From: Aquamicrobium aerolatum DSM 21857
Lineage (GTDB): Bacteria > Pseudomonadota > Alphaproteobacteria > Rhizobiales > Rhizobiaceae
Direction of reading: 5' to 3'
Length of the DNA stretch: 64,000 nucleotides
Assembly (NCBI RefSeq): GCF_900113935.1
Contig: NZ_FORF01000004.1
Coordinates: forward strand, 62,001-126,000
The first letter of the stretch is position 1, and each line of letters opens with the position of its first letter. A program made the position numbers and the translations under genes. The notes under the pieces were generated by a model, which was not told where the DNA came from, searched no databases, and was given only the letters and a program-made list of their open reading frames with translations. Shown here in pieces: positions 1 through 64,000 of the stretch.

Positions 1-404
1 TCGCCGTGCAGCCGTCGGAGGTTCTGGACGATCCGGCGCTGGAGGCGAGGGCGCGCCAGCTTTCAAGCGGCTTGCGCTGCATGGTGTGCCAGAACCAGTC
101 GATCGACGATTCCGATGCGGAACTGGCGCGGGATCTGCGCGTGCTGGTGCGCGAGCGGCTGGTGGCGGGCGAGACCGACGAGCAGGTGATCGATTACGTA
201 GTCTCGCGCTATGGCGAGTTCGTGCTGTTGCAGCCGCGCTTCAACATGCGCAATGCGCTGCTGTGGGCAGCTCCGATCCTGTTGCTGGCGATTGGCGGCG
301 CATTCATCGTCGCACAGTCACGTCGGCGCACCCGCCCGGTGACGCAGGCGCTGTCGGCTGAAGAAGAGAGCCGACTGAAGGAAATTCTCGGCGATTCCGA
401 GTGA
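1..404 (+). CDS. ccmH: Cytochrome c-type biogenesis protein CcmH/CycL (5' end outside window)
   Basis: This is the C-terminal and central part of CcmH (CycL in rhizobia), which keeps the apocytochrome c CXXC haem-binding cysteines reduced before haem ligation on the periplasmic face of the inner membrane. The family signature [11 protein letters not shown], with its redox-active CXXC, is present about 25 residues into the visible part. A single membrane segment ([18 protein letters not shown]) follows, then a short charged tail. A GTG at position 6 could be read as a start, but the reading frame is open to the window edge, and the residues around [10 protein letters not shown] look like the mature N-terminus just after a signal peptide cleavage site. 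The true start therefore lies upstream. The gene would be the last of a ccm/cyc operon and precedes degP by about 150 bases, an arrangement I recall from other rhizobia. Confidence 0.93.
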
Positions 405-551
405 GGCGATGGCGCGCTGCGCCTGCATCCTTTCCAAGATTACAAAAGTTTCATCCTTCGGAAAGAACGCCGTAAGGTGGGGTGCCCTATCTGTGTTGTC
501 GAAGGGTGCGTTTCGTCGCATCCAAGATGGATTTCACGAAGGACTCCAGAG

Positions 552-2102
552 ATGCAAAACGACATCAACTCCTCGACCAAATCTCCGTCCAAGGCGCGCA
601 AGAACCGACTGCTCGCGGCTGCCGCCTCGCTTGCGATTGCTGGCGCTATCGGCTTTGGCGCGGTGACCTCCGGCAGCGCTCCGGTGCTTGCCGATCCGGT
701 GAAGGTAGAAACCGTGCAGCCGACCGGCTTTGCCGATGTTGTCGAAAAGGTTTCTCCCGCTGTGGTGAGCGTGCGCGTGCAGGAACGCGTCGAGGCCACT
801 GCCGACAGCGGCGGCCGCTTCAGCATGCCGGGCCTTGAAGACCTTCCGCGCGACCACCCGATGAGCCGCTTCTTCCGCGAATTCCGTGGTGAGCGTGGCG
901 ATCGTGACTATCACGGCGAGCGCGGTCCGCGCGGCAAGGATCGCAGCGAGCGCATGCGCCCGGTATCGCAAGGCTCGGGTTTCTTCATTTCTGAAGATGG
1001 CTATCTCGTCACCAACAACCATGTCGTTGAAGGCGGGGCAAGCTTCACCGTTGTCATGGATGACGGTGCGGAACTGGATGCCAAGCTGGTCGGCACCGAT
1101 CCACGCACCGACCTTGCCGTCCTGAAGGTCGATGGCGACCGCAAGTTCACCTATGTCGCATTTGCCGATGATTCCAAGGTGCGCGTTGGCGATTGGGTCG
1201 TGGCTGTCGGCAATCCGTTCGGCCTTGGTGGCACCGTGACGGCAGGCATCGTTTCGGCCCGTGGCCGTGACATCGGCGCTGGCCCCTATGACGATTTCCT
1301 GCAGATCGACGCTGCAGTGAACCGCGGCAATTCGGGCGGCCCGGCGTTCAACCAGAGCGGTGAAGTGGTCGGCATCAACACGGCGATCTTCTCGCCCTCC
1401 GGCGGCAATGTCGGCATCGCTTTCGCAATTCCGTCATCCACGGCCAAGGAAGTCGTCGACAATCTGATCACCAACGGCGCAGTCACGCGGGGCTGGCTCG
1501 GAATTCAGATCCAGCCGGTGACGAAGGAAATCGGCGAATCGCTGGGCCTTGATGGCACCAAGGGCGCGCTGGTGGCCGACGCGCAGGCCGACGGACCGGG
1601 CCGCGACGCCGGGATCAAGGCCGGAGACGTGATCATCGCGGTCAATGACAAGGAAGTCGGCTCGCCGCGTGAACTGTCACGGATGATTGCCAGCTACGCA
1701 CCGAAAACCAAGGTCGACGTCACCGTCTGGCGTGGCGGTGCTAAGCAGCAGGTGGAGGTCGAACTCGGCCAGCTGCCAGGCGATCAGGCCAGCGCCGCGC
1801 AACAGGTGCCAAACCCGTCGAAGAGCGATACGTCGCTTGCCGATTTCGGCCTGACGGTGACAGGCGCGGACGATGGCAACGGTCTGGTCGTGACCGATGT
1901 CGACCCGGCAAGCCCTGCCGCTGAGCGTGGGATCCAGGCCGGTGACGTGATCGTCGCTATCAACTCGACCGCGGTGACAACAGCCGATGAAGTGGAAAAA
2001 GCTGTCGCCGATGCGAGCGAAGCGGGGCGCAACTCGGTGCTGGTGCAGATCAGCCGCAACGACGCCAATCACTTCGTAGCGCTGCCGATCTCGCGCGGAT
2101 AG
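552..2102 (+). CDS. degP: Periplasmic Do-type serine endoprotease DegP/HtrA
   Basis: Periplasmic quality-control protease and chaperone that degrades misfolded envelope proteins. The product is about 516 residues. A twin-basic/hydrophobic signal (LLAAAASLAIAGAIGFGAV) is followed by a trypsin-like domain and two PDZ domains (roughly residues 300-390 and 420-510). The catalytic triad is readable: His157 in TNNHVVEG, Asp187 in TDPRTDLAVL and Ser261 in GNSGGPAF. A Gly/Arg/Asp-rich insertion (about residues 100-135) sits where DegP proteins have the LA loop. I start at the ATG at 552, preceded by AAGGA at suitable spacing. A longer frame from 477 exists but would put 25 non-signal residues ahead of the signal peptide. 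A terminator follows at 2127. The next two genes encode a two-component system that could monitor envelope state, but that link is inference. Confidence 0.95.
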   Translation: MQNDINSSTKSPSKARKNRLLAAAASLAIAGAIGFGAVTSGSAPVLADPVKVETVQPTGFADVVEKVSPAVVSVRVQERVEATADSGGRFSMPGLEDLPRDHPMSRFFREFRGERGDRDYHGERGPRGKDRSERMRPVSQGSGFFISEDGYLVTNNHVVEGGASFTVVMDDGAELDAKLVGTDPRTDLAVLKVDGDRKFTYVAFADDSKVRVGDWVVAVGNPFGLGGTVTAGIVSARGRDIGAGPYDDFLQIDAAVNRGNSGGPAFNQSGEVVGINTAIFSPSGGNVGIAFAIPSSTAKEVVDNLITNGAVTRGWLGIQIQPVTKEIGESLGLDGTKGALVADAQADGPGRDAGIKAGDVIIAVNDKEVGSPRELSRMIASYAPKTKVDVTVWRGGAKQQVEVELGQLPGDQASAAQQVPNPSKSDTSLADFGLTVTGADDGNGLVVTDVDPASPAAERGIQAGDVIVAINSTAVTTADEVEKAVADASEAGRNSVLVQISRNDANHFVALPISRG

Positions 2103-2126
2103 GATCGCAGGAACAGGCAACGAGAG

Positions 2127-2156
2127 GGCGGCGGTCAATAAGGCCGTCGCCTTTTT
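2127..2156 (+). terminator. Rho-independent terminator after degP
   Basis: A 10-bp stem (2127-2136 with 2142-2151, including two G-T wobbles) and a 5-base loop are followed directly by five Ts. It lies 25 bases after the degP stop and separates degP from the response-regulator gene. Confidence 0.8.
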
Positions 2157-2179
2157 CCATTCTCGAATATAGTTGAGCT

Positions 2180-2854
2180 ATGAAGATTCTTGTCATCGAA
2201 GACGACCGCGAAGCGGCCGACTATCTGGAAAAGGCGCTTGGCGAGGCCGGGCACAACGCCCATGTCGCCGGCGACGGCGAAACCGGATTCATGCTGGCCA
2301 GCAGCGGGGAATATGACGTGCTGGTGGTCGACCGGATGTTGCCCAAGCGCGACGGTCTTTCGGTGATCGCCGGACTGCGCGCGCGCGGGATCGAGACGCC
2401 GGTGCTGATCCTGTCGGCACTGGGCGAGGTCGATGACCGGGTGACGGGCCTTCGCGCGGGCGGCGACGACTATCTCACCAAGCCCTACGCGTTTTCGGAG
2501 CTGCTTGCGCGTGTTGAGGTGCTCAGTCGGCGCTCCGGCGCGAAGGATATCGAGACCGTGTATCGCGTCGGCGATCTCGAACTCGACCGGCTTTCCCATA
2601 CCGTGAAACGGGCCGGCAAGGAGATCATCCTGCAGCCGCGCGAATTCCGATTGCTGGAATATCTCATGCGCCATGCCGGACAGGTGGTGACGCGCACCAT
2701 GCTGCTGGAAAATGTCTGGGACTATCATTTCGACCCGCAGACCAATGTGATCGATGTGCATGTGTCGCGGCTGCGCTCCAAGATCGAGAAGGAATTCGAC
2801 ACGCCGGTGCTGCATACCATTCGCGGCGCTGGTTACATGCTGAAAGCCGCCTGA
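2180..2854 (+). CDS. OmpR/PhoB-family DNA-binding response regulator
   Basis: 224-residue transcription regulator. The receiver domain (residues 1-115) has the acidic pocket at Glu7-Asp8-Asp9, the phosphoacceptor Asp51 in VLVVDRMLPKRDG, a conserved Ser/Thr position in ILSALGE, and Lys in the YLTKPYAF motif. The C-terminal part (about 125-220) is a winged-helix domain ending in the typical VHVSRLRSKI...IRGAGYML. The stop codon overlaps the start of the sensor kinase by one base (TGATG type), so the pair is translationally coupled. The cognate signal is unknown. The position between degP and glnE suggests an envelope or nitrogen role, but nothing in the sequence proves either. Confidence 0.93.
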   Translation: MKILVIEDDREAADYLEKALGEAGHNAHVAGDGETGFMLASSGEYDVLVVDRMLPKRDGLSVIAGLRARGIETPVLILSALGEVDDRVTGLRAGGDDYLTKPYAFSELLARVEVLSRRSGAKDIETVYRVGDLELDRLSHTVKRAGKEIILQPREFRLLEYLMRHAGQVVTRTMLLENVWDYHFDPQTNVIDVHVSRLRSKIEKEFDTPVLHTIRGAGYMLKAA

Positions 2855-4281
2855 TGCGATTGGCCGTGCCCGCAATCATGAAGACCACGGCGGCGCGGCT
2901 ATCGGCGCTGTTCCTGATCCTGTTTGCGCTCTGCGCGACGGTGCTGGTGTTCTACATGTCTTCGCTGTCAGTGCGGATGCTGACCTCGCAGACGCAGGAA
3001 ACCGTTGCCGCCGAGGCGCAGTCGCTGGCACGCGCCTACCAGCGCGGCGGTTTGCCGTCGCTGGTGCGCTTCGTCGGAACGCGATCGCGTCAGCCGGGGG
3101 CGAACCTCTATCTGATCGCCGAGCCATCGGGGCGCATTCTTGCCGGCAATGTGGAGAGCCTCGAGCCAGGCGTGCTGGAGATCGACGGCTGGACAAGCCG
3201 GCCATTTGCCTATCGCCGCTATGGTGATGCCAGTGGCGAGACGGCCTCGGCTCCATCGCATCGCGCTGTCGCGCTGGTGCTGCGCCTGCCCAACCAGATG
3301 ATCCTGCTGGTGGGGCGTGATCTGGGCGAGCCGGAGATCGTCCGCGATATCGTCAACCGCTCGCTGATCCTGGCGTTCGGCATGATGGGCGTCGGGGCGC
3401 TGCTGATCTGGCTCTTTGTCGGCAGGCGGGCGCTGAAGCGGATCGACTCCGTGTCGGAGGCGAGCCAGCGCATCATGGGTGGCGATTTGACCGGGCGGCT
3501 GCCGGTGACCGGCGCAGGCGACGAGTTCGACCGATTGTCGGAAAACCTCAACGTGATGCTGACGCGTATTGCGAAGCTCAACGATGGGCTGAAACAGGTG
3601 TCCGACAACATCGCCCACGACCTCAAGACGCCGCTGACCCGGCTGCGCAACCGCGCAGAAGCGGCGCTGGCGTCGGCAGACGATCCGGCGACGTATCGGG
3701 CGGCGCTCGAAGCGGCGATCTCGGAATCCGATCAGCTCATCCGCACCTTCAACGCGATCCTGATGATCTCGCGACTGGAGGCGGGGTATTCCGCCGAGCA
3801 AACCAGCAGTGTCGATCTGGCTGCTATCGTCGCCGGCGTGGTCGAACTTTACGAACCAGTGGCGGAAGAGCTGGGCGTCGTGCTGGAGGCGGCGGTGGAG
3901 GGCGAGGCGCAGGTTTCGGCCAACCGCGAACTGGTGGCGCAGGCGCTTTCCAACATCGTCGACAACGCGATCAAATATTCGGCGGGTCATGGCGATGCGC
4001 CACGTGTGGTGGTGTCCCTGACGCGCCGCAGTCCGGGCGGCTATCTGCTGGAGGTCGCCGATAACGGGCCGGGCGTTCCCGATGATGATCGCGAGCGGGT
4101 GACCGAACGCTTCGTGCGTCTGGAGCAGAGCCGGACGCAACCGGGATCAGGCCTCGGGCTGAGCCTTGCCAAAGCAGTGATGGAATTTCATCGCGGACGA
4201 CTTGAACTGTCGGGCAGAAATCCCGGATTGTCGGTGCAGATGATCTTCCCGGAGGATTCGCTAAAAGATGAGCAGGGCTGA
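2854..4281 (+). CDS. Sensor histidine kinase (partner of the 2180 regulator)
   Basis: 475-residue inner-membrane kinase. It has an N-terminal membrane segment (LFLILFALCATVLVFY), a periplasmic domain of about 140 residues, a second segment (LILAFGMMGVGALLIWLFV), and a HAMP linker containing GRLPVTGAGDEFDRLSENLN. Next come a HisKA domain with the phosphorylated His255 in NIAHDLKTPLTRLRNRAE and a HATPase domain with N box (NIVDNAIKYS), G1 box (VADNGPGVP) and G2 box (GSGLGLSLAKAV). The start overlaps the regulator stop by one base. An internal ATG at 2878 is a possible alternative start. Its 3' end overlaps glnE by 14 bases, so the three genes probably form one transcript. The sensed ligand cannot be told from sequence. 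Confidence 0.92.
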   Translation: MRLAVPAIMKTTAARLSALFLILFALCATVLVFYMSSLSVRMLTSQTQETVAAEAQSLARAYQRGGLPSLVRFVGTRSRQPGANLYLIAEPSGRILAGNVESLEPGVLEIDGWTSRPFAYRRYGDASGETASAPSHRAVALVLRLPNQMILLVGRDLGEPEIVRDIVNRSLILAFGMMGVGALLIWLFVGRRALKRIDSVSEASQRIMGGDLTGRLPVTGAGDEFDRLSENLNVMLTRIAKLNDGLKQVSDNIAHDLKTPLTRLRNRAEAALASADDPATYRAALEAAISESDQLIRTFNAILMISRLEAGYSAEQTSSVDLAAIVAGVVELYEPVAEELGVVLEAAVEGEAQVSANRELVAQALSNIVDNAIKYSAGHGDAPRVVVSLTRRSPGGYLLEVADNGPGVPDDDRERVTERFVRLEQSRTQPGSGLGLSLAKAVMEFHRGRLELSGRNPGLSVQMIFPEDSLKDEQG

Positions 4282-7219
4282 TACAGGCGAGGGCTGGTTC
4301 GGGACCAAGGTTGCCACGCTCAAACCGCTGGACGAAGACCATGCAGCCGAGACTCTGCACGATGTGGCCGATCTGGCGCGCGAGCGAGAACTGACGCGGC
4401 TGGAAGCGCTGCTGTCGGGGCAATCTGCGCTGGCCTCGTTTCTCGGCGCTGCATTCAACCTGTCGCCATTTCTGCGCGACTGCGCGCGGCGCTGGCCGCA
4501 TGCGCTGGAGACGCTGTTCGACACGCCGCTGACAGAGCGGCTGGCGCAGCTGTTGCCTGAAATTCTTGCCGCAGGGCAAGAGCCGGACCAGAGCGAAGCG
4601 GCGCTGATGCGTACGCTGCGGGAGAAGAAGGGCGAGGCGCATTTTCTCATCGCGCTGGCCGATCTGGCGGGAGTTGCGGATGCGCATATGACCGTCGGGC
4701 GGCTCAGCGGTCTGGCCGATGCCTGCGTGCGCGCCGCCATCGACTTTCTGCTGCTGGATGCGCATCGCAGCGGCAAGCTGACCTTGCCTGACCCGGCAAA
4801 ACCGGGCGAGCGATCCGGCTGGATCGTGCTGGGCATGGGCAAGCTTGGCGCGCGCGAGCTGAACTTTTCGTCCGATATCGACCTGATCGTGTTCTTCGAC
4901 CCCAAAGCGCCGGCGATCAAGGACCCCTATGATGCCAGCGATCTGTTCGCGCGGCTGACCCGACGGCTGGTGCGCATCCTGCAGGACCGCACCGAGCACG
5001 GCTATGTGTTCCGCACCGATTTGCGCCTGCGCCCCGATCCCGGCTCGACGCCTCTGGCGATTCCGGTGATGGCGGCGCTGATCTATTATGAAAGCCGGGG
5101 CCAGAACTGGGAACGCGCGGCCATGATCAAGGCGCGTCCGGTGGCCGGCGATCTTGCGGCGGGGACGGAATTCCTGCGCGAGCTGACACCCTATGTCTGG
5201 CGCAAATATATGGACTTTGCCGCCATTGCCGACGTTCATTCGATCAAGCGGCAGATCCACGCACACAAGGGCCATGGCGAGGTGGCGGTGAAGGGCCACA
5301 ACGTCAAGCTGGGGCGCGGTGGCATTCGTGAGATCGAGTTCTTCGTGCAGACGCAGCAATTGATTGCCGGCGGGCGTTTCCCCGAATTGCGCGGGCGCGA
5401 GACCGTGGCGATGCTGGGAGAGTTGACCCAGCGCGGCTGGATCATGGCGGATGTGCGCGATGCGCTGGCGGCGCAATACTGGTTTCTGCGCGATGTCGAA
5501 CACGCCATCCAGATGGTCGCCGACGAGCAGACCCACAATCTGCCGGAAGACGACGAAGGCCTGGAGCGCATCGCGCATATGCTTGGCTTTGAGAGCGGCG
5601 AAGCGTTTGCGACCGTGTTTCGCAAGTCGCTGCTGGAGGTCGAGAAGCATTATGCGGCGTTGTTCGAGGCTGCGCCGCAACTGTCACAGGGCGTCGGAAA
5701 TCTCGTCTTTACCGGCGATGTCGACGACCCGGACACGCTGGAGACGCTGGCAAGGCTCGGGTTTGAGCGGCCCAGCGATATCTGCCGGGTGATCCGCAGC
5801 TGGCATTTCGGACGCTACCGCGCAACGCAGTCGGCAGAGGCGCGCGAGCGGCTGACCGAGCTGACGCCAGCGCTGCTGGAGACGTTTGGCAGCACGCGGC
5901 GCGCCGACGAAGCGCTGATGCGGTTCGACGAGTTCTTGTCGGGCCTGCCCGCCGGAATCCAGCTGTTCTCGCTGCTGCAATCCAATCCGGCGCTGCTGGG
6001 GCTGCTGGCGACGATCATGGGGGCGGCACCGCGTCTGTCGGCGATCATCACGCGCCGCCCGCATGTGTTCGACGGGTTGCTCGATCCGGGCCTGATGAGC
6101 GAACTGCCGAACAAGGCGTATCTGGCCGCGCGGCTGGAAGCGTTTCTGCAGGGGGCGGATCTCTATGAGGAAAAGCTGGATCGGCTGCGCATCTTTGCAT
6201 CGGAGCAAAAGTTCCTCATCGGTGTGCGACTGCTGACGGGCGCGATCGATGCGGTGCGGGCGGGCAAGGCGTTTTCCGATCTGGCAGACCTGACGATTGG
6301 CGCTGCGCTTGAAGCAGTGCAGGCCGAATTTGCGTCGCGCCATGGACAGGTTGCGGGCGGGGAGGTGGCCATTCTGGGGATGGGCAAGCTGGGCAGTCGT
6401 GAACTGACGGCGGGCTCGGACGTTGATCTGATCCTCCTCTATACCCACGACGAAGATGCCGACGAATCGGATGGCGAGAAGCCGCTCGCGCCGTCCTATT
6501 ATTACACCCGCTTGACCCAACGGCTGATTGCGGCGGTCTCCGCGCCGACAGCCGAAGGCGTGCTGTATGAGCTGGATCTGCGCTTGCGTCCGTCGGGTAA
6601 CAAGGGGCCGGTGGCGACCCATATCGATGCGTTTCGCAAATATCAGCGCGAGGAAGCGTGGACCTGGGAACATATGGCGCTGACGCGTGCCCGTCCGGTG
6701 GCCGGCGATGGCGCGTTCATGGCGAAGGTGGAGCGCGACGTCGCGGAAATCCTCGCCATGGATCACGACCGTGCCAAGGTCTTCAAGGACGCAGCCGAGA
6801 TGCGCGCCACCATCGCGGAGGAAAAGCCGCCCCGCGATCTGTGGGACCTGAAGCTGGTGTCGGGCGGTCAGATTGATCTGGAATTCATCGCGCAATGTGC
6901 GCGTCTGACCGGCCATATCGAGCCGGGAGAATGGCCGCCGACCTCAACGCTGGACGGGCTGGAACGGCTCACCGCCGATTTCTGCGATGCGCAGACGCGC
7001 GACGAACTGGTGGCGGCGTATGATCTCTATCTCAGCCTGACGCAGATCATCCGCTTGTGCCTGACCGGCGAACTCGACCGGGACGATGTACCGCCGGGGC
7101 TGGCGGATTTGCTGCTGCGCGCCACCGACCTGCCGGATCTTGGCGTGCTGGAAGCGCACATCAAGGAAACGGCAAGCAGGGTCGAGGCGCATTTTCAGGT
7201 ATTGGTTGCCAACGCTTGA
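4268..7219 (+). CDS. glnE: Bifunctional glutamine synthetase adenylyltransferase/adenylyl-removing enzyme GlnE
   Basis: 983-residue cytoplasmic enzyme that adds or removes AMP on the tyrosine of GS-I (GlnA) in response to PII and glutamine. Both nucleotidyltransferase domains are visible: the N-terminal adenylyl-removing site with the Asp pair Asp203/Asp205 in SSDIDLIVFFD, and the C-terminal adenylyltransferase site with Asp718/Asp720 in GSDVDLILLY. Each is preceded by a GMGKLG motif. Full family length. The start overlaps the preceding kinase gene by 14 bases. No glnA (true GS-I) lies in this window. The two GS-like genes at 16487 and 24070 belong to the gamma-glutamylpolyamine synthetase group and lack an obvious adenylylation loop, so they are unlikely GlnE targets. 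Confidence 0.97.
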   Translation: MSRADTGEGWFGTKVATLKPLDEDHAAETLHDVADLARERELTRLEALLSGQSALASFLGAAFNLSPFLRDCARRWPHALETLFDTPLTERLAQLLPEILAAGQEPDQSEAALMRTLREKKGEAHFLIALADLAGVADAHMTVGRLSGLADACVRAAIDFLLLDAHRSGKLTLPDPAKPGERSGWIVLGMGKLGARELNFSSDIDLIVFFDPKAPAIKDPYDASDLFARLTRRLVRILQDRTEHGYVFRTDLRLRPDPGSTPLAIPVMAALIYYESRGQNWERAAMIKARPVAGDLAAGTEFLRELTPYVWRKYMDFAAIADVHSIKRQIHAHKGHGEVAVKGHNVKLGRGGIREIEFFVQTQQLIAGGRFPELRGRETVAMLGELTQRGWIMADVRDALAAQYWFLRDVEHAIQMVADEQTHNLPEDDEGLERIAHMLGFESGEAFATVFRKSLLEVEKHYAALFEAAPQLSQGVGNLVFTGDVDDPDTLETLARLGFERPSDICRVIRSWHFGRYRATQSAEARERLTELTPALLETFGSTRRADEALMRFDEFLSGLPAGIQLFSLLQSNPALLGLLATIMGAAPRLSAIITRRPHVFDGLLDPGLMSELPNKAYLAARLEAFLQGADLYEEKLDRLRIFASEQKFLIGVRLLTGAIDAVRAGKAFSDLADLTIGAALEAVQAEFASRHGQVAGGEVAILGMGKLGSRELTAGSDVDLILLYTHDEDADESDGEKPLAPSYYYTRLTQRLIAAVSAPTAEGVLYELDLRLRPSGNKGPVATHIDAFRKYQREEAWTWEHMALTRARPVAGDGAFMAKVERDVAEILAMDHDRAKVFKDAAEMRATIAEEKPPRDLWDLKLVSGGQIDLEFIAQCARLTGHIEPGEWPPTSTLDGLERLTADFCDAQTRDELVAAYDLYLSLTQIIRLCLTGELDRDDVPPGLADLLLRATDLPDLGVLEAHIKETASRVEAHFQVLVANA

Positions 7220-7229
7220 ATGTGCAGCT

Positions 7230-9047
7230 CTAGCCGAAGGCGGCGGCACCATCTTCGGCACGGGCGGCCATGGCGCGCATGCCGGCGAACAATTCGCGGC
7301 CCATGCCGAACTGGTTGCCTGACAAGTCCGCGACGACCGGAGGGCGGCTGGCAAGGATGCCGTCGCCAAGCTTGACTTCAAGCGTGCCCGCTTCGGCATC
7401 TAGGCGAATGACATCGCCATTCTGGATACGGCCGATCATGCCGCCATCGAGCGCTTCCGGCGTGACATGGATCGCTGCGGGAACCTTGCCCGACGCGCCG
7501 GACATGCGCCCGTCGGTAACCAGCGCGACTGTGCGCCCGCGATCCTGCAACACGCCGAGAACCGTGGTCAGGCGATGCAGTTCCGGCATGCCATTGGCCT
7601 TGGGGCCCTGGAAGCGGACGACGGCGACAAAGTCGCGGTCGAGCTCGCCTGCCTTGAAGGCGGCGTTCAGCTCTTCCTGACTATGGAAGACGATGGCGGG
7701 GGCTTCGATGACGCGCTTTTCAGGCTTCACCGCAGACGTCTTGATGATGGCCGCGCCGATATTTCCCTTCAGCACCTTGAGGCCGCCAGTGGGCTGGAAC
7801 GGCTTCGAAGCAGTCGTCAGAACCTTGTCGTCGCCGCTGCGCTCCGCAGCGCGCATGCGCGCAACGGAACCGTCGTCGGCAAGATGGGCCTCGACCGTAT
7901 AGGCGCGCAGGCCTTCGCCCCAGACGGTCTTGACGTCCTCGTGCAGATAGCCGGCGTCGAGCAATTCGCGGATCAGGAAACCCATGCCACCTGCGGCATG
8001 GAAATGGTTCACGTCGGCAAGGCCGTTGGGATAGACACGCGCCAGCAGCGGCACGGCGTCGGAGAGATCCGAAATGTCCTGCCAGGTCAGCTTGATGCCA
8101 GCAGCTGCCGCCATCGCGATCAGGTGAATGGTGTGATTGGTCGAGCCGCCGGTTGCGTGCAGGCCGACGACCCCGTTGACGATCGAACGCTCGTCGATCA
8201 TGCGGCCCACAGGCGTGAACTGGTTGCCCAGCGCCGTGATTTCGAGCGCGCGCCTCGTTGCCTCGCGGGTCAGCGCATCGCGCAGCGGCGTGTTGGGGTT
8301 GATGAAGGATGCGCCGGGCGTGTGCAGCCCCATGATCTCCATCAGCATCTGGTTGGAGTTGGCGGTGCCGTAGAAGGTGCAGGTGCCGGGCCCGTGATAG
8401 GACTTCGACTCCGCCGCCAACAACTCGTCGCGGCCAACCTTGCCCTCGGCATAAAGCTGGCGGATGCGCGCTTTTTCATCGTTAGGCAGGCCGGAGGTCA
8501 TCGGCCCCGCGGGAACGAAAATTGCCGGCAAATGGCCGAAGGTCAGCGCCGCGATCAGCAGGCCGGGGACGATCTTGTCACAGACACCGAGAAACAGCGC
8601 CGCATCGAACATGTTGTGCGACAGGCCGACCGCCGCCGACATGGCGATGATGTCGCGCGAGAACAGCGACAGCTCCATGCCGGGCATGCCTTGCGTCACG
8701 CCATCGCACATGGCGGGAACGCCGCCTGCGACCTGCGCGACGCCACCGGCTTCGCTCGCCGCCAGCTTGATCAGCGCAGGGTAGGTCTCGAACGGCTGGT
8801 GGGCCGACAGCATGTCATTGTAGGAGGTGATGATGCCGATGTTCGGCACGCGCTCGCTGGAAAGCCGTGTCTTGTCGAGAGGACCGCAGGCGGCAAAGCC
8901 ATGGGCAAGGTTGCCGCACGACAGCACCGCTCGGTGCGGCTCCTGCGCGATTGCCGCCTCGACGCGGTCGAGATAGGCCGCGCGGGTCGGCTTGGAACGC
9001 TCGCGGATGCGCTGGGTGATGGCTTCGATTTCAGGGCGGGCTGTCAT
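7230..9047 (-). CDS. edd: 6-phosphogluconate dehydratase Edd
   Basis: 605-residue IlvD/Edd-family dehydratase that converts 6-phosphogluconate to 2-keto-3-deoxy-6-phosphogluconate, the first dedicated Entner-Doudoroff step. Family motifs around the iron-sulfur cysteines are present: [21 protein letters not shown] and [14 protein letters not shown]. The C-terminal swivel domain carries the typical [22 protein letters not shown]. It is the last gene of zwf-pgl-edd on the minus strand, 13 bases after the pgl stop, and its 3' end faces glnE with only 10 bases between the stops. No eda (KDPG aldolase) is present here. Confidence 0.97.
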
Positions 9048-9060
9048 GGCGATCGGTCCT

Positions 9061-9771
9061 CTACCTGGTCCAGTAGACCGGGACAGGCTTTGCAGAAGTG
9101 GCGAAAACCGCGCTGATCGGCTTGGCCTGACCTGGGATCAGGGCGGCGTCCAGCACAGTGCGTTTTTCCTCTCCCTCGATGTGAAGAATGACGCAGGCGG
9201 CTTCGATCAGACGCGACAGGGGCAGGGTGAGGCGCGGCTCGCCGCCATCCTGCGTTAAAACCGGATCGACCATGCTGGTGCGGGCCGGGTCGAGCAATTC
9301 GTCGAGATTGGGCGCGTCCGGGAAGAACGAGGCGGTGTGCCCGTCGGTTCCCATGCCAAGGATCACGACGTCGAGCGGCCATGACAGGGTCGCAAACTGC
9401 GCGCTGGCAAGGCGGGCGGCTTCGGCTGCGTCGCCTGCCGCGTGGTAGAGCCCGATGAAATTCGCGATTGACGCTTCGTTGACCAGCAGCGTGTTCCTGA
9501 CCAGCGCGGCGTTGGAGCGGTCGGAGCTTTCCGGCACGAAACGCTCATCGACGAGCGTGACCGTGACCTTGGACCAGTCGAGCTTCTGGCGTGACAGTTC
9601 CGCGAAGAACTGCTTCGGCGTGGTGCCGCCGGATACGGCAAGCAGCGCCTGCCCTCGTGTCTCTATCGCCGCGCGCAGCTTCTGCGCAACGGTGTCGGCG
9701 AGTGCCTCGGCCAGCTCGGTTCCGTTCTCGAATTCGTGCCAGTCAGGCGTTTGCAGTCTCGTCGTCGTCAT
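9061..9771 (-). CDS. pgl: 6-phosphogluconolactonase
   Basis: 236-residue SOL/DevB-type lactonase that hydrolyses 6-phosphogluconolactone to 6-phosphogluconate. Recognisable motifs are [15 protein letters not shown] near residue 45 (phosphate site), [10 protein letters not shown] near 70, and [18 protein letters not shown] near 140. The ATG at 9769-9771 overlaps the zwf stop (ATGA), indicating translational coupling. Middle gene of the Entner-Doudoroff operon. Confidence 0.96.
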
Positions 9772-11237
9772 ATGCTCTCATGCCATGTGCGGCCATCGCG
9801 CTCGATCAGCGCAATGGAAGCGGATGGTCCCCATGTGCCGGCTGTATAGCCTTGCACGGTCTGATGATTTTCGCTCCAGGAAGCGAGGATCGGATCGATC
9901 CACTGCCATGCCGCCTCGACCTCGTCGCGGCGCATGAACAGCGTCTGGTTGCCGCGAATGACATCCATGATCAGGCGTTCATAGGCGTCTGGATTGCGCA
10001 CCTCGAAGGCGTCGGCAAAGCTCATGTCCAGTGGTACATGGCGCAGGCGCATGCCGCCTGGGCCCGGATCCTTGATCATCATCCACTGCTTGACGCCTTC
10101 GTCGGGCTGCAGGCGGATGACGAGCTGGTTGGCAGGGATCGAGCCGGCGGTGTCCTCGAAGATCGAGTGCGACACCGGCTTGAACTGGATGCAGATTTCG
10201 GAAACGCGCTCGGCAAGACGCTTGCCCGTGCGCAGATAGAACGGAACGCCGGCCCAGCGCCAATTGGCGATCTCGGCCTTCAGGGCGACGAAGGTTTCGG
10301 TATCGCTTTCAGCACCCAGTTCTTCGGTGTAGCCGTTGACGGCACCGCCCGACGAAGCGCCCGCGCGATATTGGCCGCGAACGGTCAGGCGCGGAGATTC
10401 ATTGCCGTTGATGCGCCGCAGCGAGCGCAGGATCTTCAGCTTCTCGTCGCGGACGGCATCGGCGTCCATCGATGATGGAGGCTCCATCGCGGTCAGGCAC
10501 AACAGTTGCAGCATGTGGTTCTGCACCATGTCGCGCAGCGCACCGGCGGTGTCGTAATAGCTGACGCGATCTTCAAGGCCGACTGTCTCGGCCACGGTGA
10601 TCTGGACGTGGTCGATATAGGTCGAATTCCACAGAGGCTCATAGAGCGTGTTGGCAAAGCGCAAAGCCATCAGATTCTGGACGGTTTCCTTGCCCAGATA
10701 GTGGTCGATGCGGAAAATCTGCTGCTCCTGGAAGACGCTGCCGATGGCGTCATTGAGCGCGCGGGCGGATGCAAGGTCGCGGCCTATCGGCTTTTCAACT
10801 ACGATGCGCGGATCGCCCTCGTTGAGGCCGTGGTTTGCAAGATGCGTCGCGATGCTGCCGAACAGGCTGGGCGCCACGGCGAGGTAAAACGCGCGGATCG
10901 CCTTGCTGTCGCCAATCGTCGCCTTGAGCGTGTCGAAGCCTTCGCCGCTCTTGGCGTCGACCGTGACATAGGTCAGGCGTTGCAGGAATTTGTCGAGCTC
11001 GCTTTTATCGATCTCGCTCGCCTTGACGTGCTCCGTGATCGCCTTGCTGGCGAAGGCGCGAAATTCGTCGTCGGACAAAGCAGAGCGCGATGCGCCGATG
11101 ATCCGCGTCGGATCGGTGAATTGACCCGCCATCTGTCTCTGGTATAGCGCCGGCAGAAGCTTTCGCTCGGCCAGATCGCCGGTGCCACCAAAGATGATGA
11201 AGTCGAATGGGTCGACGGGGATAATCTGGCTGCTCAT
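9768..11237 (-). CDS. zwf: Glucose-6-phosphate 1-dehydrogenase
   Basis: Oxidises glucose-6-phosphate to 6-phosphogluconolactone with NAD(P). About 489 residues from the chosen start. It shows the nucleotide-binding motif GGTGDLAERKLLPALY near the N-terminus and the active-site signature FRIDHYLGKE with the catalytic His. I choose the ATG at 11237 (MSSQIIPVDPF) because an AGGA lies about 10 bases upstream. An in-frame ATG at 11255 adds six residues but has no ribosome-binding site and would place a perfect palindrome across the start region. First gene of zwf-pgl-edd. Confidence 0.96.
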   Translation of the reverse strand: MSSQIIPVDPFDFIIFGGTGDLAERKLLPALYQRQMAGQFTDPTRIIGASRSALSDDEFRAFASKAITEHVKASEIDKSELDKFLQRLTYVTVDAKSGEGFDTLKATIGDSKAIRAFYLAVAPSLFGSIATHLANHGLNEGDPRIVVEKPIGRDLASARALNDAIGSVFQEQQIFRIDHYLGKETVQNLMALRFANTLYEPLWNSTYIDHVQITVAETVGLEDRVSYYDTAGALRDMVQNHMLQLLCLTAMEPPSSMDADAVRDEKLKILRSLRRINGNESPRLTVRGQYRAGASSGGAVNGYTEELGAESDTETFVALKAEIANWRWAGVPFYLRTGKRLAERVSEICIQFKPVSHSIFEDTAGSIPANQLVIRLQPDEGVKQWMMIKDPGPGGMRLRHVPLDMSFADAFEVRNPDAYERLIMDVIRGNQTLFMRRDEVEAAWQWIDPILASWSENHQTVQGYTAGTWGPSASIALIERDGRTWHESI

Positions 11238-11255
11238 ACCTAACGCATCCTGCAT

Positions 11256-11269
11256 TTCGCAATTGCGAA
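11256..11269. promoter_or_regulatory. Perfect 14-bp palindrome upstream of zwf
   Basis: TTCGCAATTGCGAA is a perfect palindrome centred about 25 bases upstream of the preferred zwf start. It does not resemble the HexR consensus I know (TGTARTKAAATTWCA). It could be an operator for the zwf-pgl-edd operon or for the divergent aldehyde dehydrogenase gene. The regulator is unknown. Confidence 0.45.
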
Positions 11270-11431
11270 GTCGTTTAGTCTAATCGATTTAAAAATACTA
11301 GCCCTGTTATCTGCGACATCGGCCCTTGACAGGGTGGGTTACGCTGGGTTTGTCACCATATTACAATTGGTCCATCGCGTTTGGGGTTTCAAGCGGATCG
11401 GACCGCAAGGCCATATCGAGGAGTTCCACCT

Positions 11432-12907
11432 ATGGGTACGCCATTGTCCCGCACCGTCGCCGAGGGTTCGGCATTCATGAATCTGATCGATGGCCAGTCG
11501 GTCGATTCCCTTTCCGGCGAACGTATTGACGTCGCCAGCCCTTCCGACGGCAAGGTTTTCTCCTCGATCCCGGCGTCGAATGCGGCGGATGTTGATCGTG
11601 CCGTCAAGTCGGCGCACAAGGCTTTCGAAGAAGGGCCGTGGAGCCGCATGCCGGCTGTTGAGCGCGGACGCTGCCTGACGCGCCTGTTCCACCTTGTCGA
11701 AAAGCATGGCGACGAACTGGCCGCGCTCGAATCGCGCGATACCGGCAAGCCGGCCCGCCAGGGCAAGGCCGACGTCACCGCGACGATGCGTTATTACGAA
11801 TTCTACGGCGGTGCCGGCGACAAGATCCATGGCGACACCATTCCGTTCCTCGAAGGCTACACCGCGCTGACCCTGCGCGAGCCTCATGGCGTCGTCGCCG
11901 GCATCATTCCGTGGAACTACCCGATGCAGATCATGGCCCGCGTTGCCGGTGCCGCGCTCGCAATGGGCAACACGCTGGTGGTCAAGCCTGCGGAAGACGC
12001 GTCGCTCTCGGCGATTCGCATTGCGCAGCTGGCGCTCGAGGCTGGCGTGCCGGAGGGCGTGTTCAACGTCATCACCGGCTATGGTCGCGATGCGGGCGCA
12101 GCGTTGTCGTCGCATCCGCTGGTCGACTATGTGACCTTCACCGGCTCGACGGCAACCGGCACCGCGATCCAGCAGGCTGCTGCGATCAACAATCGCGGTG
12201 TAACGATGGAGCTGGGCGGCAAGTCGGCGCAGATCGTCTTTGCAGACGCAGACCTCGACGCTGCCATTCCGGTGCTGGTCAATGCGATCATTCAGAACGC
12301 CGGCCAGACCTGCTCGGCTGGCAGCCGCGTGTTGCTGGAAAAGCCGATCTACGAAAAGGTCGCGACGGCGCTTGCCGAACGCTTCTCCAAGCTGGTTGCC
12401 GGACCTCACGATGCGGATCTCGATCTCGGGCCGCTCATCAACAAGACGCAGCGCGACCGCGTTGCCGGCATGATCGCGGCGGCGAAAGCTGCCGGCGTTT
12501 CGGTTCTGGCCGAAGGATCGGTGCATCCGGATGCACCGTCGGGCGGATATTATCAGGCACCGGTGCTGTTCGGGTCCGTCGATCCGAATGCGGTGATCGC
12601 GCAGGAGGAAGTGTTCGGCCCGGTGCTGACCCTCTTCGCCTTTGAAGGTGAAGACGAGGCTGTTCGTCTGGCCAACGGCACTGATTTCGGCCTGGTTGCC
12701 GGTATCTGGACCCGCGATGGCGCGCGCCAGCACCGTATCGCCAAGCGCGTGCGCGCGGGACAGATATTCGTGAACGGCTATGGCGCGGGCGGCGGCATCG
12801 AACTGCCGTTCGGCGGCTTCAAGAAGTCCGGCCATGGTCGCGAGAAGGGGTTTGAAGCGCTGTACGACATGTCGGCGACCAAGACCATTGTCTTCAACCA
12901 CGGCTAA
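11432..12907 (+). CDS. NAD(P)-dependent aldehyde dehydrogenase
   Basis: 491-residue member of the ALDH superfamily, closest in feel to the betaine-aldehyde/gamma-aminobutyraldehyde/PuuC group. The catalytic Cys294 lies in NAGQTCSAGSR, the general base Glu260 in MELGGKSAQIVF, and the cofactor-binding IIPWNYPMQ motif near residue 155. The start at 11432 has GAGGAG about eight bases upstream; the frame is open further to 11381 but without support. Seventeen bases after its stop the SDR gene begins, then a KAS III gene, so the three probably form one operon. The substrate is not determined. The nearby puuA/puuB-like genes make an aminoaldehyde plausible, but they are on the opposite strand. Confidence 0.92.
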   Translation: MGTPLSRTVAEGSAFMNLIDGQSVDSLSGERIDVASPSDGKVFSSIPASNAADVDRAVKSAHKAFEEGPWSRMPAVERGRCLTRLFHLVEKHGDELAALESRDTGKPARQGKADVTATMRYYEFYGGAGDKIHGDTIPFLEGYTALTLREPHGVVAGIIPWNYPMQIMARVAGAALAMGNTLVVKPAEDASLSAIRIAQLALEAGVPEGVFNVITGYGRDAGAALSSHPLVDYVTFTGSTATGTAIQQAAAINNRGVTMELGGKSAQIVFADADLDAAIPVLVNAIIQNAGQTCSAGSRVLLEKPIYEKVATALAERFSKLVAGPHDADLDLGPLINKTQRDRVAGMIAAAKAAGVSVLAEGSVHPDAPSGGYYQAPVLFGSVDPNAVIAQEEVFGPVLTLFAFEGEDEAVRLANGTDFGLVAGIWTRDGARQHRIAKRVRAGQIFVNGYGAGGGIELPFGGFKKSGHGREKGFEALYDMSATKTIVFNHG

Positions 12908-12923
12908 CGGAGAGCAGCTGCTG

Positions 12924-13673
12924 ATGACACGTCTGAAGGACAAGGTTGCAATCGTCACCGGCGCGGCGTCCGGCTTTGGTGAAGGCATCGCCCGTCGCTT
13001 TGCACAAGAGGGGGCGAAGCTTGTCGTCGCCGATCTCAACGTGAAAGGCGCCGAGCGCGTCGCCGCCGATATCGGCAATGCCGCAATCGGCATCAAGACC
13101 GATGTATCGCGCAAGGACGACGTCGAAGCGATGGTTGCCGCGGCGATGCAGACCTTCGGACGTGTCGATATCATGGTCAACAATGCCGGCTTCACCCACG
13201 CCAACGGTGACATGCTCGAGGTGCCGGAGGAAACGTTCGATCTCATCACCGGCGTCAACATGAAAGCGGTGTATTACGCTGCGCTGGCAGTGGTGCCGAT
13301 CATGGAGCGGCAGGGTGGCGGGTCGATCATCACGACCTCTTCGACGGCGGCAATGCGCCCTCGGCCGGGCCTGACCTGGTACAATGCGTCGAAGGGCTGG
13401 ACGATCACTGCGACCAAGTCGATGGCGCTTGAACTGGCATCGAAGCAGATCCGCGTCAACTGCATCTGCCCGGTTGCCGGGGACACGGCGATGCTGCCGC
13501 GTTTTCTGGGCACCGACACACCGGAACTGCGTGAGGAGTTTCGCGCCTCGATACCGCTCGGACGGTTCTCGACGCCGCTCGATATCGCCAATGCAGCGCT
13601 GTGGCTGGCTTCGGACGAGGCCTCTTTCGTGACCGGCGTCGCACTGGAAGTTGATGGCGGAAGCAGTATCTGA
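12924..13673 (+). CDS. Short-chain dehydrogenase/reductase (SDR, FabG-like)
   Basis: 249-residue classical SDR with the cofactor motif TGAASGFG at residues 13-20, the NNAG motif (MVNNAGFTH), a Ser followed by the catalytic YNASK, and the C-terminal FVTGVALEVDGG. The start at 12924 follows the ALDH stop by 16 bases; upstream codons in the same frame lie inside the ALDH gene and are rejected. FabG-like SDRs reduce 3-oxoacyl thioesters or oxidise alcohols. Its position between an aldehyde dehydrogenase and a KAS III leaves both roles open. Confidence 0.92.
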   Translation: MTRLKDKVAIVTGAASGFGEGIARRFAQEGAKLVVADLNVKGAERVAADIGNAAIGIKTDVSRKDDVEAMVAAAMQTFGRVDIMVNNAGFTHANGDMLEVPEETFDLITGVNMKAVYYAALAVVPIMERQGGGSIITTSSTAAMRPRPGLTWYNASKGWTITATKSMALELASKQIRVNCICPVAGDTAMLPRFLGTDTPELREEFRASIPLGRFSTPLDIANAALWLASDEASFVTGVALEVDGGSSI

Positions 13674-13754
13674 CACTTTGCCGGCAAGGGACATGGCGGC
13701 GCACCCGTCGCCATGTCCTGCCAGGCTCGAACAAAATCCATAACAGGAAACGCC

Positions 13755-14888
13755 ATGTACAGGGTCGCTATCAGCGGAACAGGCCTCTTCACGCCATCCG
13801 AAGTCATCACCAACGCCGAGCTGGTCGCTGCCTATAATGCTTATGCCGAACAGCAGAACGCAGCCAATTTCGCCGCCATCGAGGCGGGCGAGAAGCAGCC
13901 GCTGCCGATGTCGAACGAAGAGTTCATCGTCAAGGCGTCGGGCATCGAGCGCCGCTATGTGATGGACAAGACGGGTGTCCTCGATCCCAACATCATGCGT
14001 CCGGTGCTGCGCGAGCGCTCCGACGATGAATTGTCGATCATGGCGGAGATTTCAGTCGCGGCGGCAAAGGAAGCGCTCGAGAAGGCGGGCCGCACGGCAG
14101 AAGATGTCGACGCGGTGATCTGCGCGGCGTCGAACCATGAACGTGCCTATCCGGCGATTTCGATCGAGGTGCAGCAGGCGCTCGGCATCAAGGGCTTCGC
14201 GTTCGACATGAATGTCGCCTGCTCATCGGCGACCTTCGGCATCCAGGCCGCTGCAGACATGATCCGCTCCGGTTCGGCGCGCGCGATCCTGATGGTCAAT
14301 CCGGAGATCACGTCCGGCCACCACGAATGGCGCGACCGCGATTGCCATTTCATCTTCGGCGATGTTTGCACCGCTGTGCTGCTGGAGCGCGCCGAGACAG
14401 CGACGTCTTCCAACGCCTGGGAAATCCTGTCGACCCGCTGCGCGACCGAATTTTCCAACAATATCCGCAACAATAACGGCTTCCTGCGCCGCACCCGCGA
14501 GGGGCACATGCAAGACCGGCGCGACATGCAGTTCATGCAGGAGGGACGCAGGGTCTTCAAGCAGGTCGTGCCGTGGGTCGCGGAATTGATGCAGTCGCAT
14601 CTGGCCGATGAAGGCGTGAAGCCGGAAGAACTTGATCGCATGTGGCTGCATCAGGCCAACAAGAGCATGAACGATCTGATCGGCAGCAGGGTGCTGGGCC
14701 GCGAACCCTCGCGCGAGGAACAGCCCAACGTGCTGCAGGAATATGCCAACACCTCGTCGGCGGGTTCGATCATCGCGTTCAATAAATTCTCCGACGACCT
14801 TCCCGCCGACAGCCTCGGCGTGATCTGCTCATTCGGCGCGGGATATTCCGCCGGCAGCGTGATCGTGAAGAAGCTCGCCACCGCCTGA
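13755..14888 (+). CDS. KAS III-family enzyme, beta-ketodecanoyl-ACP synthase-like
   Basis: 377-residue thiolase-fold condensing enzyme. The KAS III triad is intact: Cys156 in NVACSSATFGIQ, His299 in WLHQANKSMN and Asn332 in YANTSSAGS. It is longer than FabH, with an inserted N-terminal stretch (NAYAEQQNAANFAAIEAGE). It strongly resembles what I recall of the Pseudomonas aeruginosa PA3286 type, which condenses octanoyl-CoA with malonyl-ACP and so shunts beta-oxidation intermediates into fatty-acid synthesis. The start at 13755 has CAGGAAA upstream; the frame is open to 13713. Third gene of the ALDH-SDR-KAS III group. No acpP or malonyl transferase is nearby, so it is probably not the main initiator FabH. 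Confidence 0.88.
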   Translation: MYRVAISGTGLFTPSEVITNAELVAAYNAYAEQQNAANFAAIEAGEKQPLPMSNEEFIVKASGIERRYVMDKTGVLDPNIMRPVLRERSDDELSIMAEISVAAAKEALEKAGRTAEDVDAVICAASNHERAYPAISIEVQQALGIKGFAFDMNVACSSATFGIQAAADMIRSGSARAILMVNPEITSGHHEWRDRDCHFIFGDVCTAVLLERAETATSSNAWEILSTRCATEFSNNIRNNNGFLRRTREGHMQDRRDMQFMQEGRRVFKQVVPWVAELMQSHLADEGVKPEELDRMWLHQANKSMNDLIGSRVLGREPSREEQPNVLQEYANTSSAGSIIAFNKFSDDLPADSLGVICSFGAGYSAGSVIVKKLATA

Positions 14889-14921
14889 AATTGCCGTGAC
14901 GGCGATCAGCCTGCGCGGGGT

Positions 14922-16208
14922 TCAGAAGCGATCGCGCAGGGCGTACCAGTTGAGGGCGAGGAACAGCAGGGGAGTGCGCAGGCGACGGCCGCCGGGGAAG
15001 GGAGGTATCCTCAATTCCTCGAACAGCTTGAGCCGGTCGCGATTGCCCGTGATGGTTTCGGCGTAAAGCTTGCCGACGAAGTTGGACAGCATGACGCCGT
15101 GGCCTGAATAGCCGCCTGCCGCAATGACGTTGGGCATCACCTCGCGCACGAAAGGCTGGCGCGGGATGGTGATGCCAACATAGCCACCCCACGCGTGGGT
15201 GATCTCCACATCCTTCAGTTGCGGATAGATCTCCGCGATCTGCTTGCGGATCGGGATGTGGATGTCTTTCGGGTCACCGGGCGCGTAGATTTCGCGGCCA
15301 CCGAAAAGCAGGCGCCCGTCTGCCGACTTGCGGAAATAGCGCACCACAAAGCGTGAATCGTCGACGGATTCACCGCCTGGGATGACGGGACTGTCGTTGC
15401 CGAGGGGCACGGTCGCGCCGATGAAGGAGCCGATCGGCATCACGTGCGAGGCACTGACAGGCTCAAGATTTTCGCCATAGGCGTTGACGGCGAGAAGCGC
15501 CTTGTCGGCGGTGATGGTGCCGCGCTTGGTGGTCACGCGGACCTTGCCGCCGGATGAGACGATGCTCGTCGCCTTGGTCATTTCATGCAGCAACGCGCCG
15601 GCCTGTGCGGCGACTTGCGCGGTGCCGACGACCAGTTTCAATGGATGAATGTGGCCAGTGCCGGCATCGCGCAGGCCGCCAAAATAGCGCGCGGAGCCAA
15701 GCCGCTGGGCGGTTTCCTGTGCGTCCATGAAGCTCAGATGCGCGTAGCCGAAGCGCTCAGCCATGAGCTGCACATGGGCCTGATAGGATTTCAGATAGCG
15801 CCGCTTGTGGACCACGGACATCTGCCCCGGCCGATAGTCGATATCGATCCGATGCGTCGCGGCAAAATTCAGCAGATGCGCCTTGGCGTCTTCTGCCAGG
15901 TCGAACAGCGCTTTTGCGCGCGTGAAGCCGATCTGGCCTTCCAGTTCTTCGCCCCATGCGCGTTGCCCTGTGCCCAGCTGGCCGCCATTGCGCCCGGATG
16001 CGCCATCGCCGAAACGATGAGCATCGATCAGCGCCACGCGGGTTCCGGCCTGCGCAAGATGCGCGGCTGCCGACAGCCCCGTGAAGCCGCCGCCGATGAT
16101 GACGACATCGACCGAAAGGTCGCCATCAAGAGGCTGATATTCCGGCCTCTCGCCAATCGTCGCTTCGTACCAGGAGTAGCCGGGGGAGATGGGAGATTGG
16201 TAGGGCAT
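14922..16208 (-). CDS. puuB: FAD-dependent oxidoreductase, gamma-glutamylputrescine oxidase-like
   Basis: 428-residue DAO-family flavoprotein. The dinucleotide-binding motif GGGFTGLSAAAHLAQAG lies at about residues 38-54, followed by GDGASGRNGGQLG, typical of PuuB/OrdL. The likely reaction is oxidation of gamma-glutamylputrescine to the aldehyde with release of ammonia and peroxide. It is transcribed in the same direction as the puuA-like gene at 16487-17920, but a 278-base gap carrying repeats and a four-helix-bundle remnant lies between them. The C-terminus ends in LLFLALNWYALRDRF. Substrate specificity rests on family and neighbour, not on diagnostic residues. Confidence 0.85.
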   Translation of the reverse strand: MPYQSPISPGYSWYEATIGERPEYQPLDGDLSVDVVIIGGGFTGLSAAAHLAQAGTRVALIDAHRFGDGASGRNGGQLGTGQRAWGEELEGQIGFTRAKALFDLAEDAKAHLLNFAATHRIDIDYRPGQMSVVHKRRYLKSYQAHVQLMAERFGYAHLSFMDAQETAQRLGSARYFGGLRDAGTGHIHPLKLVVGTAQVAAQAGALLHEMTKATSIVSSGGKVRVTTKRGTITADKALLAVNAYGENLEPVSASHVMPIGSFIGATVPLGNDSPVIPGGESVDDSRFVVRYFRKSADGRLLFGGREIYAPGDPKDIHIPIRKQIAEIYPQLKDVEITHAWGGYVGITIPRQPFVREVMPNVIAAGGYSGHGVMLSNFVGKLYAETITGNRDRLKLFEELRIPPFPGGRRLRTPLLFLALNWYALRDRF

Positions 16209-16239
16209 GGGGAGGCCGATGGGCTGGGGAGGGGGGAGA

Positions 16240-16276
16240 GTAGGAAGTGGGCAGTAGGCAGTGGGCAGTGGGCAGT
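16240..16276. repeat. CAGTGGGCAGT repeat tract, left arm
   Basis: Several tandem copies of GGCAGTGGGCAGT-like units. An 18-base core (AGGCAGTGGGCAGTGGGC at 16256-16273) recurs perfectly inverted at 16465-16482. A related tract occurs at 21831-21857. It lies just upstream of the puuB-like start. Confidence 0.85.
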
Positions 16277-16283
16277 TAGCGGG

Positions 16284-16450
16284 TCAGGAAGTGGAGAGTT
16301 TTCGGATCAGGCCGCGGAGCAGTTTTCCAATCTTCTCACAGTCAAGCAAGAGCGGTTCGGCCAGGCCTGACTCTGAGCATAGACCGCAACTGCGAGATCC
16401 ATCGCACGCTGCCAGACAATCAAATCTCTATAAGACTTGATCTCGCTCAT
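16284..16450 (-). pseudogene. Internally deleted four-helix-bundle (S23/IVS-type) protein gene
   Basis: On the minus strand the ATG at 16448-16450 opens a reading frame starting MSEIKSYRDLIVWQRAMDL and continuing AVAVYA. This is the characteristic N-terminus of the four-helix-bundle proteins related to 23S rRNA intervening-sequence proteins (usually about 115-125 residues). After about 25 codons the similarity stops in this frame. The other end of the family resumes in a different frame as EPLLLDCEKIGKLLRGLIRK and ends at the stop complementary to 16284-16286. About 60 central codons are missing and the frame is shifted, so no intact protein can be made. The remnant is bracketed by inverted CAGTGGGCAGT tracts and sits between the puuA-like and puuB-like genes. 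The function of the intact family is unclear. Confidence 0.75.
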
Positions 16451-16464
16451 TCAGCGCTCAAAAC

Positions 16465-16482
16465 GCCCACTGCCCACTGCCT
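16465..16482. repeat. CAGTGGGCAGT repeat, right arm (inverted)
   Basis: This is the reverse complement of 16256-16273 over 18 bases with no mismatch. It ends four bases before the stop codon of the puuA-like gene, so the element abuts that gene's 3' end. Confidence 0.85.
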
Positions 16483-16486
16483 CTCA

Positions 16487-17920
16487 CTACACGTTCAGCA
16501 ACAAATACTCCCGTTCCCATGGGCTGATGACTTCCATGAAGGTCTCGAACTCGGCCTTCTTGATCGCGGCATAGGTGGTGACGAAGTCGGAGCCGAGAAG
16601 ATCGCGCAAAGCGTCGTCGCCTTCAAAAAGCTCAACCGCTTCGAGCAAGCCACGCGGAAGGTCGATCTCGTCCTCATTGGCCGAAGTGCCGACCGGCGCG
16701 TCGCAGTGCTCCTTGTTGAGCATGCCGATCAGCCCGCAGGCGAGTGAGGCGGCAATCGCCAGATAGGGGTTTGCGTCAGAGGAAGGAATGCGGTTTTCGA
16801 CACGGCGGCCTGCCGGGTCTGAACGCGGAACACGGAAGGCGGTGGTGCGGTTGTCATAGCCCCACTTGGTGTTGACCGGGGCGGAGGCCGACTGGGTCAG
16901 GCGGCGATAGGAGTTGACGTAGGGAGCGAACATCACCAGCGCGCTGGGGACGTGTCGCTGCATGCCGCCAATGAAGTGACGGAACGCTTCGGTCTCGGTG
17001 CCGTCGATGGCGGTGAAGACATTGTTTCCGGTCTTAAGGTCCACGATCGACTGATGGATGTGCATCGCCGATCCCGGCTGACCCTGGATCGGCTTGGCCA
17101 TGAAGGTGGCATACGTATCGTGCTTGAAGGCCGCTTCGCGGATCGTCCGCTTGAACATGAAGACCTGATCGGCGAGTTCGATCGGATCGCCATGACGCAG
17201 GTTGATTTCAAGCTGGCCGGCACCCTCCTCGTGGATCAGGGTGTCGATCTCAAGTCCCTGAGCTTCCGAGAAATGATAGATGTCGTCGATGAGTTCGTCG
17301 AACTCGTTGACGCCGGCAATCGAATAGCCCTGACCGCCGCCGATGGCGCGACCCGAACGCCCGACCGGAGGTTCAAGCGGATAGTCAGGATCCGGGTTCT
17401 TGCGCACGAGATAAAACTCGATCTCCGGCGCCACCACCGGACGAAGACCATGCTCGGCATAGGCCGCGAGAATGCGGCGCAGAACGTTGCGTGGCGTAAA
17501 CTCGATCGAGCGCCCGTCCTGATGGACAAGATCGCAGATGACCTGTGCGGTCGGATCGCTCTCCCATGGAACGATCGACAGCGTCGACAGATCCGGCACC
17601 AGCTTGAGATCGCCATCGTCTTCCGGATAGACGAAGCCGTGACCGTCTTCCGGATAGCCGCCGGAAATGGTGGCCATGAACACCGCAGACGGAAGTGCCA
17701 GCGATGTGTTGGATGTGAACTTCTTCGAGGGCATCATCTTGCCGCGCGCCACGCCGGCCTGATCGGGCGTGATGCACTCAATGTCCTCGATGCCGCGCGA
17801 CTCCAGCCAAGCGGTCGCCTGTTTCAGGTCCGATACGCCACGCAGGCTCTGGAGGAATGCAGGCGTGCGCACGCGGGCGCCACGTCCTGTCGAGCGGGCT
17901 TCCTTTTTCTGGGCAGACAT
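16487..17920 (-). CDS. puuA: Glutamine synthetase family protein, gamma-glutamylputrescine synthetase-like
   Basis: 477-residue GS-fold ligase likely to join glutamate to putrescine or another amine using ATP. The N-terminal beta-grasp region contains DIECITPDQAGVARGK. The catalytic domain has the metal-site EIEFYLV, the EGAGQLEINL motif, the GS signature MAKPIQGQPGSAMHIHQS and the NRIPSSDANPYLAIAASLAC block. The ATG at 17920 is preferred to a TTG one codon upstream. No GS-I adenylylation loop is evident. It is followed on the same strand by the puuB-like oxidase, the order of the Puu pathway, although a decayed mobile-like element now separates them. Confidence 0.87.
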   Translation of the reverse strand: MSAQKKEARSTGRGARVRTPAFLQSLRGVSDLKQATAWLESRGIEDIECITPDQAGVARGKMMPSKKFTSNTSLALPSAVFMATISGGYPEDGHGFVYPEDDGDLKLVPDLSTLSIVPWESDPTAQVICDLVHQDGRSIEFTPRNVLRRILAAYAEHGLRPVVAPEIEFYLVRKNPDPDYPLEPPVGRSGRAIGGGQGYSIAGVNEFDELIDDIYHFSEAQGLEIDTLIHEEGAGQLEINLRHGDPIELADQVFMFKRTIREAAFKHDTYATFMAKPIQGQPGSAMHIHQSIVDLKTGNNVFTAIDGTETEAFRHFIGGMQRHVPSALVMFAPYVNSYRRLTQSASAPVNTKWGYDNRTTAFRVPRSDPAGRRVENRIPSSDANPYLAIAASLACGLIGMLNKEHCDAPVGTSANEDEIDLPRGLLEAVELFEGDDALRDLLGSDFVTTYAAIKKAEFETFMEVISPWEREYLLLNV

Positions 17921-18001
17921 CAATCACCAGTTTTGCTTTGAATGCGGCAAGTATAGACGGGACCGGCGCGAAGGGAAGTACCCTGCCGCATCTCGGGCGT
18001 G

Positions 18002-18442
18002 CTAATTGCGCGCTTCGGCCAAGAGGTTCAGGATCAGCGGCTGCAGTCGGTCCGGATTGACGGGTTTCAACACCACCGCGTCGATGAAGTCCGATTGGGG
18101 CTTGGATGGCTTGTTGGACGAGTTCGAAAGCAGGATGACAATCGGCAGGCGCGACTTGCCTTGGCTCCGCATGGCTGCAAGTTCCTTCAGAACCTCGTCA
18201 CATTCCAGATCATCCGCACCGCCATCCAGAATGACGGTGCCGGGCTTGCGGGATGACAATATGACACCTGCGCTTTCCGGGGTGGCGACAAGTGGCTTCA
18301 ATCCGGCAAGCTCGGCAATCCTGCTGACCACGACGTTGCCGATGCGGGAACTGCCGACGACCAGTACAAGCTCTGGACGGTATTTTGTACCGGACGCCGA
18401 ATGGTTTACTGGCGCGTCGCTGTCACAGTTCGAATGTCGCAT
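18002..18442 (-). CDS. Stand-alone receiver (CheY-like) domain protein
   Basis: 146-residue protein with a receiver-like fold: beta-strand ELVLVVGSSRIG, a buried Asp in TVILDGGADD, hydrophobic strand LPIVILLSNSS and a Lys in VVLKPVNPDRL that matches the KP motif. The first acidic pair of canonical receivers is replaced (VVGSSRIG), so phosphorylation is doubtful. No output domain. The ATG at 18442 is preferred to an upstream TTG. It lies between the puuA-like gene and the aceA region; no partner kinase is adjacent. Confidence 0.7.
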   Translation of the reverse strand: MRHSNCDSDAPVNHSASGTKYRPELVLVVGSSRIGNVVVSRIAELAGLKPLVATPESAGVILSSRKPGTVILDGGADDLECDEVLKELAAMRSQGKSRLPIVILLSNSSNKPSKPQSDFIDAVVLKPVNPDRLQPLILNLLAEARN

Positions 18443-18557
18443 AGTCAACTGCCGATCTGTCAGAAGAAAATAGAATTTTCTGAAGGCAGTCTTCTGGATA
18501 TTAATAACAAAGAGTCAATAGACTTCGGGCTGTGTAGTAAGTTGATCCGCCCGATAG

Positions 18558-18589
18558 CATCAGGCGGCGCAATGATACGCCGCCTGATG
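18558..18589. repeat. Perfect 12-bp stem-loop between the aceA-linked ORF and the CheY-like gene
   Basis: CATCAGGCGGCG and its exact complement flank an eight-base loop. There is no T-run directly after the stem on the minus strand, so it is not a textbook terminator for the 18615-18860 gene. The plus side is followed by TGTGTTTT. It may still act as a terminator or mRNA-end stabiliser. Confidence 0.6.
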
Positions 18590-18614
18590 TGTGTTTTATG
18601 TACTTTTGTTGCGC

Positions 18615-18860
18615 TCAGGCCGCGTTGCGCGACTGAGTTACAATAACCGGCACCAGAAGATCTCCCCAGTTGCCATCTCCACCATGATGGCGGGCCGAGC
18701 GGACCAGTTCAACCGACACGCCGGCCTCGACCGCCTTCATGACCGACTGATTGAGGCGGTGCAGGTCGTTTGCAAGCATGCGGATCGTGGCTTGCTGGTC
18801 GTCGTTCATGGCCGATGCCTGTTCTTCGGCTCGTTCCTTGACGCGTGTCTTGGGAGTCAT
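18615..18860 (-). CDS. Small conserved-looking hypothetical protein downstream of aceA
   Basis: 81-residue protein starting MTPKTRVKERAEEQ with a strong ribosome-binding site (AAAGGAG, 7 bases before the ATG). It is rich in charged residues and predicted largely helical (IRMLANDLHRLNQSVMKAVEAG), with a hydrophobic C-terminal strand (DLLVPVIVTQ). No signal peptide or membrane segment. It lies 29 bases after the aceA stop on the same strand and is probably co-transcribed with isocitrate lyase. I do not recognise a functional family. Confidence 0.75.
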   Translation of the reverse strand: MTPKTRVKERAEEQASAMNDDQQATIRMLANDLHRLNQSVMKAVEAGVSVELVRSARHHGGDGNWGDLLVPVIVTQSRNAA

Positions 18861-18889
18861 GACGTTTCTCCTTTGGGTGAGGCCGGGGG

Positions 18890-20179
<1,290 letters not shown>

Positions 20180-20286
20180 GGCAAACTCCATATGTAAAAT
20201 CTGGTCGGTCGGGGCGGGTGGTTGTTGCCGCCCTGCGTGTGACTGGATTTACATTGCGCTTGCGAGATAAACGAGAAAATTGCCGA

Positions 20287-20361
20287 AAACGTTGCAAATA
20301 TTCGAGTTAAGCAGTGTTGAGTTTGACAGGCTGGCATTGTAAATTTGTCAAAAATGTCAAA
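20287..20361. promoter_or_regulatory. Candidate operators in the aceA/regulator divergent region
   Basis: AAACGTTGCAAA at 20287-20298 matches 10 of 12 bases of the RamB-type site AAAGTTTGCAAA known from Corynebacterium. Further right, TTTGACA (20322-20328) is mirrored by two TGTCAAA copies (20346-20352 and 20355-20361). The region separates aceA from a RamB-like gene, so autoregulation and aceA control are plausible. No binding is proven. Confidence 0.45.
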
Positions 20362-20396
20362 GCAAGTTTCTTGTCTGGTTTTGTAAAGGCAGCGGA

Positions 20397-21815
20397 ATGG
20401 CCGAGCAGAAGATATTTGCGGGACCGCGCATTCGACGCATTCGCAACGCCAAGGGTCTGGCCCAGACCGCCATGGCGGAAGGGTTGGGCATCTCGCCGTC
20501 CTATCTCAATCTGATCGAGCGCAATCAGCGTCCGCTGACGGTCCAGTTGATTCTGAAATTGTCAGCGGCGTACGGGGTCGAGCCGGAGGAGCTTCACGGT
20601 GGCGCTGGCGGGTCTATTGCGGCGCTGCGTGAAGTGTTTGCCGATCCGCTGCTGGTCGGCGAGTTGCCGAGTGAGCAGGAGCTGATCGAAGTTGCAGAGG
20701 CTGCGCCAAATGCTTCGGCAGCGATGGTGAAGCTGTTTCGCGCCTATCGCGAGCAGGCGGAGCGTCTCAGCGATCTTTCCGAGATGCTGGCGCGCGAGGG
20801 GCGGGCGACCTCCATTTCCTCGGCGCGGCTGCCGATGGACGAGGTGCGCGAGACGTTTGAGCGCCGGCCAAACTATTTTGTTTCGATCGAGGAAGAGGCA
20901 GAGGCGTTCATCACGCTGCTGCAGCCGGGCGATGATCTTTACGGCGCGCTGAAAGAATGGCTACGCAAGGAATATGGCATTGTGGTGCGCGTGCTGCCGG
21001 TGGCGACGATGCCGAACTGGCGGCGGCGTTATGATCGCCACTCGCAGCGCCTGTTTTTGTCGGAACGCCTTTCCCCTTTCGACCAGTTGCGCGAAATCGC
21101 GATGGAGGCGGCGCTGATGCGCATGCAGGTGGCGATTGCTGCCGAGCTGAAAGCGCTCAAGCTGGGCAGCGATGAAGCGCGGCGGTTGGCGCGGTTCGAA
21201 CTGGCGCGCTATGCGGCCCACGCTTTGATGATGCCGTATCAGCCATTTCTGACCGCAGCGCAGCGCGCGCGATGGGATGTCGATGTGCTGCGCTCGCGCT
21301 TTGGCGTGTCGTTCGAGCAGGCGGCCAACCGGCTGACGACGCTTCAGAAGCAGGGTGCCAGCGGCATTCCGTTCTTCATGCTGGAAGTCGATAACGCAGG
21401 AAACCGCTTTCGCCGTGCCGGCGCGCAAGGATTTCCGCAGGCGCGGTTTGGTGGGGCCTGTCCGAAGCTGCCGGTCCATGCGGTGTTCGCCCAGCCCGGA
21501 CAGGTATTGGCGGAAGCCGTCGAAATGCCGGATGGGGCGCGGTTTCTGACGATAGCCCGCACGCTGGAAGGACCGCAGGGTGCATTCAATGAGCGTCCGC
21601 GTCGGACCGCGATTCTGCTGGGCTGCGATATCGGCTTTCGTGACGAGGTCGTCTACGCATCCGCGCTGCCGGGCGGCGGGGAGCCGACCCCGGTCGGACC
21701 GGTCTGCCGCCTGTGTGAGCGGGTGGGGTGCCTTGCGCGGGCAGAGCCGCCGGTCACGCGACCGCTGGGCCTAGACGAGATGACGACGGGCCTGAGCGCG
21801 TTTGATTTTCAGTGA
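20397..21815 (+). CDS. RamB/ScfR-type XRE-family transcriptional regulator
   Basis: 472-residue regulator. An N-terminal helix-turn-helix (residues 6-65) contains RIRRIRNAKGLAQ and ISPSYLNLIERNQRPLT. It is followed by an IrrE/ImmA-like region (DUF955; FDQLREIAMEAALM) and a C-terminal DUF2083-type domain with a Cys cluster, CRLCERVGC. This architecture is that of short-chain fatty-acyl-sensing regulators such as RamB, which control isocitrate lyase and acetate or propionate genes. It is divergent from aceA, which supports that role. The DUF955 metal-protease HEXXH motif is not evident, as usual for this subgroup. Confidence 0.88.
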   Translation: MAEQKIFAGPRIRRIRNAKGLAQTAMAEGLGISPSYLNLIERNQRPLTVQLILKLSAAYGVEPEELHGGAGGSIAALREVFADPLLVGELPSEQELIEVAEAAPNASAAMVKLFRAYREQAERLSDLSEMLAREGRATSISSARLPMDEVRETFERRPNYFVSIEEEAEAFITLLQPGDDLYGALKEWLRKEYGIVVRVLPVATMPNWRRRYDRHSQRLFLSERLSPFDQLREIAMEAALMRMQVAIAAELKALKLGSDEARRLARFELARYAAHALMMPYQPFLTAAQRARWDVDVLRSRFGVSFEQAANRLTTLQKQGASGIPFFMLEVDNAGNRFRRAGAQGFPQARFGGACPKLPVHAVFAQPGQVLAEAVEMPDGARFLTIARTLEGPQGAFNERPRRTAILLGCDIGFRDEVVYASALPGGGEPTPVGPVCRLCERVGCLARAEPPVTRPLGLDEMTTGLSAFDFQ

Positions 21816-21830
21816 AGGGGGATGGGGATT

Positions 21831-21857
21831 AGGCAGTAGGCAGTGGGCAGTGGGCAA
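21831..21857. repeat. Second CAGTGGGCAGT repeat tract
   Basis: AGGCAGTAGGCAGTGGGCAG-type units follow the regulator stop by 16 bases. A shorter inverted copy (CACTGCCCACTCCC) lies at 21946-21959. This is the same family as the tract at 16240-16276, but no four-helix-bundle remnant is recognisable between these two arms. Confidence 0.8.
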
Positions 21858-21908
21858 TAGTCGCCGTGCGCGCTTTCAAGACCCACGGCACTCACGCATC
21901 AGCGTGAT

Positions 21909-21946
21909 GAAGAATGGTTGACGATACGCATGGCCAGCCATTCTTC
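21909..21946. terminator. Stem-loop between convergent genes, possible bidirectional terminator
   Basis: GAAGAATGGTTG (21909-21920) pairs with CAGCCATTCTTC (21935-21946), a 12-bp stem with one G-T wobble and a 14-base loop. It lies between the convergent genes ending at 21815 and 21959. No strong T-run follows on either strand, so termination is a guess from position. Confidence 0.4.
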
Positions 21947-21958
21947 ACTGCCCACTCC

Positions 21959-22825
21959 CTACATCGGCCTTTCGCCTCGCAACAACGGCCCATGCGCGCT
22001 CAGCAGGTCTACGATGCGCTCGATCACGATGCGCACATCGGCGCGGTGGCGGTCGTCATTGTGCATGACAAGCCATTGCGGTTCGCGCAGGTCAGCGATG
22101 AGATCGCCCGCACGCTCCAGAAGCGGGTCGCGATCACCCGCAAAACACGGCATGACACCTTTGCCGACGCCCGAGCGGATGAGATCGTGCAGCGTGCGCG
22201 GCGTGTTGGCCCACGCGGCGACCGAGACGCCGGGTTGCGTCGACAACCAGCGGGCGGAACGCGTCGCAATATCTTCAGACGAGATCGCAACCCATTGATC
22301 GCGCGCTTCTCGTGATGCGGTGCGGGCACGGAACGGCGCCTGTGCAACTTCCGAACAACGACGTGCAGCCAGGTTGGGGTTCTGCGGCGCGGCGTTGCGC
22401 ACGCCAATTTCGACCTCGCGATGGGCGATGTCGAGCTTGGCTTCCGTCGCCTTGAACGCGATACGGAAGGCATCGTCGGGGTTCCACAGTCGTGAAAAGT
22501 TCTCCGCCAGAAAGTTCGTCGTCCAGGTGCCGGCTGAAATTCGGACAATCGAGCGCCCGCCTTCAGCATCGAGCCAATCGTCAATGGCGCGGGCGCTGGC
22601 TTCCATGGTTTGAGCCTTTGCCAGGAGGGCCAGTCCGTCAGTGGTCAGTTCGTAGCCGGTCTGCCGGCGCACGAAAAGCGGCCGGCCGGTCGCCTGCTCA
22701 AGCGCCAGCATGCGCCGCCCGATGGTTGCCGGGCTGGCGTCGTGCTCTCTGGCTGCTGCCGACAGCCCTCCTTCGCGCGCCACCGACAAGAATAGCTGCA
22801 GGTCGCTCCAGACGATGTTTTTCAT
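21959..22825 (-). CDS. LysR-family transcriptional regulator
   Basis: 288-residue regulator. An N-terminal winged helix (residues 1-65) has LQLFLSVAREGGLSAAAREHDASPATIGRRMLALEQ-type spacing, followed by a LysR substrate domain. It is divergent from the DMT transporter at 22999, which is its most likely target by position. The 3' end converges on the aceA regulator. Confidence 0.85.
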   Translation of the reverse strand: MKNIVWSDLQLFLSVAREGGLSAAAREHDASPATIGRRMLALEQATGRPLFVRRQTGYELTTDGLALLAKAQTMEASARAIDDWLDAEGGRSIVRISAGTWTTNFLAENFSRLWNPDDAFRIAFKATEAKLDIAHREVEIGVRNAAPQNPNLAARRCSEVAQAPFRARTASREARDQWVAISSEDIATRSARWLSTQPGVSVAAWANTPRTLHDLIRSGVGKGVMPCFAGDRDPLLERAGDLIADLREPQWLVMHNDDRHRADVRIVIERIVDLLSAHGPLLRGERPM

Positions 22826-22998
22826 GAATGAAGCATAGGGCGTCGTTTTCTGGCTTTCAATTGCGCAGCGCGGTGCTTTGTCGTTCAGTCGTGAATAATG
22901 TCGGGTGCAACAATGAGAACGTCGCTCTGGACCACGCGAGGCTGCGTAATTGCAGCTACCGGATGGAAAATGGCGGTATTCCTGTCAGGGAGCATGGC

Positions 22999-23940
22999 AT
23001 GGGCAGTTCTGAAGCAGTTCCTGTGGCATCGGCAGCCAGCGAGGAGCGGGTGGGCGTCGTCATCGTCTTTCTTGCTGCGCTGTGCTGGAGCCTGGGCGGG
23101 ATGTTTGCCCGCTATATCGAGGCGCCCGATGTATGGGCTGTCGTGTTCTGGCGTTCGGTCTGGGCCGCGCTGTTTCTGGCTGGCTTCATGCTTTGGCGCG
23201 ACGGAGCGCGTGGCTCCGTGCGGATGGTGCGGGCGATGGGACTGGCCGGATGCGTCGTCGGCTTTTGCTTCGCCATTGCCAGCACTGCGCTGGTGGTCGC
23301 ACTGTCCCATACCACGGTGGCGAACGTGCTTCTGATCCAGGCAACCGGCCCGCTGTTTGCCGCCATGATGGCCTATGTCGTGCTGGGTGAGCGGATCACG
23401 CTTCCAACCGTGCTGGCGATTGCCGCGGTGCTTGTCGGGATGGGGATCGTCGTTTCCGACTCGATATCGCAGAACCTGTCGATCATCGGCGAGGGGCTGG
23501 CAGTGCTGATCGTGCTGGCGTTTTCCTGCGCGACGGTAATGACGCGACGGTTTTCGCAGGTTCGCATGACGCCGGCGATGCTGCTTGGCACCTTGATGGC
23601 GGCGCTGTTTGCGTCAACCCAGGCAGGCAGTTTTGCCGTCAGCGCGAAGGATATGGCGTTTCTGTTTGCCTTCGGTGCGATCAATCTCGGGCTGGGCATG
23701 GCGTTTTTCGCCGTCGGGGCGCGGATGGTTCCGGCTGTTTACGCCGCGCTCTTGTCACCCTTCGAGCCGCTGCTCGGTCCGTTCTGGGTCTGGCTGGCGC
23801 ATGGCGAAGTTCCGTCGGGCAGCGCGCTTGTCGGGGGCGGGATCGTCATGGCGGCACTGCTGCTCTACATCGCCGTCGAATTCCGGCGGATGTCGAAACC
23901 GGTGCGCCCCGGCGTGACGGGCATTTCCGCGCCGAGCTGA
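22999..23940 (+). CDS. EamA/DMT-family drug/metabolite transporter
   Basis: 313-residue inner-membrane exporter with about ten hydrophobic segments arranged as two EamA halves. The first begins VGVVIVFLAALCWSLGGMFARY, and the internal repeat starts near ILVLAFSCATVM. The ATG at 22999 has CAGGGAG about seven bases upstream. The open frame back to 22828 includes 57 residues without the family's character, so I reject it. Transported compound unknown. Divergent from a LysR regulator. Confidence 0.87.
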   Translation: MGSSEAVPVASAASEERVGVVIVFLAALCWSLGGMFARYIEAPDVWAVVFWRSVWAALFLAGFMLWRDGARGSVRMVRAMGLAGCVVGFCFAIASTALVVALSHTTVANVLLIQATGPLFAAMMAYVVLGERITLPTVLAIAAVLVGMGIVVSDSISQNLSIIGEGLAVLIVLAFSCATVMTRRFSQVRMTPAMLLGTLMAALFASTQAGSFAVSAKDMAFLFAFGAINLGLGMAFFAVGARMVPAVYAALLSPFEPLLGPFWVWLAHGEVPSGSALVGGGIVMAALLLYIAVEFRRMSKPVRPGVTGISAPS

Positions 23941-24069
23941 GGCGGCGATCGACCGCCCCGGTACCCATTGACAAGCTGTTGGTGGCAGGAGACGCTACGT
24001 CATCGTCAACAACAGAACAGGTTTATTTTGCGCTCGACGTCGACGGGTCTGCAGCCCGATAGAAAGGTA

Positions 24070-25491
24070 ATGTCCGCAATCTCCGGCAACACTGGTGCCG
24101 GTACTGATGAAAGCATCAGCGGTTCGGGGAACGAAAGTCTTTTTGTTTCTCCCGAACATGAACGCGAATATCGCGCTTTCATCAAGGAACACCCTGATAT
24201 TGAGGCAGTCGAGTTTCTGATCGTTGATCCGAACGGCGTGATGCGTGGCAAATGGGCACCCGGCGACGCGTTGAAAAAGGCCTTCCAGGAAGGCGTCAAC
24301 TTCCCGATGTCGCTGCATGGCCTTGACGTTTGGGGGCGCGAGGTCGAGGCAACCGGCCTTCACATCGAAACCGGTGACAAGGATGGCTATTGTCGCGCAA
24401 CACGCGGCACATTGGCGATCGTGCCCTGGGCAAAGCGCAAGACGGCACAGGTGCTGTTGCAAACTTTCACGCCAGAAGGTGAGCCTTACATGGCCGACTC
24501 CCGCCAGGTGCTGAAGCACAAGGTGGCCGAGGCGAATGCGAAAGGCTTCTTCCCGGTTGTCGCATTTGAGCTGGAATTCTACCTGCTCGATCCGGAGACT
24601 GACTGGGATGACGGCATGCCGGCGCCTGTCGGTGCGTCGGCAGGACCGGATCGCCTGCGCATGTACGGGCTCGACGATCTGGCCGAGCACGCTGAACTGT
24701 TCGACATGATCCGCGATGCGGCAGACGCCATGAACCTTCCGATCGACACGATCATCAAGGAAGCCGCGCCCGGTCAGTTCGAGGTCAATCTGAAACATCG
24801 CGCAGATCCGCTGAAGGCTGCGGACGATGTGATCCTGCTACGCCGCATCGTGATGGGCTGCGCGCGTGCGCATGGGCTGACCGCAACGTTCATGGCCAAG
24901 CCGTTCCTGGAATATGCAGGGAACGGCATGCATGTGCACACCTCGATGCTGAATAGCGATGGCGTCAATATCTTCGGACATGCGGAGGGCCGCCCGGTCC
25001 TAGAATCGGCAGTCGCGGGGCTGCTCAAGACTATGCCGGAATCGCTGCTGCTGTTCATCAACACCTGGAACGGCTTTCGCCGCATCACGCCGGGCTCCTA
25101 TGCACCGACGCGCGCGGTCTGGGCGGAGAATAATCGTTCCGTCGCTTTGCGCATTCCGGTGTCCAACGAGCACAATCGCCGGATCGAGCACCGCATCGCC
25201 GGAGCCGACGCCAATCCCTATTTGGTGATGGCGGCGATCATGCAGGGCATGATCGAAGGAATTACCAGCAAGGCGGTGCCGCCGCCGCCGATTGAGGGCA
25301 GCGCTTACGAGGACGAGGGATTGTTCCTGCCCGACGACATGGATGACGCGCTTCAGCTGATGGAAAAGAGCCGTTTCATCGACCGCGCGCTCGGGCCTTT
25401 GCTTGCGAAAGTCTACAAAGATCTCAAGCGCGCCGAGATCATGGCATTCTGGAGCGAAATCACGCCTTTGGAACGCACCACCTATCTTTGA
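24070..25491 (+). CDS. Glutamine synthetase family protein (gamma-glutamylpolyamine synthetase-like)
   Basis: 473-residue GS-fold ligase, the second of this type in the window. Motifs: VEFLIVDPNGVMRGKW (N-terminal), FELEFYLLDPETDW (metal site), EAAPGQFEVNLKH, the ATP-site MAKPFLEYAGNGMHVHTS, and NRRIEHRIAGADANPYLVMAA. The start at 24070 has AAAGGT just upstream; the frame is open to 23968 but with atypical sequence. It lies directly upstream of a potFGHI-type importer on the same strand, separated by a hairpin (25496-25535), so glutamylation of the imported polyamine is likely. No GS-I adenylylation tyrosine loop is apparent. Confidence 0.88.
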   Translation: MSAISGNTGAGTDESISGSGNESLFVSPEHEREYRAFIKEHPDIEAVEFLIVDPNGVMRGKWAPGDALKKAFQEGVNFPMSLHGLDVWGREVEATGLHIETGDKDGYCRATRGTLAIVPWAKRKTAQVLLQTFTPEGEPYMADSRQVLKHKVAEANAKGFFPVVAFELEFYLLDPETDWDDGMPAPVGASAGPDRLRMYGLDDLAEHAELFDMIRDAADAMNLPIDTIIKEAAPGQFEVNLKHRADPLKAADDVILLRRIVMGCARAHGLTATFMAKPFLEYAGNGMHVHTSMLNSDGVNIFGHAEGRPVLESAVAGLLKTMPESLLLFINTWNGFRRITPGSYAPTRAVWAENNRSVALRIPVSNEHNRRIEHRIAGADANPYLVMAAIMQGMIEGITSKAVPPPPIEGSAYEDEGLFLPDDMDDALQLMEKSRFIDRALGPLLAKVYKDLKRAEIMAFWSEITPLERTTYL

Positions 25492-25495
25492 CATG

Positions 25496-25535
25496 ATTGA
25501 CGTTTTCCCGCTTGTGGCGCCGTGAAAACGTCAAT
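25496..25535. repeat. Perfect 12-bp inverted repeat between the GS-like gene and potF
   Basis: ATTGACGTTTTC and GAAAACGTCAAT flank a 16-base spacer starting 4 bases after the GS-like stop. There is no T-run, so it is not a simple terminator. It could be an operator for potFGHI or an mRNA processing or stabilising hairpin. Confidence 0.6.
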
Positions 25536-25611
25536 AGGCTTTCAGCAAAACGAGCTAGCCGCAGCATGGGGTTTGCGTGCGATGCCGGAGATGGAAACAG
25601 AGGAAAACTAT

Positions 25612-26712
25612 ATGATCCGCAAGGCAATCCTGCTCTCGACGGCATCGCTGGTGGCAGCCGCACTCACTGCCCCTGCGCTGGCCCAGGACCGCGTTGTGAA
25701 CGTCTACAACTGGTCCGACTATATCGACGCATCGATCCTCGAGGAATTTAAGGAGAAGACGGGAATCCGCGTTGTATATGACGTCTATGATTCCAATGAA
25801 ATCCTTGAGACCAAGCTGCTTGCAGGCGGGTCGGGCTATGATGTGGTGGTGCCGACGGCAAGCCCGTTCATGGTGCGGCAGATCGAGGCCGGCGTGTACC
25901 AGAAGCTGGACAAGTCAAAGCTGCCGAACCTCAAGAACATGTGGGACATGATCAGCGAGCGTACGGCGTCCTACGATCCGGGTAACGAATACTCCATCAA
26001 CTACATGTGGGGCACTGTCGGCATCGGCTACAACACCGACAAGGTGAAGGAAGCGCTGGGTGTCGATGAAATCGATTCCTGGGATGTCGTCTTCAAGCCG
26101 GAACATATGGAGAAGCTCGCCAGCTGTGGCGTGCATTTTCTTGACTCCGCAACTGACGTCGTGCCGCTGGTCCTGAATTATCTCGGCCTCGACCCGAACG
26201 ACAATTCGGCAGAAAATCTTGCAAAGGCTGAAGAGGTTCTGCTGGCTGTTCGTCCTTATGTGCGCAAGTTCCACTCATCCGAGTTCATCAGCGCGCTGGC
26301 CAATGGCGACATCTGCGTGGCTATCGGATGGTCCGGCGACGTGCTCCAGGCTTCGGATCGTGCCGTCGAGGCGGATCAGGGGGTGGATGTCGCCTATGTC
26401 ATTCCGAAGGAAGGCGCGCAGATGTGGTTCGACCAGATGGCGATCCCGGTCGATTCCAAGAACGTTGCCGAGGCGCATGAGTTTCTCAACTTCATGATGG
26501 ATCCGGAAGTCATCGCGAAGTCCACGAACTATGTCTATTACGCCAACGGGAACCTTGCATCGCAGGCGTTTATCGATAAGGAAATCGTCGACGATCCGGC
26601 AATCTATCCGGACAAGGAGACGTTGGAGAACCTGTTCACGATGAAGCCGCTTGACCAGCGCAGCCAGCGCTTGCTGACCCGCAGCTGGACGAAGATCGTC
26701 ACAGGCCAATAA
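25612..26712 (+). CDS. potF: Polyamine ABC transporter substrate-binding protein (PotF/SpuD-like)
   Basis: 366-residue periplasmic binding protein. The signal peptide MIRKAILLSTASLVAAALTA ends at an ALA site before QDRVVNVYNWSDYI, the typical start of mature PotF-family proteins. Other family features include GYDVVVPTASPFM and YSINYMWGTVGIGYN, the latter lying near the amine-binding aromatics. The start at 25612 has AGAGGAAAA upstream; the frame extends to 25522 without signal character. First gene of potFGHI. Confidence 0.94.
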   Translation: MIRKAILLSTASLVAAALTAPALAQDRVVNVYNWSDYIDASILEEFKEKTGIRVVYDVYDSNEILETKLLAGGSGYDVVVPTASPFMVRQIEAGVYQKLDKSKLPNLKNMWDMISERTASYDPGNEYSINYMWGTVGIGYNTDKVKEALGVDEIDSWDVVFKPEHMEKLASCGVHFLDSATDVVPLVLNYLGLDPNDNSAENLAKAEEVLLAVRPYVRKFHSSEFISALANGDICVAIGWSGDVLQASDRAVEADQGVDVAYVIPKEGAQMWFDQMAIPVDSKNVAEAHEFLNFMMDPEVIAKSTNYVYYANGNLASQAFIDKEIVDDPAIYPDKETLENLFTMKPLDQRSQRLLTRSWTKIVTGQ

Positions 26713-26795
26713 TCGCCGGCACCATCATCATGGCCCGTGATCTTGATATGTCGCGGGCCACATAAGCTTGCCGAACGGCTGAGGGGTTGGAAACT

Positions 26796-27938
26796 ATGAA
26801 GTCGTTTGGCAGCATTCGCAGGAACTTCGCGCCGTGGAAGGATCCGGCAGCGAAGCCTTATATCGAATTCAGAAACGTCACCAAGATCTTTGGCGACTTC
26901 ACTGCTGTCGATAATCTTTCTCTCAATATTTATGAGCGGGAATTCTTTGCGCTGCTCGGCGCGTCCGGCTGTGGCAAGTCGACCCTTTTGAGGATGCTGG
27001 CCGGGTTTGAAGAGCCGACCTCCGGCGCCATTTTGCTGGACGGGCAGGATCTGCGTGGGATTCCGCCCTACCGCCGTCCCGTCAACATGATGTTCCAGTC
27101 CTACGCGCTCTTTCCGCATATGACCGTCGAGGCGAATATCGCCTTCGGTCTCAAGCAGGATGGCATGCCTAAGCCCGATATCGAGGCGCGGGTAAAGGAA
27201 ATGCTCAAACTGGTGCGGCTGGAGCAGTTCGCCAAGCGCAAGCCGCATCAATTGTCCGGCGGCCAGCGTCAGCGTGTTGCGCTGGCACGCTCTGTTGCCA
27301 AACGTCCCAAGGTGCTGCTGCTCGACGAGCCGCTCGGCGCGCTCGACAAGAAGTTGCGCGAGGCAACCCAGTTCGAACTCATGGACCTGCAGCAGGATCT
27401 CGGCCTGACCTTCGTGGTTGTGACCCACGATCAGGAAGAGGCGATGACGATGGCAGACCGCATCGCGATTATGGACAAGGGGCAGGTGATGCAGGTCGCA
27501 ACGCCAGCCGAAGTTTACGAAGCGCCGTCGTCGCGCTTCGTCGCCGATTTTGTTGGCAACGTGAATATGCTGGAGGGCGAGGTCGCCAGCCGTGATGAAA
27601 ACCGCGTTGTCATCACCGGGGCCAGCGGCGCGCAGATCACGGTGGAGCATTCCGGCGACGTGCAGCCCGGCACGCATGTCGCGTTCGCCATCCGTCCGGA
27701 GAAGATCAAGGTGTCCTCCAAACAGCCGGTGGGCACCGGCGCCAACGCCATGCAAGGCGAGGTGTGGGATCTTGCCTATCTCGGAGACATGACGGTCTAC
27801 CACATCAAGCTTGATGACGGTCAGGTGGTGAAGGCCAGCTCGCTCAACAGCGCCCGCATACATGACGATCCGCTGACCTGGTCGGATCGCGCCTGGATCT
27901 CGTTCACGCCGGATGCCGGCGTGGTCTTGACCCGCTAG
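26796..27938 (+). CDS. potG: Polyamine ABC transporter ATP-binding protein
   Basis: 380-residue ATPase subunit with Walker A GASGCGKSTLLR, Q-loop MMFQSYALFPHMT, signature LSGGQRQRVALARS, Walker B VLLLDEPLGALD and the switch His in VVTHDQEEAM. A C-terminal TOBE domain (about 290-375) is typical of the PotA/PotG class. The ATG at 26796 has GAGGGG upstream; a TTG three codons earlier is less likely. It sits 83 bases after potF and 13 bases before potH, consistent with one operon. Confidence 0.95.
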   Translation: MKSFGSIRRNFAPWKDPAAKPYIEFRNVTKIFGDFTAVDNLSLNIYEREFFALLGASGCGKSTLLRMLAGFEEPTSGAILLDGQDLRGIPPYRRPVNMMFQSYALFPHMTVEANIAFGLKQDGMPKPDIEARVKEMLKLVRLEQFAKRKPHQLSGGQRQRVALARSVAKRPKVLLLDEPLGALDKKLREATQFELMDLQQDLGLTFVVVTHDQEEAMTMADRIAIMDKGQVMQVATPAEVYEAPSSRFVADFVGNVNMLEGEVASRDENRVVITGASGAQITVEHSGDVQPGTHVAFAIRPEKIKVSSKQPVGTGANAMQGEVWDLAYLGDMTVYHIKLDDGQVVKASSLNSARIHDDPLTWSDRAWISFTPDAGVVLTR

Positions 27939-27951
27939 GGAAGGAACGACC

Positions 27952-28911
27952 ATGGCGCAGACGCTGGATCAAACTGCCGCTGCCCAGCCGCCGCGCGAGG
28001 GGGAAGGGCTGGCTTCTTTCATCAGAAGCCGGATGGTCATTCTGGTGCCTTATCTTTGGCTGCTGGTGTTCTTTCTGATCCCGTTTGCCATCGTTTTCAA
28101 GATTTCGCTGTCGCAGTCGGCAATTTCCATGCCGCCTTACGCGCCCACTTTCGATGTGAGCGCTGGCTTCAGCGGATTGCTCGACAATCTGCGCGAACTC
28201 TCCTTCGACAATTATCTCTGGTTGCTGGACGACGCGCTTTATTTCAACGCGTATCTCTCCAGTGTCTGGATCGCGGCTGTCTCGACGTTTTTTGCCCTGC
28301 TGATCGGCTATCCGATGGCCTATGCGATGGCGCGCGCGCCCAGTTCGCTGCGGATGGTCCTGCTGATGCTGGTGATCCTGCCATTCTGGACCAGCTTCCT
28401 GATCCGCGTCTACGCATGGATCGGCATTCTCAAGCCGGAGGGGCTGCTCAACCAGTTTCTGATATGGGTCGGCATCATCGACACGCCCCTGCAGATTATG
28501 AACACGCATACGGCGATCTATATCGGGATCGTCTATTCCTACCTGCCATTCATGGTGCTGCCGCTTTATGCGTCGCTTGAAAAGATGGACTTCTCGCTGA
28601 TCGAGGCGGCGCAGGATCTTGGCTGCCCGCCAATTTCCGCCTTCTGGAAGATCACATTTCCGCTGTCGCTGCCCGGTGCGCTGGCAGGATGCCTGCTGGT
28701 GTTCATTCCGGCAGTCGGCGAGTTCGTCATCCCGGATCTGCTGGGAGGATCACAGACGCTGATGATCGGCAAGACGCTGTGGAACGAGTTCTTCGCAAAT
28801 CGCGACTGGCCGGTCGCGTCCGCCGTTGCCATCGTGTTGCTGCTGATACTGGTGGTGCCGATGATGTTCTTCCAGCGCGCGCAGGCGCGGGCGCAGGAAC
28901 AGGAGCGCTGA
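27952..28911 (+). CDS. potH: Polyamine ABC transporter permease (PotH-like)
   Basis: 319-residue inner-membrane subunit with six hydrophobic segments and the EAA loop EAAQDLGCPPISAFWKITFP, which docks the ATPase. The N-terminal segment VILVPYLWLLVFFLIPFAIV precedes a periplasmic loop. Followed after one base by the second permease. Confidence 0.94.
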   Translation: MAQTLDQTAAAQPPREGEGLASFIRSRMVILVPYLWLLVFFLIPFAIVFKISLSQSAISMPPYAPTFDVSAGFSGLLDNLRELSFDNYLWLLDDALYFNAYLSSVWIAAVSTFFALLIGYPMAYAMARAPSSLRMVLLMLVILPFWTSFLIRVYAWIGILKPEGLLNQFLIWVGIIDTPLQIMNTHTAIYIGIVYSYLPFMVLPLYASLEKMDFSLIEAAQDLGCPPISAFWKITFPLSLPGALAGCLLVFIPAVGEFVIPDLLGGSQTLMIGKTLWNEFFANRDWPVASAVAIVLLLILVVPMMFFQRAQARAQEQER

Positions 28912-28912
28912 C

Positions 28913-29731
28913 ATGCAGGGCAAACTCAGCCGTTTCAACATCGTCTCGCTGGTTTTCGGCTTCGCTTTTCTCTACCTGCCGATTGTTCTGCTGGTCATCT
29001 ACTCGTTCAACGCCTCAAGGCTGGTGACGGTCTGGGGAGGCTTTTCGACGCGCTGGTATGTGTCGTTGTTTTCCAACCAGCAACTGATCGACGCGGCCTG
29101 GGTGACGTTCCGCATTGCTGTCATCTCAGCCACCGTGGCGACGGTTCTCGGAACGATGGCCGCTCTGGCGCTGACCCGATATACGCGCTTTCGCGGTCGT
29201 TTCCTGTTTTCAGGTATGGTGTTTGCGCCGCTGGTCATGCCGGAAGTCATCACTGGGCTGTCGCTGCTGTTGCTGTTCGTGGCAATCGGGCTCGACCGTG
29301 GAATGTTCACCGTCACGCTCGCCCATGTCACTTTCTCGATGTGCTTTGTCGCAGTGGTCGTGCAATCGCGACTTCTCAGTTTCGACCGGTCGCTGGAAGA
29401 AGCCGCGATGGATCTTGGCGCGACCCCGACCAGAACCTTTTTCCATGTCACGTTGCCGGTGATCATGCCGGCTATCGTTTCAGGCTGGATGCTTGCCTTC
29501 ACCCTGTCGCTCGACGATCTGGTGATTGCCAGCTTCACCTCGGGGCCGGGGGCGACAACGCTGCCGATGCGCATCTACAGTCAGGTTCGTCTCGGCGTGA
29601 CGCCGGAAATCAACGCGGTATGCACTCTGCTGATTGCGTTCGTGACGGTCGGCGTGCTGACTGCCGCAATCGTCAACAAACGGCGCGATCTTCAGCGTCA
29701 GCGCGACGAACATGCGGCGTTGCGCGGTTGA
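28913..29731 (+). CDS. potI: Polyamine ABC transporter permease (PotI-like)
   Basis: 272-residue inner-membrane permease with six segments and the EAA motif EEAAMDLGATPTRTFFHVTL. The ATG follows the potH stop with a single base between, so the two are coupled. Last gene of the importer; the convergent AsmA-like gene ends 8 bases away. Confidence 0.94.
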   Translation: MQGKLSRFNIVSLVFGFAFLYLPIVLLVIYSFNASRLVTVWGGFSTRWYVSLFSNQQLIDAAWVTFRIAVISATVATVLGTMAALALTRYTRFRGRFLFSGMVFAPLVMPEVITGLSLLLLFVAIGLDRGMFTVTLAHVTFSMCFVAVVVQSRLLSFDRSLEEAAMDLGATPTRTFFHVTLPVIMPAIVSGWMLAFTLSLDDLVIASFTSGPGATTLPMRIYSQVRLGVTPEINAVCTLLIAFVTVGVLTAAIVNKRRDLQRQRDEHAALRG

Positions 29732-29738
29732 GCCTGAT

Positions 29739-31574
29739 TTATTCGAAGTCCGGGATCGACCACGCCGGCGAGATGAACGGCGCATCCCATGCGCCACCGA
29801 TGAAGAACGGCATCGTCGCGTCAGGCCCGATCTGGCCTTCCGCATCAAGCGACGAGAAATGTCCGGACAGGGCCAGCGCCCGGCTGAAATAGGGCGTGAT
29901 GCCCACGATCGAAATCACCTTCTGATCGAGCAGTATGTCGCCCTTTTCGATATGGGCGACGCCACCAACCACTTTGGCGCGTACCTCAAGGCTGCGAAAT
30001 GGCAAGGTTCCCCCACCGGCCTCGGCCAGTTGGAAGAAACCGCCATGCTGAAGGCGGTCGGTGAACTTCTTCAGGTCCAGCCCGGCGATGGAACCTTGGC
30101 CGATATTGGCGCTGATGGTGCCTTCGGCATTGCCCATCACGGTGTTCCAGTCTGTCCCGGCGCTTTTGAGCGTCAGTGAGGCAGATGCCCTGCCTTGAGG
30201 CAGGATGTTTTCCGCGCCGGCGACTTTCGCCATGGCCGATGCGTCCATGTCGTCAGCGACGAGGCGCATCTCGACAGTGTTGCTGTCCTCCACGGTGTCA
30301 ATGCGTATGCCAGCCTGAATGCTGCCGCCGAGCGTGTCGGCATCCGAAATGTCGAACGCGATCATCGTGCCTTTGACTTGCGCGGAGGCAGCAAGATTGC
30401 CGAGGGTGAGATAGCCGAGCCCCGCCGATTGCGCTGACAGCCGCAGATCAAGCGACATTTGCTTGGCAAAACCGGTGTCGATGGGTTCATAAATGTTGCC
30501 CGCGCCTGAGGCGATCGGAGCAAAAGCGCCCAGGAACGATCCAAGGTCGAGCTTGTCAAAGGCGAGTGTGCCGGAAATCGTCGGAAGGGCTTCGGCGAAG
30601 GAGATGTCGAGGACGCCCTTGCCGGCATTGCCACCAAGATTGAGATCGACCGCATCGAGACGCAGGCGCTTTGCGCTTCCTTGCAGGCGGCTTTCCAGCC
30701 CGATGGCACCAATTGCAGCGCCGGGTGCGATGTCGGTTTTCGACCATTCGAGCGCGCGGCGCACCGACGAGGAGGAAAAAGCCAGCTGCCCGTCGAAATG
30801 CGCGTCACCGTAAAGGTTCGCCGTGCCGTCGAACGACAGGTCGAGGAGAGACGACTTCAAACTTGCCTTGATCGGCGTGCTTCCACCCGCCAGAAGGATA
30901 AGAGGCTGACCGCTGGCCTCGACATTGATGTGTTCGCCACGCCAGATTCCCGTCGCGGTAAGCCGGCCTGGCCGGTTCAGCGATGGCCAGACCACACGGC
31001 CGTTCAGACTGGTGATGCCCTCGCTGGTGTCGCCGTTGACAAGCGCGATGCGCCCTTCAGAAAACTCCACAGTGCCAAAATCGTCGGATGGCAGGACCGA
31101 AAGGTCGGACAGCGCCTGATCATTGCCGATGATCGCCCGCACAGAACTGATGGCTCGCGTCATGCGGCCACCACCGGGCGAGGCCGGCAGGTCGAGCACC
31201 GAGCCGCGGACGGTCAGGCGCAGCAGAGGACGGTGCATCGCCATCGAAGAAATCGAGACATTGCCGCGCAAGGCGGCAAACAGCGACAGGGTAACGTCCA
31301 GACGGTCTGCTTCCAGCACAGCCGGAGCTTCCGGGTTTGACCATTCCCGGAACGACACATTGTCCAGCGTTGCCTTGAATGTCGGCCAGACGTCGATCAC
31401 CGGTGCCTTGCCGAGCGAAACGCGATAGCCGCTCCACAGGGACAGTTCGAGCGCGATACGATCCTGAACCAGCCGGGTGGAGGCAAGCCATGGCAGGGTA
31501 ACGGTGACGGCTAAAACAGCCAGAACCAGGCCCGCCAGCGCGACCGCACCTTTTTTCACAAACGACGAACGCAT
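29739..31574 (-). CDS. AsmA-family protein
   Basis: 611-residue envelope protein with one N-terminal membrane anchor (AVALAGLVLAVLAVTVTLPW) and a long beta-rich periplasmic region. The C-terminal part resembles the AsmA_2 region (GQGSIAGLDLKKF, near residue 505), where AsmA-like proteins share the DG.G..GLDL motif. AsmA-like proteins are thought to act in outer-membrane lipid or protein assembly; the exact role here is not known. The ATG at 31574 is preferred to a TTG one codon upstream. Convergent with potI and divergent from the acetoacetyl-CoA synthetase gene. Confidence 0.82.
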   Translation of the reverse strand: MRSSFVKKGAVALAGLVLAVLAVTVTLPWLASTRLVQDRIALELSLWSGYRVSLGKAPVIDVWPTFKATLDNVSFREWSNPEAPAVLEADRLDVTLSLFAALRGNVSISSMAMHRPLLRLTVRGSVLDLPASPGGGRMTRAISSVRAIIGNDQALSDLSVLPSDDFGTVEFSEGRIALVNGDTSEGITSLNGRVVWPSLNRPGRLTATGIWRGEHINVEASGQPLILLAGGSTPIKASLKSSLLDLSFDGTANLYGDAHFDGQLAFSSSSVRRALEWSKTDIAPGAAIGAIGLESRLQGSAKRLRLDAVDLNLGGNAGKGVLDISFAEALPTISGTLAFDKLDLGSFLGAFAPIASGAGNIYEPIDTGFAKQMSLDLRLSAQSAGLGYLTLGNLAASAQVKGTMIAFDISDADTLGGSIQAGIRIDTVEDSNTVEMRLVADDMDASAMAKVAGAENILPQGRASASLTLKSAGTDWNTVMGNAEGTISANIGQGSIAGLDLKKFTDRLQHGGFFQLAEAGGGTLPFRSLEVRAKVVGGVAHIEKGDILLDQKVISIVGITPYFSRALALSGHFSSLDAEGQIGPDATMPFFIGGAWDAPFISPAWSIPDFE

Positions 31575-31861
31575 CAAAACCTGCCGCTTCCACGTGCCAT
31601 CGCAGCACGCACCCCGTTGCTACCCAATACGCAAGGGGGGTCCATTTCAACCTTTTATGGCACAGCCATGGCTTTTTCCAATGTCTGGCCATTTTGCCGA
31701 CGAACCGCAACAGGCCGACGCGACAGACAAGCCGATGGCGCGGCCGATGAGGTATTTTCCGCACCTTGCAAGTGGCTGGTCCGATATGCTTAACCGTGCA
31801 GGAAACATCTGGCTGCGGCACTGTGCCTGCGGGCGCTGGAAAGCTATTCAGGAGGACTTGC

Positions 31862-33820
<1,959 letters not shown>

Positions 33821-33869
33821 GCCACTAGTCGCCGCCAAGCCGGAAAACACGGTTAAAGAAGAGTAACGA

Positions 33870-33915
33870 GAAAATTTACCTCGTCTTCACAGAGGATACG
33901 ATTGGGTAAATTTTC
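33870..33915. repeat. Perfect 11-bp inverted repeat downstream of acsA2
   Basis: GAAAATTTACC (33870-33880) and GGTAAATTTTC (33905-33915) are exact complements with 24 bases between them. The repeat lies in the 415-base spacer between acsA2 and fbpA. No T-run; function unknown. Confidence 0.6.
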
Positions 33916-34036
33916 ACGGCTACGGTAAGGACTCGTTAATATCTGGCAGCGATATTTATCCGCAACTTGAGGGGGGATTTTCGCTCTTTTGGAGCGGGGT
34001 TCGCTCAAGCCTTGTGTGACAGCCTTTCTGAACTCC

Positions 34037-34065
34037 GGCGCTTCTGTGAGGCGCCTTTTTCTTTT
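34037..34065 (+). terminator. Terminator-like hairpin with long T-tract in the acsA2-fbpA spacer
   Basis: GGCGC (34037-34041) pairs with GCGCC (34051-34055), followed by TTTTTCTTTT. The stem is short but GC-only and the T-tract is strong. It may end the acsA2 transcript or a small RNA from the preceding structured 100 bases. Confidence 0.55.
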
Positions 34066-34121
34066 GGCCGCCCTTTATCCAAAGGCGCGTCAAAACACCG
34101 GCCCCGGTACTGGACCAATCT

Positions 34122-34136
34122 TGATAATAACAATCA
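34122..34136. promoter_or_regulatory. IRO-box-like site (TGA-N9-TCA) upstream of fbpA
   Basis: TGATAATAACAATCA matches the TGA-N9-TCA iron-responsive operator bound by RirA in rhizobia. It lies 100 bases before the fbpA start in an AT-rich patch. The motif is short and can occur by chance, but its place ahead of an iron-uptake gene supports it. Confidence 0.5.
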
Positions 34137-34235
34137 GGTATTGTACGGCTCTTCCAGTCGCGTAGCCCTTTTCGCAGCCAGCGCGATGAACCCTGACACT
34201 GTCCTCCACCTTTGACCTGGAACGGGAGCATCATC

Positions 34236-35222
34236 ATGAAAAAGTTTCTTGCGGGCTGCGTGGCGCTTGCACTGAGCATGCCGGCCGCGGCGCTGGCCGA
34301 AGAGCTCGTCATTTATTCGGGCCGCGGTGAGTCGCTTGTCGCGCCGATCATCGCACAGTTTGAAGCCGACACCGGCATCAAGGCAAATGTCCGCTATGCC
34401 GGCACGTCCGAGCTTGCGACGCTGCTTCAGGAAGAGGGCGGACAGTCTCCTGCAGACGTCTTCTGGGCGCAGGATGGTGGCTCGCTGGGTGCGATCGCGC
34501 CGTTGTTTGCCGATCTCCCGGCCGAGGTGAATGAGGGCGTCGCTCCCGCATTCCGCAATGTCAACAACAAGTGGGCACCGACCAGCGGCCGCTCGCGCAC
34601 ACTGGTCTATTCGACGGAACGCGTTGCCGACGCCGATATGCCAGCCTCGATCACCGATCTTACGAACGAGAAGTACAAGGGCCGCGTTGCATGGGCGCCG
34701 ACCAACGGTTCGTTCCAGGCTTTCGTGACGGCGTTCCGTGTCGCTCACGGTGATGATGCGGCCAAGACGTGGCTTGAGGGCATGATCGCCAACGACGCCA
34801 AGGTCTACCGCAACAATGGCACACAGATCGAAGCGATTGCGAATGGCGAAGTCGATTTCGGCCTGGTGAACAACTACTATCTCGGTCGCTACATTGCCCG
34901 CGATGACAAGTTCCCTGTTGCACAGACGCATTTTCAGGCGGGCGACATTGGCAACCTGCTGAACGTGGCTGGCGCCGGCATCGTTGCTGCCAGCGACAAT
35001 CAGGAAACTGCCCGTAAATTCATCGATTATCTGCTGTCGACGACCGCCCAGCAGTACATCACCTTGCAGGGCAACGAATATCCTGTCGTGCCGGGCATCA
35101 TCGGCAATGCGACGCTCGAGCCGTTTGCAAAGCTGCAGGAGATCAGCCCGAAGATCGACATCGACCAGATCAGCGATCTTGAGGGCACCTTGGCGCTGCT
35201 GCGCGAGGTCGGCCTGCTCTGA
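34236..35222 (+). CDS. fbpA: Ferric iron ABC transporter substrate-binding protein (FbpA/AfuA-like)
   Basis: 328-residue periplasmic protein. The signal peptide MKKFLAGCVALALSMPAAAL is cut before EELVIYSGRGESLVAPI. The iron-binding tyrosine pair is visible in VNNYYLGRYI, and the Gly-rich APTNGSFQAF motif is typical of the FbpA family. The start at 34236 has GGGAG eight bases upstream; an upstream ATG at 34212 is not supported. Followed 5 bases later by the permease. A preceding IRO-like box suggests iron-responsive control. Confidence 0.92.
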   Translation: MKKFLAGCVALALSMPAAALAEELVIYSGRGESLVAPIIAQFEADTGIKANVRYAGTSELATLLQEEGGQSPADVFWAQDGGSLGAIAPLFADLPAEVNEGVAPAFRNVNNKWAPTSGRSRTLVYSTERVADADMPASITDLTNEKYKGRVAWAPTNGSFQAFVTAFRVAHGDDAAKTWLEGMIANDAKVYRNNGTQIEAIANGEVDFGLVNNYYLGRYIARDDKFPVAQTHFQAGDIGNLLNVAGAGIVAASDNQETARKFIDYLLSTTAQQYITLQGNEYPVVPGIIGNATLEPFAKLQEISPKIDIDQISDLEGTLALLREVGLL

Positions 35223-35227
35223 GCACC

Positions 35228-36802
35228 GTGACTGATATTGCCGGGCCGTCGCTCAAGCGGCGGCCCTCGGCTCTTCTGCTCATCCCTGCCGCGCTCGTTG
35301 CGGCGGGGATGTTGCTGCCTATGGTCTATCTGCTCGCGCGTGCCCTTGAGGCCGATGCCGCGACGCTGGTGGATATTGTATTTCGCGAGCGCAACCTGCG
35401 GCTCTTGTCGAATACGCTGTTGCTGACGCTGAGCGTTCTGGCGCTGACCACGCTGATCGCATTGCCCTTTGCCTGGCTGGTCACGCGCAGCGATCTGAAA
35501 TTTCGCAAGTTTCATGCGATCATGGGCGTCCTGCCGCTGGCCGTGCCTGGCTATGTGATGGCCTATGCCCTGATGGGGTTGTCCGGCTATTACGGGTTCG
35601 CCAATCATTATTTTGGGATACGCCTGCCGCGCCCTGAGGGGCTTTCCGGCTCGGCGATTGCCCTGTCGCTTTACACTTTCCCCTATCTGTTTCTCAATTT
35701 GCGCGCTTCGATGCTGGGACTGGATCCGAGCCTTGAAGAGTCAGCGCGCAGTCTTGGACGCACGCCGTGGCAGACATTCGTCTCCGTCGTGCTGCCAAAC
35801 ATCCGACCAGCGCTCCTGTCGGGCTGGCTGGTCATTGCCCTTTACGTGCTTGGGGATTTCGGCGTCATTGCGCTGATGCGCTACGAGGTCTTCAGCTACG
35901 CGATCTTCACGCAATATTCCGGGGCGTTCGACCGGGTCTATGCAGCATGGCTTTCGCTGATGCTGATGGCGGTGACACTGTCCTTCGTGCTGATTGATGC
36001 GCGCCTGCGCGGCCAGCGCTATGCGCGGGTCGGCAAGGGCACAGCACGGCCGGCAGTGCCGGTGGCGCTGGGACGTGCGACGCCGCTGGCATGGCTGTTC
36101 GTTCTGCTCGTCTATGCCACGTCGCTTGGACTGCCACTGGTCGTGATCATCTTCTGGATGGGACAGACAGACACCGTGGTGGATCTGATGGAGGTCGCGG
36201 GTGCCTTTTACCGCACCACTGCCGTGGCTTTGCCTGCTGCTGCCATTGCGACGGCTCTGGCGCTGCCGGTCGTGTATCTGACGGTCCGGTTCCCGTCGCG
36301 CGCTTCATCCGCACTCGACCGGCTGGTCTATCTCGGCTACTCGGTACCGCCATTGGCTTTCGCGCTGTCGATGGCATTCTTTGCCCTGCGGGCCGCGCCT
36401 TTCCTCTACCAGAGCCTGCCATTGTTGCTCTTTGCCTATGCCATGACTTTCCTGGCGCTGGCGATCGGCCCGATCCGCAGCCGCTTGCTGCAGATTGGAC
36501 CGCGTTACGAGGAAGTGTCGCGTTCGCTCGGCCATAGTGGATTTGCATCGTTCATGCTGACGACCTTCCCGCTGTTGCGGCGCTCGCTCGTGTCCGGCGG
36601 TCTTTTGGTATTCATCATGGTCGTGAAGGAACTGCCGATCACCTTCCTGCTGGCCCCAATCGGCTACAGCACTTTGTCGACGGCGGTATTCAGCCGCACG
36701 TCTGAAGGCATGATGGTGGAAGCTGCGCCCTATGCGCTGGCGATCGTGCTGTTTGCGAGTCTGTTTGTCGGACTGATCCTGCGCCACGAGGGGCAGCGCT
36801 AG
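35228..36802 (+). CDS. fbpB: Ferric iron ABC transporter permease (FbpB-like, fused dimer type)
   Basis: 524-residue permease made of two tandem BPD-transport domains with about twelve membrane segments. Two ATPase-docking loops are visible: LEESARSLGRTPWQTFVSVVL in the first half and YEEVSRSLGHSGFASFMLTT in the second. This double-length form is normal for FbpB/AfuB. No fbpC ATPase follows; the next gene is convergent and unrelated, so the ATPase must be encoded elsewhere or shared. Confidence 0.91.
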   Translation: MTDIAGPSLKRRPSALLLIPAALVAAGMLLPMVYLLARALEADAATLVDIVFRERNLRLLSNTLLLTLSVLALTTLIALPFAWLVTRSDLKFRKFHAIMGVLPLAVPGYVMAYALMGLSGYYGFANHYFGIRLPRPEGLSGSAIALSLYTFPYLFLNLRASMLGLDPSLEESARSLGRTPWQTFVSVVLPNIRPALLSGWLVIALYVLGDFGVIALMRYEVFSYAIFTQYSGAFDRVYAAWLSLMLMAVTLSFVLIDARLRGQRYARVGKGTARPAVPVALGRATPLAWLFVLLVYATSLGLPLVVIIFWMGQTDTVVDLMEVAGAFYRTTAVALPAAAIATALALPVVYLTVRFPSRASSALDRLVYLGYSVPPLAFALSMAFFALRAAPFLYQSLPLLLFAYAMTFLALAIGPIRSRLLQIGPRYEEVSRSLGHSGFASFMLTTFPLLRRSLVSGGLLVFIMVVKELPITFLLAPIGYSTLSTAVFSRTSEGMMVEAAPYALAIVLFASLFVGLILRHEGQR

Positions 36803-36837
36803 AGCAATTCCGCGATTCGAGGAAAAGCGGAAATGCT
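36803..36837. repeat. Intergenic palindromic repeat between convergent genes
   Basis: AGCAATTCCGC (36803-36813) pairs with GCGGAAATGCT (36827-36837) with one mismatch. It resembles short palindromic intergenic repeats common in Mesorhizobium-like genomes. It fills most of the 47 bases between fbpB and the PdhS-like kinase. Confidence 0.55.
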
Positions 36838-36849
36838 TTAATCTGGCCG

Positions 36850-39800
36850 CTATTCGGCCAGTACGCGCGTCGATGGAAAAGTGACTTCCACCAGCGTGCC
36901 TTCGCCGGGGGTGGAGGCAATGACGAACTTGGCGCGATTTGCCTCGACCATTGCCTTGGTCAGCGGCAGGCCAAGCCCGGTGCCATCATGGCGGCCACGC
37001 TTCAACGCGTTGATCTGCTTGAACGGCTTCAGCGCCTGATCGATCTCGGACAGCGTCATCCCGATGCCGGTATCGCGCACCCGCATGACAACTTCACCGG
37101 ATGGCTCGTAGGACGTCGATACGATCACCTGTCCGCCCGCCTGGGTGTAACGGATCGCATTTGACAGAAGGTTGAGCGCGATCTGGCGCACACTGCGCAG
37201 GTCTGCCACCACTTCCGGCAGGCGCGACGACAGGCTCGAGCGGATGATCACCCGCTCGCGATTGGCCTGCGGCTGCATCATCGCGACGCATTCGGCCAAT
37301 GTGTCGTTAAGCGAGACGGACTCGTAGTTCATCTCCTGCTCGCCGGCCTCGATCTTGGAAATGTCGAGAAGGTCGTTGACGAGATCGAGGACATGATTGC
37401 CCGACTTGTTGATGTCGCGCAGATAGTCGCGATAGCGGTCGGAGCCGATCGGGCCGAACTTCTCGTCCATCATTAGCTCGGAAAAACCGATGATCGCATT
37501 GAGCGGCGTGCGAATTTCATGGCTCACGCGCGCCAGAAACTCGGTCTTTTGCGAAGATGAACGCTCGGCGACGGCTCGTGCCTGGGTCAGTTCTTCCTCG
37601 GCGCGTTTCCACTGGGTGATGTCACGCACGACAGCGCAGTAGCCGCTGTCATCGGGCAGGCGACCGATGGTCATGAACAATGGGATATAGCCACCTTCCG
37701 CCTCGCGTCCGATGACCTCACGCCCGTCATTAAGCACGCTGGCGACGCCGTTGTCGGACAGGCCGGCAAGATAGTCGGATGCCGATTTCTGGCTTTCGAC
37801 GGCAAAAAGCGACGCAAAAGGCTGACCTTCCACGGCCGCACTGTCGACCCCAAACAGGGCTTCTGCAGGATGGCTGATGCTTCGGATCGTGTTGTCGCGG
37901 GTGATCAGCACCACACCGTCGGTGGCGGTGTCGATGATCGTGCGCATTTCAGCGACACGTTTTTCCAGCGCCGCAAATTCTGCGGTCGAGGTTGCCACGT
38001 CAGCGGGTGCAAACATTTGCGCCGAAACTTGAGGCGATTCGATTTCAGATTGCGGATCGGCGATGGCAGATCGCGCCGCCTTATTTGACGGAACCTTCGT
38101 CACCGACAGCAGCAGCGCCGAGCGGTCTTGCCAGCGGACCGACTGAAGGTGCGCTTCAACCGCGATGGTATCGTCGGAAGCTGTGCGCAGCAGTGGCCTG
38201 CGTTCACGTTCCGCCTCATCGCCGCTTGCCGGGTCGGCGAACAGATGATCCAGCCCACCGGCGCGACGGATGTGATCCAGGTTGTCAAAGCCGGTGAGAG
38301 CCAGAAACGCCGCATTGGCGAAGTAAAGCTCATCGCCGGCATGAACCAGAATTGCCAGAGGCAGACCGGACAGGAAGTCGGGATCAAGCGATTGCTGATG
38401 GCGGCCGAGGGAGAATGCCGACGGCATGACGCCGTGGCTATCAGGCTGCCAGCTGGGCGCCGGCGGCTGCGGGTGGTCGGAGGTTGGTGCAGGAGGGCTG
38501 GCTTCCTCCGGTGCGGGCACGTCCGGCGAGGCTGCTACATCCTCATCAGCGGGTTTGGTCGGATGGGACGGAGTGCCTGCTTTCGCCTGATCGTAGTCTT
38601 CGCTCAAACGCCGCCGGATTTCTTCCAGCGCGTTGCGATCGCCAGCGGAAAGCTGCGGGCCATGAACAGAATCAGCAGTTCCGGAACGGCGCTCGGCAAG
38701 ACGGATCACCTTATCGCTTTGACGCCGCTCGGGGCTGTCTGAAATCGACAGAACCGGCTTTTCGCCGTGATAGGGATCGGTGTCGCTGAGTTGTGCCGGA
38801 GTCTCGCCTGCTTCGGCTGGAGGAGGGGAGCTGGAAGCGTCCGGCTGAATCTCCGGGGCCGGTTTTGCTATCGCTTCGGCTGCGCGCAGGACACCGAAAC
38901 CGCGAAAGCCCTCGAATTCGCGGCTGCGGCTGTAGGTCGGCAGCGCTGCGAGGTCTACGGGCGCGACCAGTTCGCTATCGGCCAGCGGCCAATTGACGGT
39001 ACGGCCTGACCAGGTGTCGCGCCGCTGAAGCAGCGTCGCAACGTCGCCGTCCGGGTCGAGGCCAAGGCTGTCGGAAACTTCCAGGAACGGTTTCCCGATC
39101 AGCTCGGTTGTGTGCGCACTGACCTGCTGAAGAAATTCTGGCGACATGAATGTCAGCCGATCTTCATTGTCGGTGCGCCAGATGAACCGCAGCGGCGCAG
39201 CGGCTGCCTTCTCAGGCTGACTGTTGTCATGCCGGCCGATGGACGCCGGCTCGCCTGACCGGCGTTGCGGCAGGTTGCTGTCTTCGCGGATGCGCTCGAT
39301 CAGGTCTGATTCGGAGGGTTCTGGAAGGCCGCTGTCGCCGCTCGACGTTTCGGCTTGCGCCGGCGGGTCGAGAAGCGCGTCGATGGCAATCAGAAGATGC
39401 AGGCGCGGCTCGTCGACAAGCCGCGCGATCCCGGCGGGGATGCGTCCCCCATGCGCCGCGACGGGGCGCTTCACCAGCCGGTCGCTTTCATGGGCCACCT
39501 CGGCAACAAGCCGGTGAAGCGTTTCGCTGCCGATGCCCAGTTCATCGAAGCCTTCAGTGGCTGCCGTGACCTGAGCGTCGGCATCGATCAGCGCAGCAAA
39601 ATAGCCCGCTTCCTCAAACCCCTCGATAATGCGCAAGTGGACATCGCCGGCATCAGGAGCCTGGTTGGCCACGGCAAGAAGCAAGGCCTGCTCTCCGCCT
39701 GGCAGTCGCAGCGAATTGACCTCCACAGCGACCGTGCGGCTGACGAGGTCGGTCGCAAGGCGCACAGCCAGAGTTCTGTTTCGAACGGTGTGTGGAAAGC

Positions 39801-40026
39801 CCGGCGCTGCCGCTATCTGCCGCTGGGCGGTGCGGCTGAGCCCTGAGGACGAGCCCATCACCGATTCGATATCGGCTTGCCCCAACAGCAGCGCACCCGC
39901 GCCGTTGGCCCAGATGACTTCGGCAAGATCCGGCGTCAGAATCGCAAGAGCATCTCCCGCTGCAAACCGCGCGCGAACTTCTTCCAGAACAGCAATGTCG
40001 ATGAAAGAGTAGGGGCCAGAGGCCAT
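36850..40026 (-). CDS. pdhS: PdhS-like PAS-domain sensor histidine kinase
   Basis: 1058-residue cytoplasmic kinase with no membrane segment. Region 1-250 contains weak PAS-like parts; 250-560 is low-complexity and rich in Pro, Glu, Ala and Ser; a PAS domain lies near 560-660 (SGLPLAILVHAGDELYFANAAF-type) and another near 690-810. The HisKA domain has phospho-His836 in ARVSHEIRTPLNAIIGFSE and the DivJ/PleC-family feature FGPIGSDRYRDYLRDI. The HATPase domain closes with GLGLPLTKAMVEANR. Length and layout fit Brucella PdhS, a polar kinase acting on DivK. Divergent from the phasin. The symbol is by similarity of design. Confidence 0.8.
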   Translation of the reverse strand: MASGPYSFIDIAVLEEVRARFAAGDALAILTPDLAEVIWANGAGALLLGQADIESVMGSSSGLSRTAQRQIAAAPGFPHTVRNRTLAVRLATDLVSRTVAVEVNSLRLPGGEQALLLAVANQAPDAGDVHLRIIEGFEEAGYFAALIDADAQVTAATEGFDELGIGSETLHRLVAEVAHESDRLVKRPVAAHGGRIPAGIARLVDEPRLHLLIAIDALLDPPAQAETSSGDSGLPEPSESDLIERIREDSNLPQRRSGEPASIGRHDNSQPEKAAAAPLRFIWRTDNEDRLTFMSPEFLQQVSAHTTELIGKPFLEVSDSLGLDPDGDVATLLQRRDTWSGRTVNWPLADSELVAPVDLAALPTYSRSREFEGFRGFGVLRAAEAIAKPAPEIQPDASSSPPPAEAGETPAQLSDTDPYHGEKPVLSISDSPERRQSDKVIRLAERRSGTADSVHGPQLSAGDRNALEEIRRRLSEDYDQAKAGTPSHPTKPADEDVAASPDVPAPEEASPPAPTSDHPQPPAPSWQPDSHGVMPSAFSLGRHQQSLDPDFLSGLPLAILVHAGDELYFANAAFLALTGFDNLDHIRRAGGLDHLFADPASGDEAERERRPLLRTASDDTIAVEAHLQSVRWQDRSALLLSVTKVPSNKAARSAIADPQSEIESPQVSAQMFAPADVATSTAEFAALEKRVAEMRTIIDTATDGVVLITRDNTIRSISHPAEALFGVDSAAVEGQPFASLFAVESQKSASDYLAGLSDNGVASVLNDGREVIGREAEGGYIPLFMTIGRLPDDSGYCAVVRDITQWKRAEEELTQARAVAERSSSQKTEFLARVSHEIRTPLNAIIGFSELMMDEKFGPIGSDRYRDYLRDINKSGNHVLDLVNDLLDISKIEAGEQEMNYESVSLNDTLAECVAMMQPQANRERVIIRSSLSSRLPEVVADLRSVRQIALNLLSNAIRYTQAGGQVIVSTSYEPSGEVVMRVRDTGIGMTLSEIDQALKPFKQINALKRGRHDGTGLGLPLTKAMVEANRAKFVIASTPGEGTLVEVTFPSTRVLAE

Positions 40027-40164
40027 GCGGAACCCGATGCCTTTCTTCCAAACACATGGAAGTCGTTTAACGCATTGTTAATAAAATCAATGCGGTTCCC
40101 AGTCTAGGTCAGCCACCGTTAGGGACAGGTGAATCTGGCACCTTGGTTAACGTGAAAAGTGACA

Positions 40165-40202
40165 ATTGCTGCGTCGCAATATTTATGTTGCAATGCAGCA
40201 AT
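40165..40202. promoter_or_regulatory. TGC/GCA inverted repeats upstream of phasin, PhaR-like site
   Basis: ATTGCTGC (40165-40172) and GCAGCAAT (40195-40202) are exact complements framing GTCGCAATATTTATGTTGCAAT. PhaR (AniA) regulators of phasin genes bind TGC-rich inverted repeats, and this site lies 80 bases before the phasin start. The assignment is by pattern and context. Confidence 0.55.
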
Positions 40203-40281
40203 AAGGTGTCTATATAGACTTCACAGCAGGAAGTCACCCTGCGTCAAATGACGCTGAGGCGTTCCAGCAAAGGAGCAAGCA

Positions 40282-40728
40282 ATGACGAAAGTTGCCGCAA
40301 ATACCGTAGAATTCCCGACCCTCGATGCTGAAAAGGCATCTGAGCAGATCCGTGCATTCGCTGAAAAGAGCGTCGAAACGTCGAAAGACGCCTATGCCAA
40401 GATGAAGCTTGGTGCCGAAAACGCCCAGAAGATGTTCGAATCAACTTTTAACACCGCAAAGGCCACCGGCAGCGAGCTGTCGCTGAAGTCGATCGGCGTT
40501 GCACGTGCGAACGCCGAAGCCGGCTTCTCGCACTTCGAGGCATTGGTTGGCGCGAAGTCGCTGTCCGAAGTTCTCGAGCTGCAGACCGCGTTCATGCGCA
40601 AGTCGTTCGAAACCGCGATCGAGCAGGCCAAGGATTTCCAGACCTCTTCGGCACGTGCCGCAGAAGATCTGTCGAAGCCTTTCAAGGACGTGATGTCCAA
40701 GGCAGCTCAGGAACTCAAGGTCGCCTGA
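40282..40728 (+). CDS. phaP: Phasin family protein
   Basis: 148-residue helical protein of the PHB-granule-coating family. It has no signal peptide, few aromatics, and long amphipathic helices (SEQIRAFAEKSVETSKDAYAK, SFETAIEQAKDFQTSSARAAE). The AGGAG ribosome site lies just before the ATG at 40282. Phasins limit granule size and here pair logically with acetoacetyl-CoA synthetase. A PhaR-like operator lies upstream and a strong terminator at 40886 downstream. Confidence 0.9.
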   Translation: MTKVAANTVEFPTLDAEKASEQIRAFAEKSVETSKDAYAKMKLGAENAQKMFESTFNTAKATGSELSLKSIGVARANAEAGFSHFEALVGAKSLSEVLELQTAFMRKSFETAIEQAKDFQTSSARAAEDLSKPFKDVMSKAAQELKVA

Positions 40729-40885
40729 AGCACTCGCGTGAAAGCGTGAAAATTGCCGGATTCGACATGTGGAATGCAGATTTTCCCATGAAGTTGCCGG
40801 AGTTTATCTACCCGTAGCGTGAAAATCTCCTCCCTTTCACGCGCGGGAAGCCGACCGGTTCTCATGTAGCCGGTCAACAATAGCG

Positions 40886-40917
40886 AAAGGCCGGGTTCTC
40901 CTCCCCCCGGCCTTTTT
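40886..40917 (+). terminator. Rho-independent terminator downstream of phasin
   Basis: AAAGGCCGGG (40886-40895) pairs with CCCGGCCTTT (40906-40915) and is followed by more Ts. The 10-bp stem lies 158 bases after the phasin stop, with a long untranslated tail between that carries a 10-bp inverted repeat (40735-40744 with 40834-40843). Confidence 0.85.
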
Positions 40918-41005
40918 CTATTTTTGCGGGAACAACTTGCTTTAGGTGCTTGAATTCCCCGCCAATTGCCCGTAATAGCCTCGCCAAGCCCCAAGGCTGC
41001 CGTGT

Positions 41006-41082
41006 GCGGTTGTAGCTCAGTTGGTTAGAGCGCCGGATTGTGGATCCGGAGGTCGCTGGTTCGAACCCAGCCAACCGTACCA
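41006..41082 (+). tRNA. tRNA-His (anticodon GTG)
   Basis: Full cloverleaf: acceptor GCGGTTG with CAACCGT (G1-T72 wobble), D arm GCTCAGTTGGTTAGAGC, anticodon stem CCGGA/TCCGG with anticodon GTG at 41040-41042, T arm GCTGG TTCGAAC CCAGC, and encoded CCA at 41080-41082. Position 73 is A and no G-1 is encoded, the noncanonical alphaproteobacterial tRNA-His type read by a divergent HisRS. 77 bases including CCA. Confidence 0.96.
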
Positions 41083-41232
41083 TCTTAACTTCCCCCACCA
41101 AGTTCCATCTCTGGCCGCGATAATCAGATTGTCATTGGTACGCTGATCGTACACGCAGATTGTCTGGCGGTCAGGCTGAAGCCTGACGCGACCTCCCGGA
41201 TTCGCGTCACACGCTTTAAGTTGCCGTATTCG

Positions 41233-41280
41233 CGCATGCCTTTGTTTCGAAACCGGTTCTCCCTTTCGGGAGACATGCGC
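41233..41280. repeat. 48-bp palindromic intergenic repeat, copy 1
   Basis: GCGCATG and CATGCGC form the ends, with an inner CTCCCTTTCGGGAG hairpin and an AACCGGTT core. The same unit is found inverted at 44374-44422. It abuts the 3' end of xseA. Confidence 0.75.
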
Positions 41281-42905
41281 TAAAACAGCGATCCCTGAGT
41301 GCCGCCACTTTTGTTTGGCGCAGGCTTCGACTTCGGCGCTTCGCCTTTGGTCGCGATCACGTCCACCTTGCCATCGGCAAATTCCAGCAGCAGTGCGGCG
41401 TTTCGGGCGATGTCGGCGGCGCGACGCACCAGGGTGCCCGCTTCGTCGGTGACGAGGGCGAAGCCGCGGTCGAGAATCGACTGGTAGGAGACGCTTTTCA
41501 GCAGGCGCTCCGCCTGATCCAGCCGTCGCCGGCGCGCGCGCAGTTTCTCCTCGATTGGCTCGAGCCTCAAACGAAGCGCAGCGCGATGGAGCCGGGCATC
41601 GCGGCGTTCGATATTCACATCCATGATCGCGTCAATGCGGCGTTCAAGAACGCGCAGCGTCTGGCCGTGGGTATCAAGACGGCGCGACAGCGCAAGTGGG
41701 CTCACGCGGCTGGCGTGGCGGTCGAGCCGCCCCCGCGCGCCCTGCACGAGTGAGCGGAACACCACGGGGAGGCGGTCGCCATCGCGCTCAACCCGACGAC
41801 GCGCATCCTCGATGCGCCGTTTCAGCACCGCAGGCGACAGACGCAATCCACGCAGGCGCAACTGCTTGGCTTCGATATTGGTGGTCAGCGCCCGCGTCAG
41901 CCGGCTGGCAGCTTCGTCGAAGCGCTGGCGGCGCGTGCCGAGCAATTGGTCAGGCGAGGGCAGGGCGCGTGATGTTGCGTTCAGCGCCTGACGCTTGCGC
42001 GTATTGTGGCGCGAGACCGCGCCGCGCAGCCGTGCCGCCAGCCCTGCCACCGTCGCTTCCAGTTCAGCCTTCACCGGCACCGCCATTTCGGCGGCACCTG
42101 TCGGCGTCGGCGCACGGACGTCGGCAACGTGGTCGATCAGCGTCCAGTCGGTCTCGTGGCCGACCGCCGAGATCACCGGAATGTCGGAAGCTGCGACCGC
42201 GCGCACCACCGCTTCGTCGTTAAAGCCCCAAAGGTCTTCGAGGCTGCCGCCGCCACGCGCGACGATCAGCACGTCGGGGCGGGCAATCGGCCCGTTCGGG
42301 TCGAGCGCGTTGAAGCCATTGATCGCGGCGGCGACTTCCGCGCCGGAGGTGTCGCCCTGCACCCGCACCGGCCACACCAGCACATGCAGCGGAAACCGGT
42401 CGGTGATGCGGTGGATGATGTCGCGGATCACCGCACCGGTCGGCGAGGTGACGACGCCGACGATGCGCGGCATGAAGGGCAGCAATTGCTTGCGGTTGTC
42501 GGCGAACAGTCCCTCGGCGGCCAGCCGCTTGCGCCGCTCTTCCAAGAGCGCCATCAGCGCGCCGGCCCCGGCAGGTTCGAGATTGTCGATGACGATCTGG
42601 TACTTTGACGAGCCCGGATAGGTCGTCAACTTGCCCGAGGCGATGACCTCCATGCCTTCTTCCGGCCGGAACTTCAGCTTGGTGAAATTGCCCTTCCAGA
42701 TCACGGCTTCCAGCCGCGCCCGGTCATCCTTCAGTGCGAAATAGGCATGGCCAGACGAATGCGGTCCGCGATACCCGGAGATTTCACCGCGCACCCGCAC
42801 ATTGCCGAACGCGTCCTCGACCGTCCGCTTCAGCGTGCCGGAAATTTCCGTGACGGTGTACTCAGTCGCATTGGTGCGCGAATCGCTGGCGAAGATATCG
42901 TTCAT
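41280..42905 (-). CDS. xseA: Exodeoxyribonuclease VII large subunit
   Basis: 541-residue nuclease subunit. The N-terminal OB-fold contains [23 protein letters not shown]-like spacing. The catalytic core has the family motifs [31 protein letters not shown] and [17 protein letters not shown]. Coiled-coil sequence rich in Arg (about 285-470) follows. ExoVII degrades single-stranded DNA bidirectionally in DNA repair. xseB is not adjacent. Confidence 0.96.
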
Positions 42906-42943
42906 GATCTGACCTTGGCATCAGCGGGGCGGGCACGGTCAAG

Positions 42944-43900
42944 TCACCAGCCGGCGAGGACATGACCGGGCTTGATCCGTGTGCCGCGCGCATAGCCAAG
43001 CCCGGCGAAGTCGAATTCGCCACGCTCCTGGCTGGCTGGCACAGTGATGTTGTCGAGGCTCTCGCCAATATGACGCGCCAAAGCATCCACGACTTCGGGT
43101 TGGCTGGAATGTCCGCGCATGATGCCGATATGAATGTCCGGCAGCGCGCCAAATCCATCCGCCTCACCAAGAATGCGCATGCCGGGACGCAGTGCGCATT
43201 CCGGCAGCACCGACACGGCCTGCCCGGAGAGCACGGCTGCAATGATGACTGTCGCGGACCAGCTGGTGAACAGGATGCGATAGTCGCGATCCATCTGATC
43301 GAGCATGTCGCACGCCGCCCGACGCCACATGCAGGTGGTGCGGCCGACGGCGATGGGCAGAACCTCTTCGGTATGGACCGGGTGGTTGGCAGAGGTCACC
43401 CACAGCAGCGGCTCGCGGCGCACGATTTCTGAGGTTCCCTTTGAGCCACTATGGGTGACGATGGCGATGTCGAGCATGCCCCGTTTGATCTGTTCGATCA
43501 GATTGTAGGTCGGCTCGCAGGTGATCGACAGCTCCACGCGCGGATTGGAGCGCGAGAAACGCGCCATGATCTCGGGGAGAAAACGGTCGGCGTAGTCGTC
43601 GGGCGTGCCGATGCGGATATGGCCTTCAAGGCTCGTGTCGTCGAAGGCGGCGAGCGTCTCGCGATTGAGCCGCAAAAGCCGTCGCGCATAGGTCAGAAGC
43701 CTTTCGCCTTCTTCGGTGAGGCGGTTGGTGCGACCGTCCTTTTCGAACAACGCCTTGCCCAGACGCTCTTCAAGACGACGCATCTGCATCGACACCGCCG
43801 ATTGCGTGCGATGCACCTCTTCGGCCGCTTTGGTAAAGCTGCCAGTGTCGGCAATGGTGATGAATGTATGAAGCTGGTCGAGATCGAGCGGCGCGGCCAT
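42944..43900 (-). CDS. LysR-family transcriptional regulator
   Basis: About 318 residues from the start at 43900 (MAAPLDLDQLHTFITIAD). The winged-helix domain contains GSFTKAAEEVHRTQSAVSMQMRRLEE; the effector domain begins near residue 90. In-frame ATGs at 43933 and 43942 would run into the palindrome at 43940, so I prefer the internal start, though none has a strong ribosome site. Divergent from a DUF1127 gene. Confidence 0.85.
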   Translation of the reverse strand: MAAPLDLDQLHTFITIADTGSFTKAAEEVHRTQSAVSMQMRRLEERLGKALFEKDGRTNRLTEEGERLLTYARRLLRLNRETLAAFDDTSLEGHIRIGTPDDYADRFLPEIMARFSRSNPRVELSITCEPTYNLIEQIKRGMLDIAIVTHSGSKGTSEIVRREPLLWVTSANHPVHTEEVLPIAVGRTTCMWRRAACDMLDQMDRDYRILFTSWSATVIIAAVLSGQAVSVLPECALRPGMRILGEADGFGALPDIHIGIMRGHSSQPEVVDALARHIGESLDNITVPASQERGEFDFAGLGYARGTRIKPGHVLAGW

Positions 43901-43939
43901 GGCGAACCCATAAAGTTCATTGATGCCACACATTAAAAA

Positions 43940-43960
43940 CATTCGTTAGACTAATCAATG
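43940..43960. promoter_or_regulatory. 21-bp imperfect palindrome between LysR gene and DUF1127 gene
   Basis: CATT-N2-TTAG-N-CTAA-N2-AATG is symmetric at 16 of 21 positions and contains LysR-type T-N11-A spacing. It lies 40 bases upstream of the LysR start and 115 upstream of the DUF1127 start, a normal place for an autoregulatory LysR site. Confidence 0.55.
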
Positions 43961-44074
43961 CCCGCGTGAGATTGATGATGTGTTCAAACCATCAGGTGTG
44001 ATGCGTGCCGGAGCCGCGTTTCGAGACGCTGTTGCGGCCGGTTTTCGCGCGCCCGCTTACCAAGGAGAGACGAC

Positions 44075-44365
44075 ATGACCGCCCTCGATTATTCCGCGCC
44101 CGCGACACGTGCCGGGTCGCGCACGATTGCCGCCATGGTGCGATTCGGGGATCGCCTGGCCGTGCTCGTCCGCTCCCTGAAAAACCAGGGCCAGGTCGAC
44201 TATCTGGCGACGATGAGTGACCGGCAGCTGGCCGATATCGGCCTCATGCGGGGAGATATCGAAGTGGTCGGCCGCGGCGCGTTTGGCACCGATCCGACCA
44301 CCCGTCTGAGCGAACTGGCACAAGAGCGCCACCGCATCGAAGAGAACATGCGGCGCGTCGGCTGA
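44075..44365 (+). CDS. DUF1127 small protein
   Basis: 96-residue protein with a C-terminal DUF1127 motif (LATMSDRQLADIGLMRGDIE). The ATG has AAGGAGAG upstream. DUF1127 proteins are small basic/helical proteins; some alphaproteobacterial members bind RNA or act in stress and phosphate responses, but the role here is unknown. Divergent from a LysR gene. A terminator follows at 44535. Confidence 0.85.
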   Translation: MTALDYSAPATRAGSRTIAAMVRFGDRLAVLVRSLKNQGQVDYLATMSDRQLADIGLMRGDIEVVGRGAFGTDPTTRLSELAQERHRIEENMRRVG

Positions 44366-44373
44366 CAAGATTG

Positions 44374-44422
44374 GCGCATGTCTCCCCAAAATGGGGAACC
44401 GGTTTCGGGATCAGGACATGCG
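44374..44422. repeat. 48-bp palindromic intergenic repeat, copy 2
   Basis: CGCATGTC (44375-44382) pairs with GACATGCG (44415-44422), with inner CCCC/GGGG hairpin and AACCGGTT core. It is the inverted equivalent of the copy at 41233-41280 with small differences in the loops. Confidence 0.75.
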
Positions 44423-44534
44423 TGAATGTTGCAGCTGAAAGCGCGTGACGCGAACCTGAGAGCGCGCGACACGCTTTGGAGTTTCCGCAGGCTTGTCCCA
44501 CAACCACCGGACCCCTTCCGGTCGCCTGCCAACT

Positions 44535-44565
44535 GCCCGGTCTTTGCAAAAAGGCCGGGCTTTTT
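44535..44565 (+). terminator. Rho-independent terminator with GCAA tetraloop
   Basis: GCCCGGTCTTT and AAAGGCCGGGC form an 11-bp stem (one T-G wobble) around GCAA, followed by five Ts. On the plus strand it would end the DUF1127 transcript. Confidence 0.85.
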
Positions 44566-44618
44566 CGTGCGGTGGCCGTGAGAAGTGCCGCGCGGCTGGC
44601 GTTGGCACGGACGGATCG

Positions 44619-45473
44619 CTACCGCTTCTTCATTCCCTGCAGGAACTGGTCGAAGATCGATTCCATGCCTTGCTGGTAATTGTCGCGGGTTTTGGCGCCG
44701 CTTTCGAACATGTCGCCAAACAGGTCGTCATACGGGCTGCGTGCCCGTCCGCTCGGATTTGCCTTCGGCGCGGGGGCAGGCTTGGGAGCCGCGTTCTGTG
44801 CGCCGGCGCCCAGCATTTCCTCGAAGATCCGGCCGAGCGGGTTGTTGTTGAGCGGGGGCTGCTGTGTATCGCGGCTTTGCGGGCGTGGCTGACCGCCGCC
44901 GAACATGCCCTCCAGCATCTTTCCGAGAGGGTTTTCAAACGGTGTCTGGCCAGCCTGTGGCTGAGACTGCTGCGCTTGTCCCATGCCACCTCGCATCATC
45001 TGTTCGATGATCTGCTGCAGGGGATTGGCCGACTGCGCTGCCTGCTGGGTCTGGCCGGTCGATTGCTTGAAAAGCCCGCCCATGATCATCGAGGCGAGGA
45101 CCGGCAGCATCTGTTTGAGGATGTCCTGGCCGATACCAGTTGCCTGCGAAGCCTGCTGCGCGACTGCGCGGGAAAGATCCTTGGAGCCGAACAGATGGCC
45201 GAGGATGCCATTGCCGTCCTGCAGGCCCTGGGAAGAAAAGGCGTTGGACGCGTCCTCGTAATATTTGGCGTGCTGGCCTGATGCCAGTGCGCTGAGAAAT
45301 GAACCCAAATCGTTGGGCGTGGCAGCGTTTCGCTTCAGCCCCTGGCTGAATGCCGGCAGCAGAGCCTCCATCGCATCCTGCGCCTGTTGCTGGGAAAGAT
45401 TGAACTGACGGGCGATCTGGTTGAGCGCATTGCCGTTCTGCGCGCCGGCGAGCATGTCGAACAGGGATGACAT
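44619..45473 (-). CDS. DUF937 (YidB-like) protein
   Basis: 284-residue protein with an N-terminal DUF937 region (residues 1-140; MSSLFDMLAGAQNGNALNQI and LSALASGQHAKYYEDA). The remainder is low complexity and rich in Gln, Gly, Pro and Asn (FENPLGKMLEGMFGGGQP). GAGGAG lies nine bases upstream of the start. No signal peptide; function unknown. It faces the DUF1127 gene. Confidence 0.8.
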   Translation of the reverse strand: MSSLFDMLAGAQNGNALNQIARQFNLSQQQAQDAMEALLPAFSQGLKRNAATPNDLGSFLSALASGQHAKYYEDASNAFSSQGLQDGNGILGHLFGSKDLSRAVAQQASQATGIGQDILKQMLPVLASMIMGGLFKQSTGQTQQAAQSANPLQQIIEQMMRGGMGQAQQSQPQAGQTPFENPLGKMLEGMFGGGQPRPQSRDTQQPPLNNNPLGRIFEEMLGAGAQNAAPKPAPAPKANPSGRARSPYDDLFGDMFESGAKTRDNYQQGMESIFDQFLQGMKKR

Positions 45474-45641
45474 ACGGGGTCTCCTCGGGGTTGGATCTTA
45501 GGAAGACTAGAGCATCGGCCTGAAAAGTGGAGTCCGGCTTTCGGCCAGTCGATGACTTTCGCGCAGCTCTCCCGAACGCGGAGCAAATGCTTCGCGCCGG
45601 CAGCGGCTGTGATCATCAGGCGGACATGCGCGCAGGGAAGA

Positions 45642-47015
45642 TCAGTAGGCGTACTCGGTGAATACGGGCTCGACTGACTGGTTCCAGCGCGAATTATAGG
45701 CAGACAGCATCTCCTGCGCGCTGGTCGTGCCACGGGCGACAACCTCTTCAAGCGGCGCGATGAAGGTTGTTTCGTCAACCCCTTCGCTGTTCTTGTTTGC
45801 GCGGTTTGCAAGCCCGATGCGTGAGATTGCAAGCACCTCGCGGGCGGTTTCACGCAAGGAGTGGCTTAGAAACTCGGTAGCAAGACCCTGCGCGGGCACT
45901 GCGTCGCGCATCGCTGAAACCTCGGCGAAGGTCCAGTCGCGTGTCAGGGCCTCCGCGGCCTCCAGCGCAGCGTCGTCATAGAGCAAGCCAACCCACAGGG
46001 CAGGAAGCGCGCAGATGCGGCGCCACGGGCCACCATCGGCACCGCGCATTTCCAGAAACCGCTTGAGGCGCACATCCGGGAACAGCGTTGAAAGGTGGTT
46101 TGCCCAGTCGCCCATCGTCGGCAGGCCGTCCGGTACTTCATTGCGAAGAGCGCCGTTCATGAACTGGCGGAAGGTCACATGCGTGACGTCGAAATAGCGA
46201 TCCTCGCGGATCAGGAAGTACATCGGCACGTCGAGCGCCCAGTCGACATAGTCGGCAAAGCCGAATTCCGGCGAGAAGCAGAACTCAAGCAGGCCGGAGC
46301 GCTGGTTGTCGGTGTCGCGCCAGATGTCGCCACGCCAGCTTTGCAGCCCGTTGGGCTTGCCTTCGGTGAACGGCGAATTGGCAAACAAGGCGGTCGCCAG
46401 CGGTTGCAGCTTGAGCGAAACTTGCATCTTGCGGCGCATGTCGGCTTCGCTGTCGAAGTCCAGATTCACCTGGATCGTGGAGGTGCGGTACATCATGTCC
46501 AGACCCTGGCTGCCGACCTTCGGCATATAGGCGGTCATGATGTCGTAGCGCGACTTCGGCATGCGCGGAGTCTGCGCAAGCGACCATTTCGGGCTGCCGC
46601 CAAGTCCGAGGAAGCGGATGCCAAGCGGTTCGGCGATCTCTCGCAGCTGGGCCAGATGCGCGTTGCCTTCACGGCAGGTCTGATGCAGCGTTTCGACCGG
46701 TGCGCCCGACAGTTCGAACTGTCCGCCCGGCTCAAGGCTGATGGCGCCGTGTCCGGTTGGCTCGACCAGGCCGATGATGTTGCCTGCGTCGATGATCGGC
46801 TCCCAGCCGAGCATATCCTGCATGCCCTCCAGCAGCGCCTTGATGCCACGGTCGCCTTCGTAGGGCACCGGCGAATTGTCGGCGACATAGAACGGAAACT
46901 TTTCGTGCTCGGTGCCAATGCGCCACTGGTCTTTGGGTTTGTTGCCCGCGGCGAGATACGCGACGAGTTCGTCTTTGCCTTCAATCGGTCGGAAGTCGGT
47001 GGTATCGCGCGCCAT
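45642..47015 (-). CDS. gshA: Glutamate-cysteine ligase (class II, plant/proteobacterial type)
   Basis: 457-residue ATP-dependent ligase that makes gamma-glutamylcysteine, the first step of glutathione synthesis. The Glu and substrate-binding GTEHEKFPFY lies near residue 37, followed by SLEPGGQFELSG, TIQVNLDFDSEADMRRKM and FCFSPEFGFADYVDWALDVPM. It is the alphaproteobacterial/plant type rather than E. coli GshA. The ATG has AAGGACACC upstream. It lies directly downstream of rsmE on the same strand. Confidence 0.95.
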   Translation of the reverse strand: MARDTTDFRPIEGKDELVAYLAAGNKPKDQWRIGTEHEKFPFYVADNSPVPYEGDRGIKALLEGMQDMLGWEPIIDAGNIIGLVEPTGHGAISLEPGGQFELSGAPVETLHQTCREGNAHLAQLREIAEPLGIRFLGLGGSPKWSLAQTPRMPKSRYDIMTAYMPKVGSQGLDMMYRTSTIQVNLDFDSEADMRRKMQVSLKLQPLATALFANSPFTEGKPNGLQSWRGDIWRDTDNQRSGLLEFCFSPEFGFADYVDWALDVPMYFLIREDRYFDVTHVTFRQFMNGALRNEVPDGLPTMGDWANHLSTLFPDVRLKRFLEMRGADGGPWRRICALPALWVGLLYDDAALEAAEALTRDWTFAEVSAMRDAVPAQGLATEFLSHSLRETAREVLAISRIGLANRANKNSEGVDETTFIAPLEEVVARGTTSAQEMLSAYNSRWNQSVEPVFTEYAY

Positions 47016-47135
47016 GAGGTGTCCTTACATCGTCCGGCCGGTCAAATTCTGTGCAGTCCTGGCGAGTGTTGAGCCCAAGACTGCGCCACGATCAAGCGAA
47101 AATTCCTGACAGTATGTTGAGTGTGCCTGTATCTG

Positions 47136-47873
47136 TCACGCCCAGTCGCCAATCGTCGCCTGAATTACCGCAAGGGCAGCGACCGCAGCCGTGTCTGCCC
47201 GCAGGATGCGCGGCCCGAGCGGAATAGCGGTCACGAACGGCAGCGAGCGCAGCATTTTTCGTTCATCGTCTGAAAAACCGCCCTCGGGGCCGACGAGAAG
47301 GCCAAGCTTCCTCTCGGAGATGGATTGCAGCGCGGCCATCGGGTTGTTCGTTGCGGCGCTTTCATCACAAAAGATCAGTCTCCGGTCGCTTTCCCAGCCG
47401 GCCAGCAACGCCTCTAGCTTCAGCGGCTGCGCAACTGGCGGGACCGCGAGAACGCCGCACTGTTCGGCGGCCTCGATCACATTGGCCTCGAGCTTTTCGA
47501 CGGAGACACGGTGCATCTGTGTGTGCTGGGTCAAGGCCGGCTGCAGCAGGCCAGCGCCCATCTCGACCGCTTTCTGCACCAGATAGTCCAGTCGGCCGAC
47601 CTTGAGTGGCGCAAAAGCGTAGACCAGATCAGGTGCCGGCGTTTGCGGCCGTGTCTGCGCCTCGACGGAAAGGCTGACGGCCTTCTTGGTGACGGCGCTG
47701 ATGCGCGCCAGCCACTCGCCGTCACGCCCGTTGAAAACCAGAAGCTCCGCGCCTTCGCTCTTGCGCAGAACATGCGCGAGGTAATGGCTCTGGCTCTTGT
47801 CGGCATCGAAGGTGATGCCTGGGGCAAGGTCGTCGGCCACGAAAAGTCGCTGAAGATGATAATTTGCGCGCAT
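47136..47873 (-). CDS. rsmE: 16S rRNA m3U1498 methyltransferase RsmE
   Basis: 245-residue SPOUT-class methyltransferase. The N-terminal PUA-like part contains [26 protein letters not shown]-type sequence. The C-terminal knot has [17 protein letters not shown] and [18 protein letters not shown], the SAM-binding knot. It precedes gshA by 120 bases on the same strand. Confidence 0.95.
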
Positions 47874-47929
47874 TGCGTGGTGATGGGAGATTGCGCAGCC
47901 TCGGTCAAGATGTCTTTCGGACGAAGGAG

Positions 47930-49039
47930 CTAGGCTCTGGCCTCCGCAAGTACCTGTGGCAGTTCTGCTTCGAACAGGTCCATGTCGGCGTCGGTGCCGA
48001 CGCTGACGCGGATGCAGCGATCGAGCCCAGGCGCCATCGGCTTGCGTACAAAAAGCCCGCGCGCGACGAGCCCCTGCATGATCTTCAGCGCAAAAGCTCC
48101 ATCACCGCCACAATCGACAGCAACGAAATTGGTAGCGGAGGGGATGGCAGAAAGTCCGTTTGCAGCAGCGATTGCCGAGATGCGCGCGCGCCCGGCGGCG
48201 ACCTGTTCGATCACGCTGCGCAGATAGGTCTGATCTTCCAGCGCAGCCAGAGCTGCGGAGATCGCCACGCGGTTGACGCCGAAATGATTGCGCACCTTGT
48301 CGAAGCTGCTGATGGTCTCGGCCTCGCCGATAGCATAGCCGCAGCGCAGGCCGGCCAGACCGTAGGCTTTGGAGAAGGTCCGCATACGCAGCACATTCGG
48401 GCGGCTCACGTCGAGCGCGGGAATCGCGGAAGCGGGCGCGGTTTCGCCATAGGCCTCGTCGAGTACCAGAAGGGTGGTTTCGGGCAGACCGTCGATCAGC
48501 CGCTGGACATCGGCGGCTTCCCACCAGGTACCCATCGGGTTGTCCGGGTTGGCAAAATAGACCAGCTTGGCATTCTCACGCTTGGCTGCCTCGAGCAATG
48601 CGTCGATGTCTTCGCGGTCGTTGCGGTAGGGCACGGTCACCAGGCGACCGCCGAAGCCGGCGACATGGAAATTGAAGGTGGGATAGCCACCGAGCGAGGT
48701 GACAACGGTCTGGCCCTCGCTCAGGTAAAGGCGCACGATCAGACCAAGCAGCCCGTCGATGCCTTCGCCGACTACGATATTTTCAGCCTTCACCCCGTGA
48801 TGCTGCGCAAGCGCTGCCTTCAACTCGAAATTTTCGGGATCGGCATATTTCCAGACATGATCGGCAGCAGCAGCGATTGCCGCCTTGACCTTCGGGGATG
48901 GACCGAACCCGCTTTCATTAGCACCGATCCGCGCGCGAAACGGCTTGCCGCTCTGCCGCTCGAGCGCTTCCGGGCCAACGAATGGGACGGTTGCCGGCAA
49001 GCTGGCTGCAAGCGGGGTGAGGGCAGGGCGTGCGGACAT
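47930..49039 (-). CDS. PLP-dependent aminotransferase, HisC-like
   Basis: 369-residue fold-type I aminotransferase. The PLP lysine lies in [21 protein letters not shown], the Asp/Tyr region in [10 protein letters not shown], and NPDNPMGTW is typical of the HisC/Cobc subgroup. The start at 49039 has CCGGAG seven bases upstream; a TTG at 49066 overlapping the previous gene is less likely. It resembles histidinol-phosphate aminotransferase, but the gene is not in a his cluster, so an aromatic amino-acid or other substrate is possible. Confidence 0.85.
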
Positions 49040-49062
49040 GGTGTTCTCCGGAAAGTCGGTCG

Positions 49063-50238
49063 TCAAAGTGTTTCATATGCCTTGGCGATTTGGCCAAGCA
49101 TCAGGATTTCCAGCGCAGTTTCATCATCGTCGCTGGCGGCTGGTCGACTTGAGGTCTTGGCGATCACGATGTTGCTTTGCGGGTCGCACCACAGCCATTG
49201 CCCGTGAATGCCGACGGCTGCAAAGCTGCCGCGACCGTCGCCAACGTCATACCAGCAGGAGCGGTATCGGCCATCGATGAACATGTCGTTGAAGTTGCCG
49301 TCGACCCAGGCACGACGATCGCCGTTGCTGCGCATGTCGGAGATCCAGCTGGAAGGGATCACCTGATTGCCCTGTCGGGTGCGCCCGCCGTCAAGCACGA
49401 TCTGTCCGAGACGGGCCAGGTCGCGCGTGGTGACGCACATGCCACCGGCAGTTCGCGCGGTGCCGACGCGGTCCACCGTCACATAGGCAGCACCAAGTGC
49501 TCCCATCGGGCGCCAGAGCTTTTCGGCAAGATACTGATGAAGGCGGATGCCGGTCGCACGCTCAATGACCAGACCGAGCAGGTCGGTGTTGGGCGAGGCG
49601 TAATAGAATTTGCGCCCATGGCCGTGACCTTGCGCGCCAAGCGTTGCAAGGAAGGCTTCCATCGTCTCGGGCGTGGTTTCGGGACGTTCCGGGTTCCAGA
49701 GCATGGCGCGGCGATAACGGTCAAACGCGCCGCCGTCATCGAGATATTCCTCGTCAAAATCGAGGTCGACGGTCATGTCGAGAAGATGGCGCACGGTGGC
49801 CGTGCCGTAGGTCGATGACGCGATCGACGGAACATAGGTAATGATCGGCGCGTCGGGGTCGAGGTGGCCTTCCTGTGCGGCGATCCCGGCCAGCATTCCG
49901 GTGACCGATTTAGACACGGAGAAAATGAGGTGCGGGCGGGACGGATCGACACCTTCGTCAAGCCATTCGGCGAGCAGATTTCCGTTTCGCATGACGACGA
50001 GGTGGTCGGTATGTGAGCGGCGCAGATGCGCGATTGTTCCGATGCTGCGGCTATCGGGCTCGCTCAGCTGCATGTCTGCGAGTGCTGCGACACCGGGCGA
50101 TGCAGGTTCTAGGCTTGATGCAGGGCAGATCTCTGCCACGGGCACGAATTCGGCGACGTGTTGAAAGCTGTAGCGGCTGAAAGGATGTAAGCGCCAGTTG
50201 GCCAGCGTGATGTCGGCCCGCTGAAAACCCGCATTCAT
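49063..50238 (-). CDS. Serine hydrolase, beta-lactamase class C/esterase family
   Basis: 391-residue protein with the SXXK nucleophile motif in FSVSKSVTGMLAG and a later Tyr-Ala-Ser region (YYASPNTDLLG) that fits the YXN box. The N-terminal 80 residues have no obvious export signal. Members of this fold include esterases and D-amino peptidases, so antibiotic hydrolysis should not be assumed. It lies 23 bases before the aminotransferase start on the same strand. Confidence 0.82.
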   Translation of the reverse strand: MNAGFQRADITLANWRLHPFSRYSFQHVAEFVPVAEICPASSLEPASPGVAALADMQLSEPDSRSIGTIAHLRRSHTDHLVVMRNGNLLAEWLDEGVDPSRPHLIFSVSKSVTGMLAGIAAQEGHLDPDAPIITYVPSIASSTYGTATVRHLLDMTVDLDFDEEYLDDGGAFDRYRRAMLWNPERPETTPETMEAFLATLGAQGHGHGRKFYYASPNTDLLGLVIERATGIRLHQYLAEKLWRPMGALGAAYVTVDRVGTARTAGGMCVTTRDLARLGQIVLDGGRTRQGNQVIPSSWISDMRSNGDRRAWVDGNFNDMFIDGRYRSCWYDVGDGRGSFAAVGIHGQWLWCDPQSNIVIAKTSSRPAASDDDETALEILMLGQIAKAYETL

Positions 50239-50297
50239 GGACAGTGCCTCACATGTAAACCTTTCATGCTGATAGGCGAGGGGAATACGGACGGCAA

Positions 50298-50324
50298 CAA
50301 AAAACCCGGTGGCGACACCGGGTT
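50298..50324 (-). terminator. Rho-independent terminator for the TorF-type gene
   Basis: AACCCGGTG (50303-50311) pairs with CACCGGGTT (50316-50324) around GCGA. Read on the minus strand, it is followed by a run of Ts. It lies 25 bases after the 50349 stop. Confidence 0.85.
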
Positions 50325-50348
50325 CTCTGTAGGGCAGGGATGGAAAAC

Positions 50349-51020
50349 TCAGCGACCAAGCCTGAACGAGCTATCGAACGAGATCGAGGCGATGAAATAG
50401 GCTGGGCCCTGATTGGAATCGTGGTAGCGCGCGTCCAGGGTGATCTTCTCCTGAAGCGTGTAGGAGATGCCGACATTCCAGTCGTTGGTGTTGTCGAAGT
50501 AGGTGCCGTAGGCGCCAGACACCGAGAAGTCGTGCGGCAGTGCGAGCGAAGCCTTGAGGACGCCGTACTTGGCATCGTTCTCGTGATCGTAATAGATCTC
50601 GCCGCCGGCGGCGAATTCTTCGGTAAAGGCGTATTCGGCCTTGGCGTACCATTCGCCGCAGCAACTGCCCGTCTTGTCATAGAAATAGTGTGCGTAACCG
50701 AGATCAAGCGAGAGATCGCCGAACTGCGGGCGGATACCCGCATACAAATCGATTTCGGCACGATCACTCGTGCCAAGATCAACGTTGGATGCCCAAACGC
50801 CGGCATAGAAAATGCCATAGGACGGCTCAATGTAGCCCTGGATGGCGGGGCCAGTGGACTGTGCCACGCCGCGTGAGATGTAGCGTGTCGTCGCCGTGAC
50901 GCCGAATGCGACTTCGATTGCGGAAGCGATGTCTTCCTGGCTCGTCACGTTGTCGGCAGCGGACGCTGAGCCCGACGCAAGAATTGCAGACCCCAATACA
51001 AGTGCGATGTACCGATTCAT
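50349..51020 (-). CDS. TorF-family putative outer-membrane porin
   Basis: 223-residue protein with a signal peptide (YIALVLGSAILASGSASA, cleaved before ADNV) followed by beta-barrel-like sequence containing YISRGVAQSTGPAIQGYIEP, typical of the TIGR02001/Gcw_chp family, and alternating strands such as GISYTLQEKITLDARYH. It ends in Arg rather than the usual aromatic. Role unknown beyond outer-membrane localisation. The ATG at 51020 has GAGGGG upstream; a GTG two codons earlier is less likely. Confidence 0.85.
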   Translation of the reverse strand: MNRYIALVLGSAILASGSASAADNVTSQEDIASAIEVAFGVTATTRYISRGVAQSTGPAIQGYIEPSYGIFYAGVWASNVDLGTSDRAEIDLYAGIRPQFGDLSLDLGYAHYFYDKTGSCCGEWYAKAEYAFTEEFAAGGEIYYDHENDAKYGVLKASLALPHDFSVSGAYGTYFDNTNDWNVGISYTLQEKITLDARYHDSNQGPAYFIASISFDSSFRLGR

Positions 51021-51241
51021 CTTCACTGACCCCTCAATGACCGAATATTGAGGTGAGATTGATTGGCCAGTTCACGATTCGTAACCGCCATATATGGCCG
51101 CAACGAGCGCCGCCATTGAATGTATGCAGGGTGTTGCAGAAAAGAGTCTAATTCGAGCTGATTTTCAGGTGCTGCGTGACGAATAAACCTGAAAAGTTGT
51201 TTGAAAAATCAGCAACTGGTCCCGGATGTTGAAGATGAGGG

Positions 51242-53236
51242 TCAGAGTTCCGATAAGTTTGTGCTGCTCATCGGTTGTTCCGTAGGATCCAGTCGGCGGT
51301 ATTCGGGGACGATATGGTGAAGAAGTTCGAGGGTGCGTTCGAGGTCTTCGCGTTCTGCACAAGCCTTCAGTTCTTCCAGCGTCCGTTCCACGAGCGGGCG
51401 GTCGATCACCCGCGGTGAAGCCACCACATAGCCTTCATCGGTTCTCTTTTCGGCAATCTCGTTGGGGTCGAAAAGTTCTTCGTAGAGTTTTTCGCCGGGT
51501 CTCAAGCCGGTAAACACGATATCGATGTCAATGCGTGGGCGGAACCCGGCCAACTGGATCATGCGTTCGGCAAGGCTGGCAATGCGCACTGGCTTGCCCA
51601 TGTCCAGGACCATGATCTTGCCGCGCTCATCGAGGTGCCCGATGGCGTGAGCACTGGCCTGCAGGACAAGACGCACCGCTTCCGGAATGGTCATGAAAAA
51701 CCGGACGATGTCTGGATGGGTGACAGTGACGGGGCCTCCCGCCGCGATCTGCTCTTCAAAACGCGGCACGACCGACCCGTTGGAGCCAAGGACGTTGCCG
51801 AAACGGACCGTCTTGAACTGGGTCGTTTCCGTTGTCACGTCCAGTGACTGGCAATAGGCTTCCGCCGAGCGCTTCGTCGCGCCCATGATGTTCGTGGGAT
51901 TTACCGCCTTGTCAGTCGAGATCAGCACGAAAATCGAAACCTTGGTCGCGACAGCGGCGTCGGCGACGTTCTTCGTGCCAAGGATGTTCGTCTTGACCGC
52001 TTCGAGCGGGTTTTCCTCCATCAGCGGAACATGCTTCAGCGCTGCGGCATGGAAGACCACATCAGGCTGGAATTCAGCGAACGTGCTGGCAACCCGGCTG
52101 CGATCCCGCACGTCGACGACGCGCGTGACGATGTCGATGTCCGGATGCTGCTGGCGCAGTTCCTTGTCGAGCGTGTAGAGGTGGAATTCGGAGTTGTCGG
52201 TGACGATCAGCCGGCGCGGCTGGAAAGTCGCGATCTGACGCGAAAGTTCCGAGCCAATGGAGCCGCCGGCGCCGGTCGCCAGCACCACCTTGCCTTCGAT
52301 CATGCTCGCCACGCCCGCGACATCGGTGTTTACTTCGGGGCGTTCGAGCAGGTCGCCCAGTTCGATCGGGCGTGGTTGCATCAGCGAATTGCTGGTCAGC
52401 GATGCCATGCCGGATGGATCAGGCAGCCTTGAAACCTTGATCGCAAGGGCGGTTGCCATTTCCACGACCTTCGCAAGGTGCTCCTTGTCCAGCCGCGGTT
52501 GCGTGACGATCAATTCGCTGACGTCGATGCCGCGGTTTGACAGCTTTGAGCGGATGCCCTCAAGCGCAGAAAGTTGACCGAGCACCTTGATGCCCTGGAT
52601 TGTGCGGCCGACATTGCGGTCGGTATCGTCGATGATGCCGACGATTGCGAACTTGTTGTTGCCATCGCGGCGGGTGGATCTGATGAAGCTCTCGGCGCTG
52701 CCCGAAAAGCCGTAGAGCAGCACCGGCGTCATCTCGCGCTTCACCCCACCCCACAGGCTTGGGAAGTGGATGACGCGTTCGACAAACATGCGGTAGGCGA
52801 GGCGTGCGCCGACGAGACCGATCACCATGTAGATGAAGCCGAGCACGACGACAGAGCGCGGAAAGCCCTCGCCGCGCGACAGCAGGAACATCCCGACAGT
52901 GTAGAGAACCATCGTGAAGAAGGATGCGACAGCGATGGATCTCAGGTCGGGCAACGAAACATAGCGCCAGGACCCACGATAGGGCTTGAAAATCACATAG
53001 GTCAGGAGCGTGGCTGCTCCGAAGCCGATAAACTTCGCCCCCAGATTGGGGACGTAGTTTACACGCGGATAGCCATAAGCAGTCAGGTAAGCTGCGTATA
53101 TCGCCACACCGGACAGAAAAAGATCAAGGGCGACGGCTACGAGGTGCCGCGACAGAAGGCGTAAGGGTATCGTCCTTTTGGACATCATACGTAGTGCCGT
53201 CCCAGCATGTTTCAGACCTCTCCTAGTAGATAGCAC
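51242..53236 (-). CDS. Polysaccharide biosynthesis nucleotide-sugar dehydratase (CapD/WbpM/FlaA1-like)
   Basis: 664-residue inner-membrane enzyme. About four hydrophobic segments occupy the first 145 residues (LFLSGVAIYAAYLTAYGY onward). A CoA/NAD-like linker follows, then a Rossmann SDR catalytic domain with GAGGSIGSELSRQ (near 315) and the active-site ISTDKAVNPTNIMGATKR, where the WbpM group replaces the usual Tyr with Met. It likely makes 4-keto-6-deoxy UDP-sugars for surface polysaccharide or lipopolysaccharide. The start at 53236 is uncertain; MSKRT at 53185 is possible. It is divergent from the epimerase-PGT fusion, which should act next in the pathway. Confidence 0.9.
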   Translation of the reverse strand: MLSTRRGLKHAGTALRMMSKRTIPLRLLSRHLVAVALDLFLSGVAIYAAYLTAYGYPRVNYVPNLGAKFIGFGAATLLTYVIFKPYRGSWRYVSLPDLRSIAVASFFTMVLYTVGMFLLSRGEGFPRSVVVLGFIYMVIGLVGARLAYRMFVERVIHFPSLWGGVKREMTPVLLYGFSGSAESFIRSTRRDGNNKFAIVGIIDDTDRNVGRTIQGIKVLGQLSALEGIRSKLSNRGIDVSELIVTQPRLDKEHLAKVVEMATALAIKVSRLPDPSGMASLTSNSLMQPRPIELGDLLERPEVNTDVAGVASMIEGKVVLATGAGGSIGSELSRQIATFQPRRLIVTDNSEFHLYTLDKELRQQHPDIDIVTRVVDVRDRSRVASTFAEFQPDVVFHAAALKHVPLMEENPLEAVKTNILGTKNVADAAVATKVSIFVLISTDKAVNPTNIMGATKRSAEAYCQSLDVTTETTQFKTVRFGNVLGSNGSVVPRFEEQIAAGGPVTVTHPDIVRFFMTIPEAVRLVLQASAHAIGHLDERGKIMVLDMGKPVRIASLAERMIQLAGFRPRIDIDIVFTGLRPGEKLYEELFDPNEIAEKRTDEGYVVASPRVIDRPLVERTLEELKACAEREDLERTLELLHHIVPEYRRLDPTEQPMSSTNLSEL

Positions 53237-53418
53237 TCAGCCACGCAACCGGATGTGCAGACCTTGGAGGATCACGAACAATGTGGTGTGGATACACGGG
53301 CCGGAGTTCTCGTTGTCGGGCAGCGTCTTGAGGGTCCGGGCTTTACGATGATTGCACAGTGTGACGCGCATCTCTAAGCACAGAATCCGCACCAGCGACG
53401 AGTTGGAGAACGGAACGC

Positions 53419-54621
53419 ATGCGCATTGTCCTTACCGGAGCGACCGGGTTTGTCGGTCGTGAACTTGTGCCCCTGCTGCGCAAGCGTGGCCATCAATTGC
53501 TGCTCGTCGGCCGCGATCCGCAAAAAGCGGCTGCGCTTTTTCCCGCAGAATTGACATGCGGCTATCCGGAACTGGCGCAGCAAGGCTCCGGCTACGACAT
53601 GATCGTCCATCTTGCGGTTGCAAATAGTGATGCCGAACTGGACGTGACAGGCTTTCGTGAAGCCAATGTCCAGCTTCTGAACGACACGCTGCGCGCCGCG
53701 CGCGAGGCGGGGATTGCGCGTTTCATCAACATCTCGTCCATCCATACGCTCGATGATCGCAAGGACACGCTTTACGCGCGCACCAAGCGAGAAGCGGTCG
53801 ATGTCGTTGGCAAGGCCAACGGAATCGGCGCGGTGACTGTTTTCCTGCCGCCTGTCTATGGCGCGCGGTGGGCAGGCAAGCTTGCGGTTCTCAATCGGCT
53901 CCCGCGCTGGCTGGCGCAGCTGGCATTCAAGCCGCTGGCCGCCCTGACCCCGACGGTTTCTGTGGGAGTATTGGCCGATTTCATTACGAGCGAAGATGCG
54001 TTTTCAAAGCCGCAACTCATCCTGAGCGATGGACAGAGCAGCAATATTTTCTATCGCATCGTGAAGCGTTTCATTGATCTTGCTTTCGCCGTTGCTGTGG
54101 CGGTGCTGCTGTGGTGGTTGCTGCTTGCGGTCTGGGTTCTCATTCGCCTGCAGTCGCCCGGCCCAGGGATCTTCGCACAGACACGCGTAGGCCAGCACGG
54201 CGAGGAGTTTACCTGCTACAAATTCAGAACGATGAAGCTTGGCACGGTTCAGGCCGCGACCAATGAAGTGTCTGCAAGTTCGGTGACGCGTCTGGGGCAT
54301 TTCCTGCGCAAGACAAAAATCGACGAGCTTCCGCAGATCTGGAACATCTTTCGCAACGAGATCAGCCTGATCGGTCCAAGGCCGTGCCTTCCGGTGCAGA
54401 CTTTGCTGATCGAGGAGCGGGCGCGGCGTGGCGTCTTTACACTCAAGCCGGGAATCAGCGGACTTGCGCAGGTCAATGGCATCGACATGAGCGACCCTGA
54501 GAAACTGGCGCGTTGGGATCAGCGCTACCTTCGCCTGCAGTCGCTGACGCTGGATCTGAAGATCGCGCTTGCCACCGCAACAGGGCGCGGGCAGGGCGAT
54601 AATGTCGCCAGGGAGAAATGA
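53419..54621 (+). CDS. Fused NAD-dependent epimerase and monotopic phosphoglycosyl transferase
   Basis: 400-residue bidomain protein. Residues 1-210 form an SDR with [11 protein letters not shown] at the N-terminus and a catalytic YARTK (YXXXK) motif. From residue 212 the sequence becomes a PglC/WcaJ-type sugar-1-phosphate transferase: the membrane hairpin [28 protein letters not shown], the catalytic Asp302-Glu303 in [22 protein letters not shown] and [12 protein letters not shown]. The fusion joins sugar modification to transfer onto undecaprenyl phosphate at the inner membrane. No stop or frameshift lies at the junction. It is divergent from the CapD-like dehydratase. Confidence 0.88.
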
Positions 54622-54642
54622 AGAGATAGGTCTGGAAACGTA

Positions 54643-54669
54643 AAAAGGCCGGGAATTACCCGACCTTTT
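54643..54669 (+). terminator. Terminator after the epimerase-PGT fusion
   Basis: AAAAGGCCGGG (54643-54653) pairs with CCCGACCTTTT (54659-54669), with one C-A mismatch, and ends in Ts. It is 22 bases after the stop. Confidence 0.7.
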
Positions 54670-54775
54670 CCGTGGTTTCGAAGCTCTGCCAGTACATCCG
54701 TGGTCAGAACCTGAACCGTTCTGAACCAAAGCTAGATGACGATGGTTAACAATTGGTTAACGCGGAACGGGCGTT

Positions 54776-54892
54776 CTACGAAACACTCAGCATGGATACG
54801 AACAGGTAGATTCCGTACATTGCAGCGCCCATCAGGGCCGTCAGCAAAATCGCGTATCCGATTGCGCCGATGATGCCTTTCAGTGTCTCCAA
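54776..54892 (-). CDS. Small 38-residue predicted membrane protein (TTG start)
   Basis: Encodes about 38 residues starting from TTG, with ACGGAG about eight bases upstream. The sequence begins METLKGIIGAIGYAILLTAL and continues through MGAAMYGIYLFVSM, a single likely membrane helix with few charges. No recognised family. It sits alone between the fusion gene terminator and the 55085 gene. A TTG start and short length make it uncertain, but the ribosome site and hydrophobic composition support it. Confidence 0.55.
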   Translation of the reverse strand: METLKGIIGAIGYAILLTALMGAAMYGIYLFVSMLSVS

Positions 54893-54981
54893 GGGATGCT
54901 CCGTCAGTTGTTTCTAGAGGCCGTGTACGTCGTCGCAGAGGTGGCGTCATCCCCAAAATGGCACGGAGCTGGCGAGCGGGC

Positions 54982-55007
54982 AAAAAGAAGGCCGGCAAAA
55001 GCCGGCC
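54982..55007 (-). terminator. Rho-independent terminator for the 55085 gene
   Basis: On the minus strand, GGCCGGC and GCCGGCC enclose a TTTT loop and are followed by TTCTTTTT. It lies about 80 bases after the 55085 stop and before the 38-residue ORF. Confidence 0.85.
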
Positions 55008-55084
55008 AGGGGACGTTTGGGAGTGATGGCCAAGGCCGATCAGTCGGTAAACGCTTTGTGGCCCGATCCGTTCCTAATTTCATG

Positions 55085-55759
55085 TCATGTGCTGGGGCGA
55101 TCCGCAGAGACGTGCCATAGGGGCGTGTAGCCGTTTCGAAGGGCAGCAATGCTAGCCTGTGGCGTCAGCAATTTGGCTTCCAGGGGCAGGGGCGTTTCGC
55201 CGGCATATCCGTCGAAGCTCCACACCAGCGCTCTTGTTCCAAAGATGGCCAGCGGCTGACCCTGGGCCGCAATCATCGTTGCGGATGGAAGGTTGCGAAT
55301 TGCGTCGGCGCCGAGTGTTGGACGGGATGTTGCAAGGCGTTGCGTGTGGAGAAGCCTGTCCATTTGCGGCGCCGTCATGTGGCTGTAGCCATTCCCGGCC
55401 GCAAAGCAGTGCTGAAACTGCATGGCTGCGGCACGGCGACAATAAAAGCAGGGTCGATGCCCAGCTGCGAGGGCAGTCACCTCATCGAGGAAAAAGAGTT
55501 CGGTCCAGCCCGCCTTGCCGGAGCGCACGTTGCGGCCCATCACTTCACGCTTCACGCCGCGCGGGTGAGCAAGCGCACAGATGATCCATGCGGTCGTCGT
55601 CCATCGCCGGTTCAGCAGGGTTTTCGTCGACGGGTCGTGAAGAACACCGCGATTGCCGGTCAGATCGCCTCGTTCCGGCACGGCGTGTATCGCACCGAAC
55701 GGATCCACCCGATTTTGCAATGTCATGGCCGCTTCTCTTGGCTCATTTCGATCGGTCAT
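55085..55759 (-). CDS. Conserved-looking hypothetical protein with a Cys-X2-Cys motif
   Basis: About 224 residues. The central GHRPCFYCRRAAAMQF resembles a metal-binding or structural Cys pair. No signal peptide or clear catalytic motif. A start at 55759 or the internal ATG at 55726 are both possible. I do not recognise a family with a known function. Its start is divergent from the glutamine amidotransferase-like gene at 55807. Confidence 0.65.
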   Translation of the reverse strand: MTDRNEPREAAMTLQNRVDPFGAIHAVPERGDLTGNRGVLHDPSTKTLLNRRWTTTAWIICALAHPRGVKREVMGRNVRSGKAGWTELFFLDEVTALAAGHRPCFYCRRAAAMQFQHCFAAGNGYSHMTAPQMDRLLHTQRLATSRPTLGADAIRNLPSATMIAAQGQPLAIFGTRALVWSFDGYAGETPLPLEAKLLTPQASIAALRNGYTPLWHVSADRPST

Positions 55760-55806
55760 GCTAACGCTGGCATCGTCGTTTCTACTAGTCGGGCCAGAAG
55801 TTCATC

Positions 55807-56514
55807 ATGCGTGTTCTTGTCGTTCAAAATTTTGATGGTACGCCACTTGGACAATTGTCGACAGCGCTGGAGGAAGCCGGTGCACAGGTCGAGTTCCTGC
55901 GTCCGCACCACGGCGATGCGCTGCCCGAAACGATTGGCGATTTCTCGGCGATGATTGTGCTGGGTGGCGGACAGAACGCACTGGCTGACGACGCACATCC
56001 CTACTTTCCGAAGCTGCTGCAATTGATGCGTGGATTTTCTGACGCTGACCGGTCGGTCCTGGGCATCTGCCTTGGCAGCCAGTTGCTCGCCCGTGCGTAT
56101 CATGCCGAAAACATCATCGGCGGCGCATCTGAGTTTGGCTGGCACGAGGTCAGCCTGACCGAAGATGGCCGGGACGATCCGCTTTTCCTGGGCGTGCCGA
56201 GCGAGTTTCCGATTTTTCACTGGCACGATGACACATTCATCCTCCCGCGAGGCGCGACGCGGCTTGCGGGTAATATCACGACTCATAATCAGGCTTTTCG
56301 TCTGGGACGTGCAGCTTACGGCGTGCAGTTCCATTTCGAGGCAAATGTGCCGGTCGTTGAGCAATGGAATGAAGAGTTTTCGGAATGGCTGGCGCGATCA
56401 CAACCCGACTGGCCAAAGCGCTATCCACAAGAGGCTGCCCGACATGCCGAGACGGCGGACGCAGTCGGCCTGAAGATGGCGCGCAACTGGGTTGCAACGA
56501 TCCGGTCAGCGTAG
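55807..56514 (+). CDS. Class I glutamine amidotransferase-like protein
   Basis: 235-residue GATase1-fold protein with a plausible triad: Cys88 in GICLGSQLLARAY, His176 and Glu178 in GVQFHFEANV. It resembles the GMP-synthase-like or gamma-glutamyl-hydrolase (PuuD-related) subgroup. A stand-alone synthetase partner is absent, so it could hydrolyse a small gamma-glutamyl compound. Divergent from the 55085 gene. Confidence 0.85.
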   Translation: MRVLVVQNFDGTPLGQLSTALEEAGAQVEFLRPHHGDALPETIGDFSAMIVLGGGQNALADDAHPYFPKLLQLMRGFSDADRSVLGICLGSQLLARAYHAENIIGGASEFGWHEVSLTEDGRDDPLFLGVPSEFPIFHWHDDTFILPRGATRLAGNITTHNQAFRLGRAAYGVQFHFEANVPVVEQWNEEFSEWLARSQPDWPKRYPQEAARHAETADAVGLKMARNWVATIRSA

Positions 56515-56560
56515 CGTCACGGCCTTGTTCCCGAGCGGCATTTAATTCCGATCGCGGATG

Positions 56561-56589
56561 TTGACTCGTCGTTTTGCACTCACTATCTC
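56561..56589 (+). promoter_or_regulatory. Sigma70-type promoter of groESL
   Basis: TTGACT (56561-56566) and TATCTC (56584-56589) are spaced by 17 bases. The expected start of transcription, about 7 bases downstream, falls at the edge of the CIRCE operator. Confidence 0.65.
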
Positions 56590-56598
56590 AAAGACGTG

Positions 56599-56625
56599 TT
56601 AGCACTCGCCTGATGGGAGTGCTAA
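56599..56625. promoter_or_regulatory. CIRCE operator (HrcA binding site)
   Basis: TTAGCACTC, nine bases, GAGTGCTAA: the exact CIRCE consensus. It lies 62 bases before groES and overlaps the predicted transcription start, so HrcA would block initiation until heat shock. Confidence 0.97.
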
Positions 56626-56687
56626 CGAACCTCCCGCCTTACTGGTAGGGGGAATGTTCAATCTATCCTATTGAGGACATCACAGAG

Positions 56688-56984
56688 ATGGCACAGTCGA
56701 ATTTCCGCCCGCTCCATGACCGCGTGGTCGTTCGTCGGGTTGAGTCCGAGGCAAAGACCGCTGGCGGCATCATCATCCCCGACACCGCGAAGGAAAAGCC
56801 ACAGGAAGGCGAAATTGTCGCCGTTGGCTCCGGCGCGCGCGACGAAGCTGGCAAGCTGGTCCCGCTGGACGTCAAGGCTGGCGACCGCGTTCTGTTCGGC
56901 AAGTGGTCGGGCACCGAAGTGAAGCTCAATGGCGAAGACCTTCTGATCATGAAGGAATCCGACATCATGGGCATCATCGGTTAA
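56688..56984 (+). CDS. groES: Co-chaperonin GroES
   Basis: 98-residue heptameric lid of the GroEL cage. [21 protein letters not shown] and [14 protein letters not shown] carry the mobile loop; the domain ends [15 protein letters not shown]. First gene of a CIRCE-controlled operon, 72 bases before groEL. Confidence 0.98.
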
Positions 56985-57032
56985 TTCCGGTCTATCCACG
57001 AATCCCATTGAAATTCTGGCCGGTTCATCTGA

Positions 57033-58700
<1,668 letters not shown>

Positions 58701-58726
58701 GAAGCCGTTCCGACACCATTTGCGAA

Positions 58727-58752
58727 GGGGCAGCAGCAATGCTGCCCCTTTT
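58727..58752 (+). terminator. groESL terminator
   Basis: GGGGCAGCA and TGCTGCCCC pair around GCAA and are followed by TTTTGCTTT, 27 bases after groEL. Confidence 0.9.
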
Positions 58753-58916
58753 GCTTTGGCCAGCATGTACGATCTTTTGCTTCAAAAGAGGCGCCACGCA
58801 GCCAAAGGGTGCTATATATGGATTCAGGAGGCCTGTTGTGGTGAGCCGCAATGGGCTTCTTTCGTGAGTCTGACGCTGACGAGAAGACCGGCGAACTACG
58901 AAGGTGGAGGTGGTGA

Positions 58917-59696
58917 ATGGAGGAATTTCTTCTCTTCGTGCTGGTCGGCTTTCTGGCTCAGGCTGTCGACGGCGCTTTGGGAATGGCCTACGGCGTCATC
59001 TCCTCGACAACTTTGCTGGCATTCGGCGTGCCACCCGCGACTGCTTCCGCTGCCGTGCATGGCGCGGAAATCTTCACCACGGCGGCATCAGGGTCGGCGC
59101 ATCTCTATCACCGGAACATTGACTGGAAGCTGTTTGCGCGGCTGGTGCCTTTCGGCGTTGCCGGAGGGTGTCTGGGCGCCTATGTGCTGACATCGTTCGA
59201 CGGCGACGTGGTAAAGCCGTTCGTGACCGCCTATCTCGCATTTGTCGGCGCATGGTTGTTGCTGCGTTCGTTTCGCAAGATTCCCCGTGCGAGCATTCCA
59301 CCGCGCGTTGTCGCCCCGCTTGGACTGGCTGGCGGATTTCTTGATGCGGCAGGTGGCGGCGGTTGGGGGCCGATCGTCACGACCGGCCTGCTGGGGGCCG
59401 GGGGCGCGCCCCGCTACGTCATCGGCACCGTCAACAGCGCCGAATTTCTGATCACGACATCTGTGTCCATCGCGTTTCTGACCGCGTTGCTAACCGGGCA
59501 CTGGCAAGACGCCGGGGATTTGACAAATCACGTCGCTGCCGTCGGCGGACTGGTCGTTGGCGGGCTGGTTGCAGCGCCTTTTGCGGGTCTGATCGTCAAG
59601 ACGCTGGCTGAGCGAACCTTGCTACGCGCCGTCGGCACCTTGATCGTATGTCTTGCGACCTATCAAACGCTGGATCTTATGGGCGTGTTCAGATGA
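58917..59696 (+). CDS. TSUP/TauE-SafE family anion transporter
   Basis: 259-residue membrane protein with about eight hydrophobic segments in two repeats. The first (LVGFLAQAVDGALGMAYGV) and second (LGLAGGFLDAAGGGGWGP) carry the family's Gly/Asp-rich motif. TSUP members export sulfite or other sulfur/organic anions; the substrate here is unknown. The GGAGGTGGTGA ribosome site is directly before the start. Confidence 0.9.
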   Translation: MEEFLLFVLVGFLAQAVDGALGMAYGVISSTTLLAFGVPPATASAAVHGAEIFTTAASGSAHLYHRNIDWKLFARLVPFGVAGGCLGAYVLTSFDGDVVKPFVTAYLAFVGAWLLLRSFRKIPRASIPPRVVAPLGLAGGFLDAAGGGGWGPIVTTGLLGAGGAPRYVIGTVNSAEFLITTSVSIAFLTALLTGHWQDAGDLTNHVAAVGGLVVGGLVAAPFAGLIVKTLAERTLLRAVGTLIVCLATYQTLDLMGVFR

Positions 59697-59711
59697 GGCC
59701 CGGCTGACCTC

Positions 59712-59736
59712 GCAACCAATCTCTCGCTGGCCCGTT
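59712..59736 (+). promoter_or_regulatory. Possible EcfG (general stress) promoter upstream of csbD
   Basis: GCAAC at 59712-59716 and CGTT at 59733-59736 with 16 bases between, compared with the alphaproteobacterial EcfG consensus GGAAC-N16-17-CGTT. One -35 mismatch. A start of transcription near 59743 fits the csbD start at 59781. Confidence 0.4.
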
Positions 59737-59780
59737 GTTGCAGGCCGCAACCATGCGGTTCTAAGAGAGGAACCAGACAT

Positions 59781-59960
59781 ATGGTCAACAAGGATCAGGT
59801 CAAGGGCGTTGCCAAACAGGCAAAAGGCGCGGTGAAAGAGGCTGCTGGAAAGGTAACCGGTTCGAAGAAAACCGAAGCAGAAGGCAAGGTCGAAAAGGCT
59901 GCTGGAAAGGTCCAGAAGGCCGTCGGCGACGCCAAGGAAAAGGTCAAGAAGGCGCTGTAG
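59781..59960 (+). CDS. CsbD-family stress protein
   Basis: 59-residue highly charged protein with an internal repeat (VKEAAGKVTG and VEKAAGKVQK), the CsbD pattern. It starts MVNKDQVKGVAKQAKG after AGAGGAA and ends with the GDAKEKVKKAL tail. CsbD proteins rise in general stress responses, with unknown molecular role. It is followed by a strong terminator. Confidence 0.88.
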   Translation: MVNKDQVKGVAKQAKGAVKEAAGKVTGSKKTEAEGKVEKAAGKVQKAVGDAKEKVKKAL

Positions 59961-59989
59961 TTTTCAGCTGCCCGAAATAGTCGTTCGAC

Positions 59990-60028
59990 ACATCAAGGGA
60001 GTGGTTTGTGGCCGCTCCTTTGATGTTT
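59990..60028 (+). terminator. Terminator after csbD
   Basis: A 15-bp stem (59990-60004 with 60012-60026, two wobbles) with a 7-base loop, then TT, 30 bases after csbD. Confidence 0.75.
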
Positions 60029-60040
60029 ATTTCGCAGGAA

Positions 60041-60817
60041 CTACGAGGCCAGGGCCACGGCCTGCGGCAAGATATTCACCTCGCCCGGCTCAATACCTTC
60101 GACCCCGTGATAGGGGTTCGCGTGCAGGACCAGTATCCAGATGCACACCACAGCTGTCGTGGTGAAGATGAGGATGGCATTGCGACCGGCAGCTGGGCGG
60201 TCGGCATGCGTTGCAGCGATGGAGACAAGTGTTAGCAGCGTCAGCGCGAATACAAGGTACCATCGGTAGTTGTTGACGGATCGCGCTCCGATTCCCAACC
60301 GCAGTTCGCGGGAGTCCTGCAACTGATCAAAATCGTTGACCACCTTGGCGAGCAATGCCGGCGCCACGTCAGCCAGTTCGTCGCCCGTGATCATCTCTCG
60401 AATGCGCTGCAGTGCTTCCTCAACCTCGGGCGCAGGTTCGCTGTTTGAGCGAGCCTGCCATTCGTAACGGGTGCTGGCCTCGGCATAGTTGCGCAGGGCT
60501 TCCTTCAGCAGTGGCTTGTCCAGCGATCCTGCTCTGGACGAGCCAGCCAGTCGTACAATTGCCGAGCGCTCCTGAGCAGCCGCGTTTTCGGCCTTTGCGT
60601 TGATTGTCCAGATGTCGGCGGCGACAAACCCGATGGACAGCGCCCACGCGGTCGCGATTGCGGCTATGAATGGCGGGACCGGGATGCTGAGAGGTTCCTT
60701 GGCGAGACGTCTGTGAAACATCCGCAGCGTCAGTAGTGCGAATGCGGTCAGGGCTACGGTAAAAATCAGCGCGGCGACGAACACCCCGAAAAAAGACAGC
60801 GAAATAATGTAATTCAA
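60041..60817 (-). CDS. DUF4239-like membrane protein
   Basis: 258-residue protein with four likely membrane segments in two pairs: residues 8-30 (FGVFVAALIFTVALTAFALL) and 49-70 (FIAAIATAWALSIGFVAADI), then 185-205 and 214-232. The long middle segment is predicted helical and cytoplasmic or periplasmic. This arrangement matches DUF4239, a bestrophin-like uncharacterised family. No operon partner; convergent with csbD. Confidence 0.75.
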   Translation of the reverse strand: MNYIISLSFFGVFVAALIFTVALTAFALLTLRMFHRRLAKEPLSIPVPPFIAAIATAWALSIGFVAADIWTINAKAENAAAQERSAIVRLAGSSRAGSLDKPLLKEALRNYAEASTRYEWQARSNSEPAPEVEEALQRIREMITGDELADVAPALLAKVVNDFDQLQDSRELRLGIGARSVNNYRWYLVFALTLLTLVSIAATHADRPAAGRNAILIFTTTAVVCIWILVLHANPYHGVEGIEPGEVNILPQAVALAS

Positions 60818-60977
60818 AGGAGCGCCCCGTCCTGTTTGCCAAGTGCAGTAGCGGAGATGGTCCGCTCTGCGTGTTGCGCGCGGATTCTGAACGCTCTGAG
60901 TTAACAGAATCTGTAGCTCGTCGCGCTATCGGGAGGTTGAGCGACCATCTCATTCGTTTTCACGCTGAAGGAATATT

Positions 60978-61415
60978 GTGCCAGACGCATTTCCAGCTCT
61001 CGCTACCCTTGCAATCTCGGCGTTCACGTCGGCCACCTTGCTGCCTGGCACATCGGAGGCGGTGTTGGTGGCGTTGCAATTGGCAAACACTGCTCCGCCG
61101 TGGTTGCTCATTGCCACCGCCAGTTTTGCCAATGTCGCTGGTTCCTGTGTCAACTGGTTCATGGGACGCTTCATGGCTCACTATGCCGGCAGACGCTGGT
61201 TTCCGGTCAGTGAAGCGCAGATCGAGCGCGCACAACGGTGGTACGGACGTTACGGCTGGCCCAGCCTGTTTGCTTCCTGGGTGCCGGTGGTGGGTGACCC
61301 TTTGACCGTGATAGCCGGCTTTCTGCGCACCCCGTTCTGGTTGTTTTTAGGCGTCGTGGCATTTGCAAAGACAGCGCGGTATGCGACGCTGATCTGGCTG
61401 ATGGGGATGGTTTGA
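60978..61415 (+). CDS. YqaA-type DedA/SNARE-associated-like membrane protein
   Basis: 145-residue membrane protein starting from GTG with GAAGGAA just before it. Sequence features [20 protein letters not shown] and [20 protein letters not shown], with the re-entrant GDP motif, are shared with DedA-related YqaA proteins. These relate to lipid transport or envelope integrity; precise role unknown. It lies 68 bases before fumC. Confidence 0.85.
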
Positions 61416-61482
61416 CACATCAGCGCGCCGACCTCGCCAGCCACGATGCGCAAGCCAAGGCGGTCCTTTCATGGAGACCGAT

Positions 61483-62874
61483 ATGACCACCACCCGTATA
61501 GAAATCGACACGTTTGGCCCGATCGAGGTCGATGCAGACCGGTATTGGGGCGCGCAGGCACAGCGCTCGCTCGGCAATTTCAAGATCGGCTGGGAGAAAC
61601 AGCCACTGCCGATCGTGCGTGCGCTGGGCATCGTCAAGCGCGCCTGCGCCGAAACCAACATGCAGCTTGGCCGCCTCGATCCCGCAATCGGCGATGCCAT
61701 CGTCAAGGCGGCGCAGGAAGTCATCGACGGCAAGCTCGACGCGCATTTCCCGTTGGTCGTCTGGCAGACCGGCTCCGGCACCCAGTCCAACATGAACGCC
61801 AATGAGGTGATCTCCAACCGCGCCATCGAGATGCTGGGCGGCCAGATGGGCTCGAAGTCGCCGGTCCACCCCAACGACCACGTCAACATGAGCCAGTCGT
61901 CCAACGACACCTATCCGACCGCGATGCACGTTGCCTGTTCGGAGGAGATCGTCCACCGCCTGCTGCCGGCGCTCAGGCATCTTCATGCCGCGCTCGACGC
62001 CAAGGCGAAGGCGTGGGACCACATCATCAAGATCGGCCGCACCCACACCCAGGACGCGACACCGCTGACGCTGGGCCAGGAGTTTTCCGGCTACGCCCAG
62101 CAGGTCGAAAACGGCATCGCCCGCATCGAATCGACGCTGGCAGGACTGATGCAGCTGGCGCAGGGCGGCACGGCGGTCGGCACAGGCCTCAACGCGCCGG
62201 TCGGCTTTGCCGAGAAGGTGGCCGAAAAGATCGCCGCCATCACCGGCCTTGGGTTTACCTCGGCCCCCAACAAGTTCGAGGCGCTGGCTGCCCATGATGC
62301 GATGGTGTTCTCGCATGGCGCGATCAACACCGTTGCCGCGTCCCTGTTCAAGATCGCCAACGACATCCGTTTCCTTGGCTCCGGCCCCCGCTCGGGCCTC
62401 GGCGAACTCAATCTGCCGGAAAACGAACCCGGTTCGTCGATCATGCCGGGCAAGGTCAACCCGACCCAGTGCGAGGCGCTGACGCAGGTCTGCGTACAGG
62501 TGTTCGGCAACAATGCCGCGCTGACCTTCGCCGGCAGCCAGGGACATTTCGAACTCAACGTGTTCAACCCGGTGATGGCCTACAATTTCCTTCAGTCGGT
62601 GCGGCTGCTGGCCGATGCGTCGGTGTCGTTCACCGACAATTGCGTCGTCGGCATCGTCGCGCGCGAAGACAACATCAAGGCGGCGCTCGACCGCTCGCTG
62701 ATGCTGGTCACCGCGCTGGCGCCGAAGATCGGTTACGACAACGCCGCCAAGATCGCCAAAACCGCGCACAAGAACGGCACTACCTTGCGCGAGGAAGCGC
62801 TGGCGACCGGGTTGGTCAGTAGCGACGAGTTCGACGCCATCGTGCGGCCCGAAGCGATGACAAAACCGGGATGA
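61483..62874 (+). CDS. fumC: Fumarate hydratase class II
   Basis: 463-residue TCA-cycle enzyme interconverting fumarate and malate. The signature [17 protein letters not shown] and the catalytic SSNDT region ([17 protein letters not shown]) are clear, and [14 protein letters not shown] is the substrate-binding A site. The ATG at 61483 has GGAG at ideal spacing; an ATG four codons earlier (61471) is possible. Confidence 0.97.
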
Positions 62875-62897
62875 CAATTGCGTGAACGTGATTTGTC

Positions 62898-62937
62898 TAG
62901 CTGTTCGATTTTAGTGAACAATGAGTTCGAAAAGCTA
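62898..62937. promoter_or_regulatory. Nested palindromes upstream of doxX
   Basis: TGTTC-N9-GAACA (62902-62920) sits inside a larger inverted pair, TAGCTGTTCGA (62898-62908) and TCGAAAAGCTA (62927-62937), one mismatch. It lies about 65 bases before the DoxX start. No regulator gene is adjacent. Confidence 0.5.
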
Positions 62938-63000
62938 TGACTTGTTGCAGTGCGAAATCGCGTTATTTTCCTCGTCAACACCCCGGAGAGGATTTCCCAA

Positions 63001-63378
63001 ATGTCTAACGATCTTACCCTTCTCGTATCGCGTATCTTTCTTGTCGCCCTGTTTCTTGCTTCAGGCATCCCGATGATGTTCGCACCCGGCGGCTTTGCCG
63101 GTTACATGGGAGCTATCGGTCTTCCTGCGCCGATGCTGGTCACCTGGATTGTGATTGCAATCAAGGTTCTCGGCGGTTTGGCTGTCTTGGTTGGCTTTAA
63201 GACCCGCTATGCGGCATATGCGATTGCAGCGTTTGCCATCGGTTCGGCGCTTCTTGGCCACACGAATTGGGCCGATGCCAACGAGTTCAACAACTTCTTC
63301 AAGAACGTCGCGATTGCTGGCGGCTTCCTCGCGCTGTCCGTTGCTGGTCCCGGCGCGCTGTCGGTCGACAAGCGCTAA
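63001..63378 (+). CDS. DoxX-family membrane protein
   Basis: 125-residue membrane protein with four hydrophobic segments. LVSRIFLVALFLASGIPMMF and IAIKVLGGLAVLVGFKTRYA fit DoxX, a family linked to redox or thiol stress. The start at 63001 follows GGAGAGG at wide spacing. Strong terminator downstream. Confidence 0.87.
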   Translation: MSNDLTLLVSRIFLVALFLASGIPMMFAPGGFAGYMGAIGLPAPMLVTWIVIAIKVLGGLAVLVGFKTRYAAYAIAAFAIGSALLGHTNWADANEFNNFFKNVAIAGGFLALSVAGPGALSVDKR

Positions 63379-63396
63379 AATCTTTCCCTGCCCAAG

Positions 63397-63426
63397 AAAA
63401 AGGCCCGGAGCAATCCGGGCCTTTTT
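63397..63426 (+). terminator. Terminator after doxX
   Basis: AAAAAGGCCCGGA and TCCGGGCCTTTTT, a 13-bp stem around GCAA ending in Ts. Confidence 0.9.
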
Positions 63427-63488
63427 CTATTGGGATCTGCGTTCTACGAGGCTAGCATGATTGCAGCGAGCCGCGGGACATACCGAAA

Positions 63489-64000
63489 CTACCTGCCGTT
63501 GATTGCCGCCAGCACCGCCTGCAACGTGGCGTCATCTTCGGTGCTGCGGGGTTTCAGCGCCTGCACCATGCAGGCCTGCGATTGCAGGATCACGCCATCG
63601 TCGAGGATCTTCAGGTGGTTGGCGCGCAGCGTTGAGCCAGTCGAGGTGATGTCGACAATCACATCGGCCGATCCTGCCGCCGGTGCGCCTTCGGTCGCGC
63701 CGAGGCTTTCGACAATGCGGTAGACCTGAATGCCGTGCTGGCTGGAAAAGAACTGCTGCGTCAGCCGCCAATATTTGGTGGCGATCCGCAAGCGTCGACC
63801 ATGGCGCTGGCGAAATTCGGCGGCGACATCATCGAGATCGGCCATGGTGTCGACGTCGAGCCAGGCTTCCGGCACCGCGACCACCACATCGGCACGCCCG
63901 AAGCCGAGCCGTGCGCCGATGGCGGCACGCTTTTCCCAGTCGGGGATCGTCTCGCGCACGAGGTCTTCACCGGTCACGCCAAGATCGACGGTGCCGTTGC
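63489..64000 (-). CDS. hisG: ATP phosphoribosyltransferase HisG (5' end outside window)
   Basis: C-terminal 170 residues of HisG, which starts histidine biosynthesis by joining PRPP and [25 protein letters not shown] and [19 protein letters not shown] match the PRPP-binding and catalytic part. The protein ends near NGR without a long regulatory domain, so it is the short HisG form that needs HisZ. The true start is beyond 64000. Confidence 0.95.

Follow-up and report, generated by a model that had tools for sequence, protein, structure and literature searches.

The spacer between a puuA-like and a puuB-like gene of Aquamicrobium aerolatum DSM 21857 (16209-16486) holds two pieces of a four-helix-bundle gene together with arms made of heptamers. 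This locus is probably a decayed member of a family of IVS-like, transcript-borne selfish elements that reside in mRNA operons. Coordinates refer to the window, the whole stretch of 64,000 nucleotides that was analysed.

Both flanking genes are on the minus strand. The upstream cistron is the puuA-like gene of the glutamine synthetase family (16487-17923; Pfam Gln-synt_C, E 1.7e-102), and the downstream cistron is the puuB-like gene for an FAD-dependent oxidoreductase (14922-16208; Pfam DAO, E 6.7e-65). The 5′ arm of the cassette lies on the minus strand 4 bases past the puuA stop (16465-16482) and comprises about 2.5 heptamers, reading AGGCAGTGGGCAGTGGGC on that strand. The 3′ arm, recovered by inverted-repeat and array scans, is a heptamer array on the plus strand with the unit AGTGGGC or AGTAGGC (16239-16276). 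Within these arms, 16256-16273 and 16465-16482 form an inverted repeat of 18 nt with 100% complementarity, the two halves being 191 nt apart. The preliminary description had reported a four-helix-bundle gene split over two frames and an 18-base perfect inverted repeat whose right arm comes within 4 bases of the puuA-like stop (16487); both are present in the spacer, and the coordinates agree. A three-unit GGCAGTN pattern allowing up to two mismatches matched seven times in the window, compared to 0.01 matches expected. Chance repeats were rejected on this excess and on arm matches far above controls.

Read on the minus strand, the 5′ piece of the gene (16356-16450) has its start codon at 16450-16448, runs for 31 codons and 2 bases to 16356, and was recognized both by profiles and by alignment with intact relatives. 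The 3′ piece (16284-16355, minus strand) consists of 24 codons including the stop, in another frame, and was placed by alignment only. Two pieces had been described before, each of 25 codons; the pieces stand, with lengths corrected to about 31 and 23. In the alignment with seven intact relatives, the remnant is interrupted by a single gap, 199 columns long, at 16355/16356, a length not divisible by three, and this one gap explains both pieces and their different frames. Together with the spacers of relatives, it bears out the idea of a cassette that has lost its centre and separates two consecutive genes.

The 5′ piece matched Pfam PF05635 (E 3.3e-4, profile positions 1-26) with 21.3 bits against a curated cut-off of 33.8, as expected for a fragment, and NCBIfam NF008911 (E 4.7e-8), also under its curated cut-off. 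The 22 residues of the 3′ piece alone had no match in Pfam or NCBIfam. An intact relative from the puu site (L023) passes the curated cut-offs of both PF05635 (120.8 bits, cut-off 33.8) and TIGR02436 (114.5, cut-off 24). Judged from sequence, by the match of the 5′ piece below the cut-off and by the occurrence of intact genes at this junction in relatives, the remnant is a member of the S23p/IVP family. The preliminary description took the function and mobility of the gene family with this repeat to be undescribed; the family itself is a known one (S23p, or 23S rRNA IVP). Searches of the window's own genome with PF05635 (controls also 0) and TIGR02436 returned no matches, and an Rfam search of 14000-23000 in the window had none either.

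The puuA/puuB junction occurs in full, decayed, gene-less and empty states among relatives. We fetched 79 relatives of puuB, of which 71 include the end of puuA; the other eight were dropped. Spacer lengths count the stop and start codons, and array classes were assigned by eye. Six of the 71 have an intact gene, three have decayed pieces (L062, L029, L022), and nine have inverted arrays without a gene (L003, L005, L006, L007, L011, L012, L014, L027, L028). The spacer is 66-150 nt in 12 others and at most 60 nt in 41. Within the window's genus, eight genomes, some of them probably the same strains as among the 79, gave one full cassette (G001), the remnant in the window (G000), gene-less arrays in one genome (G007), and three empty junctions of 0 or -1 nt (G002, G004, G005), while G003 and G006 have spacers of 73 and 83 nt with no clear arrays. 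The empty, full and decayed versions that a comparison of this spacer was to look for are therefore all present, and the remnant is not a constant feature of the junction across relatives, since the states vary.

A similar picture was obtained at nuoC/nuoD, where NuoD was matched in 88 of 90 relatives. Among the best-scoring 30 of these loci, seven have the gene and two have gene-less arrays (L261, L275). In one of the seven, L272 (the same locus as L108), the gene is disrupted near its end and matches only profile positions 1-81 in a 98-residue frame. Sixteen of the 30 junctions are at most 17 nt long, including 8 nt in the window's own genome, and one is 56 nt. Four of the 30 (L277, L285, L287, L288) carry a different insert of 424-469 nt, which is not a four-helix-bundle cassette and whose printed ends have no heptamer arrays by eye. 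The cassette is absent from most junctions sampled at puu, at nuo and in the window's genus.

TIGR02436 was matched in three overlapping sets of genomes: 29 of 150 among relatives, 78 of 247 in the family and 49 of 299 in the phylum. We read 144 loci, made up of TIGR02436 matches and puu loci, and retained 138 after removal of L105 and L107, which had no query match, and of four duplicates; partial and several weaker places were left out, including G221:C40, G292:C2, G435:C43, G463:C153, G311:C109 and G518:C1:2100169. The cassettes recur directly past stop codons inside operons: 49 are at nuoC/nuoD, 25 at puuA/puuB, 20 between a circularly permuted ATP-grasp gene (CP_ATPgrasp) and Alpha-E, and 44 elsewhere, with sites named by Pfam on one example each. 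Seven of the 138 have an internal stop within the aligned part. All 94 loci at the three main sites are co-oriented with the operon, based on homology of both flanks. Both sides could be resolved by longest ORF in 29 of the 44 other loci, and 25 of these were co-oriented. A 26th, L216, is on the same strand as the 23S rRNA gene in which it lies (Rfam LSU, 2501.8 bits), at the classical IVS position and with an arm score of 16, leaving three of the 29 not co-oriented after this correction. In L217, the gene appears by eye to lie between direct rather than inverted repeats of about 60 bases.

A tblastn search of plasmids gave 30 records, mostly from cyanobacteria, and ten regions were read by eye. 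Clear inverted matching arrays were seen in six (L230-L234 and L237, the last a Gemmatimonadota locus that has no annotation), short or partial arrays in three (L235, L236, L239), and direct arrays in one (L238). By annotation, eight of nine loci are co-oriented with both neighbours, the exception being L233. Hosts include cyanobacterial cas operons, with insertions at cas6/cas4 (L234, L238) and cas10/cmr3 (L235); a figure legend in PMC10910872 names 23S rRNA IVP among CRISPR adaptation-module associations. One query of phage records gave no four-helix-bundle locus, and IMG/VR gave one (L298). This viral contig has matched heptamer arms, and the flanking genes are apparently on the opposite strand by eye.

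Matched inverted arms accompany the gene at most loci. An inverted-repeat score of at least 12 was reached by 109 of the 138 distinct loci, and 29 have no matched arms at this cut-off. Before removal of the four duplicates the count was 112 of 142; shuffling the letters left 1 of 142, testing for direct orientation gave 7 of 142, and swapping partners gave 93 of 704. Repeats of this kind are thus strongly associated with four-helix-bundle genes elsewhere, although not as the one fixed sequence that had been envisaged. The arms are arrays of 7-8-mers that vary by locus: among those passing the score (duplicates included), 99 of 102 on the left and 117 of 118 on the right have a period of 7 or 8, and 39 unit classes occur among 96 left arrays, so that a search with the 18-base arm would miss most relatives. 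On the coding strand, G exceeds C in 94 of 96 left arrays and C exceeds G in 109 of 113 right arrays. G-quadruplex formation was rejected as a general reading of the arms, since, by eye, units such as GCGAATA and GTGAATG lack runs of G.

On average, the two arms of a locus match each other better than they match arms swapped within the site (p 0.0001 at nuo, 0.0005 at puu, 0.0001 at Alpha-E), which indicates that both arms change together. The own partner was the best or tied-best match in 12 of 49 loci at nuo, 3 of 25 at puu and 8 of 20 at Alpha-E; matching is not exclusive because units are common to several loci, and at puu, where such sharing is frequent, a score of at least 12 was reached by 444 of 600 swapped pairs. 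Agreement between the units and the gene tree is partial, with 16 unit changes at nuo (44 tips) compared to 30 when shuffled, 12 at puu (22 tips) compared to 14.3, and 9 at Alpha-E (18 tips) compared to 12.4. In predicted RNA, arm-arm pairs number 44.6, compared to 11.1 in first-order Markov sequences, and 90 of 94 loci have at least 15. In the window remnant and 94 relatives, the arms close a predicted stem around the gene, as in an IVS.

Intact copies appear to encode a working protein under purifying selection, as indicated by median dN/dS values of 0.27 (28 pairs), 0.12 (6 pairs) and 0.17 (1 pair) for pairs with dS between 0.1 and 1.5. The four-helix-bundle tree is sorted by insertion site, with 10 site changes compared to 72 when shuffled. 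Gene distance correlates moderately with that of the downstream neighbour (Mantel r 0.68 at puu, 0.30 at nuo, 0.32 at Alpha-E); for the upstream neighbour, r was 0.53, 0.05 and 0.13, respectively. These sequence comparisons suggest that a cassette resides at its site, where it is inherited, lost and to some extent exchanged, perhaps through recombination within the genes on either side. Since the tree follows the site so closely, inheritance and loss may account for much of the pattern. The earlier suggestion of an inserted mobile cassette therefore fares unevenly: patchy presence points to mobility, but the tree behaves as in inheritance.

The selection on the protein, the repeated use of the same three operons and the site-structured tree are also what a gene serving its host would give, and the pairing of the arms in predicted RNA would suit a regulatory hairpin. 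Under such an explanation, the protein would aid expression or assembly of the operon products, and the window copy would be a lost accessory gene. We regard this as unlikely, because the host operons are functionally unrelated (complex I, puu-type catabolism, ATP-grasp/Alpha-E and cas), most sampled junctions do without the cassette, the same architecture occurs within a 23S rRNA gene (L216), and the arm sequence is arbitrary.

Heptamer arrays also occur apart from the gene. The window contains a second array of the GGCAGTN type found at the remnant (21830-21860, plus strand), 14 bases beyond a stop codon (21815). It forms an inverted pair with an arm at 21946-21959 (minus strand; CACTGCCCACTCCC on the plus strand). 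By eye, this gene-less pair is flanked by a gene resembling those of XRE-type regulators and, on the opposite strand, by one of LysR type. The GGCAGTN pattern with one mismatch occurs at six places in the window's genome, five of which resemble inverted pairs by eye, the pair at 21830-21959 among them. Another of these, a short pair (L224, C17:47897), lies within a gene cluster that by eye looks like one of tail-type phage or gene-transfer-agent (GTA) genes. When 452 kb of the same genome were scanned at a strict setting, only the window's two pairs were returned (3 rows, 0.8 expected); the other three seen by eye were missed, partly owing to seed length and the stretches fetched. These 452 kb hold four arrays of period 7, none of period 8, nine of period 6 and 11 of period 9; with periods 6 and 9 commoner than 7, heptamers are not globally dominant in this genome. 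Over 764,853 bases (79 loci and the window), 13 period-7 and 11 period-8 arrays were found, compared to two each in Markov sequences, as well as ten period-12 arrays compared to one, and five inverted pairs at the strict setting.

Among the 247 family genomes, arrays of three perfect units were present in 22 for GTGAATG and in 22 for GGCAGTA, and the 78 carriers of the gene hold 17 (Fisher p 5e-6) and 19 (p 4e-8) of these, respectively. An array away from the gene was present in 12 of 78 carriers and 5 of 169 other genomes for GTGAATG (p 7e-4), and in 16 of 78 and 3 of 169 for GGCAGTA (p 1e-6), counting listed arrays only and taking unlisted as none. These statistics cover two units and carry no correction for shared ancestry or genome size; they support a link between the family and genome-wide heptamer arrays.

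Such arrays linked to carriers, the inverted termini, and gene-less derivatives at several intergenic places in one genome are reminiscent of a MITE- or REP-like element that derives from a DNA transposon, carries the four-helix-bundle gene as cargo and depends for its movement on a transposase supplied by the host. The terminal sequence is not fixed, though, and co-orientation with transcription is strong. A Y1 transposase, as in the REP type, was found neither in the window's genome nor in 70 of 78 carriers, and is unsupported as mover, having no association with the gene (8 of 78 carriers, 17 of 169 others, p 1.0). On these results, which for transposases cover the Y1 family, a transposon origin is quite improbable. 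Reverse transcriptase (RVT_1) is mildly enriched in carriers (40 of 78, compared to 56 of 169 others, p 0.008) but is unsupported as mover as well, since 38 of 78 carriers gave no match, nor did the search of the window's own genome. A chance ORF remnant next to repeats that arose by ordinary slippage has next to no credibility as an explanation: heptameric repeats are over-represented in many bacteria according to a passage of PMC4692102, but the remnant matches protein families and aligns with intact genes at the same junction, and matched inverted arms are far above controls.

The reading that we prefer is a transcript-borne selfish element. An intact copy measures about 450-500 bp and has the S23p/four-helix-bundle gene between two arms, a 7-8-mer array that is G-rich on the coding strand in front of the gene and a matching inverted array behind it, sitting in an operon directly past a stop codon along the direction of transcription. 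The cassette would be transcribed together with the operon, and its arms would fold into a long stem that may be processed as in rRNA IVSs, where RNase III acts, such that the neighbouring cistrons would remain translatable. The protein may bind the element RNA or the arms, favouring persistence or spread, and slippage together with copying between arms could alter the unit in both at once. Gene-less inverted arrays would then be leftovers or non-autonomous offspring of full elements, and spread within a site may occur by transfer via homologous flanking genes. A broader proposal, which may well prove wrong, is that these loci form one unrecognized selfish element class in rRNA and mRNA transcripts across several phyla, with an Avd-like four-helix bundle as sole protein and arbitrary-unit arrays copied in both arms as ends, which moves at the RNA level or by template copying with no transposase of its own and is the source of the widespread heptameric repeats in intergenic DNA of bacteria.

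The cassettes bring together the S23p/IVP proteins, known for the most part from insertions in 23S rRNA, and the over-represented heptameric repeats, neither of which has been explained. If the reading as a selfish element is right, intact cassettes in the operons of other species may explain 7-base repeats across bacterial genomes, the repeats gain an origin open to testing in each genome, a class of elements whose ends vary is defined, and IVP genes in cas operons may be passengers. STRR heptameric repeats were reportedly described by Mazel in 1990.

Published heptameric repeats (GGGAATC in Xanthomonas and GGGGA(T/C)T in Nostoc, Rehm 2015, PMC4692102; TAACTGA, PMC4679880) are likewise 7-base arrays in mostly intergenic positions. 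Passages of these papers describe them as G-quadruplex or regulatory, with few inverted pairs for Nostoc and TAACTGA; Rehm et al. give 70 and 75 as the numbers of convergent inverted pairs for two Xanthomonas genomes and state that, in general, no association with mobile elements was found. PMC4692102 also remarks, as of 2015, that there was no detailed literature on them, and neither "S23" nor "four helix" occurs in the main texts of the two papers. Among the top matches in open-licence titles and abstracts, none ties IVP genes to heptamer arrays beyond a paper on Coxiella (PMC4990558). Terminal repeats of fixed sequence, as in IS elements and MITEs, are not seen in the cassettes, and the window's genome has no match to the Y1 transposase of REP/RAYT systems. 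Profile similarity to Avd of diversity-generating retroelements is weak (bAvd, E 0.0017, under its cut-off); a passage of PMC10053308 proposes homology to Avd, although the cassettes differ from Avd systems in the carriers with no RVT_1 match. A solved relative, XCC0516 (2gsc; E 4e-20), is described in the literature as a homopentamer of four-helix bundles.

The closest known system is the 23S rRNA IVS of Coxiella and Leptospira, which shares the S23p/IVP protein family, inverted flanks, a similar size and decaying copies. In Coxiella, as set out in sections of PMC4990558, the IVS is 428 nt long, heptamers (GACAGAT) precede the S23p gene in a manner similar to the cassettes here, and the IVS is excised from RNA by RNase III; the authors think that S23p is not produced there. 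L216 is a 23S IVS by position. In contrast, the other cassettes lie between protein genes in mRNA operons rather than in rRNA, their arms are 7-8-mer arrays of changing unit, and they have gene-less relatives elsewhere in the genome. Being placed between puuA and puuB, the window copy is therefore not a 23S IVS, but an IVS-like one.
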